32,275 nucleotides of DNA from Alphaproteobacteria bacterium (lineage in GTDB: Bacteria > Pseudomonadota > Alphaproteobacteria > UBA2136 > JAPPOO01), in NCBI GenBank assembly GCA_028817875.1, contig JAPPOO010000048.1, positions 1 through 32,275 of the forward strand. The letters are read 5' to 3'. Shown here in pieces: positions 1 to 32,275 of the stretch. The position numbers were made by a program, and so were the translations under genes. How positions within the stretch are numbered: the first letter of the stretch is position 1; the number at the start of each line of letters is the position of its first letter. The notes under the pieces are model-generated. The model was not told the origin of the DNA. It was given only the letters and a program-made list of their open reading frames with translations, and did not search any database.

Positions 1-1
1 C

Positions 2-16
2 GCCTAAATTGTAGGC
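2..16. other. Small inverted repeat after the repressor gene
   Basis: GCCTA (2-6) and TAGGC (12-16) form a five-base-pair hairpin with a five-base loop, 34 bases beyond the repressor stop codon. It has no T-tract on the minus strand, so a terminator role is weak. The first 49 bases hold no gene and I could not recognise a Mu-type end in them. Confidence 0.3.
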
Positions 17-49
17 ATGTTTAACAACAAATGTATGACAAATAAAAAA

Positions 50-523
50 TTAGCTAACTTTGCGCTTAGCTATTTCCTGAGCAATAGAAACAACATTTGA
101 TGGCTCAGGCTGTTGCTCATCGCTATCCAAGCACTGTAAATAATACTCGTAAACTTGCTGAGTAAAAGTTACATGCTGCTCTGCACCTAACTCTATACTC
201 AACGCATCAAGGATTTTTAGGCTATCAAGCATGGCTCTATCCATTACTTTCTTATGGTAAATAGGCTCACTAGAAAAAGGATGTAAACTGTAAAGCTCTA
301 TAAAGGAATACTCACTGCTTTCCTCCCCACCATACATTAAAGTATCCATCGAGCACCCCAAAGCCTTAGCCATTTTTGCTAAAATTGAAGCACTAGGCTC
401 AGACTTTCCACTGAGATAGCGGGGCATTTGAGTCTCATTCATACCAATCGCACGGGCAAATTCGGCAGCAGAACGAAAATTCGACCTCTCTAGAGCCTTT
501 TTAATACCTGACGAAAGCGACAT
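50..523 (-). CDS. XRE-family phage repressor (Mu c / CI-like)
   Basis: This 157-residue protein has an XRE-type helix-turn-helix at about residues 5-63 (AAEFARAIGMNETQMPRYLSG, then a scaffold helix ending LGCSMDTLMYG). The remaining 90 residues carry no recognisable LexA/S24 peptidase, so RecA-stimulated self-cleavage is not expected. It is transcribed leftward, opposite to ner and the transposase, as expected for the lysogeny repressor of a transposable phage. An AAGGTGAG ribosome site lies just before the ATG at 523. The near-perfect operator palindrome at 556-595 is the likely binding site. Family assignment is firm. Its role as master repressor is inferred from position. Confidence 0.85.
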   Translation of the reverse strand: MSLSSGIKKALERSNFRSAAEFARAIGMNETQMPRYLSGKSEPSASILAKMAKALGCSMDTLMYGGEESSEYSFIELYSLHPFSSEPIYHKKVMDRAMLDSLKILDALSIELGAEQHVTFTQQVYEYYLQCLDSDEQQPEPSNVVSIAQEIAKRKVS

Positions 524-545
524 AACTCACCTTTTAAATATTTTT

Positions 546-551
546 TTTATA
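546..551 (-). promoter_or_regulatory. Possible -10 box of the repressor promoter
   Basis: TATAAA on the minus strand lies 23 bases before the repressor start codon. No convincing -35 box is found at 16-18 bases, so this is only a candidate, perhaps needing autoregulation through the overlapping operator region. Confidence 0.3.
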
Positions 552-555
552 CCAA

Positions 556-595
556 ATCTGACTAATTAGTATTGACTATAACAAATTAGACAGAT
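556..595. promoter_or_regulatory. Probable repressor operator (12-bp imperfect palindrome)
   Basis: ATCTGACTAATT (556-567) and AATTAGACAGAT (584-595) are inverted copies with one mismatch, separated by 16 bases. They lie between the divergent repressor and ner genes and overlap the predicted rightward early promoter, the arrangement expected for an operator that shuts off lytic transcription. The protein that binds (repressor, Ner or both) is inferred. Confidence 0.6.
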
Positions 596-600
596 ACTCT
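572..600 (+). promoter_or_regulatory. Predicted rightward early promoter (Pe)
   Basis: TTGACT (572-577) is followed by 17 bases and TACTCT (595-600), a good -35 box with a weak -10 box at ideal spacing. It reads toward ner and the transposase and is overlapped by the operator palindrome. Just downstream is a short palindrome, CCAAG-AC-CTTGG (604-615), which could be a second operator site. Confidence 0.5.
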
Positions 601-670
601 TTTCCAAGACCTTGGAGAAACGCGACTAAACGAAAAACCCCTTCAAGGCTTTAAATACAAGGTATTGGAC

Positions 671-982
671 ATGTTGAAACGTAAAAATATAGGTTGGCAC
701 AGGGCAGATATTAAAGCTGCCATCTACAAAACAGGACACACCCTAGAGTCTGCCTCCCTTATGTTTGGCTATCACGCCGAAGCAGTGTCCGGCACCTTAA
801 GCAGCCCGTGGTCTCAAGTTGAGGCCAAAATATCAGAGCTTATTAATGTGCCAGCTTGTGAGCTTTGGCCTGAACGCTATGCCAAAAATGGCAAACCTAA
901 ATCTCAACGTTCCGCTTGGGATACTAGCAAACGGATTAAAAATCGTCATTCCAAAAAACAACAACAGGAAATGCAGTCATGA
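671..982 (+). CDS. ner: Ner-like DNA-binding regulator
   Basis: This 103-residue protein belongs to the Ner/Nlp helix-turn-helix family. The WHRADIKAAIYKTGHTLESA start of the fold and the ending ELWPERY are hallmarks. In Mu, Ner is the first early gene product; it represses both the early promoter and the repressor promoter, easing the switch to lytic growth. I prefer the ATG at 671 to the in-frame TTG at 665, because AAGG at 659-662 is correctly spaced only for 671. Its stop codon overlaps the next start (ATGA at 979). Confidence 0.85.
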   Translation: MLKRKNIGWHRADIKAAIYKTGHTLESASLMFGYHAEAVSGTLSSPWSQVEAKISELINVPACELWPERYAKNGKPKSQRSAWDTSKRIKNRHSKKQQQEMQS

Positions 983-1134
983 AATCCCTATTGGAAGCTT
1001 TTAACAAGGACGAACCGCCTACTCTGCAAGAGTGTAAGGTCATGCTATGGCTTATCGCCTCTCCTGCAATCATTATTATCAGCACGCCTATTGTTATCGG
1101 TACCGTTAAATACCTTATAGGAGCCGGAGAGTAA
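979..1134 (+). CDS. Small single-pass membrane protein between ner and A
   Basis: This 51-codon ORF starts on the ATGA that ends ner and stops 4 bases before the transposase start. It has a charged N-terminus (KSLLEAFNKDEPPTLQECK) and then one strongly hydrophobic stretch (residues about 21-43, with WLIASPAIIIISTPIVIGTV) that should span the membrane, followed by a short tail. Coupling on both sides argues that it is translated. No function is known to me; a role at the membrane during lysogeny or early infection, such as superinfection exclusion, is only a guess. Confidence 0.6.
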   Translation: MKSLLEAFNKDEPPTLQECKVMLWLIASPAIIIISTPIVIGTVKYLIGAGE

Positions 1135-1138
1135 CTTA

Positions 1139-3253
1139 ATGGCTAAATGGTTCCTTGCCTCCGAAATAGCTGGTTTTCCTGATCTGCCCGAAACTCCGCA
1201 GGGCATTACAAGAAAAGCATCCCGCGAGAACTGGCTATCCCGCCCACGTAAGGGACGTGGGGGCGGTAAAGAGTTTCATATTAGTAATTTGCCGGAGGCA
1301 GCACAGAAAGTGCTGCTGGATAAGGATAAGCCAGCAGAGGCACCACCCTTGCCTAAGCAAGTGGATCATGTTGCTGAGATTCAGAATTTAACTGCTAAGT
1401 CTAAAGATAGACTGGATGCCCGACTCTTTGTTTTAGAGGCTTGGAGTCAATTTAAGCATGAAAAGCAATTGGCTAAAATTGTTTCTATGCACCTCTTTTC
1501 CGAGGCGTATAACACTGGAAATATTGAGGTAGAGGGCTGGGTCAGAAATGCGGTTCAGCACGTAAGCCAGCCCACCATCAGCCGTTGGCTCAAGCTGCAG
1601 CAAGAGGGTGACATCGTTGTTTTGGCCAGCAAAGGCTACGGCAAACACCGTAAAAACAACGGCAAGATTGACGGCAATCAAGAGCTTAAAGACTTCATCA
1701 TTGCCAGTATTTATGACAAGCCCCACCTAAGCCCTACTCACCTTGTGCGGCTTATGAAAAGCAAGTTTAAAGGGAGCGGTTTTGACTTACCGACCCAACG
1801 CACTCTCCAGCGGTGGCTGAGTAAGTACAAAGCAGATAACGCCATTATCTGGGAGCACATGACCAACCCAGACAGTTACCGCAACAAATACCAAGTTGCC
1901 CATGGTCAAGCTGATTTTGGTGTGCTTGAGTTGAACCAGCTATGGGAGCTGGATAGTACCCCCGCTGATGTCATGTGTATTGATGGGCGTTTCAGCATTT
2001 TAGGTGTGATTGACGTTTACAGCCGCCGCACAAAAGTGATTGTCACCAAAACCAGTAAAGCCACGGCTGTGTGCGCTCTCATGCGCAAAGCCATGCTGGA
2101 CTGGGGTGTGCCTGACGGTGTTAAAACAGATAACGGTGCGGATTACGTTAGCCGCCACTTCAAGCGTGCTCTTACTATGCTGGATATTCGGCAAGAAATC
2201 TGCCCTCCTTATACACCGCAAGGTAAGCCACACATTGAGCGGTTTTTCGGCACGATGACCAGAGACCTTTTTGAGCTTTTACCCGGTTATGTGGGCCACA
2301 ATGTGGCTGACCGCAAAGAGATCGAAGAGCGTAAAGCTTTTGCCAGCCGCCTCGGTGAAACGAACGAAGCTAAGTTTGAGGCTAAGTTGACTTCCGAACA
2401 GCTGCAAAAAATTTGTGACGATTGGATTGCTGAATACGAGCAACGCCCACACAGTGGTTTAAACAATCGGTCTCCGCTGCTACAGGCTACCAGTTGGACA
2501 AAACCTCTCACCAAGATTGAAAACCCACGCACCTTAGATATTTTGCTGGCTGAAGCTCCCGGAGACGGTACCCGCAAAGTTACGAAAAAAGGCATCAAGC
2601 TGGATTCCGGTTACTTTACCGCACCGGAGCTGGCTCTTTACGTGGGCAGTAAGGTGCGTGTCCTTCATGGCATTGAGGATATCGGTCAGATTGTTGTCTA
2701 CTCCATTGATGATGATGCTGATTATATCTGCACCGCTGAGTGTGCTGAATTGGTGGGTTACTCACGCCAAGAGGCCGCAGCTGCAGCTAAACGCAAACAA
2801 GCAAAAGAAATTGCCGCCAAGCGTAAAGAAATCAATGCCCTCAAACGAAGCGTTAAACCACATGAAGCTGTTGAAGCCCTGCTGGAAGAAAGCGCAACCA
2901 CCGCTCACAAGGTCGCTTCCTTCCCACAGGTAAGTGAGCCCCATGTTAGCGCAGGTTTGGATATGGCTAAAGGAATACTTGATGGGGCTCAACCACCCAA
3001 ACAAGCCCCTCTTACTGAAAACCAAAAGCGCATTGAAAAAGCCGTTATTGCCGAATTAAAAGGTGGGACTGCCAAGTCTAAGCCAACCAAGCGGGAAAAC
3101 TACCTCCGCTGGAAAGAGCTCGACCGCAAGCAGGGCAAAGAGCAAGCCCTCACCAAAAGCGAACAGCTTTTCTGGCAGAGCTACCAAACAACACCGGAAT
3201 TCAAATCTCAAAAACAGATAGAGGAGGAATTTAGCCCCCAAAAAACGGGCTAA
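1139..3253 (+). CDS. A: DDE transposase, MuA family
   Basis: This 704-residue protein integrates and replicates the phage by transposition. The first 65 residues match the Mu end/enhancer-binding winged-helix domain (WFLASEIAGFPDLP at 4-17). A second DNA-binding region follows to about residue 245. The RNase H-fold core carries the catalytic triad D272 (in WELDST), D331 (in KTDNGADY) and E367 (in KPHIERFFGT). A Mu-type C-terminal beta-barrel lies near residues 470-535. The tail is lysine- and alanine-rich and probably serves the MuB-activation function. The length is close to MuA (663). It is followed by the ATPase gene B, its usual partner. Confidence 0.97.
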   Translation: MAKWFLASEIAGFPDLPETPQGITRKASRENWLSRPRKGRGGGKEFHISNLPEAAQKVLLDKDKPAEAPPLPKQVDHVAEIQNLTAKSKDRLDARLFVLEAWSQFKHEKQLAKIVSMHLFSEAYNTGNIEVEGWVRNAVQHVSQPTISRWLKLQQEGDIVVLASKGYGKHRKNNGKIDGNQELKDFIIASIYDKPHLSPTHLVRLMKSKFKGSGFDLPTQRTLQRWLSKYKADNAIIWEHMTNPDSYRNKYQVAHGQADFGVLELNQLWELDSTPADVMCIDGRFSILGVIDVYSRRTKVIVTKTSKATAVCALMRKAMLDWGVPDGVKTDNGADYVSRHFKRALTMLDIRQEICPPYTPQGKPHIERFFGTMTRDLFELLPGYVGHNVADRKEIEERKAFASRLGETNEAKFEAKLTSEQLQKICDDWIAEYEQRPHSGLNNRSPLLQATSWTKPLTKIENPRTLDILLAEAPGDGTRKVTKKGIKLDSGYFTAPELALYVGSKVRVLHGIEDIGQIVVYSIDDDADYICTAECAELVGYSRQEAAAAAKRKQAKEIAAKRKEINALKRSVKPHEAVEALLEESATTAHKVASFPQVSEPHVSAGLDMAKGILDGAQPPKQAPLTENQKRIEKAVIAELKGGTAKSKPTKRENYLRWKELDRKQGKEQALTKSEQLFWQSYQTTPEFKSQKQIEEEFSPQKTG

Positions 3254-3259
3254 TAGCAA

Positions 3260-3280
3260 TGAGGAAAGCTTGTTTCCTCA
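3260..3280 (+). promoter_or_regulatory. Hairpin between transposase and ATPase genes
   Basis: TGAGGAAA, a five-base loop (GCTTG) and TTTCCTCA form a perfect eight-base-pair stem in the 48-base A-B gap. No T-tract follows, so it is not a standard terminator. It may stabilise the upstream message or reduce read-through so that A and B are made in different amounts. Confidence 0.45.
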
Positions 3281-3301
3281 CTAAAACGAAAGGGAGATAA
3301 C

Positions 3302-4048
3302 ATGACTGAAATACAAACAACAACATGTCGGCGAACCGCGCCACTCAGCAATATTTATTTACTGCAAGAGGCGATTGAGCGTGTTCAAAATCGTGCCCCT
3401 CACCTGCCGGGTATCGCCGTATTTTACGGCCCTAGCGGTTACGGCAAAAGTAACTCTGCCGCCTATGCGGCCAGCCAAGGCCGCGTAATCTACGTGGAGG
3501 CTAAATCCACTTGGACAAAGAAAGCATTGCTTTTAGCTATTATCAATGAGCTAGAGGAAGCTCCTAAAAATACGATTTACGAAATGGTAAGCCAAGTTGC
3601 CGAGCAGCTGGCTATCTCTGGCAAAGTCCTGATCATTGACGAAGCCGACCACATTATCGACCGCAAAAACATTGAGATTGTACGGGATATTTATGAGGAA
3701 AGCCAAGGCTCTATTATTTTGATTGGCGAAGAAATGCTCCCCAGTAAACTAAGAGCGTGGGAGCGTTTCCACAACCGTGTTTTAAGCTGGGATGCCGCCC
3801 AACCCGCCAGCTTTGAGGATGCCCTTAAACTGAAGGAAATCTACTGCCCAACTATTGAGGTTAGCGACGACCTTATGGCCATCCTACTGGAAGCCTCTAA
3901 AAATGTTGTGCGGCGGATATGTGTCAACATTGAGCGCGTCCGAGAATTTGCCCACCGAGAAGGACTTTCAACCGTCTCGGTGGAAGATTGGAAGGGTGAG
4001 AAGTTCTTCACGGGAGAGCCACCAAAACGTAGAGCACGGGAGGCTTAA
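3302..4048 (+). CDS. B: AAA+ ATPase, MuB family (target-DNA activator)
   Basis: This 248-residue ATPase carries Walker A GPSGYGKS (43-50) and Walker B VLIIDEAD (109-116), with AAA+ architecture like MuB and TnsC. MuB coats target DNA in an ATP-dependent way, delivers it to the transpososome and gives target immunity. The protein is about 60 residues shorter than Mu's own MuB (312): the ATPase begins almost at the N-terminus, so the N-terminal helix-turn-helix of MuB is missing, as in several other transposable phages. A GGGAG ribosome site precedes the ATG, and the next gene follows after 2 bases. Confidence 0.92.
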   Translation: MTEIQTTTCRRTAPLSNIYLLQEAIERVQNRAPHLPGIAVFYGPSGYGKSNSAAYAASQGRVIYVEAKSTWTKKALLLAIINELEEAPKNTIYEMVSQVAEQLAISGKVLIIDEADHIIDRKNIEIVRDIYEESQGSIILIGEEMLPSKLRAWERFHNRVLSWDAAQPASFEDALKLKEIYCPTIEVSDDLMAILLEASKNVVRRICVNIERVREFAHREGLSTVSVEDWKGEKFFTGEPPKRRAREA

Positions 4049-4050
4049 CC

Positions 4051-4608
4051 ATGACACACCAAGTTTCTCTAAGTACAACACCAAAAGAACAAAGATGCTG
4101 GGAACTGGCTTGTGATTTAAAAACTTTCACGACGAGCGAAATCTACGCCTTTACTTTTGGTATCTCTCAAGAGTTTATCCGTAAGTATCTTGCCGACCTG
4201 ATAACGCAAAAGATTGTGCGTAAAACAGGAGACAGCAAAGACGGTGAAGTCCTGTACGAGGTTGCTGTCACCGCAACCTCCGATGCTCCTCTCCTGCCAC
4301 CGAGGCAGCAGGACATCAAAACATGGAATGCTATCTGGAAAGCCATTCGTGTTTTGAAACGCTTTGATTTGGAGCAGGTTTTGATGGCTGCTGGCACGAG
4401 CCGCCAAGCAACCCAAACCTACCTTTACCGACTTTCAGACGCTAAATACTGCAAACGCTTTAAGAGTGAATCCGGCTCATGGCAATACATCTTGATTCCG
4501 GCACGCTGTAAAGGCTCCGCAGCCGTACAAATCAAGCGTAACGGTGAGCTGTTTGACCCCAACACACGGCAAGTTGTATGGCCGTTAAAGCAGGAGGCCG
4601 CAGCATGA
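4051..4608 (+). CDS. Early-region winged-helix-like protein of unknown function
   Basis: I do not recognise this 185-residue protein by name. It seems to contain two helix-turn-helix or winged-helix units. The first is near residues 15-60 (FTTSEIYAFTFGISQEFIRKYL, then the wing-like LITQKIVRKTG). The second is near residues 105-150 (LEQVLMAAGTSRQATQTYLY, then a beta pair ending SWQYILI). Phages of this type often carry such a gene directly after B. It has a GGGAGG ribosome site, follows B by 2 bases and shares its stop with the next start. A role in early gene control or replication is inferred. Confidence 0.65.
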   Translation: MTHQVSLSTTPKEQRCWELACDLKTFTTSEIYAFTFGISQEFIRKYLADLITQKIVRKTGDSKDGEVLYEVAVTATSDAPLLPPRQQDIKTWNAIWKAIRVLKRFDLEQVLMAAGTSRQATQTYLYRLSDAKYCKRFKSESGSWQYILIPARCKGSAAVQIKRNGELFDPNTRQVVWPLKQEAAA

Positions 4609-4931
4609 ACACCCCAAAATGGCTTGAAGTGCTCAAGCAGCAGGTGGAGGTCAGCAGCCAAGCTGCTGTAGCCCGCAAGCTTGGTATCTCACCGTCTGCT
4701 CTTAATCAGGTGTTAAAGGGTACCTACAAGGCGAGTTCAATCAACATTGAAGTAGCGGTGCGGTCTGTCTACATGGGCGATACGATTGCGTGCCCTATTT
4801 TGGACGAAATCCCCGTCACAGCTTGCCTTGCTTACCAAAAGAAACCCTTTAACGCCAGTAACCACCTTAAGGCACGGCTGTTTAAAGCTTGCCGTACCTG
4901 CCCACACAACAAGGAGAACCAAGATGCTTAG
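4605..4931 (+). CDS. XRE-type regulator with C-terminal four-cysteine motif
   Basis: This 108-residue protein starts with a helix-turn-helix (VARKLGISPSALNQVLKGTY, residues 22-41). A conserved tail contains C63, C74, C96 and C99 in the pattern CPILDEIP...C...KACRTCPHN. This combination recurs in Mu-like phages, and the cysteines could bind zinc or an iron-sulphur cluster. I chose the ATG at 4605 because AGGAGG (4592-4597) precedes it and it overlaps the previous stop as ATGA; the longer in-frame reading from 4578 lies inside the upstream gene. It is probably a transcription factor of the early operon; its target is unknown. Confidence 0.75.
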   Translation: MNTPKWLEVLKQQVEVSSQAAVARKLGISPSALNQVLKGTYKASSINIEVAVRSVYMGDTIACPILDEIPVTACLAYQKKPFNASNHLKARLFKACRTCPHNKENQDA

Positions 4932-5187
4932 CAACCAGCTACTCAACTTAACCTCGGCTTTGGATAGTTTGAACCAAAGCCAAGACTTTAAGCCTGACCT
5001 CATGGAAAACATTATCTCCAGCTTGGAGGAATGTACCCAACGGGCAGAAGTCCTAGAAGACCGCCTTTTAGAATACGGCTTAGACCATGAGGCCAAGCTA
5101 CCGGATGAAGCCGACAACGTGCTCAGCTTTGCCGCCCACAAATTCAAAAAAGACTACAACGATTACCAACAAGAAGAGGAAGCCTAA
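4924..5187 (+). CDS. Small acidic early protein, unknown function
   Basis: This 87-residue, strongly acidic, mostly helical protein (QLLNLTSALDSLNQS near the start, NDYQQEEEA at the end) has no domain I recognise. The start at 4924 is set by AAGGAG at 4911-4916 and overlaps the preceding gene by eight bases. It sits in the block of small early genes before gam that is variable among Mu-like phages. Acidic small proteins here are sometimes DNA mimics or anti-restriction factors, but nothing in the sequence shows that. Confidence 0.65.
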   Translation: MLSNQLLNLTSALDSLNQSQDFKPDLMENIISSLEECTQRAEVLEDRLLEYGLDHEAKLPDEADNVLSFAAHKFKKDYNDYQQEEEA

Positions 5188-5190
5188 ACC

Positions 5191-5379
5191 ATGACAACAC
5201 GCTATGGATTTACCGTTACCAAGGACAAACAAGTTTCTGTTGAGCCACAGCCCGACGGTGGCTGGGTACTTTGGGAAGCCTACCAAGCCCTACAGAGAGA
5301 AAAAGAGCTTTTGGAAAAAGAAGCTCAGCTAAATACCAAAGCCGCTGAAGTTGAAAGCGACTGGAACCCAACACAATAA
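5191..5379 (+). CDS. Small early protein with helical C-terminus
   Basis: This 62-residue protein has a beta-rich N-terminal half (YGFTVTKDKQVSVEPQPDGG) and a charged helix (QREKELLEKEAQLNTKAAEV) that may form a coiled coil. It starts 3 bases after the previous gene with a GAGGA ribosome site. I recognise no function. Confidence 0.6.
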   Translation: MTTRYGFTVTKDKQVSVEPQPDGGWVLWEAYQALQREKELLEKEAQLNTKAAEVESDWNPTQ

Positions 5380-5392
5380 GAAAGACCTACAC

Positions 5393-5902
5393 ATGCCTAA
5401 ACGTAAAAAAACCGAAGCCCTTAATGTTGCTGTCCCGAAGGATGATCAGCAGGTTGTTAACTTTATCCATCGGATGGGAAATGTGCAAAATCAAATAGCG
5501 CGTATTAAAGCTGATGCTAGCGATGAAATCCTCGCCATTAAGGAACGAGAAAAAGCAAAATTGCTTCCATTGGAGCAGCAAGAGACCGACCTTGTGGAGG
5601 GTATTCAAGCCTACTGTGAGGTCAACCGTGACCGCCTATGTGGCAAGAATAAATCCCACGACTTTGGAACAGGTACCGTTGCTTGGCGGTTCACAACTAA
5701 AACAAAGATATCTAAAAAAGTTAATGTTTTAGAGTTACTTGAGAAGGCTGACTTAAAGCAATTTATCAGGACAAAACATGAAATTGACCGCGAAGCTATT
5801 CGGGAAAATCCCGAAGCGGTTCGAGACCTTCCGGGCATTACCATTACTAAAACTGAAACCTTTGCAGTAGAGCCTCGTGAGAGCATCAAGGGAGACAACT
5901 AA
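5393..5902 (+). CDS. gam: Gam-like host-nuclease inhibitor
   Basis: This 169-residue protein fits the Mu Gam family (Mu Gam is about 174), which binds double-stranded DNA ends, is distantly related to Ku, and protects linear phage DNA from exonucleases such as RecBCD. An N-terminal long helix pair (about residues 15-75, rich in E, K and Q) precedes a compact region with TGTVAWRFTTKTKI and the typical ending PGITITKTETFAVEP. The ATG at 5393 is chosen over the in-frame ATG at 5351, which lies inside the preceding gene. The position before gemA and mor matches Mu. Confidence 0.88.
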   Translation: MPKRKKTEALNVAVPKDDQQVVNFIHRMGNVQNQIARIKADASDEILAIKEREKAKLLPLEQQETDLVEGIQAYCEVNRDRLCGKNKSHDFGTGTVAWRFTTKTKISKKVNVLELLEKADLKQFIRTKHEIDREAIRENPEAVRDLPGITITKTETFAVEPRESIKGDN

Positions 5903-5903
5903 G

Positions 5904-6353
5904 ATGACGCTCCACCGATCCCAAATCGCCTTGATCCATGTCGCCAAACAACAAATTGGCTGGGATGAGGATGTTTACAAAGACGCCCTGTTTAAGGTCA
6001 CAGGCAAGACATCCTCCAAGGATTTAACCCAGCCTGAGTTTAATAGCTTGATGGCCTACATGGAAAAGCAGGGTTTTAAAAGTACCAGCAACCGCAGAAG
6101 TACCGATAAAAGCCGCAAAACCAACAACCAGCAGCAAGCTAAAATTTTTGCCTTATGGCAAGAAATCAAAAGCCAGAAGCTGCTCCGCAACCCCGACACA
6201 ACGCTTGAGCGGTTTCTGCAGGCTGCAGGTATCCGCATCGGAAGAGTTGAATGGCTTTCCGGCTCCAATGCTCAAAAAGCCATTGAATACCTCAAGGCTT
6301 TTCTTGCCCGTGAACAGCAAAAAGCGTCGCATAATAATGAGGATCCAGCCTAA
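5904..6353 (+). CDS. gemA: GemA (Mu gp16-like) regulatory protein
   Basis: This 149-residue protein belongs to the GemA/DUF1018 family, with the N-terminal signature HVAKQQIGWDEDVYKDAL and a second helical domain at about residues 80-140 (KIFALWQEIKSQKLLRNPDT and RVEWLSGSNAQKAIEYLKAF). In Mu, GemA modulates host gene expression and DNA topology, but the mechanism is poorly known. GGGAG at 5890-5894 supports the ATG at 5904, one base after the gam stop. The middle linker (residues 55-75) is unusually rich in S, N, R and Q. Confidence 0.88.
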   Translation: MTLHRSQIALIHVAKQQIGWDEDVYKDALFKVTGKTSSKDLTQPEFNSLMAYMEKQGFKSTSNRRSTDKSRKTNNQQQAKIFALWQEIKSQKLLRNPDTTLERFLQAAGIRIGRVEWLSGSNAQKAIEYLKAFLAREQQKASHNNEDPA

Positions 6354-6355
6354 CC

Positions 6356-6739
6356 ATGGGCATTCCGGGTCTTCCAGCAATTATCAGTGAAATCGCAGAA
6401 ATCGCAGAAATCACAGACATTGATACTGCTTGGAAGGCTTTGGATGCTTTTGGTGGCCTCAAGGTTTATATTCCTAAAAACATCACTCTCGACCATCCAC
6501 TATCCCAGAAACTTGGCTTTGAGAACGCCCGTAAAATTGCCCGTATCATGGGTGGTTGTGATTATGATTTTCCAATTGGCAACTCCATGAAAAGCAAGAA
6601 ACTGGCTATTCTCAACACAACAGAGCGCAATGCCCAGAAAGTTGCTAAGCAGCTTGGCTGTACCGAACGCTACGTCTACCAAGTTTGGAGCCTCCTTGAT
6701 AAAGAGATTGACGAAGCACAGGCTTCTCTGTTTGATTAG
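6356..6739 (+). CDS. mor: Mor-type middle/late transcription activator
   Basis: This 127-residue protein belongs to the Mor/C family, which binds a dyad upstream of a weak promoter and recruits RNA polymerase. The N-terminal dimerisation part contains FGGLKVYIPKN. The C-terminal helix-turn-helix lies at about residues 91-113 (RNAQKVAKQLGCTERYVYQV). It is the last gene of the early operon and lies directly before the lysis operon, so it probably switches on late transcription. Only one Mor/C-type gene is visible, whereas Mu has both Mor and C. A short in-frame repeat (AAATCGCAG, residues 12-20, IAEIAEI) lies near its start. Confidence 0.9.
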   Translation: MGIPGLPAIISEIAEIAEITDIDTAWKALDAFGGLKVYIPKNITLDHPLSQKLGFENARKIARIMGGCDYDFPIGNSMKSKKLAILNTTERNAQKVAKQLGCTERYVYQVWSLLDKEIDEAQASLFD

Positions 6740-6740
6740 G

Positions 6741-6763
6741 GGCATATGCTTCAAGCATATCCC
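6741..6763. promoter_or_regulatory. Dyad element between mor and the lysis operon
   Basis: ATATGCTT-C-AAGCATAT (6744-6760), extended by G/C pairs outside a one-base bulge, is a strong palindrome just after the mor stop. No T-tract follows. ATATGCTTC recurs at 15043-15051, again upstream of the second copy of the terminator-like palindrome, so it may be an activator site rather than a message end. Confidence 0.45.
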
Positions 6764-6768
6764 ACCTT

Positions 6769-6799
6769 CCCCTGAACTTGTTCAGGGGGTTTTGTTTTT
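6769..6799 (+). terminator. Terminator-like palindrome before the lysis operon (copy 1)
   Basis: CCCCTGAACTTGTTCAGGGG (6769-6788) is a perfect palindrome followed by GGTTTTGTTTTT, a classic intrinsic terminator that would end the early operon after mor. The identical 20 bases recur at 15081-15100 before gene I. At both sites a -10-like hexamer follows at the same distance (6810 here), so it may also be an activator-binding site for a late promoter. Confidence 0.75.
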
Positions 6800-6821
6800 C
6801 TACCTCTCTTAATCTCTCTAC

Positions 6822-7217
6822 ATGAGAAAAATTACACATCATATTATCCATTGTAGCGATAGTCCCAACCATCGAGATATTGGCGTTAAAACAATTCGCC
6901 GCTGGCATACTGAGCCTGAGCCTCGCGGCAATGGCTGGAGCGATATTGGCTACCACTACGTTATCCGCCGTGATGGTACAATTGAGCTTGGCCGTCCGCT
7001 AGAGATTCAGGGAGCGCACTGCAAGGGCCACAACAACCATAGTATTGGCACTTGCCTTGTCGGAAGAGATGAGTTCACCGAAGCTCAATTCAAATCTTTA
7101 CGTCGGCTTCATAAAACCCTCAAGGCTTGGCTTCCTCAGATTAAAGTTGCAGGGCACCGAGATTTAAACCCAAACAAAACCTGCCCTAACTTTGATGTGC
7201 AAGAGGTGTTGGCATGA
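6822..7217 (+). CDS. N-acetylmuramoyl-L-alanine amidase endolysin
   Basis: This 131-residue enzyme is of the T7-lysozyme / amidase_2 type, which cleaves the amide bond between N-acetylmuramic acid and L-alanine in peptidoglycan. The likely zinc ligands are H10 (HIIHCSDSP), H112 (AGHRDLNP) and C121 (KTCPNFD), with Y46 and K119 in the positions of the T7 catalytic tyrosine and lysine. No signal peptide or wall-binding domain is present, so it needs a holin. The holin starts on its stop codon (ATGA at 7214). This is the first gene of the late region. Confidence 0.93.
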   Translation: MRKITHHIIHCSDSPNHRDIGVKTIRRWHTEPEPRGNGWSDIGYHYVIRRDGTIELGRPLEIQGAHCKGHNNHSIGTCLVGRDEFTEAQFKSLRRLHKTLKAWLPQIKVAGHRDLNPNKTCPNFDVQEVLA

Positions 7218-7612
7218 GTTGGTTTGCTAAAAAACTTGTCGGAGAACCCCTAAAGGAGCCAATTGAAGCGATTGGCAACGTGTTTGACAAGGTTTTTACT
7301 TCCGATGAGGAACGCCTACAAGCTCAGGCCATGCTGGAAAAACTGCGCCAGCAACCTGCTATCTTGCAGGCTGAAATCAATAAAATTGAGGCTGGACACC
7401 GCACGATATTTGTAGCGGGCTGGCGTCCTTTTATTGGCTGGGTTTGTGGTACTGGCCTTGCCTTTACTTTCGTTATCAACCCCCTCATCCAGTGGCACAC
7501 AGGCGAGCCGGGGCCTGTGCTTCCTTTAGAGGCTATCATGACCTTAGTGATATCCATCCTAGGTTTGGGCGGTTTACGTACCTACGAAAAATCTACAGGG
7601 CGGGCAAAGTGA
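7214..7612 (+). CDS. Holin of the GTA three-transmembrane type
   Basis: This 132-residue protein has an amphipathic, charged N-terminal half (LKEPIEAIGNVFDKVFTSDE). It then has hydrophobic segments around residues 66-95 (AGWRPFIGWVCGTGLAFTFV) and 101-122 (ILGLGGLRTYEK at its end). The GWRPFIGWVCG and GLGGLRTYEK signatures match the three-helix holins first named from gene transfer agents. It should open the inner membrane to release the upstream amidase. It overlaps both neighbours by a few bases, giving a tight lysis cassette. Confidence 0.85.
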   Translation: MSWFAKKLVGEPLKEPIEAIGNVFDKVFTSDEERLQAQAMLEKLRQQPAILQAEINKIEAGHRTIFVAGWRPFIGWVCGTGLAFTFVINPLIQWHTGEPGPVLPLEAIMTLVISILGLGGLRTYEKSTGRAK

Positions 7613-7842
7613 TGGTTGATCCAGTAGACATGGCCCAAGCAGAAGAGGAATCCCACCGTGAAGCAAGCCTCCGCCTTAGCACCCAAACCCCTGCTCCTCC
7701 TTCGCAAGCTACTGTTTGTGTTGAATGCGGGGCGACCATCCACCCCAAACGCAAAGAGCTCCTCCCCGAAACAGACATCTGTAGAGAGTGCGCCCAATTC
7801 AACGAACAAGAGGAGCAACGCAGTGCCCACCTTTATCTCTAA
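7612..7842 (+). CDS. TraR/DksA-type zinc-finger protein
   Basis: This 76-residue protein contains a four-cysteine zinc finger C36-x2-C39...C57-x2-C60 in the context CVECGATIHPKRKELLPETD and CREC, the DksA/TraR signature. Short phage versions lack the long coiled coil of DksA; TraR-like proteins bind the secondary channel of RNA polymerase and alter promoter choice. The ATG at 7612 overlaps the holin stop. Its 3' end overlaps the next gene by 20 bases. Such genes are common in Mu-like lysis regions. Confidence 0.85.
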   Translation: MVDPVDMAQAEEESHREASLRLSTQTPAPPSQATVCVECGATIHPKRKELLPETDICRECAQFNEQEEQRSAHLYL

Positions 7843-8170
7843 CATTTTTGATAATTGGAATGCTTTTTGGGCCATTACCGGCCTTGTGGCTAGTGCTATT
7901 GTTTTAGGTTTACGTACCATCTTTGCTTCAAAAAAAGAGCTTGAAGTCCACAAGGCGGAAGTCACCACACTGAAAAAAGGGCAAGCTGAAACAAATCACC
8001 GATTAACAACTTTAGAGAATGCGCTCAACAATCTCCCAAAGCAGAGCGATTTACACGAGCTCTGTGTTGAATTTAAAGAAATGGAAGGAAGTCTCTCTGC
8101 TATTGAGAAGCAACAAACAGGCATCCAAAACTCACTAACCCTTATTACGGAGCATCTGCTTAAACAATGA
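7823..8170 (+). CDS. Mu gp25-like membrane-anchored coiled-coil protein (DUF2730)
   Basis: This 115-residue protein has one N-terminal transmembrane helix (residues about 13-35, AFWAITGLVASAIVLGLRTI). A long predicted coiled coil follows, with heptad-like LxxLxxxLxxL spacing. This matches the DUF2730 / Mu gp25 family between lysis and packaging genes. A spanin-like or other lysis role has been suggested by position only. I chose GTG at 7823 because GAGGAG (7810-7815) precedes it; the longer in-frame reading from 7658 runs through the zinc-finger gene in another frame. Confidence 0.75.
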   Translation: MPTFISNIFDNWNAFWAITGLVASAIVLGLRTIFASKKELEVHKAEVTTLKKGQAETNHRLTTLENALNNLPKQSDLHELCVEFKEMEGSLSAIEKQQTGIQNSLTLITEHLLKQ

Positions 8171-8469
8171 CAAGTAACTTTGAAAACCTCCTTGCTGAAT
8201 TCCAACGCCTGAGTATTTTGCAAATCCTACAGGATGATGAGGATTATTCAGCTAACACGGATATACTCTCTTCCGCCCTCTCTCACTTAGGTAACACTAT
8301 CAGCTCCGATGCTTTAAATGCCCATGTTGACTGGCTTAGAAAAAAAGGCCTCATCAAAGTCAGATTGATCGGCTCTTTTACAGTTGTTCAGCTGACCAAG
8401 CGTGGCCTTGAGGCCGCCCAAGGTATTTTGCGTGTTGACGGGGTACGTCGCCCCGGGCCGAAGGACTAA
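8167..8469 (+). CDS. Mu gp26-like winged-helix protein
   Basis: This 100-residue protein is predicted to be helical with a winged-helix fold (RLSILQILQDDEDYSAN, ALNAHVDWLRKKGLIKV, then a beta wing ending VVQLTKRGLEAAQGI). It resembles the gp26-family proteins encoded just before the packaging genes of Mu-like phages. It may bind DNA during packaging or transcription, but this is unproven. It starts on the ATGA that ends the previous gene. Confidence 0.75.
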   Translation: MTSNFENLLAEFQRLSILQILQDDEDYSANTDILSSALSHLGNTISSDALNAHVDWLRKKGLIKVRLIGSFTVVQLTKRGLEAAQGILRVDGVRRPGPKD

Positions 8470-8474
8470 ACGTT

Positions 8475-9008
8475 ATGCCCCGCGAGTCCAGCATTACGAA
8501 ACTTCCCAAGGAAATCCGCGAGCAGCTTGACCAGCTGCTTGGAGCGGGTGCTACTGTTGATGAGCTGACCGAATACCTGCAGGGGTTTGATATCGATATG
8601 TCTCGCTCTGCCGTTGGACGCTATCGCAAAAAGATTATGGATTCACGCAAACACATACAGGAATCCATACAGGTCGCCAAAATCTTTGCTAAGGACATCA
8701 CCGACAAAGAGCAAACCCAGCAATCTCAGTATCTCATCAAAATTGCTCGAACGTTGGCTTTTGAGACTTCCATGTGCTTAGCCGGAAAAGAGGTCACCCC
8801 TAAGACTCTTTCTTTTTTAACTAAGTCTATTAAAGACCTTGAAACTGCTGCAACCATCAGCGTTGAACGCGAGCTTAAAATCCGTAAAGACGTTGCCAGC
8901 CAAGCAGCTGAAGCGGCCGACAAGGTTATCAAAGAAACCAAAGGCATCACCAAAGAAACAGCCGATAAAATCCGGCGGCACATACTAGGAGTGGCCGAGC
9001 AGTCATGA
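8475..9008 (+). CDS. DUF3486 / Mu gp27-like protein, probable small terminase subunit
   Basis: This 177-residue protein has an N-terminal helix-turn-helix (ITKLPKEIREQLDQLL, then FDIDMSRSAVGRYRKKI) and a long helical C-terminus rich in E, K and A. It matches the DUF3486 family, thought to recognise phage DNA and hand it to the large terminase. Its stop overlaps the terminase start (ATGA at 9005). Confidence 0.85.
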   Translation: MPRESSITKLPKEIREQLDQLLGAGATVDELTEYLQGFDIDMSRSAVGRYRKKIMDSRKHIQESIQVAKIFAKDITDKEQTQQSQYLIKIARTLAFETSMCLAGKEVTPKTLSFLTKSIKDLETAATISVERELKIRKDVASQAAEAADKVIKETKGITKETADKIRRHILGVAEQS

Positions 9009-10510
9009 GTATGTCCAGCCCCTATGTCCTTTTGCCGTACCAGCAACGTTGGATTAACGACAACTCTAACGTCAAAATTGCTGAGAAAAGCCGTCGGATC
9101 GGGATTACATGGGCAGAGGCTGCGGATGATGCTTTGTTGGCTGCTACCACCAAGCAAGATGGGGGTATGGATGTTTTATACATCGGCTACAACAAAGAAA
9201 TGGCGCAGGAATTTATTGAAGAAGTCGCCAACTGGGCCAAGCACTACAAATACGCCGCTGAAGCCGTAGAAGAGTTTATCTTTAAAGACCAAGGCACCGA
9301 CAAAGAAGAGCGAGATATTCTGGCGTTTAAGATTCGTTTTGCTTCAGGCAATGAAGTCGTTGCCCTGTCCAGCCGCCCCAATAACCTACGAGGTCGTCAA
9401 GGTAAGGTGGTGATTGATGAAGCGGCCTTCCATGACAACCTTGCTGAATTGCTTAAGGCTGCGATGGCTCTTTTGATGTGGGGTGGCCGCGTTGTGATTA
9501 TCTCCACCCATGACGGTGTCGATAACTACTTCAACGAGCTGATCCAACTGGTCAGGGAGAAACGGAAAAATTACAGCCTCCACACAATTACTTTAGACGA
9601 TGCCATCGCTGATGGCCTTTATCAACGGATTTGTTTGGTACAAGGTAAAGACTGGAGCCTTGAGGCTCAGAATACTTGGAAGCAAGGCATTATCAACGAC
9701 TACGGAGACGATGCGGATGAAGAACTGTTTTGTATTCCGAAGCGATCCGGTGGGGCTTACCTCACTTATGAAATGATTGACGCCTGTATGGAGGATGGCA
9801 TCCCCATTGTTCGCTGGCAGCAAAATGACTCGTTCGCCCAACTTGCCGAACACCTCCGCGAAGCCGCATGTAAAGAATGGTGTGAAGACACTTTAAAGCC
9901 TCTTTTAATGCAGCTTAAACCTGCCTTAAGAAGCTCCTTTGGAGAGGATTTTGGCCGCTCCGGAGATTTAACTGTTATCTGGCCACTGCAGCTGCAGGCC
10001 AATATGCGCCGCCATACTCCTTTTACTGTTGAGCTGCGCAATATCCCCTTTGAGCAACAAAAACAAATCCTCTTTTACATTGTGGATCGCCTCCCTCGCC
10101 TTGGTAAAGGACTCATGGATGCTGGAGGAAACGGTAGCTTTTTGGCTGAGGTTGCCGAGCAAAGATATGGCCAAGGTGTGATTGAAAAGATTAAGTTCAC
10201 AAACGACTGGTACCGTGAGCATACCCCTATTTACAAAGCAGCTCTTGAAGACCAGATGATGACTCTCCCTCGCCATTCGGATGTTATGGCTGACCACCGC
10301 GCCTTTACCATGGTTGACGGGGTTGCGAAGATTCCAACCAACAAACGCACCAAAGGCACGGATGATAAGAAGCGGCACGGCGATAGTGCTATTGCGGGTT
10401 TACTTGCTTATATTGCCAGCCGTGAAGTCTACAGCCCTATTGAGTTTCAAGCCGTGGGCGCGGTGCGCGAAACAACGACTTACGCCGACTATATGGGAGA
10501 CATGTCATGA
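9005..10510 (+). CDS. Terminase large subunit (Mu gp28-like)
   Basis: This 501-residue packaging motor and headful nuclease has a degenerate Walker A EKSRRIGITWA (27-37) and Walker B VVIDEA (135-140), followed by the coupling motif ISTHD (166-170). The C-terminal RNase H-like nuclease has acidic residues D315 (FGEDFGRSGDLT), D372 (GLMDAGGNGS) and D459 (KRHGDSAIAG) in the expected order. The SRRIG form of Walker A is typical of the gp28/Terminase_6 group. The gene overlaps both neighbours by four bases. Confidence 0.95.
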   Translation: MSMSSPYVLLPYQQRWINDNSNVKIAEKSRRIGITWAEAADDALLAATTKQDGGMDVLYIGYNKEMAQEFIEEVANWAKHYKYAAEAVEEFIFKDQGTDKEERDILAFKIRFASGNEVVALSSRPNNLRGRQGKVVIDEAAFHDNLAELLKAAMALLMWGGRVVIISTHDGVDNYFNELIQLVREKRKNYSLHTITLDDAIADGLYQRICLVQGKDWSLEAQNTWKQGIINDYGDDADEELFCIPKRSGGAYLTYEMIDACMEDGIPIVRWQQNDSFAQLAEHLREAACKEWCEDTLKPLLMQLKPALRSSFGEDFGRSGDLTVIWPLQLQANMRRHTPFTVELRNIPFEQQKQILFYIVDRLPRLGKGLMDAGGNGSFLAEVAEQRYGQGVIEKIKFTNDWYREHTPIYKAALEDQMMTLPRHSDVMADHRAFTMVDGVAKIPTNKRTKGTDDKKRHGDSAIAGLLAYIASREVYSPIEFQAVGAVRETTTYADYMGDMS

Positions 10511-11958
10511 CCGACGATACAAAACAGCCTAAACCTGTCACAAACGAAATAGCCTCCGTTAAGTCTGATCCTGAATACGCTTTTGCTTTTATGGGGCGAT
10601 TGACCTCTGCCGATTCTACTTTGGCTACCCGTGGCAACGGTAAAGGCTACGCAATCTACGATGATATTGAACGGGATGCCCACGCCCAAGCGGTTCTGCA
10701 AAAGCGGAAGATGGCTTTGGTTTCTTACCCATGGGAACTCACCGCGGCGAGCGACTCAGCTGAAGACAAACGGGCCCGCGACCTCGTGGAAGACCAGCTC
10801 CTTGCAATGGACTTTAACCAGATCTGTTTAAATACCTTGGACGGTTTGCTTAAAGGCTTTTCCGTTGGTGAAGTTATGTGGAAGAATATCAACGGTACCT
10901 TCACGGTTACGGATATTAAATCCCGTGACCCAAATCGTTTTGTGTTTGACCTAGACTCCAAGCTTCGTATCAAAACAATTGAGAATATGTTTGATGGTGA
11001 GGACTTGCCTGACCGTAAGTTTATCGTCCATTCGTTTAATTCAAAGTACGAAAACCCCTACGGCTGCGGCTTGGGCAGCATCCTGTTTTGGCCAGTGTTT
11101 TTTAAACGGAATGGTATTAAGTTTTGGCTTACTTTTGCTGATAAGTTTGGTAATCCCACGGCTATTGGTAAGTATCCTACATCAGCGAGCCCAGAGGAAC
11201 GCCGCACTTTGGAAGATGCCCTCGCAGCTCTGTCCAATCAGACAGGCATTACCATGCCTGAAGGCATGATGCTTGAGTTTATTGAGGCTAAGCGTAGCGG
11301 CACGGTTCAGACCTACGAAAGCCTCTGCAACTATATGGACAAGCAGATATCCCTTGCGGTATTGGGTGAAACGCTGTCCACAGATATTGGCAGCAGCGGC
11401 AGCCGCGCTGCCAGTGAAACCCATAACGATGTGCGGTTAGAGCTGACTCAAGGGGATGGTAACCTGCTTGCCGGTACCTTTAACAATTCCTTTATCAAGT
11501 GGGTTACTGAGGTGAACCTCCCTCACGCAACCCCACCTATTTTGAGCTGGGATATTACCGAGCAAGAAGACTTGAATGCCAGAGCAGAGCGAGACACTAA
11601 AGTTTATGGTATGGGCTTTAAGCCGTCTGTAGAATATATCCAACGTTACTACGGTGAAGAATGGACAGAAGATACAAAACGCCTGACAACTCCACAGTCT
11701 GCGGCTTTTGCCGAAGCTGTCAAAGAAACAACCGACCTGAAGCTTGCTAATCGGCTACTGGATGATACCGCTCAAAATGTTGACAAGCTGATTGACCCGA
11801 TTCAGCAGCTACTTAATAGGGCTCATTCTTTAGAGGATTTTCAGGAAGGGCTCCTCAACCTTTATGCTGAGCTACCTGTTGATGAACTTGCTGACAAAAT
11901 AGCCGATGCCATGCAAGTGGCTGAACTCGCCGGACGGTTTGAATTTGATGACAAGTGA
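10507..11958 (+). CDS. Portal protein (Mu gp29-like, DUF935)
   Basis: This 483-residue protein is of the DUF935 portal family, forming the dodecameric ring through which DNA enters and leaves the head. Typical segments include ILFWPVFFKRNGIKFWLTFADKFG-like sequence around residue 195-218 and SLAVLGETLSTDIGSSGSRA around 280-300. The C-terminal 100 residues are helical, as in the portal crown. It starts on the terminase stop and overlaps the MuF start by 11 bases. Confidence 0.94.
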   Translation: MTDDTKQPKPVTNEIASVKSDPEYAFAFMGRLTSADSTLATRGNGKGYAIYDDIERDAHAQAVLQKRKMALVSYPWELTAASDSAEDKRARDLVEDQLLAMDFNQICLNTLDGLLKGFSVGEVMWKNINGTFTVTDIKSRDPNRFVFDLDSKLRIKTIENMFDGEDLPDRKFIVHSFNSKYENPYGCGLGSILFWPVFFKRNGIKFWLTFADKFGNPTAIGKYPTSASPEERRTLEDALAALSNQTGITMPEGMMLEFIEAKRSGTVQTYESLCNYMDKQISLAVLGETLSTDIGSSGSRAASETHNDVRLELTQGDGNLLAGTFNNSFIKWVTEVNLPHATPPILSWDITEQEDLNARAERDTKVYGMGFKPSVEYIQRYYGEEWTEDTKRLTTPQSAAFAEAVKETTDLKLANRLLDDTAQNVDKLIDPIQQLLNRAHSLEDFQEGLLNLYAELPVDELADKIADAMQVAELAGRFEFDDK

Positions 11959-13129
11959 GTACACCAACGTCCCTTTTAAGGAAGCTATTAGCTTTTTTAA
12001 GGATAAGGTACGTCTCCCCAGCAAGACTTGGCGTGATATTGAAAAGGGCATGCATAGCCGCGCCTTTGTTGTGGCAGGAGCTATGAAAGATGAATTGCTG
12101 GCCGATATGCAAAAAGCCCTCACGAAAGCCCTTGAGCAAGGGACAACGCTAGCAGAATTTCGCAAAGATTTTGACGGTATCGTCCAAAAGCGTGGTTGGA
12201 CTTATAAGGGCAAGAGAGGCTGGCGCACAGGTGTGATTTACCGTACCAACCTCTCAACCGCCTACCAAGCTGGACGTTACAAACAGATGCTTGATCCCGA
12301 TGTGGTTAAAGCTCGACCTTACTTACAATACATCCATGGTGATAGCTCCGATCCACGCCCTCAGCACCTTGCTTGGGATGGTTTGGTTTTGCGTCACGAT
12401 GATCCGTTTTGGAATACCCACCGCCCCAAAAACGGTTGGGGATGCTCCTGCTCGGTACGATCCCTCTCTGCAGGTGATCTAAAACGTATGGGCAAAAGCG
12501 AGCCTGATGCAGCTCCGCCTATTGAGATTGATCCAACAACAAATCGTCCGAAAGGTATTGATGAAGGATGGGACTATGACCCTGCCTTCACAGCATGGGG
12601 TAAGCCGCTTGCCGACAAGGCCATGTCTACTTGGCGAGCTGAGGGGGCTCATGCGTGGGCACTTCTTACAACTGGTACATGGCGTAACTTTAACCGCCCT
12701 GCTCGTATCAGCGTTGACAAGGCCAAAGCCAAGCTTGCCAAGCCTGTTCAAACAAAAGAGCAAGCCCGCACGCTTCTACAAAAAACGCTTAAAGCCGATG
12801 AGAAAGTCTTTACTCTACCTGACGGGAGTAAGATTTTGGTCAATGCCGACTCTCTGCTTGACCACATTGATTTAAACCGTGCCCACTTTTTACCGCTTTT
12901 GCCTGAGCTATTGGAACAGCCTTTTGAAGTTTGGCTAACCTTTCAGCAGCACAAAGGCACCGGACAAATCCAACTACGGAAACGCCTGATTAAGGCTATT
13001 AAATTAGACAAAGAACGGTTTTTGATTTTATCCGCCCAAGCCCGTAACGGCATCTTTGAGGCTTGGACAATTATTCCGACACGGGATTTGAGGTACGGAC
13101 AACACCTACGGGTTGGCACATTATTGTGA
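11948..13129 (+). CDS. F: MuF-like minor head protein fused to a PBECR2-type nuclease domain
   Basis: This 393-residue protein has two parts. Residues about 40-175 form the MuF head-morphogenesis domain (VIYRTNLSTAYQAGR, HLAWDGLVL and the cysteine-bearing KNGWGCSCSVRSL). Residues about 285-393 match the phage BECR-fold nuclease type (PBECR2) often fused to MuF (LPLLPELLEQPFEVWLTF, LSAQARNGIFEAWTIIPT, ending RVGTLL). MuF proteins enter the head, so the toxin-like domain could be injected with the DNA. I prefer ATG at 11948 over the in-frame ATG at 11906, which would overlap the portal gene by 53 bases. ParDE follows downstream. Confidence 0.85.
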   Translation: MTSEYTNVPFKEAISFFKDKVRLPSKTWRDIEKGMHSRAFVVAGAMKDELLADMQKALTKALEQGTTLAEFRKDFDGIVQKRGWTYKGKRGWRTGVIYRTNLSTAYQAGRYKQMLDPDVVKARPYLQYIHGDSSDPRPQHLAWDGLVLRHDDPFWNTHRPKNGWGCSCSVRSLSAGDLKRMGKSEPDAAPPIEIDPTTNRPKGIDEGWDYDPAFTAWGKPLADKAMSTWRAEGAHAWALLTTGTWRNFNRPARISVDKAKAKLAKPVQTKEQARTLLQKTLKADEKVFTLPDGSKILVNADSLLDHIDLNRAHFLPLLPELLEQPFEVWLTFQQHKGTGQIQLRKRLIKAIKLDKERFLILSAQARNGIFEAWTIIPTRDLRYGQHLRVGTLL

Positions 13130-13171
13130 GGGCAACGTCAAAAATAGGTAGGAATAGTTACTACCGCATGC

Positions 13172-13195
13172 CATAATACTGAAAGGAGATAGGAG
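13172..13195 (+). promoter_or_regulatory. Candidate -10 box and ribosome site of parDE
   Basis: CATAAT (13172-13177) resembles a -10 box, and AAGGAGATAGGAG (13183-13195) is a strong ribosome site ahead of parD. GGTAG (13147-13151) and CTACC (13161-13165) are inverted around it and could form the ParD operator. No good -35 box is visible. This 76-base gap breaks the otherwise tight head operon. Confidence 0.45.
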
Positions 13196-13205
13196 ATATA
13201 CAATC

Positions 13206-13466
13206 ATGGCAAATACTAAAAAGTCTTACGTTATCGGAGAACAATATGAAGCCTTTATTGCACAACAAATTGCAGAAGGGCGTTTTAACAACGCTAGTGA
13301 AGTTGTACGCACTGCTTTACGCATGCTTATTGACTACGAAACAAAAATGGCATCACTACGCCAACATATTCAACAAGCAGATGATGATGTAGCAGCAGGA
13401 AACTATACTACCTACTCGAAGTTTGGTGACTTGTATGCTGATATCATGACAGATACTGACGAATAA
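13206..13466 (+). CDS. parD: ParD-family antitoxin
   Basis: This 86-residue protein has the ParD/CopG ribbon-helix-helix ([34 protein letters not shown]). An acidic, flexible C-terminal half that would wrap the toxin follows. ParD binds DNA to repress its own operon and neutralises ParE. The toxin gene starts one base after its stop. It is AT-richer than the flanking head genes and lies between the MuF and gpG genes, where Mu has no such insertion, so it looks like acquired cargo. Confidence 0.92.
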
Positions 13467-13467
13467 T

Positions 13468-13761
13468 ATGCGCAAACAACTTATTGTTACCCACACCGCT
13501 AAGTCAGATTTACGTCATATCTACAACCATATTGCTAAGGACAATCCGCAACGCGCTAAAACTTTTGTAGAAGAACTTGCTGCGAAAATAGAATGGATTG
13601 CAGATACTGATTTTACAGGCTCTCCTAGAGATTACGTTGCTGAGGATTTGCGGATGCTTCTTTACCACCAAAGATGTATTTACTACCGATCTACCCCTGA
13701 CCAAATCATTATTTTGAGAGTGTTGCACTCATCTCAAGATGTGGCTCAAGTCAAATTTTAA
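13468..13761 (+). CDS. parE: ParE-family toxin (RelE/ParE superfamily)
   Basis: This 97-residue protein has the ParE fold pattern: N-terminal strand QLIVTHTAKSDLRHIYNHIA, helix PQRAKTFVEELAAKIEWIA and C-terminal strands (DLRMLLYHQRCIYYR, QIIILRVLHSSQD). ParE toxins poison DNA gyrase. RelE-like enzymes of the same fold cut mRNA, but ParD pairing favours ParE. With parD it forms a type II addiction module. The gpG gene follows after 6 bases, so the pair may share late transcription as well as its own promoter. Confidence 0.92.
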   Translation: MRKQLIVTHTAKSDLRHIYNHIAKDNPQRAKTFVEELAAKIEWIADTDFTGSPRDYVAEDLRMLLYHQRCIYYRSTPDQIIILRVLHSSQDVAQVKF

Positions 13762-13767
13762 TGTGTC

Positions 13768-14271
13768 ATGGTCAGCTTAAAAATAACTCATAAAAGCACT
13801 GAACTGCAGAAAGCCCTCAAGCAACATAAAGAGCTTGTATCAAACCCTGCGGCTATTCTGAAAAATGTCGGAGAGGCTTTACACAATGCGACGATTGACC
13901 GTATGCGCCGTGAACGCGCACCCGATGGCAGCCCGTGGGCACCTTTAAACCCTCTTTATGCCTCCTCAAAGAGAGGCTCAAAGATTTTGCAAGAGGCTGG
14001 TATGCGCAACGGCCTTATGGGGTCGCTCAACTATCAAGTCATGCTGGATCGGCTGGAATACGGTACCAACAAAGTGTACGCCCATATCCATCAAGAAGGC
14101 GGTACCATCAAGCCTACCTCGGCGGATCGGCTCAGCTTTCGTATGGGCGGCAAGTTTTTCCAAGCAAAATCTGTCACGATTCCTGCCCGCCCGTACCTCG
14201 GTATCGGCATCAACGAAGAACGGGCCATTGATAATGCCGTCCATGACTACATCAAGAGTGTTTTTCGTTAG
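13768..14271 (+). CDS. G: Mu gpG-like virion morphogenesis protein
   Basis: This 167-residue protein belongs to the phage virion-morphogenesis family (Mu gpG, P2 gpS). Signatures include DRMRRERAPDGSPWAPLNP (about residues 45-63), LMGSLNYQVMLDRLEYGTN and the ending IPARPYLGIGINEERAIDNAV. It acts in head-tail joining or tail completion. It lies just upstream of the 880-base gap before gene I, where Mu has its PI promoter. Confidence 0.92.
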   Translation: MVSLKITHKSTELQKALKQHKELVSNPAAILKNVGEALHNATIDRMRRERAPDGSPWAPLNPLYASSKRGSKILQEAGMRNGLMGSLNYQVMLDRLEYGTNKVYAHIHQEGGTIKPTSADRLSFRMGGKFFQAKSVTIPARPYLGIGINEERAIDNAVHDYIKSVFR

Positions 14272-14275
14272 CAAA

Positions 14276-14293
14276 ATTTAAAGCGTTTTAAAT
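14276..14293. repeat. Short palindrome after gpG
   Basis: ATTTAAA-GCGT-TTTAAAT is a perfect seven-base inverted repeat directly after the gpG stop codon. It is AT-rich and lacks a T-tract, so it is either a protein-binding dyad or a weak message-end structure. TTTAAA recurs several times in the next 100 bases. Confidence 0.4.
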
Positions 14294-14340
14294 ATATATT
14301 TATGCATTTTAGCTATCACGTATCATCCCTACCCCCAAAA

Positions 14341-14377
14341 CGCATTTAAACGCGAATTTAAAGACAGTTTAAATGCG
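14341..14377 (+). terminator. Eleven-base-pair inverted repeat, possible terminator of the head operon
   Basis: CGCATTTAAAC (14341-14351) and GTTTAAATGCG (14367-14377) are perfect inverted copies around a 15-base loop. They are followed, after GTCTGG, by TTTTTAGG. The T-run is displaced by six bases, so terminator activity is uncertain; an operator role is also possible. Confidence 0.45.
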
Positions 14378-14415
14378 GTCTGGTTTTTAGGAACTCACCC
14401 TTTTATGTATAAATC

Positions 14416-14446
14416 TTGATTTATGTGTATTTTTGTGTGAGATTAT
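14416..14446 (+). promoter_or_regulatory. Candidate promoter of antitoxin RNA A
   Basis: TTGATT (14416-14421) and GATTAT (14441-14446) lie 19 bases apart; AGATTA at 18-base spacing is an alternative. Predicted initiation falls at about 14452, inside the left edge of the conserved 28-mer, as it does for module B. The spacing is longer than ideal. Confidence 0.4.
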
Positions 14447-14451
14447 CCCTG

Positions 14452-14545
14452 TTCGGTTGCGGTGAGTAATTTGAACAGTTTGGGTACTTTCTCAAATTTT
14501 AACGTGAAAACCCCGCTTGTGTCTCACTACAAAGCGGGGTTTTTT
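14452..14545 (+). ncRNA. Predicted antisense antitoxin RNA, module A
   Basis: This plus-strand RNA of about 94 bases would begin at the conserved 28-mer (14450-14477), whose ends TGTTC and GAACA can pair. It would end at the terminator 14511-14545. Its middle contains GGTACTTTCT (14483-14492) and ATTTTAACGT (14496-14505). Both arms are repeated at 14630-14639 and 14645-14654, where the opposite strand encodes the leader of peptide A just upstream of its start codon. The RNA can therefore form two ten-base-pair helices with the toxin message at its ribosome-binding region. Transcription is inferred, not shown. Confidence 0.6.
14511..14545 (+). terminator. Terminator shared by antitoxin RNA A and peptide A message
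   Basis: CCCCGCTT (14511-14518) pairs with AAGCGGGG (14532-14539) and is followed by six T's on the plus strand. On the minus strand the same hairpin is followed by TTTT, so it can end both convergent transcripts. It lies just past the stop codon of peptide A. Confidence 0.8.
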
Positions 14546-14550
14546 GTTCT

Positions 14551-14625
14551 TTATCTACTTAAGATAATCTGAAGGCGAACCTTCAGCCATCCCCAGCAGA
14601 GAACTAGTTTTAGTCTTGTCCTCAT
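14551..14625 (-). CDS. Predicted 24-residue basic hydrophobic toxin-like peptide, module A
   Basis: The ORF encodes MRTRLKLVLCWGWLKVRLQ plus five more residues ending in SR. It is basic and hydrophobic, the composition of membrane-active type I toxins, and the LKL...W..KV...R pattern is shared with peptide B. The start region is held in a predicted stem: GTCTTGT (14613-14619, within codons 3-5) with ACAAGAC (14660-14666). The ribosome site is an A-rich AAAGAAAG, not a strong one. The upstream ATG at 14688 is in the same frame and would give a 45-residue product. Resemblance to Helicobacter AapA peptides is compositional only. Confidence 0.55.
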   Translation of the reverse strand: MRTRLKLVLCWGWLKVRLQIILSR

Positions 14626-14688
14626 TCTAGGTACTTTCTTTTTTATTTTAACGTACAGAACAAGACATGGCCCGAAGGCCGCCGCCAT
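14626..14688 (-). other. Leader reading frame fused in frame to peptide A
   Basis: A second start (ATG at 14688 with AAAGGAG upstream) reads MAAAFGPCLVLYVKIKKK and continues without a stop into peptide A. In module B the corresponding leader begins with the same seven residues but stops after 12. It may be a translated regulatory leader, as mok is for hok, or the start of a longer toxin. Confidence 0.4.
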
Positions 14689-14715
14689 AATGCACACTCC
14701 TTTTACAAACCGCAA
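14669..14715 (-). promoter_or_regulatory. Conserved 47-base leader of the peptide A message
   Basis: This block matches 14971-15017 at 46 of 47 positions although the sequence on one side is unrelated. Read on the minus strand it contains TTGCGG, the ribosome site AAAGGAG, an ATG and GGCC-UUCG-GGCC, a very stable tetraloop hairpin (14669-14680). Its strong conservation against diverged flanks implies a function as RNA: message stability, ribosome standby or antitoxin recognition. Confidence 0.6.
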
Positions 14716-14725
14716 TGAAGAATAG

Positions 14726-14754
14726 TTGCAAACTATGCCTAATAGGACTATATT
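14726..14754 (+). promoter_or_regulatory. Promoter of antitoxin RNA B
   Basis: TTGCAA (14726-14731), 17 bases, TATATT (14749-14754) is a good vegetative promoter. Initiation about seven bases later falls at 14761, exactly at the start of the conserved 28-mer. This is the strongest promoter-like sequence in the gap. Confidence 0.6.
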
Positions 14755-14760
14755 CCAGAT

Positions 14761-14850
14761 GTTCGGTTGCGGTGAGTAATTTGAACACGAAGAAGATTTC
14801 TTCATATTTACATTAGATATCCCCACTGCTCCAACAGTGGGGATTTTTTT
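14761..14850 (+). ncRNA. Predicted antisense antitoxin RNA, module B
   Basis: This RNA of about 90 bases would run from the predicted start at 14761, through the 28-mer (14760-14787), to the T-run at 14850. It carries GATTTCTTCA (14795-14804) and TATTTACATTA (14805-14815). Both recur at 14932-14941 (one T/C change, a G-U pair in RNA) and 14944-14954, with two extra bases between them. On the opposite strand that second copy includes the GGAG ribosome site of peptide B, so this RNA would mask it. The pairing sequence is unrelated to that of module A, implying separate specificity. Confidence 0.65.
14821..14850 (+). terminator. Terminator of antitoxin RNA B
   Basis: CCCCACTG (14821-14828) and CAGTGGGG (14835-14842) form an eight-base-pair stem followed by seven T's (14844-14850). 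The peptide B stop codon lies within that T-run on the other strand. The minus strand lacks a T-run after the hairpin, so leftward termination here is less certain than in module A. Confidence 0.85.
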
Positions 14851-14926
14851 ACCGCCTTGTCAAAGATAGATAAAAGAGGACTTTTACCCGTCTCCATAAG
14901 ACAGTGATCTTTAGGTTCGCTCTCAT
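14849..14926 (-). CDS. Predicted 25-residue basic hydrophobic toxin-like peptide, module B
   Basis: The ORF encodes MRANLKITVLWRRVKVLFYL plus five residues ending in RR. It aligns with peptide A in length, start (MR..LK), tryptophan and KV positions and basic end, despite unrelated DNA around the ribosome site. A GGAG ribosome site (plus-strand CTCC at 14937-14940) lies ten bases before the ATG and can fold locally as GAG-AAAU-CUC. A longer stem, GGTTCGCTCT (14914-14923) with AGAGCGAATCC (14958-14968), encloses the start. Membrane toxicity is inferred. Confidence 0.55.
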   Translation of the reverse strand: MRANLKITVLWRRVKVLFYLSLTRR

Positions 14927-14951
14927 TTTGAGATTTCTCCATTTATTTACA

Positions 14952-14990
14952 TTATGTAGAGCGAATCCTTGGCCCGAAGGCCGCTGCCAT
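14952..14990 (-). other. 12-codon leader ORF of module B
   Basis: The start at 14990, behind AAAGGAG, reads MAAAFGPRIRST and stops 25 bases before the peptide B start, near its ribosome site. The first seven residues equal those of the module A leader. Translation of it could open the stem over the toxin start, as leader peptides do in hok-like systems. This is inferred from arrangement only. Confidence 0.4.
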
Positions 14991-15017
14991 AATGCACACT
15001 CCTTTTACAAACCGCAA
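14971..15017 (-). promoter_or_regulatory. Conserved 47-base leader of the peptide B message
   Basis: This is the second copy of the block at 14669-14715, differing at one base. The GGCC-UUCG-GGCC hairpin is at 14971-14982. No convincing promoter is seen upstream on the minus strand; CATAAA at about 15035-15030 is the best -10 candidate. Confidence 0.55.
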
Positions 15018-15080
15018 GGAGCGTCTTGCATTTATGTCTTTGATATGCTTCGCTGAAATAGGTTTTAGATATGTGTTTCT

Positions 15081-15116
15081 CCCCTGAACTTGTTCAGGGG
15101 GTTTTTGTTTTCTGAC
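15081..15116 (+). terminator. Terminator-like palindrome before gene I (copy 2)
   Basis: The perfect 20-base palindrome at 15081-15100 is identical to 6769-6788 and is followed by GTTTTTGTTTT. Like copy 1 it precedes a late operon: CATGAT (15122-15127) starts 22 bases after the palindrome, as TAATCT does at 6810-6815, and CTCTACA follows at similar distance in both. It may serve both as a terminator for upstream transcription and as an activator site of a Mu PI-like promoter. Confidence 0.7.
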
Positions 15117-15153
15117 CTTGGCATGATGGCTCTACAAATAAGGAGCTACACAA

Positions 15154-16191
15154 GTGAAACCTATCGAGATTTTCAGAGCTGGTACGCACACTGCCATGAG
15201 CGGCAACAGCATTACCATCACATCTGATGAGCTTCAGCAAGCTATTGAAAGCTACAACCCTGAAACTCACGAAGCTCCCCTAACTGTTGGGCATCCTAAG
15301 CATGACGAACCTGCCTACGGTTGGGTCGATAGGTTAGAAATGGGTGAGAACGGTACTTTACTGGCTCACCCCAAGCAAGTGGATGCTGATTTTGCCGACA
15401 TGGTAAATGCTGGCAAGTTTAAGAAAGTCTCCGCATCCTTCTACCTACCAAACTCCTCCAGTAACCCCACGCCGGGCAAGCTACAAATCCGCCATGTGGG
15501 CTTTTTAGGTGCCCAACCCCCTGCTGTAAAAGGCTTAAAAAACGCCAGTTTTTCAGATGACCAAGGCGAGTTTGAGACTTTCGAGTTTTCCGAAATTAAA
15601 CCTGATACCAGCTTTTTAAACAAGCTAACCAGCACTATAGAAGCCGCTTTTACCGAAGCTGCCAAGAAGTTCAACCCTGAAATAAATCAAAACAAGGAGG
15701 ATGCCATGACAGGCACAAATAACCAGGAACAAGAACAGAAGCTTGCTGCCGAGCGCGAGGCTTTGGAGAAGGAAAAAGCTGCCTTCGCTGAAAAGCAGCG
15801 TGTGCAAAACAAAAAAGAAAGCGAGGCTTTACTGGATAAGGCCGTCAACGAAGGCCGTATCTCTGGTGAAGAAAAAGCTGGGTTAGCAGCCTTTATGGAA
15901 ACGCTGGACGATGAAGAGTCCAATGTTTGCTTTGGCGAAGGCAAAGAGGCTACTGAAAATACACCTCTTGGCTTTTTCCGCGAATTCATCAGCAAGCTGC
16001 CAACCAAGGTAGAGTTTGCAGAAATTGCCAAAAACGAAGGTACGGGCTCTCAAGGAGTTGCCTCCTTTGCAGCACCTAATGGCTACCAAGTTGATCCAGA
16101 ACGACTTGAATTACTGAAAAAAGCTGAAGCGTACGCAGCTAAACACAACACCTCTTTAGATGAAGCATTAAACAAAGTGGAAGGGCTATAA
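15154..16191 (+). CDS. I: Mu gpI-like prohead protease with C-terminal scaffold region
   Basis: This 345-residue protein matures the prohead. The N-terminal 140 residues match the Mu-type protease (ITSDELQQAIESYN, LTVGHPKHDEPAYGWV with a conserved histidine, and FKKVSASFYLPN with the likely catalytic serine). From about residue 185 it is a charged helical scaffold (QEQEQKLAAEREALEKEKAA). The start is GTG at 15154, behind AAGGAG (15140-15145). An internal start gives the scaffold alone, as in Mu. Confidence 0.92.
   Translation: MKPIEIFRAGTHTAMSGNSITITSDELQQAIESYNPETHEAPLTVGHPKHDEPAYGWVDRLEMGENGTLLAHPKQVDADFADMVNAGKFKKVSASFYLPNSSSNPTPGKLQIRHVGFLGAQPPAVKGLKNASFSDDQGEFETFEFSEIKPDTSFLNKLTSTIEAAFTEAAKKFNPEINQNKEDAMTGTNNQEQEQKLAAEREALEKEKAAFAEKQRVQNKKESEALLDKAVNEGRISGEEKAGLAAFMETLDDEESNVCFGEGKEATENTPLGFFREFISKLPTKVEFAEIAKNEGTGSQGVASFAAPNGYQVDPERLELLKKAEAYAAKHNTSLDEALNKVEGL
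15706..16191 (+). CDS. Z: Internal-start scaffold protein (Mu gpZ-like)
   Basis: An ATG at 15706, in frame with gene I and preceded by a perfect AAGGAGG (15694-15700), gives a 161-residue protein identical to the C-terminal part of gpI. Mu makes its scaffold Z in the same way, from a start nested in I. The protein is a coiled-coil-rich assembly core that is later degraded by the protease. The strength of this internal ribosome site would supply scaffold in excess over protease. Confidence 0.85.
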   Translation: MTGTNNQEQEQKLAAEREALEKEKAAFAEKQRVQNKKESEALLDKAVNEGRISGEEKAGLAAFMETLDDEESNVCFGEGKEATENTPLGFFREFISKLPTKVEFAEIAKNEGTGSQGVASFAAPNGYQVDPERLELLKKAEAYAAKHNTSLDEALNKVEGL

Positions 16192-16193
16192 GC

Positions 16194-16526
16194 ATGCAAA
16201 ATATTTCGTTACTCAAACTGTCTGTCCAAGCTAGCGGAGCTGTAACAGCTAAACAATTTGTTGGCTTTGATGGAGCGGTAGCTACTGCTGCTGGAAACGC
16301 ATACGGCGTAGCAGAATTTGACGCTGCTAATACAGAGCTTGTGTCTCTAACTATCGTAGGGACTGCGGTCGTTAAATCTGGAGCCGCGTTTGCTAAAGGT
16401 GCTGCACTGGAGGTTGGAAGCGACGGTAAAGCCGTTACTCAATCGGCTGGTGTCACTGTTGCTCGCGCTTTGGAAGCTGCCTCAGCAGCAGACGAAGACG
16501 TTGAAGTTTTACTTATCAATAACTAA
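16194..16526 (+). CDS. Capsid decoration protein (DUF2190)
   Basis: This 110-residue protein is rich in Ala, Val and Gly and predicted all-beta (VTAKQFVGFDGAVATAAGNA, then KGAALEVGSDGKAV). It fits the DUF2190 / head-decoration family found between the protease and capsid genes. It probably stabilises the capsid surface. It starts 2 bases after gene I and, like the next two genes, appears richer in GCT/AAA-type codons than the tail genes, perhaps because of high expression. Confidence 0.8.
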   Translation: MQNISLLKLSVQASGAVTAKQFVGFDGAVATAAGNAYGVAEFDAANTELVSLTIVGTAVVKSGAAFAKGAALEVGSDGKAVTQSAGVTVARALEAASAADEDVEVLLINN

Positions 16527-16541
16527 AGAAAGTACTTAAAA

Positions 16542-17471
16542 ATGAATATGAATGCTAAGCAGGTTCGTGTCATTGACCCAATTTTGACAACGCACGCACA
16601 AGGTTTTAAACGCCAAAACACTGTTGGGCACATGCTGTTTCCACGCGCTAATGTCTTTCAGTCTGGTGGTCAGGTTCTGCAGTTTGGTAAAGAAGGTTAT
16701 AAAAAATATAATGCCCGACGCTCACCCGGAGACAATACGAAGCGTATTAAATTTGGATACGAAGGCAAGCCTTACTCTTTGGTGCAAGACTCTTTAGAGG
16801 CTGTAGTACCTGATGAATGGCAGCGGGATGCCCAGCAAGTTCCCGGCATTAACCTTGCTAAACGCGCTGTTAACAACGTTCTTGGCAACCTAACTATGTT
16901 GCTTGAAATTGAGCAAGCTGAACTGGCTATGGATCCGAATAACTACTCCAGCAGCCATAAACTTATTTTGTCTGGGACTTCTCTCTGGAGCGACCACACA
17001 AACTCTAAACCATTAATAAACGTTGCAGACTCTAAAGAAGTTGTACGTCAAGACATTGGGATGGATATCAATACGGCAGTCTTTAGCCCTAAAAGGTGGA
17101 AACAGTTTCGTAACCACCCGGATGTTCGTTCCGCAGCTATTAAAGACAACGATAGCGAACGTGTCGTCACAACTCAGATGGCTGCCGATCTCTTAGAAGT
17201 TGATCATGTTGTTGTTGGTAAAGGTGTCTACGCAAACAAAGACGGTTCTTTTGCTGATATTTGGGGTGATGGTCTTGTACTGGCTTACGTTGCTCATAAT
17301 AGCAGTGGGGCTGAAGAGCCATCTTTCGGCTACACCTATACAATGGATGCACATCCTTTTGTTCGCCAACCTTACCGTGAAGAGAACTGTGAATCTTGGT
17401 TTTACGGCGTTAAGTACGAGCGTACTCCTGTTATCGCCAGCGCAGAATCTGCATTTTTAATTACTGAATAA
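16542..17471 (+). CDS. Major capsid protein
   Basis: This 309-residue protein is the main shell subunit, expected to have the HK97 fold. It has a short N-terminal arm (VRVIDPILTTHAQGFKRQN), a loop with FGKEGYKKYNARRSPGDNTK, a long spine-helix region (INLAKRAVNNVLGNLTMLLE) and the ending SWFYGVKYERTPVIASAESA. The length and position after the decoration protein match the capsid proteins of B3- and Mu-type phages; I cannot say which capsid family it is closest to. No cleaved scaffold is fused to it, consistent with a separate Z. Confidence 0.88.
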   Translation: MNMNAKQVRVIDPILTTHAQGFKRQNTVGHMLFPRANVFQSGGQVLQFGKEGYKKYNARRSPGDNTKRIKFGYEGKPYSLVQDSLEAVVPDEWQRDAQQVPGINLAKRAVNNVLGNLTMLLEIEQAELAMDPNNYSSSHKLILSGTSLWSDHTNSKPLINVADSKEVVRQDIGMDINTAVFSPKRWKQFRNHPDVRSAAIKDNDSERVVTTQMAADLLEVDHVVVGKGVYANKDGSFADIWGDGLVLAYVAHNSSGAEEPSFGYTYTMDAHPFVRQPYREENCESWFYGVKYERTPVIASAESAFLITE

Positions 17472-17484
17472 GAGGAAAGTTATT

Positions 17485-17862
17485 ATGGAACAAATTGAAG
17501 TAAAACTTCTACAGCCATTATTACATAACGGTAAACGTATAGAAGACGGTACTAAAGTTTCTTTAAAAGTTGATGATGCTATCAGACTTATAAAACGGGG
17601 TTTTGCAGAAAAAGTAGATGGCTCTGCACAGCCGGAAGAAAGTCAGACTTTTACCGCTGAAGATGTTGCCAAGCAAGTAGCAGCTGCTAAAGCTGAAGCC
17701 GAAAAGGAAGCTAACAAGAAAATTGTAGCTATCCAAAAAGAGGCTGAAGAACAAGTTAAAGCTGCTCAAGCGGCGGCTCAAACAGATGAAACATCAGAAG
17801 CCGGTACCGATGGTGCAACTTCACAGGCAAAACCTAATGCCAATAAGAAAAACGGTAAATAG
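17485..17862 (+). CDS. Head-region protein with coiled-coil tail (Mu gp35-like position)
   Basis: This 125-residue protein has an N-terminal 45-residue beta-rich unit (VKLLQPLLHNGKRIEDGTKV, then VDDAIRLIKRGFAEKV). A highly charged Ala/Glu/Lys helix (residues about 55-100) and an Ala/Asn/Lys tail follow. The first unit resembles a small domain common in phage head-completion genes. Position between capsid and gp36-like gene matches Mu gp35. Exact function unknown. Confidence 0.7.
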   Translation: MEQIEVKLLQPLLHNGKRIEDGTKVSLKVDDAIRLIKRGFAEKVDGSAQPEESQTFTAEDVAKQVAAAKAEAEKEANKKIVAIQKEAEEQVKAAQAAAQTDETSEAGTDGATSQAKPNANKKNGK

Positions 17863-17864
17863 GC

Positions 17865-18290
17865 ATGACCTACGCAACGCAAGCTGACTTGCAGGATCGC
17901 TACGGGGAGAATGAGCTTATCAGCCTCACGAACCCCGTGGGCGATACCATAGACACCACCAAGGTGGATAGAGCTCTTGCAGATACGAAGGCCCTTATTG
18001 ATGCCCATTTAACTAAGTTTCAACTACCCTTAAATGAAGTCCCCAGCCTGCTGGAAAACCTCGCTTGTAATATTGCCCGCTACTACCTGTACCAACACAG
18101 CGAAGGTGCGGTTGTGACGGACGACGTTAAAGATGCGTTTCACCAAGCGGAAAAACTGCTTAATAAAATTAACGAAGAAAAAATTAGCCTTGGCCTTACG
18201 CCAACTAACCAACCTACTGCCCCTATTAACGAGGTGCGGGTAACCTCTGTACCCCCTGTTTTAAACCAAAGTACGTTGGAGGACTACTGA
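17865..18290 (+). CDS. Mu gp36-like head-tail connector (DUF1320)
   Basis: This 141-residue protein starts with MTYATQADLQDRYGENELIS, the typical opening of DUF1320 / gp36 proteins, which are adaptors at the head-tail interface. The helical core includes DRALADTKALIDAHLTKFQL and ENLACNIARYYLYQH. It shares one base with the next gene. Confidence 0.9.
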   Translation: MTYATQADLQDRYGENELISLTNPVGDTIDTTKVDRALADTKALIDAHLTKFQLPLNEVPSLLENLACNIARYYLYQHSEGAVVTDDVKDAFHQAEKLLNKINEEKISLGLTPTNQPTAPINEVRVTSVPPVLNQSTLEDY

Positions 18291-18853
18291 TGAACCCCAT
18301 TCTAGATATTGAAAATCAACTTACCAGTATTATCCAAAACGGCTTTACTGCTGTGAGCGGTCCTACTTTACACACCGTTGATAGCTTTGCTGGAACTATT
18401 GATCTAGATAAACAGCTCCGCACTGTGCCCGGTATCTTTATTAACTTTAGCGGTTTTGGTGAACCTGTATCGCAAACCCAATTTAAAACAAAGTGGACGC
18501 TCTACGTCATTACCCACAATGCTGGTGGAGAAGAAGCTCGCCGCGAAGGAGATAACCGCAATATTGGTGCCTACGATGCCATTCATATTTTGATGCGTAC
18601 TCTGCACCAAAATAAACTGGATGATTACGGCCGCATGAAAATTGTGTCCGGTCAAAATATGTTTTCCGAAGCTTTCGCTCGGCAAAACGTTGCTGTCTAT
18701 GCCTTAGAAACAACCCTTAATGTTGATTGGGATTTAAACCCTGATGAGGCAGGACTCAACGACTTCACCACCTTTGCCGCTGACTGGGACTTGGCAACCC
18801 CAGACAGCCAAATAGATGCTCAAGACAAAATAACATTGGAGACAGCCTCATGA
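18290..18853 (+). CDS. Mu gp37-like tail completion protein (DUF1834)
   Basis: This 187-residue protein matches the gp37 / DUF1834 family: an N-terminal helix (ILDIENQLTSIIQNGF), the beta strand TKWTLYVITHNAGGEEARR and the helix YDAIHILMRTLHQNKL. It acts at the head-proximal end of the tail. The C-terminal 40 residues are acidic. It overlaps gp36 by one base and gp38 by four. Confidence 0.88.
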   Translation: MNPILDIENQLTSIIQNGFTAVSGPTLHTVDSFAGTIDLDKQLRTVPGIFINFSGFGEPVSQTQFKTKWTLYVITHNAGGEEARREGDNRNIGAYDAIHILMRTLHQNKLDDYGRMKIVSGQNMFSEAFARQNVAVYALETTLNVDWDLNPDEAGLNDFTTFAADWDLATPDSQIDAQDKITLETAS

Positions 18854-19032
18854 CACTCTTTGTGCGCCCTGCCCGCAAAAAACTGAAAGTCCGTAATCCG
18901 GAAACAGGTCAACACCTTCCTGCTGAAGGCATGCATGTGACGCAATCCACCTATTGGCTACGCCGGATTAAAGACGGTGACGTCCTGACTACCCAAGTAA
19001 AAGAATCAACCAACAAAAAGGCTAAGTCATGA
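18850..19032 (+). CDS. Mu gp38-like small protein (DUF2635)
   Basis: This 60-residue basic protein begins MTLFVRPARKKLKVRNPETG and contains LPAEGMHVTQSTYWLRRIKD, the DUF2635 signature. It always lies just before the sheath gene in Mu-like phages. The function is unknown, probably structural in the tail. It overlaps both neighbours by four bases. Confidence 0.9.
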   Translation: MTLFVRPARKKLKVRNPETGQHLPAEGMHVTQSTYWLRRIKDGDVLTTQVKESTNKKAKS

Positions 19033-20501
19033 GCATTTCGTTTAATGATATCCCGACCACCAATTTAACACCGGGCGTTTATATTGAGTTTGATAATTCC
19101 AAGGCTGTGGGCCTGTTAAAAGCCATCCACCGTGTATTGGTTATTGGCCAACGGTTAACGACAGGTACCATTGCGGAAGGTGTTCCTACCCGTATTACTT
19201 CCGCAACTCAAGCGAAGGAATACTTCGGCGAAGGCTCCATGTTGGCCAGTATGCTCGCCACCTATTTTGATAATAACGACCAACACGAAACTTGGGCCAT
19301 TGCGCTTGATGATAATGGCGCAGGCGTTGCTGCAACCGGTGACTTAACGGTATCCGGCACAACCACCGCCTCCGGTACTTTAAACCTCTACATTGCAGGA
19401 CAACGAGTGCAAGTGGGTGTGACAGCAGGGCAAAGCCTGAGCACCGTTGCTTCCAATATTGTTGCTGCTGTTACCGCCGATGCCTCTCTACCCGTCACGG
19501 CGGCTGTGAACGGAGGTACTCCAGAGCAAGTTGACTTTACGGCCAAACATAAAGGCGTACTAGGTAATAACATCGACCTTCGCCTTAACTACCAATCTGG
19601 AGAAGCTTTACCTACTGGCTTAGGCATTGCTATCAACGCTATGTCCGGCGGTACAGCCAACCCCGATATAACCACGGCAATAACAGCCATGGCCGATGTA
19701 CAGTACCACTCTGTTATTCAACCTTACACGGATGCTTCCAACTTGAGTGCCCTGCACAGCGAACTTGATGACCGCTTTGGCCCAATGGTAATGCAAGAAG
19801 GCTCGGTTTATACCGCCGCTATCGGCTCAGTTGCCGAGCAGGGAACCCTTGGCGATAGCCTGAATAGCCAACACATTAGCATTATGGGGGCAGGAAAAAG
19901 CCCTACCGCACCTTGGAACTGGGCTGCAGCTTTTGGCGGTATTGTCTCCTACCACGGTGATATCGACCCTGCCCGCCCTTTCCAAACATTGGTTATGGCA
20001 GGTGTTTTACCGCCAGCAGAATCTGACCGATTCACGCGAACAGAGCGAAATCAAACCCTTGCCGACGGTATTGCAACCTTTACGGTATCAGCCAACGGCG
20101 AGTGCATGATTGAGCGGGCCGTTACAACTTACAAAACCAATGCAAGTGGCGCCCCTGACCCATCCTACAGAGATGTTAACACACTGCTGACTTTGTTTTT
20201 CTTAAGGTTTTCACTCAGAGCCAGAATCTCTCAAAAATTCCCACGCTACAAGCTGGCCAAGGATGGAACTCGCTACGGAGACGGACAAGATACTGTCACG
20301 CCATCAGTCGCTCGCTCTGAAATTATCGCCCTGTTTAAACAGTGGGAAACCATTGGGCTGGTTGAAGACATAAAGCAATTCAAAAAAGACTTGATTGTAA
20401 AAATTAATGATGCTGACCCGAATCGCTTGGATGTGCGCATTTCACCGAATGTTGTGAACCAGCTCCGCGTGTTTGCTGGACAAGTGCAATTTAAACTGTA
20501 A
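19029..20501 (+). CDS. L: Contractile tail sheath protein (Mu gpL-like)
   Basis: This 490-residue protein is the sheath subunit. It starts ISFNDIPTTNLTPGVYIEFD, typical of Mu-type sheaths. It has a variable beta domain (about residues 95-200, rich in Thr, Ala and Gly) and a conserved C-terminal domain (YRDVNTLLTLFFLRFSLRAR, then RLDVRISPNVVNQLRVFAGQ) that forms the contractile mesh. Its presence shows a myovirus-type tail. The tube gene follows after 15 bases. Confidence 0.95.
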   Translation: MSISFNDIPTTNLTPGVYIEFDNSKAVGLLKAIHRVLVIGQRLTTGTIAEGVPTRITSATQAKEYFGEGSMLASMLATYFDNNDQHETWAIALDDNGAGVAATGDLTVSGTTTASGTLNLYIAGQRVQVGVTAGQSLSTVASNIVAAVTADASLPVTAAVNGGTPEQVDFTAKHKGVLGNNIDLRLNYQSGEALPTGLGIAINAMSGGTANPDITTAITAMADVQYHSVIQPYTDASNLSALHSELDDRFGPMVMQEGSVYTAAIGSVAEQGTLGDSLNSQHISIMGAGKSPTAPWNWAAAFGGIVSYHGDIDPARPFQTLVMAGVLPPAESDRFTRTERNQTLADGIATFTVSANGECMIERAVTTYKTNASGAPDPSYRDVNTLLTLFFLRFSLRARISQKFPRYKLAKDGTRYGDGQDTVTPSVARSEIIALFKQWETIGLVEDIKQFKKDLIVKINDADPNRLDVRISPNVVNQLRVFAGQVQFKL

Positions 20502-20516
20502 AGGAGAATAGCCCCT

Positions 20517-20879
20517 ATGGAACCACTTTTTGGCATTGCCTACATTACCGCTGACGGAGAGCTTTTAAAATCCATGCCCGGCGCCCGGCTTACTTTGGGT
20601 GGCAAAAAACGTAGTGCTGTTGTTGGGCACTCCCTCTACGGATTTTCATCAAGCTTTGAGCCTGCCCGACTAGAATTTGAAATTACTGTCGCTAAAGAAG
20701 AAACTATCAATAAATTAAAAGAAGCTGTTGATCAAACGGTTAAGTTTGAAGGTGATAATGGCACAGCTTGGGTCATTGCGAACGCTTTTGTCGAAAACAC
20801 TGGAGACATCTCCCACAGCGAGGAAAACACGACAGCTTCCTTCATATTCGTAGGTGATCCAGCAGAGTCTTTAACGTAG
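20517..20879 (+). CDS. M: Tail tube protein (Mu gpM-like)
   Basis: This 120-residue beta-rich protein fits the Mu-type tube family: FGIAYITADGELLKSMPGAR, the lysine-rich loop LGGKKRSAVVGHSLYG and the ending TASFIFVGDPAESL. It stacks as hexameric rings inside the sheath. A GGAGA ribosome site precedes the ATG. The adjacent sheath gene supports the call. Confidence 0.92.
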   Translation: MEPLFGIAYITADGELLKSMPGARLTLGGKKRSAVVGHSLYGFSSSFEPARLEFEITVAKEETINKLKEAVDQTVKFEGDNGTAWVIANAFVENTGDISHSEENTTASFIFVGDPAESLT

Positions 20880-20892
20880 GGAGAAAAACAAA

Positions 20893-21252
20893 ATGGCTGA
20901 ACATACTGTAGAGCTTCAGGATGGGATTAAGGTTGGCGGGAGCACCGTCAAAACCGTCAGCATTAAGCAACTTACTGCCGGAGATATTTTCAGTGCTAGT
21001 GCCGAAAGCGAAGTACCTGTACCGAAACTCAACGGAGAGCTTGAGCTTGTTGTGTCTCCTACTGAAGTTGGGAAGCGGATGCTTTGCGCCGCTGTTGTTA
21101 AAGTTGGTGATATACCGGGAAAAATGGCGGTTTCACAGTTGGAAACCCTTTCTTTGTCGGACTTCCAAACCCTACAAACAGCAGTGGACAAGCTTAACGA
21201 TACCAACCCTAAAGACCTTGAAAAACGGGGGCGAGATCATCCAGCTGAATAA
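20893..21252 (+). CDS. Tail assembly chaperone, short form (Mu gp41-like)
   Basis: This 119-residue protein belongs to the gp41/E-type tail assembly chaperones that coat the tape measure during tail assembly. It has the beta-rich start ELQDGIKVGGSTVKTVSIKQ and a helical core (TEVGKRMLCAAVVKVGDI, LSLSDFQTLQTAVDKLND). In the last codons lies GGGGGCGA (21227-21234), a recoding site that would fuse it to the overlapping downstream frame. Unshifted ribosomes stop at 21252. Confidence 0.88.
   Translation: MAEHTVELQDGIKVGGSTVKTVSIKQLTAGDIFSASAESEVPVPKLNGELELVVSPTEVGKRMLCAAVVKVGDIPGKMAVSQLETLSLSDFQTLQTAVDKLNDTNPKDLEKRGRDHPAE
21227..21234 (+). promoter_or_regulatory. Programmed frameshift site in the tail chaperone gene
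   Basis: The sequence GGGGGCGA is read as CGG-GGG-CGA. Slipping back two bases lets the glycine tRNA re-pair with GGG and continue as GGC-GAG-ATC in the overlapping frame. The two frames differ by +1 or −2. Mu itself has been reported to use a −2 shift at the same kind of sequence, so −2 is the likely mechanism here. Confidence 0.8.
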
Positions 21253-21367
21253 CCGCCTAGAGGATAACCTCCTCCTTTTAGCTGGAAGAACAGGCTGGAC
21301 AAAACAAGAAATTGAGGGGCTGACAGTAGCCAAGTTAAACACTTACGCAAGAAAGATGCAGTTTTAA
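21230..21367 (+). CDS. Frameshifted C-terminal extension of the tail chaperone (Mu gp42-frame)
   Basis: This 45-codon segment has no ribosome site or good start of its own. It reads GEIIQLNNRLEDNLLLLAGR, then TGWTKQEIEGLTVAKLNTYA, the helical extension seen on the long form of tail chaperones. Joined by the −2 shift it makes a protein of about 158 residues. The long form usually contacts both tube and tape measure. The tape measure gene starts 2 bases after its stop. Confidence 0.8.
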   Translation, partial: GEIIQLNNRLEDNLLLLAGRTGWTKQEIEGLTVAKLNTYARKMQF

Positions 21368-21369
21368 AC

Positions 21370-22740
21370 ATGACGAATTTTACTAACTCCATTGTTATGA
21401 AATTTGTAGATATGGCCAGCCGTCCTGTAGGGCGTCTGGGTAATTCTATCCGCCGATTTTCGAATAACTCCACACGTGATCTTGCTAAGGTAGGTAAACA
21501 GGCAAAAAGAACCAGTAGTTTGATGAATGAGCTTGGCAAGGTAGCTGGAGGAATTAGTGCTCTTGACCTTGCCCGTCGTAGTATCGGTTCAGCTATGAGT
21601 TCAGAGGCTGAGTTTGAGCGTTTAGCTATTAATGCCAATATGACTACTGAAGAAATTCAGGAAGTCAAACGCCTCATTTATAAGCTTGCTCAAAGGTCTG
21701 ATATCCGCATTGACCCTACTTTTCTTCGTGAAGCCTTTGCTAAAGTTATCGAAAAAACTGGTGATAAAGCTTATGGCATCTCACAGCTAGAAAATATGGC
21801 CTTAGCTATTCAGGCAACCGGTTCATCTGGTTATGATATAGGGGCTACGGTGGCAGACCTTCAGAAATTTAATATCGCTACCAAAGAAGAAATTCTAGAG
21901 GCTCTCAATATTCTGGATGCCCAAGGTAAAATGGGTTCCCTTACAGCTGAAGAACTTGCAGCTGCAGCTGAAAAACTCTTTAGCTCTGCCGTAGCAGCAG
22001 GAGCAACAGGCATACAAGGCATTAAAGAAACAGGAGCCCTTGCTCAAACTGCGCGTATGGTCGTAGGAAGCGGCGATGAAGCTGTTACTTACCTTAATAG
22101 GATTCCTTCAGATTTCATACAAAATGCTGACCTGTTTAGGAAAGAAGGCATTGAAGTCTTTGATAAAGACGGAAAGCTACGCAACCAAGTTGAGCTCTTA
22201 AAAGAGGTTATTGTTAAGCTAGATGGAAGTATTCCCAGACTATCAGAACTATTCTCAGATACATCTCTCCAAGTTGTTAAAAAAATGGCAGGGGACTATA
22301 AGAGCGAGAAATACGAAGGCTTTTCTAACTTTGACAGGTTTCTTAATGTTCAGATTTCCGGAGATGAAATTGCGAAAAACAGCGCCCGCATGGCTGCGAC
22401 AGGATCAGCCAGAATGTTGAACATGCAAACATCTATGGGGAGACTTTTAGAGTTTGGCGGAAAGTACGCATTGATCCCTACTATAGAAGGGCTACTAGAC
22501 CTTCCAAAAGACGCTGTTATGAAGCCTTACAATTTTGCTAAAGATGTTGCGAGTGCCCCCGGAAATATATACCAAGCCGTTCAAGATTTAGTTACTGCCC
22601 TATCTCAAAAAGAACCTAATGAAGCTCACGTTACCGTTGAGTTTAAAAATTCTCCAGCTGGTACCCAAGTCTCTCAAATGAACGCTAGCAAAGGGTTAGA
22701 GCTTAATATCGACAATGGCCCAGTTATGGTGACGCCGTGA
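21370..22740 (+). CDS. Tail tape measure protein
   Basis: This 456-residue, mainly helical protein sets tail length. It has a basic N-terminus (FVDMASRPVGRLGNSIRRFS), a central tape-measure core with long helices (ISALDLARRSIGSAMSSEAE, FLREAFAKVIEKTGDKAYGI) and GATVADLQKFNIATKEEILE. It is short for a tape measure, implying a short tail. The DNA looks AT-richer than the sheath and baseplate genes, hinting at separate ancestry together with the accessory gene behind it. Position directly after the chaperone is diagnostic. Confidence 0.88.
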   Translation: MTNFTNSIVMKFVDMASRPVGRLGNSIRRFSNNSTRDLAKVGKQAKRTSSLMNELGKVAGGISALDLARRSIGSAMSSEAEFERLAINANMTTEEIQEVKRLIYKLAQRSDIRIDPTFLREAFAKVIEKTGDKAYGISQLENMALAIQATGSSGYDIGATVADLQKFNIATKEEILEALNILDAQGKMGSLTAEELAAAAEKLFSSAVAAGATGIQGIKETGALAQTARMVVGSGDEAVTYLNRIPSDFIQNADLFRKEGIEVFDKDGKLRNQVELLKEVIVKLDGSIPRLSELFSDTSLQVVKKMAGDYKSEKYEGFSNFDRFLNVQISGDEIAKNSARMAATGSARMLNMQTSMGRLLEFGGKYALIPTIEGLLDLPKDAVMKPYNFAKDVASAPGNIYQAVQDLVTALSQKEPNEAHVTVEFKNSPAGTQVSQMNASKGLELNIDNGPVMVTP

Positions 22741-22744
22741 GAAA

Positions 22745-23293
22745 TTATAACCTTCTAATAGCCCCAGCGTATACCCAAACAATTTCTTTGTTACCAAATA
22801 AAGGTCTTATAAACTCTACTCTCATCCAACCATCTAAAGACATAAATTTATTGGTTTTATCTGGGTTAGCAACTGTGAGTGCTTTTCCTAAACGACTAAA
22901 TCTAATGCCAAAACAATCGCCGTTGGTGGCTTGCTCTATTCTCTTCCAAACTCTACTTGTAAAAGGTTCGCTACTGTCTTCTCTAGCAACTTTATTGTAC
23001 GTTGCTGAAGCTATATCCATATTATCTTTATTTCTACATAAAGGATGCTCTGGATCTACTAAAACCAAGCTCCCTTCCATCCAAAGTTTATCAAAGGAAC
23101 CATTTAATTCTGATTTTTCTAAGTATTCTGGAAAGCATGTATCCCTCCAATCAGGGCATAAATGCCTGACTCTAGTTTCTTGGCTCTCTTTATTTGTATA
23201 CAAAAATACAGCTAGGGTGAAACCTACTAAAACACCAATAGCCAAAGTTACCCAAGAGCCTCGTGGTTGTGTGCGCTTTTTATCTGTACTCAA
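22745..23293 (-). CDS. Opposite-strand membrane-anchored protein, probable moron
   Basis: This 182-residue protein has a basic start (STDKKRTQPRG), one transmembrane helix (WVTLAIGVLVGFTLAVFLYT, about residues 14-33) and then a soluble part. That part contains several cysteines (HLCPDWRDTCFPEYL, PLCRNKD, GDCFGIRF) that could form disulphides in the periplasm. It is the only leftward gene inside the late operon, between tape measure and gpN. The start is TTG at 23293 with AGGGA eight bases upstream. I recognise no family. Opposite orientation, AT-rich DNA and membrane anchoring suggest lysogenic conversion or superinfection exclusion, unproven. Confidence 0.7.
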   Translation of the reverse strand: MSTDKKRTQPRGSWVTLAIGVLVGFTLAVFLYTNKESQETRVRHLCPDWRDTCFPEYLEKSELNGSFDKLWMEGSLVLVDPEHPLCRNKDNMDIASATYNKVAREDSSEPFTSRVWKRIEQATNGDCFGIRFSRLGKALTVANPDKTNKFMSLDGWMRVEFIRPLFGNKEIVWVYAGAIRRL

Positions 23294-23331
23294 ATCTTTA
23301 TTCCCTACTTTAAGTTGTGGAGGTATTTCCC

Positions 23332-24552
23332 GTGGTATGGCTTAATTCTCTACAAAAAGCAAGCTTTCGTGGCGTTTCGTTTGAAATTGATAGCGCAACG
23401 CTGGAAGGTGGCCGCCGTTTGGTGGAGCATGAATTCCCTTTTCAGGACAAGCCAGAATATGAGGACTTGGGCCGCAAAGCCAAGCCTATTGTTATTGAAG
23501 GACTGGTCATCGGGGATGATTATTTCCCCAAACGGGATGCTTTGGAAAAAGCTTTGGAGCAAAAAGGCTCCGGCCAACTGGTACACCCATACCGCGGCAC
23601 GCTGCAGGTTGTGGTAGATAGCTACCGTTTAAGCGAAACCACCAATGAAGGCGGCATGGCTCGCTTTTCCATGACCTTCAAACTTGCTGAAGATAATACG
23701 AATTCCCTTGTTATTTCTGATAATAAACAAGTCTTAATAGACCGTTCAAACACGGCTTTAACTGCCTTTGAACAAGACTTTATAAAAGATTTTAGCGTCG
23801 ATAAGCAGCCCGCTTTTGTTAGCCAAAGCGCAGAAACTATGCTAGATGACGCATTAGAACTTGTTGATAAAGCCTCCAGTCTGGCCAGTGGTGCACCCTC
23901 TCCCCCCGCGCTTCTTGGTTACAAGCTAAATGAGCTGGGGCTTATCAACAAGACCCTTATCCAATCCCCTGCTGACCTAAGCGGTAGCCTGCAAGATGTG
24001 CTGGCTGACCTTGTTGGCGTGTTTATTAATCCAAAGGATCAAGTACAAGCTCTTAAGTTATTCTCCAAGTTTGGCGACCTATGGCGAAATATCTCCCCCA
24101 CAACACCAAGCCGTAAGCAGGAGCAAACCAATCAAACCTCCTTCCAATCTTTTGTTAAGCGCGTTGCTCTTATGGAAGAAGCCAAGGCCAGTAGCAGCTT
24201 ACAGCCGGAAAGTACCCGCCATGCCGCCACCATACGGGATGACCTTATTCAACGCCTGCAGGCTGAAAAAGTCTTAGCTGCAGATAACGGACAAGATAGC
24301 TCTTACCACGCTTTGACGGATGTGATTGTAGCGGTCAACAAGCACTTAACCTCTCTCGCCGGAGAGTTGCCGCAAGTTATCCAGATTGAAAGCACCATCA
24401 CCCAGCCAGCGTTGGTATTGGCACATCGTTTCTACGGGGACGACCTTTCGCTCGTAGAAGGTAAGGCCGCAGATATTATCCAGCGCAACAGCATCCGTCA
24501 CCCCGGCTTTGTAAAGGGCAAGCAAACATTGGAGGTCTTAACCAATGTCTAG
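23332..24552 (+). CDS. N: DNA circulation / tail protein (Mu gpN-like)
   Basis: This 406-residue protein has the DNA_circ_N domain at its start (WLNSLQKASFRGVSFEIDSA, HEFPFQDKPEYEDLGRKAKP). In Mu, gpN is a baseplate hub or tail component and is thought to help circularise incoming DNA. GGAGG (23319-23323) sets the start at GTG 23332, eight bases on; GTG at 23317 would put the ribosome site inside the gene. The remainder is helical. It overlaps gene P by eight bases. Confidence 0.9.
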   Translation: MVWLNSLQKASFRGVSFEIDSATLEGGRRLVEHEFPFQDKPEYEDLGRKAKPIVIEGLVIGDDYFPKRDALEKALEQKGSGQLVHPYRGTLQVVVDSYRLSETTNEGGMARFSMTFKLAEDNTNSLVISDNKQVLIDRSNTALTAFEQDFIKDFSVDKQPAFVSQSAETMLDDALELVDKASSLASGAPSPPALLGYKLNELGLINKTLIQSPADLSGSLQDVLADLVGVFINPKDQVQALKLFSKFGDLWRNISPTTPSRKQEQTNQTSFQSFVKRVALMEEAKASSSLQPESTRHAATIRDDLIQRLQAEKVLAADNGQDSSYHALTDVIVAVNKHLTSLAGELPQVIQIESTITQPALVLAHRFYGDDLSLVEGKAADIIQRNSIRHPGFVKGKQTLEVLTNV

Positions 24553-25588
24553 TGTTGCTCTTTCTATTAACGGAAAAATTCTAAAGGGATGGTCGGATGT
24601 TAACGTGACCCGCAGCATGCAAACCATCAGCGGTAGCTTTTCTCTCTCTACCGTTGACTCTAAGCTATTTGAAACCTTTACCCCGCATATCTCTAACGGT
24701 GATAAATGCCAAGTCAGTGTTGATGGCACGCCTGTTATTACTGGTTATGTAGATCAGATAGATGCTTTTTATACAGCCAATGACCACACTTTAACTGTAT
24801 CTGGACGGGACAAAACAGGCGATCTGGTCGATTGCTCGGTTATTCATTCCTCCGGAGAATTCAAAAACCGTACAGTTAAACAGATTGCCCAAACCCTTTG
24901 CCAGCCTTTCGGTATTACTGTCAAGACCGACTATGACGGCAAGGCTTTTAAAGTCTTTCGCATAGAGCCCGGTGAAACTGTTTTTGACGCTATAGAGCGC
25001 ATGTGTCGCCAGCTGGCTTTGCTCCCTATCAGCACGCCTGAAGGTGACCTGTTACTTACCAGAGTAAGCACGACACCTAGCGGTGCATCCCTTAAAACAG
25101 GCGGTAATATCAAGTCCGCCAGTTTGGCCTACACCCATAAAGACCGCTTTAGCAACTACACCGTTAAAGGTCAGCAGCCGGGTAACGATAGTGTGTTTGG
25201 CAAAGCTGCAGCTACTCCTATGGGTAAAGCTCAAGATGCCGATATCAAACGGCACCGCCCCTTCCTCCTACTTGCCGAGCAACCGGGTGACGGCCTGACC
25301 TTTACCGACCGCGCTCAGTGGGAGGCTAACGTCCGCCGTGGACGTAGCAAGGCTATCCGCTATGTTGTGCCGGGCTGGAAGCACACAGGCGGCAAGGTAT
25401 GGAAGGAAAATACCATCGTTTCTATTCAAGACGATGTTTTGGGTGTCCGCGAAAGATGGACGATTGCGGATGTTGTGTTTGCTCTTAACGACCAGTCCGG
25501 CCACACAACCAACCTTACGGTTATGCCACCCGAATCATTCAAGCTTTTACCTATCCCCGAAGCTACACAAGATGAAGGTATTTTTTGA
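24545..25588 (+). CDS. P: Baseplate hub protein (Mu gpP/gp44-like)
   Basis: This 347-residue protein matches Mu gpP, structurally related to T4 gp27, which forms the trimeric hub around the spike. Segments include SINGKILKGWSDVNVTRSMQ, the strand-rich SVDGTPVITGYVDQIDAFY and the helix ETVFDAIERMCRQLALLPIS. A patch with CRQL and PEGDLLLTR is typical. Spike gene gp45 follows with a TGATG overlap. Confidence 0.92.
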   Translation: MSSVALSINGKILKGWSDVNVTRSMQTISGSFSLSTVDSKLFETFTPHISNGDKCQVSVDGTPVITGYVDQIDAFYTANDHTLTVSGRDKTGDLVDCSVIHSSGEFKNRTVKQIAQTLCQPFGITVKTDYDGKAFKVFRIEPGETVFDAIERMCRQLALLPISTPEGDLLLTRVSTTPSGASLKTGGNIKSASLAYTHKDRFSNYTVKGQQPGNDSVFGKAAATPMGKAQDADIKRHRPFLLLAEQPGDGLTFTDRAQWEANVRRGRSKAIRYVVPGWKHTGGKVWKENTIVSIQDDVLGVRERWTIADVVFALNDQSGHTTNLTVMPPESFKLLPIPEATQDEGIF

Positions 25589-26181
25589 TGAATAGAGCCT
25601 TCTACAAACTGCTACTTCCTCTTAAAAACCGTATCAGCAATATGCTTCGGCGCTTTGTACTGGAAAATGCTAACGACGGTACCAAAATGCAATCCGTTAA
25701 GGTTAAAGGGCGGGCAGATGAAATCCTTGAAAACTGTGAGCGTTTCCAAAACTACGGCCTCACAAGCGTCCCCCATGCCGGAGCTGAAGCTATCGCCCTA
25801 TCGCTTTCCGGCAATCAATCCCACACTGTTGTGATTGCGGTTGATGACCGTCGCTACCGCCTAAAAGGATTGGCTAAAGGTGAAGTGGCCCTCTACACGG
25901 ACGAAGGCGATACAATCCACCTTAAGCGGGGTAATGCTATGGATATTAACACAGGTACCCTCACCATTAATGCCAGTACCAAAGTACAAATTAATAGTCC
26001 GCTTGTTGAAACCAGCGACAAGATTAAAGCTGGCAATGATATTCAGGCCATTGGCGATATTCAAGACCTTATGAACTCAGGCGGCAAAACCATGGGCAGT
26101 ATGCGCAGCACCTACAACAGCCACAAGCACCCTGAAAATGATAACGGTGGCCCAACCAGTGTACCGAACGAGCAGATGTGA
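25588..26181 (+). CDS. Baseplate spike (Mu gp45-like) with HxH metal apex
   Basis: This 197-residue membrane-piercing spike has an N-terminal OB-fold region (VKVKGRADEILENCERFQNY, HTVVIAVDDRRYRL) and a repetitive beta-helix (DINTGTLTINASTKVQINSP). The tip contains YNSHKHPEN. In Mu- and P2-type spikes an HxH motif at the apex binds an iron ion, and SHKH fits this. I prefer ATG at 25588 (TGATG overlap) to the TTG three bases earlier. Confidence 0.92.
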   Translation: MNRAFYKLLLPLKNRISNMLRRFVLENANDGTKMQSVKVKGRADEILENCERFQNYGLTSVPHAGAEAIALSLSGNQSHTVVIAVDDRRYRLKGLAKGEVALYTDEGDTIHLKRGNAMDINTGTLTINASTKVQINSPLVETSDKIKAGNDIQAIGDIQDLMNSGGKTMGSMRSTYNSHKHPENDNGGPTSVPNEQM

Positions 26182-26648
26182 TGACTGATTTACGCACTAA
26201 GTTTGACCTCTCCCAGCTTTCCGGCGATTTGTCCAAAAACGGGCTATTGTTAGAGCAAGACGACTCTCTCAAAACCGCTGTGGTTATAAGTTTGTTTACT
26301 GACCAACGAGCAAAACTTGACGATTTTATACCAGGGAACAGCACCGACCTACGAGGTTGGTGGGGCGATGCTTGGTCTGAAATTTCCAACAAGCGCATCG
26401 GCTCTCGGCTTTGGCTTCTTAGCCGGGAAAAACAGCTGCCCGACGTTTTAGTACGGGCCAAGCAATATGCTGAAGAAGCCCTGCAATGGCTGATTGACCA
26501 AGGTATCGTCAACACCATTGAGGTAACGGCCACGTTTAGCGCGACGTCCGTCCTTGCCCTACAGATTCAAATTGTTCGCCCTTACAAGTCCGCCATTGAC
26601 TACAAGTTTAACTACATCTGGGAAACGGGAGACGCTTATGCCATATAA
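26181..26648 (+). CDS. Baseplate wedge protein (Mu gp46-like)
   Basis: This 155-residue protein matches Mu gp46, the T4 gp25-type wedge component. It contains FIPGNSTDLRGWWGDAWSEI, GSRLWLLSREKQLPDVLVRA and the ending YKFNYIWETGDAYAI, all typical. It starts on a TGATG overlap with the spike gene and overlaps gp47 by 11 bases. Confidence 0.92.
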   Translation: MTDLRTKFDLSQLSGDLSKNGLLLEQDDSLKTAVVISLFTDQRAKLDDFIPGNSTDLRGWWGDAWSEISNKRIGSRLWLLSREKQLPDVLVRAKQYAEEALQWLIDQGIVNTIEVTATFSATSVLALQIQIVRPYKSAIDYKFNYIWETGDAYAI

Positions 26649-27693
26649 CAGACCTGCCCTTTCAACACTTATGGAGCGTGTCATTGCTGACATTGAAACG
26701 CAGCTCCCAAACACTGACGCCCGCCTGCCCTACAGCAACCTGAATGTACTGGCGATGGTTATGGCAGGAGCCAGCTACAGCATGTACGGTTACTTGGCTT
26801 ACATCCACAAACAAATACTGCCGGATACTGCTGATGCCGAGCATTTAGAGCGTCACGCTAGTATTTGGGGCATTACCCGTAAGGCTGCCTCTTACGCCAC
26901 CGGCAACCTTGACTTTACCGGTATTGATGGTGCGGTTATTCCTGAAAGTACCCAGCTCCAGCGCAGTGATGGTGTTGAATTTTTTACTACAGCCGAAGGC
27001 ACTATCGCCAGCGGTACAGCTGCCGTTGCAGTACGCTGCCAAGAAGCCGGTGCTATAGGTAACGCTAGTACAGGTGCCAAGTTTTCCCTTGTGTCTCCTT
27101 TGGAAAATGTTGATACAGAAGCCCTTGCCGATGCCTCAAGTTTAGTAGGCGGTGAGGATACAGAAACGGACGATAGCCTGCGTGCCCGTATTATGGAGCG
27201 CATCCAAGAGCCACCCCACGGTGGTAACGCCAACGACTACAAAGCTTGGGCCAAGGAAATTGCAGGCGTGACCAGAGCATGGGTATTTCCTAGCCAAAAC
27301 GGTATCGGCACAGTAGGCGTTGCTTTTGTGATGGATGATAACGAAGGCAGTATCATCCCCTCCGCTCAAGAAGTCCAAACCGTGCAAGATCACGTTGATG
27401 AGCAACGCCCTGTTACAGCGGATGTGACTGTGTTTGCCCCTACAGCCGTTGCGCTGGACTTAAGTATTACGCTCAGCCCGAATACATCGACTGTTCAAAG
27501 TGCTGTTGAAGCCGAGTTAAACGACCTGTTAAAGAGAGAAGCTGAACCCGGTGGCACCATCAAAATAAGCCATATTCGGGAAGCTATCTCCATTGCGGCC
27601 GGAGAGGATGACCACACCCTCACTTCTCCCACTGCCGATGTAACCCATGACACTGGTGAAATTGCTGTACTCGGTACAGTGACTTGGAGTTAA
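26638..27693 (+). CDS. Baseplate J-like protein (Mu gp47-like)
   Basis: This 351-residue protein is the main baseplate wedge protein of Mu and P2 gpJ type. The signatures are RPALSTLMERVIADIETQLP, HLERHASIWGITRKAAS and GGEDTETDDSLRARIMERIQ, followed by GGNANDYKAWAKEIAGVTRA. The C-terminal domain is strand-helix with ISHIREAISIAAGE. The ATG at 26638 fits Mu-like starts; the longer in-frame ORF from 26554 lies inside gp46. Confidence 0.93.
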   Translation: MPYNRPALSTLMERVIADIETQLPNTDARLPYSNLNVLAMVMAGASYSMYGYLAYIHKQILPDTADAEHLERHASIWGITRKAASYATGNLDFTGIDGAVIPESTQLQRSDGVEFFTTAEGTIASGTAAVAVRCQEAGAIGNASTGAKFSLVSPLENVDTEALADASSLVGGEDTETDDSLRARIMERIQEPPHGGNANDYKAWAKEIAGVTRAWVFPSQNGIGTVGVAFVMDDNEGSIIPSAQEVQTVQDHVDEQRPVTADVTVFAPTAVALDLSITLSPNTSTVQSAVEAELNDLLKREAEPGGTIKISHIREAISIAAGEDDHTLTSPTADVTHDTGEIAVLGTVTWS

Positions 27694-27695
27694 CC

Positions 27696-28286
27696 ATGGC
27701 AAATGCTCAAGCTTACCTCCACCAAATCCAAGCCCTCCTACCTGTAGGGGCAGCTTGGTCACGGGATGCCGATGCCATTCTCACTAAGTTTTTATCTGCT
27801 TGGGCAGAGGAGTTTAGCCGTATTGACCAGAACGCCCTTTCCTTACTGAACGAGGCTGATCCCCGCACGGTGTCTCAGCTCCTTGCAGACTGGGAAGCTA
27901 CCGCCGGACTTCCTGATGACTGCGCCACTGGTAGTGAAACCGTTGCTGAGCGTATTGCCGCTTTAGTGGCGAAAGTTGTTGGGCGGGGCGGCCAAAGCCG
28001 TGCCTTTTACATCAATCTGGCAAAAGCTCTGGGTTACGACATCACCATTAACGAATACCGCCCTTTTCGGTGCGGTATCTCCAGCTGTGGTGATCCCTTA
28101 AACGGACAGGATTGGACACATTACTGGGCTGTTGAAGTCTCGGAAGAAGTCAACGTCCGCTACTTTTCCTGCGGTACCAGCACTGTTGGAGAGCCTTTAC
28201 GCACTTGGGGTGACACCTTGTTGGAGTGTGTCTTCAACAAGCTCAAGCCTGCCCACACTCACGTCAACTTTAACTATGGAGGATAA
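27696..28286 (+). CDS. Tail protein, Mu gp48-like (DUF2313)
   Basis: This 196-residue protein belongs to DUF2313 (YmfQ/gp48), which links the baseplate to tail fibres and is related to P2 gpI. It contains LHQIQALLPVGAAWSRDADA, LLADWEATAGLPDDC and a conserved cysteine-containing region (FRCGISSCGDPLNGQ, YFSCGTSTVGEPLRTWGD) ending LKPAHTHVNF. The ATG at 27696 follows gp47 after 2 bases. The fibre genes come next, as expected. Confidence 0.92.
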   Translation: MANAQAYLHQIQALLPVGAAWSRDADAILTKFLSAWAEEFSRIDQNALSLLNEADPRTVSQLLADWEATAGLPDDCATGSETVAERIAALVAKVVGRGGQSRAFYINLAKALGYDITINEYRPFRCGISSCGDPLNGQDWTHYWAVEVSEEVNVRYFSCGTSTVGEPLRTWGDTLLECVFNKLKPAHTHVNFNYGG

Positions 28287-28291
28287 TAGAT

Positions 28292-28576
28292 ATGGATAGA
28301 ATTAAACACGCCACCGCCGTTGAGAGTTTACCAAGCTTTACGAGCGAGGGTACCCGCGGTTACTTTACTGATGGCAATCCCGCAGCATCGGAAGGAGCAA
28401 CTGTTGTTCCGGCTTGGTTTATGAATGTCATTCAAGAAGAAATTATGTCTGTGATTGAAGGAGCCAGTATTACTCCTGACGAAGCTAATAACGGGCAGTT
28501 TTGGAACCCCCAGCCCTACAGGGACTATCCTAGACTATGCCGGAGCCACAGCCCCCAGCGGTTACCTCTTGTGTGA
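28292..28576 (+). CDS. Tail fibre/collar protein, N-terminal part up to a frameshift
   Basis: This ORF encodes the typical N-terminal 70 residues of small Mu-like fibre proteins: HATAVESLPSFTSEGTRGYF, a tryptophan-rich turn (VVPAWFMNVIQEEIMSVIEG) and ASITPDEANNGQFWN. After residue 74 the frame degenerates (QPYRDYPRLCRSHS) and ends at 28576. The natural continuation is the collar domain in the +1 frame. GGAGG at 28278-28282 is its ribosome site. Either a programmed shift or a mutation separates the halves. Confidence 0.75.
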   Translation: MDRIKHATAVESLPSFTSEGTRGYFTDGNPAASEGATVVPAWFMNVIQEEIMSVIEGASITPDEANNGQFWNPQPYRDYPRLCRSHSPQRLPLV

Positions 28577-29018
28577 CGGAAGCGAAGTCAGCCGAACAAC
28601 TTACTCTGGGCTGTTTAGTGTTGTTGGCACAACTTATGGAACTGGAAACGGAACAACAACCTTTAACCTACCGGATTTACGAGGCCGTGCCGCCATTGGT
28701 TTGGATAACATGGGCGGTACTGCCGCAAACCGTGTGACATCAGGCGGAAGTGGCGTTGCTGCAGCTACCCTAGGTGGCACAGGTGGTGACCAGTACATGC
28801 ACCAGCACGGCCACAGCATTACCGACCCCGGCCACACTCACACCCAGAACGTCGGGCAAGAAGCTGGTGCAGGCTATACTGACCAAGGGGATACCACTCT
28901 GCAGGGCACTATTAATACCAATTCATCAACCACGGGCATCACTGTTGATAACGAAGGTGCTGGTAGCAGCCAAAACATGCCCCCTGTTATGGCTATTAAC
29001 AAAATCATTAAGACTTAA
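28512..29018 (+). pseudogene. Tail collar domain, displaced by one frame from its N-terminus
   Basis: From about 28512 the other frame reads SPTGTILDYAGATAPSGYLL, CDGSEVSRTTYSGLFSVVG and NLPDLRGRAAIGLDNMGG, a clear phage tail-collar domain. It ends in a histidine- and glycine-rich tail (MHQHGHSITDPGHTHTQN) and IKT. This frame has no ATG until deep inside the domain and no ribosome site, so it needs the upstream ORF. Joining at CCCCC (28507-28511) by +1 gives about 241 residues. It is marked as broken, but recoding or a base-calling error is equally possible. Confidence 0.7.
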
Positions 29019-29035
29019 AGAAGGAGGATACTTAC

Positions 29036-29281
29036 ATGACCACAAACATTATAAAAACATCACCGGCTGAAAACTACACTCCTATTACGCCAAGTGATGG
29101 AGTTGACCTTGCTGTAAAACCACGAGGCTTGGCGGTGCAAGGTACTGGGGATGTTGTTTTAGTAGGGGAAAACGGTACTGAAGCCACGTTCTTCATGGTG
29201 GCAGGACTTCCCTACCCTTACTCACCGACAAGAGTTAAGGAAACTGGTACAACAGCTACCGGCATTGTGGGGCTTAACTAA
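29036..29281 (+). CDS. Spike base protein-like, GTA RCAP_Rcc01079 type
   Basis: This 81-residue beta-rich protein has the pattern ITPSDGVDLAVKPRGLAV, TGDVVLVGENGTEATFFMV and the ending KETGTTATGIVGLN. This closely fits the small spike-base proteins first named from the Rhodobacter gene transfer agent. It probably forms part of the host-contact tip or fibre base. AAGGAGGA (29020-29027) is a strong ribosome site. It shares one base with the next gene. Confidence 0.72.
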   Translation: MTTNIIKTSPAENYTPITPSDGVDLAVKPRGLAVQGTGDVVLVGENGTEATFFMVAGLPYPYSPTRVKETGTTATGIVGLN

Positions 29282-30516
29282 TGTTAAGTTTAAACAACAG
29301 CCTTGCTCTTAATAGTCTTGCGCTGGCGCATGTGCCAGCGGTGCAGTACAGCTACTTCATTTATGGGGACAGGGTTCATCCCTCGCTTACTGCCACCAAC
29401 ACAGGCGGAACATACATTGATGCCAATGGTGCGCGGCAGGATGCCCCAACAGACCAAGTGCGGGTCACCCATACCTCTCAAGGTGCTTTGTTGGGGGTTG
29501 TAGGTGAATCCCAATCTCCTAACTCCTTGCATGATAGCTACGACTGCCGCCAGTGGAACGCCATCGGCGGTGCAGTGAAAACAGACTTAGGCAACTATAG
29601 CGATGTTTTCCGCCGTGTCTCTGTAGCAAGTAATGGTGGATCATGGCACCGCATCCGTGACCAGCAGGACTTTACCCTCGCTTTGAATGAGCAGGTTGCT
29701 ATTACTGTCTTCTACGAGGCTGGCACAAGCAACCAAGCCTTTATTGAGCTGCGTAGTACCGGCGGTACCTACGCGACTGTCTTTGTAACGGATATTGCGG
29801 GCGGAGTATTTTCCAGCTACTCCGACAACGGCAGCACGTTCCATAATATTCAGCAAAAGCTTGAAAAGGACGGTAGATACAAGCTGACCTTTGGTGTGAC
29901 TTGCGGTGAAGCTGGTACTTATGCTTTGGGTGTTGGGCCTAACACCACTGTTGTGGGGGAAACCATTATTGCTTTGGGTGGTATGATTGAAAAAGGAACA
30001 CTCGTCCCCTCTTCCTTTGTTAAGACCAGTGGTGGCAGTGCCGTTAGAACCGCCGATGTTATTACAGCACCATGGCCCTTTAAAGAGTGCGTCATCATCG
30101 CCCGCTTTAGAGCTAGAGACATCGGCGTTGCCGGAAGCAAAGCCCTTACCATTTTCGATAAAAACGGGCCGAATTGGTGGTACAACTTTGCTACCATCAT
30201 ATACGATAGCATTGCCCAACAAGTTAAGTGTGAGATTGGTTTTAACGGCGCGGTTACCAGTAATACTCACGATATTGTGCATGCCCCAGACACGAGTATT
30301 CAGGTAGCTTTGGCTCTATCGGATGCTGCTATCAAGTTTAGTGTTGATGGGGCAGCCCCTAAAACCATCATTGGTAATGTTCCTCCCCTTAACCAGCTGC
30401 AGGTTATGTGTAATGGCGATGGCGGTGAACAGCTTAACGGTACTATGGATTTACTGATGCCCTACCCTCAAGGAAACGTAACCGACGCTAAACTACAGGA
30501 GCTTGCAACCCAATGA
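29281..30516 (+). CDS. Tail fibre / appendage protein with lectin-like domains
   Basis: This 411-residue protein begins with a short adaptor (LSLNNSLALNSLALAHVP). Two beta-sandwich regions follow. The first is around residues 75-245 (WNAIGGAVKTDLGNYSDVFR ... GGMIEKGTLVPSSFVKTSG), resembling carbohydrate-binding modules. The second is around 255-400 (KECVIIARFRARDIG, SVDGAAPKTIIGNVPP), like a concanavalin/LamG fold. It is probably the receptor-binding appendage. It overlaps the next gene by four bases. Confidence 0.7.
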   Translation: MLSLNNSLALNSLALAHVPAVQYSYFIYGDRVHPSLTATNTGGTYIDANGARQDAPTDQVRVTHTSQGALLGVVGESQSPNSLHDSYDCRQWNAIGGAVKTDLGNYSDVFRRVSVASNGGSWHRIRDQQDFTLALNEQVAITVFYEAGTSNQAFIELRSTGGTYATVFVTDIAGGVFSSYSDNGSTFHNIQQKLEKDGRYKLTFGVTCGEAGTYALGVGPNTTVVGETIIALGGMIEKGTLVPSSFVKTSGGSAVRTADVITAPWPFKECVIIARFRARDIGVAGSKALTIFDKNGPNWWYNFATIIYDSIAQQVKCEIGFNGAVTSNTHDIVHAPDTSIQVALALSDAAIKFSVDGAAPKTIIGNVPPLNQLQVMCNGDGGEQLNGTMDLLMPYPQGNVTDAKLQELATQ

Positions 30517-30854
30517 TAACCGCCTTTTTCAAAGCAGATACTCAAAAAGAGCTTGAGCAAAGTCTTCCTGAATTTACCTGTAAGCGTAACAACTGCTTCA
30601 AAACTGTTGGTTATGACGCTGACGGTAACCGCATGGACTATGACTACCTCGGTAACATTATTTTGCAAAAGCCCGTCTTTGATACGGATGGCAACCTGAC
30701 TGCCCCCCCTACCGTATCAACCGACATCCACGCCAATGTACGCTGCAGCCACAAGCAAGCCGAGCGGTTTAAGGCCAACCCTTACTGCATCGGCTGGGCT
30801 GGAGACGGAAAAAGCTTTGGTAGTCCCCCAAACTCACCTGTTAGGGGGTTTTGA
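30513..30854 (+). CDS. Small tail-tip associated protein, unknown function
   Basis: This 113-residue protein starts MITAFFKADTQKELEQSLPE and contains GYDADGNRMDYDYLGNIILQ and STDIHANVRCSHKQAERFKA. Similar short proteins end fibre operons in various phages, but I do not know a function. It starts on the fibre stop (ATGA at 30513). Its last codons are also the downstream terminator stem. Confidence 0.6.
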   Translation: MITAFFKADTQKELEQSLPEFTCKRNNCFKTVGYDADGNRMDYDYLGNIILQKPVFDTDGNLTAPPTVSTDIHANVRCSHKQAERFKANPYCIGWAGDGKSFGSPPNSPVRGF

Positions 30855-30855
30855 A
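30827..30855 (+). terminator. Terminator at the end of the tail operon
   Basis: CCCCC and GGGGG, with an AAC/GTT extension across an A-A mismatch, form a stem within CCCCCAAAC...GTTAGGGGG, followed by TTTTG. It overlaps the 3' end of the last tail gene. The T-run is short, so termination may be partial. Confidence 0.65.
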
Positions 30856-30942
30856 GAGCTACTGAATTTACGGCCTTACAAGCCTTACACAGCGTGAACG
30901 GTGCCAACGTTAGTGGTGCTTAATAAATGCTGGAGAAAGAAT

Positions 30943-31779
30943 GTGACACAAAATGACCTTTTTGAGGGGATAGAGCTACTTAGCCGCGTAGAACCTTTAC
31001 AGGGAGCGGCTCCCTACTTGGGCGGTAAAAGAAACCTTGCCCAACGGTTGGTAACTCTTATTCAGGCCACGCCCCATAAACTATACGCTGAACCCTTTGT
31101 GGGTATGGGTGGTATCTTTTTTAAGCGTACTGCCCGCCCCAAAGTAGAAGTCATAAACGACTATAGCCGTGATGTTGCAAATTTCTTTCGTATTCTGCAG
31201 CGTCACCTAAAACCATTCCTAGAGGAAATGGAATGGATGGTTTACTCCCGCTCTGAATTTGAGCGTTTGAAAAGTGTTGATCCATCCGGCCTGACTGACC
31301 TTGAACGCGCGGCCCGCTTTTACTTTCTCCAGCGTAGCAGCTTTGGTGGGTGTGTTGGCAACCGTAGCTTTGGCGTAGACCGAGACGGCGGCGGACGCTT
31401 CAACATCTATAGCTTTAAAGAGTCTTTAAACGACCTTCATAAGCGTCTTTCAAAGGTGATTATTGAAAACCTTTCCTATAGCGATTTTATTACCAAGTAT
31501 AACTGCCCCGGTACCCTTTTCTACCTTGATCCACCGTATTGGGGGAACGAGAATGACTACGGCAAAAACCTGTTTAGCCGCACTGACTTTGAACAATTGG
31601 CGGAACAGCTACAAAGCGTTGAAGGGCATTTTATCCTATCGCTTAACGATTGTGAGGGTGTGCGAGAAACCTTTAAAATGTTTGATATGACCAGCGTAGA
31701 GACGGTTTACACCGTATCCGCCCAAGGCAGCCAAACCGTTAAAGAGGTTATTATTACAGGTGGTAAAAACTTAGTTTGA
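30943..31779 (+). CDS. DNA adenine N6-methyltransferase, D12 class (Dam-like)
   Basis: This 278-residue enzyme transfers a methyl group from S-adenosylmethionine to adenine N6. It contains the D12-class opening PYLGGKRNLAQRLVTLI (about 24-40), cofactor motif AEPFVGMGG (49-57) and catalytic DPPY (196-199). I chose GTG at 30943, with GGAG at 30932-30935; GTG 30901 lacks a ribosome site. It occupies the position of Mu's com-mom modification genes, so it probably protects phage DNA from restriction. The target sequence (GATC or other) cannot be told. Confidence 0.9.
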   Translation: MTQNDLFEGIELLSRVEPLQGAAPYLGGKRNLAQRLVTLIQATPHKLYAEPFVGMGGIFFKRTARPKVEVINDYSRDVANFFRILQRHLKPFLEEMEWMVYSRSEFERLKSVDPSGLTDLERAARFYFLQRSSFGGCVGNRSFGVDRDGGGRFNIYSFKESLNDLHKRLSKVIIENLSYSDFITKYNCPGTLFYLDPPYWGNENDYGKNLFSRTDFEQLAEQLQSVEGHFILSLNDCEGVRETFKMFDMTSVETVYTVSAQGSQTVKEVIITGGKNLV

Positions 31780-31786
31780 TAAAGCT

Positions 31787-31833
31787 GATGTTAACAAATT
31801 TGCCCATACAGTATGGAAGAAAAAGTTAACATC
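31787..31833. terminator. Nested palindrome between convergent genes
   Basis: GATGTTAAC (31787-31795) and GTTAACATC (31825-31833) enclose a second perfect hairpin CCATAC-A-GTATGG (31804-31816). It lies between the rightward methyltransferase and the leftward small gene, where a bidirectional message end is expected, but no T-run follows on either strand. A protein-binding or cruciform role is possible. Confidence 0.45.
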
Positions 31834-31836
31834 GCC

Positions 31837-32007
31837 TTACAAATCGCTACTGTTAGGTGATTTTTGCCCTAATTTATAGGCTTTCTCTAAGGCTTCCTTA
31901 ATAGACCACACGGCTTGGTCACTAAAGTCTAGCTCGTCACTGTTGCGTGTATCTAGCGTTTCTAAGCTCAGAAACTCTTTAGCAATTTGTACAAGTTGGT
32001 CGTTCAT
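31837..32007 (-). CDS. Small DUF6900-like protein
   Basis: This 56-residue acidic protein (NDQLVQIAKEFLSLETLDTR, then SDELDFSDQAVWSIKEALEK) matches the pattern of DUF6900 proteins found on phages and plasmids; their function is unknown. The ATG at 32007 has AAAGGG upstream on the minus strand; the longer in-frame reading to 32064 lacks a ribosome site. It faces the methyltransferase gene, so it is controlled separately from the late genes, perhaps expressed in the lysogen. Confidence 0.65.
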   Translation of the reverse strand: MNDQLVQIAKEFLSLETLDTRNSDELDFSDQAVWSIKEALEKAYKLGQKSPNSSDL

Positions 32008-32073
32008 CTGTTTACCCTTTTCTTTTGGTGGGTTGATGAACGCTCTATAGCAACAAAGAGTCAAGCGAATATC

Positions 32074-32148
32074 GACCGGGCGTTACAAGCTGTACACAGA
32101 CAACCGTGAGATTTTAGGCGAACCTTGGACATACCTCACCGCCCGGTC
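32074..32148. repeat. Inverted repeat near the right edge
   Basis: GACCGGGCG (32074-32082) and CGCCCGGTC (32140-32148) are perfect nine-base inverted copies 57 bases apart. Two further pairs interlock with them: TACACAG (32093-32099) with CTGTGTA (32181-32187), and ACAACCGT (32100-32107) with ACGGTTGT (32190-32197). The crossed order would give a pseudoknot-like RNA. It is GC-rich compared with its surroundings. Confidence 0.6.
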
Positions 32149-32160
32149 ATAGCCGGGCAT
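32083..32160 (-). CDS. Possible 25-residue peptide inside the right-edge repeat
   Basis: ATG at 32160, with GGAG seven bases upstream, opens an ORF reading MPGYDRAVRYVQGSPKIS and ending SVYSL. It lies wholly within the palindromic structure and upstream of the DUF6900-like gene on the same strand, so it could be a leader peptide. Coding is uncertain and no function is proposed. Confidence 0.3.
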   Translation of the reverse strand: MPGYDRAVRYVQGSPKISRLSVYSL

Positions 32161-32275
32161 AGATGCGCTCCATGCATGCGCTGTGTAAAACGGTTGTAAG
32201 CCGTGGAAAGAATATACGGTATTTTTTGGAAATTTGGAAATGTGTTAGCTTTTCACGTATCCAACTATCCAATAG
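32161..32275. other. Right edge, no gene recognised
   Basis: The final 115 bases carry ATGCGC/GCGCAT-type palindromes, the direct repeat TTTGGAAATTTGGAAA (32225-32240) and no ORF of note. A Mu right end with transposase-binding repeats might be expected near here, but I could not match any repeat with confidence to the left edge. Confidence 0.4.

What the first reader, a model, noticed from the sequence alone, without database searches (positions are those of the whole stretch)
14450..15017. Two tandem, diverged copies of a convergent small-RNA/peptide module, likely a type I toxin-antitoxin system in a Mu-like phage
Seen: two units about 260 bp long, 310 bp apart. Both have an identical 28-mer at one end and a 47-mer (46 of 47 matching) at the other. 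Between these the DNA is diverged, yet the order of parts is the same: plus-strand promoter, 28-mer, short antisense-like segment, terminator, minus-strand 24-25 codon ORF, message stem, 47-mer leader. Known: the Fst/RNAII par locus uses convergent transcripts with direct repeats and a shared terminator; AapA, Ldr and Hok are small membrane toxins. Inference: each unit is a type I addiction module carried as prophage cargo between gpG and gene I. I know of no such system described in transposable phages.
Basis: partly seen in the sequence, partly recalled or inferred. Interest (0 to 1): 0.93.

Follow-up and report, generated by a model that had tools for sequence, protein, structure and literature searches.

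The report
Multicopy RNA-controlled toxin-antitoxin cassettes
Two tiny genetic cassettes in a Mu-like phage each appear to make a short cationic peptide that is probably toxic, plus a small RNA fitted to switch off only that cassette's peptide; three more cassettes of the same family lie elsewhere in the same bacterial genome, each with its own lock and key.

Summary
In detail: two ~260-bp units, 310 bp apart, with an identical 28-mer and a 46/47 47-mer. The same genome holds five intact units, three on other contigs, and one relic. Each has a compact three-hairpin plus-strand RNA (fold z -4.7 to -6.2, 5 of 5) and a converging 24-25 codon ORF. The RNA's middle segment is complementary to the bases just upstream of its own toxin start: -21.1 to -28.5 kcal/mol for five cognate pairs, mean -12.0 for 20 non-cognate pairs; the cognate assignment is best of 120. 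A stem burying the toxin start changes on both sides at 6 of 10 pairs. Best reading: type I toxin-antitoxin modules with an Fst/par-like layout plus a hok/mok-like leader ORF. The toxin matches no family. No relative appeared in 384 other class or 397 other phylum genomes sampled (overlapping sets). It is not only phage cargo. Toxicity, transcription and the toxin promoter are unshown; type B units lack a clear minus-strand terminator; one type A ORF comparison shows no coding constraint.

The parts
14450..14545 (+). Unit A1 antitoxin RNA (predicted, ~96 nt): 5' hairpin (28-mer 14450-14477), recognition hairpin/segment 14478-14510, terminator hairpin plus T-run 14511-14545
   Evidence: fold z -5.11; anatomy; the simple terminator scan does not list this hairpin
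14478..14510 (+). A1 recognition segment, complementary to A1 message from -30 to -1 of the toxin ATG (25 pairs)
   Evidence: -27.8 kcal/mol; 0 of 1000 shuffles as low; positions
14551..14625 (-). A1 toxin ORF, 24 aa, MRTRLKLVLCWGWLKVRLQIILSR
14613..14622 (-). A1 3' arm of the start-codon stem (pairs with 14657-14666)
   Evidence: pair counts, helix 3; letters
14657..14666 (-). A1 5' arm of the start-codon stem, inside the leader ORF
14551..14688 (-). A1 leader ORF (MAAAFGP...), here in frame with the toxin ORF (45 codons in all); the toxin's own ATG is at 14625
14669..14715 (-). A1 47-mer: message leader with Shine-Dalgarno-like AAAGGAG, leader ATG at 14688 and GGCC-UUCG-GGCC hairpin
14716..14759 (.). 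44-bp inter-unit spacer, 43 of 44 identical to the spacer between B2 and A2 on contig C76, although the order of types there is reversed
14726..14754 (+). Promoter-like site for B1 antitoxin RNA, TTGCAA-17-TATATT
   Evidence: 9 of 12 consensus positions; 5 sites found in the region against 1.5 in shuffles; same site before A2 on C76
14760..14850 (+). Unit B1 antitoxin RNA (predicted, ~91 nt): 28-mer hairpin 14760-14787, recognition 14788-14820, terminator 14821-14850
   Evidence: fold z -5.09; terminator listed by scan
14788..14820 (+). B1 recognition segment, complementary to B1 message from -28 to -5 of the toxin ATG (22 pairs)
   Evidence: -22.5 kcal/mol; 0 of 1000 shuffles as low; positions
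14849..14926 (-). B1 toxin ORF, 25 aa, MRANLKITVLWRRVKVLFYLSLTRR
14914..14923 (-). B1 3' arm of the start-codon stem (pairs with 14958-14967)
14952..14990 (-). B1 leader ORF MAAAFGPRIRST; its stop codon ends 6 nt after the 5' arm (14958-14967) of the start-codon stem
14971..15017 (-). B1 47-mer: message leader with Shine-Dalgarno-like AAAGGAG and GGCC hairpin

Best explanation
Each unit is a type I toxin-antitoxin module. The minus strand makes a message with a short leader ORF (MA[AMV]AFGP...) followed by a 24-25 aa cationic, partly hydrophobic peptide, the presumed membrane-acting toxin. The toxin start codon is buried in a stem whose 5' arm lies inside the leader ORF, so toxin translation probably needs a ribosome passing through the leader (translational coupling, inferred). 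The converging plus-strand RNA (~91-96 nt: 5' hairpin, recognition hairpin and tail, terminator hairpin) is a trans-acting antitoxin: its recognition segment pairs with the ~30 bases just upstream of its own toxin start codon and blocks translation. Shown: the anatomy, compensatory changes in the start stem, strongly cognate-preferring complementarity in 5 of 5 copies, and faster divergence of the recognition/target pair than of toxin, leader and terminator. Inferred: transcription, toxicity, a membrane target, coupling, and selection for orthogonality among co-resident modules.
For: Five intact copies in one genome. Cognate duplex energies -27.8, -22.5, -28.5, -22.9, -21.1; 20 non-cognate mean -12.0, lowest -17.4; identity best of 120 assignments; shuffles as low 0, 0, 0, 0 and 2 of 1000 (A1, B1, A2, B2, B3); 22 to 26 pairs each. 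Start-codon stem 98% paired with 6 of 10 pairs changed on both sides; whole structure 97% paired against 37-59% when slid, covariation 0.450 against 0.266 shuffled. Antitoxin folds z -4.74 to -6.17 in 5 of 5. ORF open in 5 of 5; type B nonsynonymous/synonymous ratios 0.27, 0.50, 0.32. The leader ORF reads through the whole 5' arm in 5 of 5. A1 against A2: terminator 100%, leader 96%, toxin 87%, but initiation region 65% against 61% for shuffled. The relic on C81 lost the antitoxin body and the toxin start together.
Against: No expression or toxicity data. No minus-strand promoter-like site at the expected place, and the minus-strand upstream flanks are not conserved among copies apart from A1 and B2, which share the spacer. 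The three type B units lack a U-tract after the hairpin on the minus strand. A1-A2 ORF changes show no constraint (ratio 1.24 on 10 differences, permutation share 0.59), and the two other frames of that stretch look more constrained than the ORF frame; of the type B pairs one is not significant (0.205) and two are marginal (0.04). One of five covariation measures, further pair types, is not above shuffles (13 against 13.9), and I chose the structure by looking at these sequences. Message 5' folds are modest in 3 of 5 (z -0.77, -1.48, -1.29); the leader-SD hairpin is absent from the B2 and B3 minimum-energy folds and in another register in A1. Recognition segments within a type are still 62-76% identical against 56-59% shuffled, so they are diverged, not random. 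The peptides carry Arg/Lys inside the hydrophobic stretch. No homologue outside this genome, so all comparison is among paralogues. The relic is one case.
Confidence: 0.8

Rival explanations
1. Antisense-controlled small regulatory peptide that is not toxic: the same RNA switch, but the peptide acts as a regulator of a membrane protein or of the phage cycle.
For: Toxicity is untested. The peptides carry 4 to 7 net positive charges, with Arg/Lys in the middle of the hydrophobic stretch, unlike a simple membrane span. ORF constraint is moderate at best.
Against: Tandem and multicopy cassettes, presence in a mobile element, mutually discriminating antitoxins, and loss of antitoxin and toxin start together in the relic (one case) fit addiction better.
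Confidence: 0.12
2. A variant of the best explanation, not exclusive of it: the message reads through the weak minus-strand terminator and its 3' end (complement of the 28-mer, ACCGCAA) folds back on its 5' end (TTGCGGT), giving an inert full-length message as in hok or aapA, activated by 3' processing.
For: The bases after the hairpin on the minus strand are U-poor in all three type B units. Minimum-energy folds of whole units pair TTGCGGT with ACCGCAA at the two ends in 5 of 5. Long-distance 5'-3' interaction is described for hok and aapA (PMC6733600, passages).
Against: The two type A units have U-tracts after the hairpin on the minus strand. The end pairing is 7 bp plus a few more and was not tested against shuffles. 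The 3' end of the message is unknown.
Confidence: 0.25
3. Non-coding mobile repeat (MITE-like) with structured RNAs, the ORF being incidental; conserved ends and diverged middles are marks of transposition.
For: The ends carry a short imperfect inverted repeat (TTGCGGT/ACCGCAA; seen in the folds). The genome is rich in a dispersed repeat (52 places). The A1-A2 ORF shows no coding constraint.
Against: A neutral repeat would not keep complementarity between two separate segments in every copy while both change, nor compensatory changes in the start stem. Similarity among copies extends past the ends into upstream stretches and the spacer, so the ends are not element boundaries.
Confidence: 0.04

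Closest known systems
par of plasmid pAD1 (Fst toxin, RNA I / RNA II)
   Same: Converging toxin message and short antitoxin RNA; central hairpin complementary in both RNAs; direct repeats that make the antitoxin pair at the toxin translation start (PMC7472228, passages).
   Different: Toxin unrelated by sequence as far as tested (no Pfam or NCBIfam match); a leader ORF precedes the toxin; minus-strand terminator weak in type B units; Gram-negative host (inferred).
hok/mok-Sok
   Same: An upstream ORF is probably needed for toxin translation; loci in plasmids, prophages and chromosomes (PMC4147584; PMC8621323; passages).
   Different: Sok pairs over mok; here the antisense covers the bases before the toxin start itself. 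No Hok match in Pfam or NCBIfam.
zorO-orzO / zorP-orzP
   Same: Tandem duplicated type I loci whose antitoxins discriminate their own targets by a variable region (PMC3919570, abstract and passages).
   Different: [quoted passage not shown] here most of a ~30-nt segment differs.
aapA/IsoA of Helicobacter
   Same: 30-aa peptide with essential basic C-terminal residues, multicopy chromosomal family, SD sequestration (PMC6733600; PMC8309996; passages).
   Different: The five-peptide profile matches no solved structure; no AapA sequence was compared directly; no leader ORF is mentioned in the passages seen.
ibs/Sib
   Same: Five copies in one genome with target recognition domains (PMC4147584, passages).
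   Different: Sib overlaps the entire toxin ORF as a cis antisense; here pairing is between separate segments.

Membership tests
Type I toxin-antitoxin (general) | Small ORF message plus an RNA complementary to it | tested here: met
   complementarity in 5 of 5 units; that both strands are transcribed is not shown
Type I toxin-antitoxin (general) | Peptide is toxic and the RNA relieves toxicity | not testable with these tools
   needs expression; relic on C81 is indirect support only
Type I toxin-antitoxin (general) | Toxin translation start sequestered in RNA structure | tested here: met
   start-codon stem 98% paired, 6 of 10 pairs with change on both sides; message fold z from -0.77 to -3.49
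Fst/par | Convergent promoters | tested here: inconclusive
   plus-strand site TTGCAA-17-TATATT for B1 and A2; none listed at the expected place for the other antitoxins or on the minus strand
Fst/par | Direct repeats giving antitoxin pairing at the toxin initiation site | tested here: met
   5 of 5; paired bases -30 to -1, -28 to -5, -30 to +1, -26 to -3, and -42 to -4 with a 12-nt loop
Fst/par | Shared bidirectional intrinsic terminator | tested here: inconclusive
   plus-strand tails T-rich in 5 of 5; minus-strand tails T-rich only in A1 and A2; the simple scan lists the plus-strand hairpin for B1 and in part B2, not for A1, A2, B3
Fst/par | Fst/Ldr toxin sequence | tested here: not met
   0 of 5 match any Pfam or NCBIfam model at E up to 10 (filters drop most matches above about 0.1)
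hok/sok | Hok-type toxin sequence | tested here: not met
   same scans; Rfam sok only at 22.5 bits against a gathering score of 59 on L002, E 0.1
hok/sok | Upstream ORF coupled to the toxin | tested here: inconclusive
   leader ORF with SD-like sequence in 5 of 5 reads through the 5' arm of the start stem; coupling itself untested
aapA/IsoA | AapA-type toxin | tested here: inconclusive
   no PDB sequence match with the five-peptide profile; no AapA sequence was compared directly

The most novel reading that the evidence does not exclude
A new family of type I toxin-antitoxin modules, in an alphaproteobacterium and its Mu-like phage, that combines Fst-like converging RNAs with a mok-like coupled leader, and whose ~30-nt recognition cassette turns over until every co-resident copy, phage or chromosomal, is orthogonal. 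A chromosomal antitoxin that matched a phage toxin would cure the phage's addiction, so selection on both sides would keep changing lock and key, helped by recombination at the conserved 28-mer and 47-mer ends (B1 looks chimeric: its leader is closer to A1 and A2, its toxin to B2 and B3).
Probability: 0.4. Interest if true: 0.75.

Novelty: new variant of a known kind. Interest (0 to 1): 0.62.

Why it matters
Five paralogous RNA-controlled modules in one 1.6-Mb genome give a natural test of how type I antitoxins stay specific: the scaffold (5' hairpin, terminator, leader, toxin) is kept while the recognition segment and its target change together. My library searches listed no type I system in a Mu-like or transposable phage and none described for Alphaproteobacteria (listings, limited terms, open-access papers only); a review passage seen speaks of Proteobacteria and Firmicutes. 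If toxic, the modules would also show a phage and its host carrying the same kind of addiction cassette with non-interchangeable antidotes.

Tried and rejected
Mu-like phage relatives carrying the module: blastn of the region found nothing in phages or plasmids; three exact patterns found nothing in IMG/VR; a fourth, looser pattern gave 4 contigs that score at most 13.4 bits with the model and look like chance. The genome-contig scan with a 19-mer gave 2 hits; the bases after them show no other part of the unit and the model finds nothing there at E up to 10. Relatives of the protease gene in IMG/VR: 9 pattern matches, none confirmed.

Relatives by covariance model: among 18 order genomes, hits outside the own genome lie only at E 0.096 to 0.79 (7 places in 4 genomes); in the own genome, besides five units and the relic, three more places at E 0.098 to 0.98, one of them the opposite strand of B2. 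Those loci were rescored, where of the other-genome loci only L022 and L027 were printed as alignments; neither showed the module. Class 1 of 385 and phylum 1 of 398, both counts including the own genome, with stricter filters and overlapping genome sets. The peptide profile in 385 class genomes hit 22 other genomes at E 0.0013 to 0.1; these partial matches, some inside long open frames, were not followed one by one. Three other hits at E about 0.004-0.005 are 22-40 nt and were not followed. A 28-mer-core search (up to 2 mismatches) of the 18 order genomes hit the own genome only.

Rfam: no match at gathering in the window; permissive matches on L001, L002 and L004 are below gathering apart from 16S rRNA. 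Idea dropped: that the other units sit beside 16S genes as a rule; the shared flank is a repeat with 52 listed places in the genome. Structure prediction was not used, because the peptides are under 30 aa. The end-to-end pairing of full-length messages was seen in folds but not tested against shuffles.

Full report
Observation. The repeats are real and at the stated places: an identical 28-mer (14450-14477, 14760-14787) and a 47-mer agreeing at 46 of 47 (14669-14715, 14971-15017). A 33-base pattern close to the 47-mer is found twice against a mean of 0.00 in shuffles.

Setting. The window is a whole contig (G000:C17) of a 1.58-Mb genome in 95 contigs. It carries a Mu transposase-like protein, and terminase, portal, head protease and tail sheath. 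All 102 phage records matched by the terminase are under 60% identical; the best of the 12 listed is 52.5%. Contig C76 of the same genome carries a 16S gene whose 12 listed best matches among plasmid records (562 matched in all), at 83-84% identity, are Phyllobacterium, Roseibium, Sinorhizobium, Rhizobium and Ensifer; that these are Alphaproteobacteria is recalled, and the class of the host is my inference.

Five units and a relic. Searching the own genome gives three further intact units: A2 and B2 in tandem on C76 and B3 on C67. C67 also holds a long helicase-like ORF and a class I lysyl-tRNA synthetase-like ORF (the names are my recognition, not searched). The covariance model finds the same five at 177-196 bits and a sixth place on C81 at 30.5 bits. 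Aligned with B3, the C81 copy keeps the outer part of the antitoxin upstream stretch, the terminator and the 3' half of the toxin ORF (profile positions 13-24), but lacks the 28-mer, the recognition segment, the toxin start and a recognisable leader. A copy that lost its antitoxin also lost the ability to start the toxin; this is one case.

Antitoxin strand. The plus-strand RNA of each unit folds into a 5' hairpin (the 28-mer), a recognition hairpin whose stem sequence differs in all five, and a terminator hairpin; z-scores are -5.11 (A1), -5.09 (B1), -4.74 (A2), -6.17 (B2) and -5.46 (B3), with none of 200 shuffles as stable. Promoter-like TTGCAA-17-TATATT precedes B1 and A2. The outer units A1, B2 and B3 share a different upstream stretch (CTTGATTTA...) that the scan does not score. 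The simple terminator scan lists the central hairpin for B1 and in part for B2 only; plus-strand tails are T-rich in 5 of 5.

Message strand. After a conserved leader with a Shine-Dalgarno-like sequence and ATG comes a leader ORF (MAAAFGP..., MAMAFGP..., MAVAFGP...). In all five it reads through the 5' arm of the stem that buries the toxin start; its stop codon ends 4 to 25 nt before the toxin ATG in four units, and in A1 it runs in frame into the toxin ORF. The toxin peptides are MRTRLKLVLCWGWLKVRLQIILSR (A1), MRIRLNLAVCLGWLKVCLQIISGR (A2), MRANLKITVLWRRVKVLFYLSLTRR (B1), MRAKLRATVLWGRIKVIFYLSLTRR (B2) and MRAKLVFAVLWRRIRVIFYVSLTRR (B3), net charge +4 to +7, no acidic residue. The stems: 97% of 100 cells paired, 8 of 20 pairs with changes on both sides (4.3 in shuffles), covariation 0.450 against 0.266; sliding the partner by 1 to 3 columns drops pairing to 37-59%. 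One measure, further pair types, is not raised (13 against 13.9). In the start-codon stem alone 6 of 10 pairs have changes on both sides. The alignment was made by MAFFT without structure, but I chose the structure by looking at these sequences. Message 5' regions fold with z -0.77, -2.61, -3.49, -1.48 and -1.29 (A1, B1, A2, B2, B3), so global stability is not the argument, the covariation is.

Lock and key. Duplex energies between each antitoxin's middle segment and each message 5' region: diagonal -27.8, -22.5, -28.5, -22.9, -21.1; off-diagonal mean -12.0, sd 1.9, lowest -17.4. Shuffled segments average -10.8 to -13.7, so most non-cognate pairs look like shuffled sequence. The identity assignment is best of 120. 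The paired message bases run from -30 to -1 (A1), -28 to -5 (B1), -30 to +1 (A2), -26 to -3 (B2) and -42 to -4 (B3, the last four pairs beyond a 12-nt loop), in two blocks with a short gap in most units, as with DRa and DRb of par (PMC7472228, passages). Within type A, terminators are 100%, leaders 96% and toxins 87% identical, but the initiation region is 65% against 61% for shuffled; among type B units toxins are 81-83%, initiation regions 68-77% against 64-65%. The antitoxin segments keep some similarity within a type: 76% (A) and 62-72% (B) against 56-59%. So the recognition pair is the fastest-changing part, but not random.

Selection on the ORF. Type B pairs: nonsynonymous to synonymous ratio 0.27, 0.50 and 0.32, with permutation shares 0.04, 0.21 and 0.04. 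A1-A2: 1.24 on ten differences (share 0.59), and the two other frames look more constrained than the ORF frame there. This is moderate evidence for coding in type B and none in type A, complicated by RNA stems that overlap the ORF.

Recombination. The 44-bp spacer between A1 and B1 equals that between B2 and A2 at 43 of 44 positions although the order of types is reversed, and B1's leader is closer to A units (88-89%) than to B2 and B3 (77-82%), while its toxin is closer to B2 and B3 (81-83% against 59-62%). Bodies seem to be exchanged between conserved ends.

Mechanism. I favour repression of translation by antisense pairing at the toxin start region, with basal silence from the start stem and activation by ribosomes in the leader. 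The layout is that of par/Fst; the leader recalls mok (PMC4147584, passages); discrimination between tandem copies has a precedent in zorO/orzO (PMC3919570, abstract and passages). The type B units lack a minus-strand U-tract, so their messages may run on, and the pairing of TTGCGGT with ACCGCAA at the unit's ends could then act like the hok and aapA long-distance interaction (PMC6733600, passages). The toxin promoter is not identified.

Family and novelty. The five peptides match nothing in Pfam, NCBIfam or PHROGs at E up to 10 and no solved structure. No convincing relative was found outside the genome: searches (4 of 61, the own genome and three chance-level hits; 1 of 385 class genomes; 1 of 398 phylum genomes), the one being the own genome. 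Library searches for type I systems with Mu-like or transposable phages gave 3 and 1 papers, none on the topic by title and abstract start; searches with Alphaproteobacteria or alphaproteobacterial genera listed none describing one (listings only). The library lacks most subscription papers. It is therefore a new variant of a known kind: type I by anatomy, not a member of Fst or hok by toxin sequence.

Noticed in passing
window 13206-13761: A ParD-like antitoxin and ParE-like toxin pair (Pfam E 1.7e-17 and 5.4e-15) lies one gene upstream of the units, so the phage carries a type II module as well.
   Followed up: no
G000, e.g. C76:1350-1530, C67:18761-18868, C35, C40, C70: A dispersed intergenic repeat of about 100-350 bp with 52 listed places in the genome (40 of 100 candidates scored); it follows the 16S gene on C76 and lies at the ends of several contigs.
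   Followed up: partly
L004:927-980 (contig C67): A stretch upstream of a small HTH gene scores 29.5 bits with Rfam c4-a1b1 (gathering 46.7, E 2.6e-4); two other places (L002:2360-2439, L004:1030-1118) score 28.6-29.5 with sRNA-Xcc1 (gathering 53).
   Followed up: no
window 30901-31779: A D12-class adenine methyltransferase near the right end of the phage (Pfam E 4.5e-26; PADLOC type II methyltransferase); no restriction gene was looked for.
   Followed up: no
window 14335-14383 and 15080-15101: A long inverted repeat after the Neck1 gene and a terminator-like site before the protease gene bracket the two units, so they sit at what looks like an operon boundary.
   Followed up: no
window 22745-23293, minus strand: A 182-codon minus-strand ORF inside the plus-strand tail region, with a hydrophobic stretch near its N-terminus; no PADLOC match.
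   Followed up: no

What the first reader, a model, noticed from the sequence alone, without database searches (positions are those of the whole stretch)
21227..21367. Mu-type −2 frameshift site GGGGGCGA in the tail chaperone gene
The tail chaperone ends at 21252 in its own frame, while the adjacent frame from 21230 encodes a typical chaperone extension with no start of its own. The only place that joins them cleanly is GGGGGCGA, matching the site reported for the unusual −2 shift in Mu. Most tail chaperones use −1, so the rarer −2 type being kept in a distant relative is noteworthy.
Basis: partly seen in the sequence, partly recalled or inferred. Interest (0 to 1): 0.65.

Follow-up and report, generated by a model that had tools for sequence, protein, structure and literature searches.

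The report
Mu-type tail-gene frameshift site
A Mu-like prophage tail gene carries the same eight-base ribosome-slipping signal as phage Mu, and comparison of 123 related genes indicates that the ribosome slips two bases backward there to make a longer second protein for tail building: a known kind of signal, with its helper elements and natural variants newly mapped here.

Summary
Confirmed, and a known kind. The tail assembly chaperone (20893-21252) is a Mu gp41 homologue (PF23746, 89.5 bits). GGGGGCGA (21227-21234) is read CGG GGG CGA. The +1/-2 frame after it encodes a 45-codon extension matched by an HMM built without the window (E 1.3e-7), beginning exactly at 21230.

Among 123 distinct gp41 loci, 84 besides the window carry the octamer at this position and phase; background expectation is 0.001. 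All 94 five-base-type sites have xGG before the Gly codon, whether it encodes Arg, Gly or Trp. The Gly codon is GGG or GGA, never GGY. That fits -2 re-pairing better than +1. For Mu itself, GenBank records a verified -2 shift (PMID 15469818).

New here: the family shares a stem-loop starting 12 nt after the P codon begins (window 21241-21285) and usually an upstream Shine-Dalgarno-like element, which the window and Mu lack. Thirteen relatives reach the homologous extension by -1; one Photorhabdus-type clade has only four Gs. Direction looks labile while fusion is conserved.

The parts
20893..21252 (+). Tail assembly chaperone, short form (gp41 homologue, 119 aa)
   Evidence: PF23746 Gp41_Mu 89.5 bits, cut-off 27; PF10109 over cut-off; phrog_508
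21226..21234 (+). Slip site CGG GGG CGA (zero frame); octamer GGGGGCGA at 21227-21234; proposed P-site codon GGG 21229-21231, A-site CGA 21232-21234
   Evidence: Sequence; conserved in phase in 84 further loci
21230..21367 (+). Frameshift extension read from GGC in the +1/-2 frame, 45 codons plus stop TAA
   Evidence: Leave-one-out extension HMM i-Evalue 1.3e-7 starting at 21230; translation
21241..21285 (+). Predicted stem-loop: 9-bp stem 21241-21249/21277-21285 with an inner hairpin 21260-21264/21270-21274; begins 6 nt after the A-site codon. A competing pairing of the same 5' arm with about 21293-21299 is also predicted
   Evidence: z -2.57 for 21235-21300; 0.6% of synonymous versions fold as well; base pairs
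21370..22740 (+). Tape measure protein gene, the expected downstream neighbour
   Evidence: PF10145 at cut-off
20517..20879 (+). Tail tube protein gene, the expected upstream neighbour
   Evidence: PF10618, 80.7 bits

Best explanation
Programmed -2 ribosomal frameshifting in the tail assembly chaperone gene of a Mu-like prophage. Most ribosomes read CGG GGG CGA and stop at 21252, giving a 119-aa chaperone. A minority pause with tRNA-Gly on GGG (21229-21231) in the P site, the poorly decoded CGA codon waiting in the A site and a stem-loop starting six nucleotides beyond it. The tRNA slips back two bases onto the overlapping GGG (21227-21229), the next codon becomes GGC (21230), and translation continues for 45 codons to give a 158-aa fusion. 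By analogy with lambda gpG/gpGT, the short form coats the tape measure protein and the fusion recruits tail tube subunits. Shown here: anatomy, homology, conservation, the nucleotide-level constraint on the Gs, and the predicted stem. Inferred: that shifting occurs in this phage, that it is -2 rather than +1, its efficiency, and the role of the fusion.
For: Gp41_Mu family membership. Same octamer and phase in Mu, D108, SfMu, Vibrio, Shewanella, Klebsiella and Alteromonadaceae phages and in 84 loci besides the window, expectation 0.001. All 94 five-base-type sites have xGG before the Gly codon although it is CGG 86, AGG 6, TGG 1, GGG 1; xGG is 24% of Arg codons elsewhere in these genes, about 1e-27 for 43 clusters taken as independent. 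The Gly codon is GGG 91 / GGA 3, never GGY. Three loci read CGG GGA GAG, where only -2 lets tRNA-Gly re-pair (GGA to GGG). Homologues using -1 need one upstream G and have NNG GGR. Extension homology. Downstream stem. Mu itself is annotated 'verified -2 translational frameshift in PMID 15469818'. The host draft genome shows tRNA-Gly UCC and GCC and tRNA-Arg ACG, CCG, UCU, so GGG before and after the slip would be read by the same tRNA.
Against: No protein or reporter data for this phage; -2 and +1 enter the same frame and differ by one glycine. The window lacks the upstream Shine-Dalgarno-like element found in most relatives (best -0.9 kcal/mol). The conserved A of CGA is also the second base of the extension's Glu/Asp codon, so its role in pausing is confounded. 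Mu's own downstream stem is not unusually stable (z about 0). Only 28 tRNA genes were found in the incomplete host draft.
Confidence: 0.85

Rival explanations
1. Programmed +1 frameshifting at the same place: tRNA-Gly on GGG moves forward onto GGC while the slow CGA codon waits, giving a 157-aa fusion with one glycine fewer.
For: Same frame as -2; CGA in the A site is a plausible slow codon; the four-G clade (GAG GGG CGA TAG, 14 distinct loci) keeps GGGC but not five Gs.
Against: Does not need the two Gs before the Gly codon, which are invariant in 94 of 94 five-base-type sites; at CGG GGA GAG a +1 slip would pair tRNA-Gly with GAG; the SD-like spacing and stem resemble backward-shift cassettes and are shared with -1 relatives; Mu is annotated as verified -2.
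Confidence: 0.1
2. RNA polymerase slippage on the G run makes a mixed mRNA pool, and normal translation of the slipped mRNA gives the fusion.
For: A homopolymer run is at the junction; L086 has one G fewer and is fused in frame.
Against: The run is only five Gs; variants such as CGGGGAGAG break the run; a stem-loop and an SD-like element at fixed distances act on ribosomes.
Confidence: 0.02
3. No fusion is made; the extension frame is a remnant, or a separate gene started internally.
For: No direct product data; the frame has an upstream ATG at 20921.
Against: The extension is conserved over 74 distinct sequences, abuts the site exactly, has no start codon at its beginning, and homologues in 13 loci move it to the -1 frame together with a -1-type site.
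Confidence: 0.03

Closest known systems
Phage Mu gp41 and its frameshift product, -2 programmed frameshift (Xu, Hendrix and Duda 2004, PMID 15469818, cited through PMC5009743 and the GenBank note in AF083977)
   Same: Homologous gene, same position between tail tube and tape measure, identical CGGGGGCGA in the same phase, homologous extension in the same frame
   Different: About 31% protein identity; window extension 45 codons against 51; the window has a stronger predicted downstream stem; direction not measured in the window
Lambda gpG/gpGT -1 frameshift, and -1 users inside the gp41 family (e.g. L237 CGG GGA AAG, L223 CGG GGA AAA)
   Same: Same operon logic: short chaperone and frameshift-extended chaperone before the tape measure; gp41-family -1 users have a homologous extension and a stem at similar spacing
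   Different: They use one upstream G with GGR and a -1 shift; the window's -1 frame is closed
E. coli dnaX -1 cassette (internal Shine-Dalgarno, slip site, stem-loop)
   Same: Three-part layout is seen in most of the gp41 family at similar spacings
   Different: Shift is -2; the window and Mu lack the Shine-Dalgarno-like part; dnaX features are from the literature, not retested here

Membership tests
Mu gp41 tail assembly chaperone (PF23746) | Profile match over the curated cut-off | tested here: met
   89.5 bits against cut-off 27, profile 1-107 of 107
Mu gp41 tail assembly chaperone (PF23746) | Gene order sheath, tube, chaperone, tape measure | tested here: met
   Sheath 19029-20501, tube 20517-20879, chaperone, tape measure 21370-22740
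Mu-type -2 programmed frameshift | xGG GGG CGA at the end of the conserved gp41 domain, in that phase | tested here: met
Mu-type -2 programmed frameshift | Homologous extension in the +1/-2 frame | tested here: met
   Leave-one-out HMM E 1.3e-7, starts at 21230
Mu-type -2 programmed frameshift | Fusion protein whose junction peptide shows -2 | not testable with these tools
   Needs mass spectrometry; expected tryptic peptide GGEIIQLNNR (-2) against GEIIQLNNR (+1)
Lambda-type -1 frameshift | X XXY YYZ heptamer and open -1 frame | tested here: not met
   -1 frame open only around the stop, 21249-21260; no heptamer at the site
dnaX-like three-part cassette | Stem-loop a few nucleotides downstream of the slip site | tested here: met
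   Predicted 9-bp stem at 21241, 6 nt after the A-site codon, z -2.57; prediction only
dnaX-like three-part cassette | Internal Shine-Dalgarno-like element about 10-18 nt upstream | tested here: not met
   Best anti-SD energy -0.9 kcal/mol upstream of the window site; present in most relatives

The most novel reading that the evidence does not exclude
The gp41 family uses one conserved cassette (upstream SD-like element, G-run slip site, stem-loop at a fixed distance) in which the number of Gs before the Gly codon and a 1-nt change at the site set the direction: two Gs give -2, one G with GGA AAR gives -1, and perhaps GAG GGG CGA UAG gives +1, all feeding the same homologous extension. It would be a natural series for asking what sets the size and direction of a ribosomal slip.
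Probability: 0.45. Interest if true: 0.6.

Novelty: new member of a known kind. Interest (0 to 1): 0.42.

Why it matters
Natural -2 frameshifting has few documented cases; the 2016 review (PMC5009743) names phage Mu, arteriviruses and Trichomonas vaginalis virus 1. PRFect, a 2024 predictor, leaves -2 out of its categories (PMC10885494). This analysis turns the single Mu example into a family of 94 five-base-type sites with sequence rules, a mapped stem-loop and SD-like element, and close relatives that do the same job by -1 or have a four-G site. Pairs such as L219 and L237, which share flanking sequence but differ by one nucleotide in length at the site and use different frames, make the choice of slip size directly testable in E. 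coli reporters.

Tried and rejected
Alignment A1 was too diverse to seed collection scans, so closer subsets and the tail sheath were used. The window chaperone itself found no relatives in viral contigs. Rfam found nothing in the window. The RNAalifold consensus over mixed -1/-2 relatives gave no structure because MAFFT put gaps into the short sequences. The Photorhabdus-type clade folded as one 12-bp hairpin, but only one pair had a compensatory change, so covariation support for the stem is weak and it rests on shuffle and synonymous-codon tests. One origin for the nested -1 users was not rejected (AU p = 0.078), so repeated switching is suggested by the tree, not proven. Mu's own downstream region showed no unusual stability. 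An independent extension gene and transcriptional slippage were considered and rejected (see rivals). Xu 2004 and Baranov 2006 are not held in the library, so whether they already described stimulators in Mu could not be checked; searches of held papers found none.

Full report
What is there. The window is a 32,275-base contig holding a largely complete Mu-like prophage: Mu transposase, an AAA ATPase next to it, GemA, Mor, gp27, terminase, Mu portal, F-like protein, gp36, gp37, sheath, tube, chaperone, tape measure, DNA circularisation protein, gp44 to gp48 relatives. The chaperone, 20893-21252, matches the Pfam family Gp41_Mu with 89.5 bits (cut-off 27). It ends ...GAA AAA CGG GGG CGA GAT CAT CCA GCT GAA TAA. 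GGGGGCGA is 21227-21234. The +1/-2 frame runs to TAA at 21365-21367, just before the tape-measure ATG at 21370; the -1 frame is closed.

The extension frame is open from 20912 and contains an ATG at 20921, so stop codons do not single out the junction. Homology does: an HMM of relatives' extensions built without the window finds this frame with a best-domain E of 1.3e-7 among 532 window ORFs, next best 0.01, and the alignment starts at codon 21230. The octamer alone is expected 0.56 times in this window by chance; its significance comes from position and conservation. The predicted junction EKRGGEII is right for -2. The fusion would be 158 aa (-2) or 157 aa (+1), distinguished by tryptic peptides GGEIIQLNNR and GEIIQLNNR.

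Survey. Relatives were collected without using the slip site, by scanning viral, genome and phage collections with the chaperone core or the tail sheath. They give 123 distinct full-length gp41 loci. In 108 the homologous extension lies in the +1/-2 frame and in 13 in the -1 frame; one (L086) is fused in frame and one (L243) is interrupted. Of the 108, 94 have a five-base-type site and 14 belong to a four-G clade. GGGGGCGA sits at the site in 84 loci besides the window, against 6 occurrences elsewhere in 513 kb, an expectation of 0.001 at a fixed position. Named hosts of sheath-scan loci with the site include Halothiobacillus, Roseospirillum, Desulfobulbaceae, Vibrio, Photobacterium, Rheinheimera, Aeromonas and Marinomonas.

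Why -2 rather than +1. Both enter the same frame, and the window alone cannot decide. Natural variation helps. In the 94 five-base-type sites the codon before Gly is CGG 86, AGG 6, TGG 1, GGG 1: the amino acid changes, the two Gs never do. xGG is 24% of Arg codons elsewhere in these genes, so 43 clusters (60% identity) all having it has probability near 1e-27 if they are treated as independent. One caution: the site finder for this class looked for GG or the known four-G form before the Gly codon, but it left only the in-frame fusion L086 and the -1-frame locus L105 without a site, so no +1/-2 locus was dropped for lacking GG. The Gly codon is GGG 91 or GGA 3, never GGC or GGT. A -2 slip of tRNA-Gly onto GGG needs exactly this; a +1 slip does not. 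The three CGG GGA GAG sites can re-pair at -2 (GGA to GGG) but not at +1 (GAG). The -1 homologues have NNG GGA AAR, NNG GGA AAC or NNG GGG GAA: one upstream G, as -1 needs (the site of L105 was not located by this rule). For Mu the GenBank record AF083977 carries 'verified -2 translational frameshift in PMID 15469818', and a review lists Mu among -2 cases (PMC5009743). I take -2 in the window as inferred, about 0.85.

Helper elements. Base-pairing probability rises sharply at +12 from the start of the Gly codon, six nucleotides beyond the A-site codon, in the -2, -1 and four-G classes. Mean z of the 50 nt downstream is about -1.3, against -0.06 to -0.46 at control positions, and synonymous-codon randomisation gives -1.62 (se 0.21) against about -0.5. 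In the window the predicted stem is 21241-21249/21277-21285. The 66-nt region has z -2.57 and 0.6% of synonymous versions of a 54-nt stretch fold as well; a longer alternative pairing of the same 5' arm with bases near 21293-21299 competes. Most relatives also carry a Shine-Dalgarno-like stretch about 10-18 nt upstream (mean best anti-SD energy -6.5 kcal/mol against -2.8 and -1.2 further upstream; positional peak; synonymous z -1.30, se 0.16, controls 0.06). The window and Mu lack it. The layout resembles dnaX as described in the literature.

Direction seems labile. On the chaperone tree a deep -1 clade is separate, and six further -1 users lie among -2 users; the best tree needs five changes there, but a single origin is not rejected (AU p 0.078). 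Related sites show the step directly: L219 (CGG GGG CGC GATCATGCGGCA) and L237 (CGG GGA AAG T GATCATGCGGCA) share the following DNA with a one-base offset (+6 against +7), as do L217 and L225. Recombination near the site could also contribute and was not tested.

Four-G clade. Photorhabdus, Xenorhabdus and Leminorella prophages, plus one contig with AAG, have GAG GGG CGA TAG and a 12-13 bp hairpin. A -2 slip would put tRNA-Gly on AGG, a +1 slip on GGC. I lean to +1 there but cannot decide.

Comparison with the known. The window is a member of the Mu gp41 family with a Mu-type site; every tested defining feature is met, and the one left open is direct proof of the junction. It is not a lambda-type -1 site. 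The Shine-Dalgarno part of a dnaX-like cassette was tested and is absent in the window. What may be new is at family level: sequence rules, stem, SD-like element and -1/-2 exchange. I could not check whether the 2004 and 2006 papers already reported stimulators in Mu.

Noticed in passing
window 11906-13126: The Mu F-like head protein carries a C-terminal PBECR2 nuclease-like domain (74.7 bits).
   Followed up: no
window 30901-31776: D12-class adenine methyltransferase gene at the right end of the prophage contig.
   Followed up: no
L086 (Marinomonas rhodophyticola), codons CAG CGG GGC GAT: One G fewer than in relatives, so chaperone and extension are fused in frame; either a phage that makes only the long form or a homopolymer sequencing error.
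   Followed up: partly
L243 near 1900: GGGGGCGA is present but the extension has an in-frame TGA where relatives have a Trp codon (RTG* against RTGW): mutation, sequencing error or TGA read as Trp.
   Followed up: no
L087, L089, L090, L102, L192, L274 and near copies: Four-G clade GAG/AAG GGG CGA TAG with a long hairpin starting at about +12; candidate +1 site inside a -2 family.
   Followed up: partly
Loci from the sheath scans without a gp41 hit, e.g. L047, L050, L127: Many Mu-type sheath loci show no match to this gp41 profile downstream, suggesting a different tail chaperone type; their own frameshift sites were not analysed.
   Followed up: no
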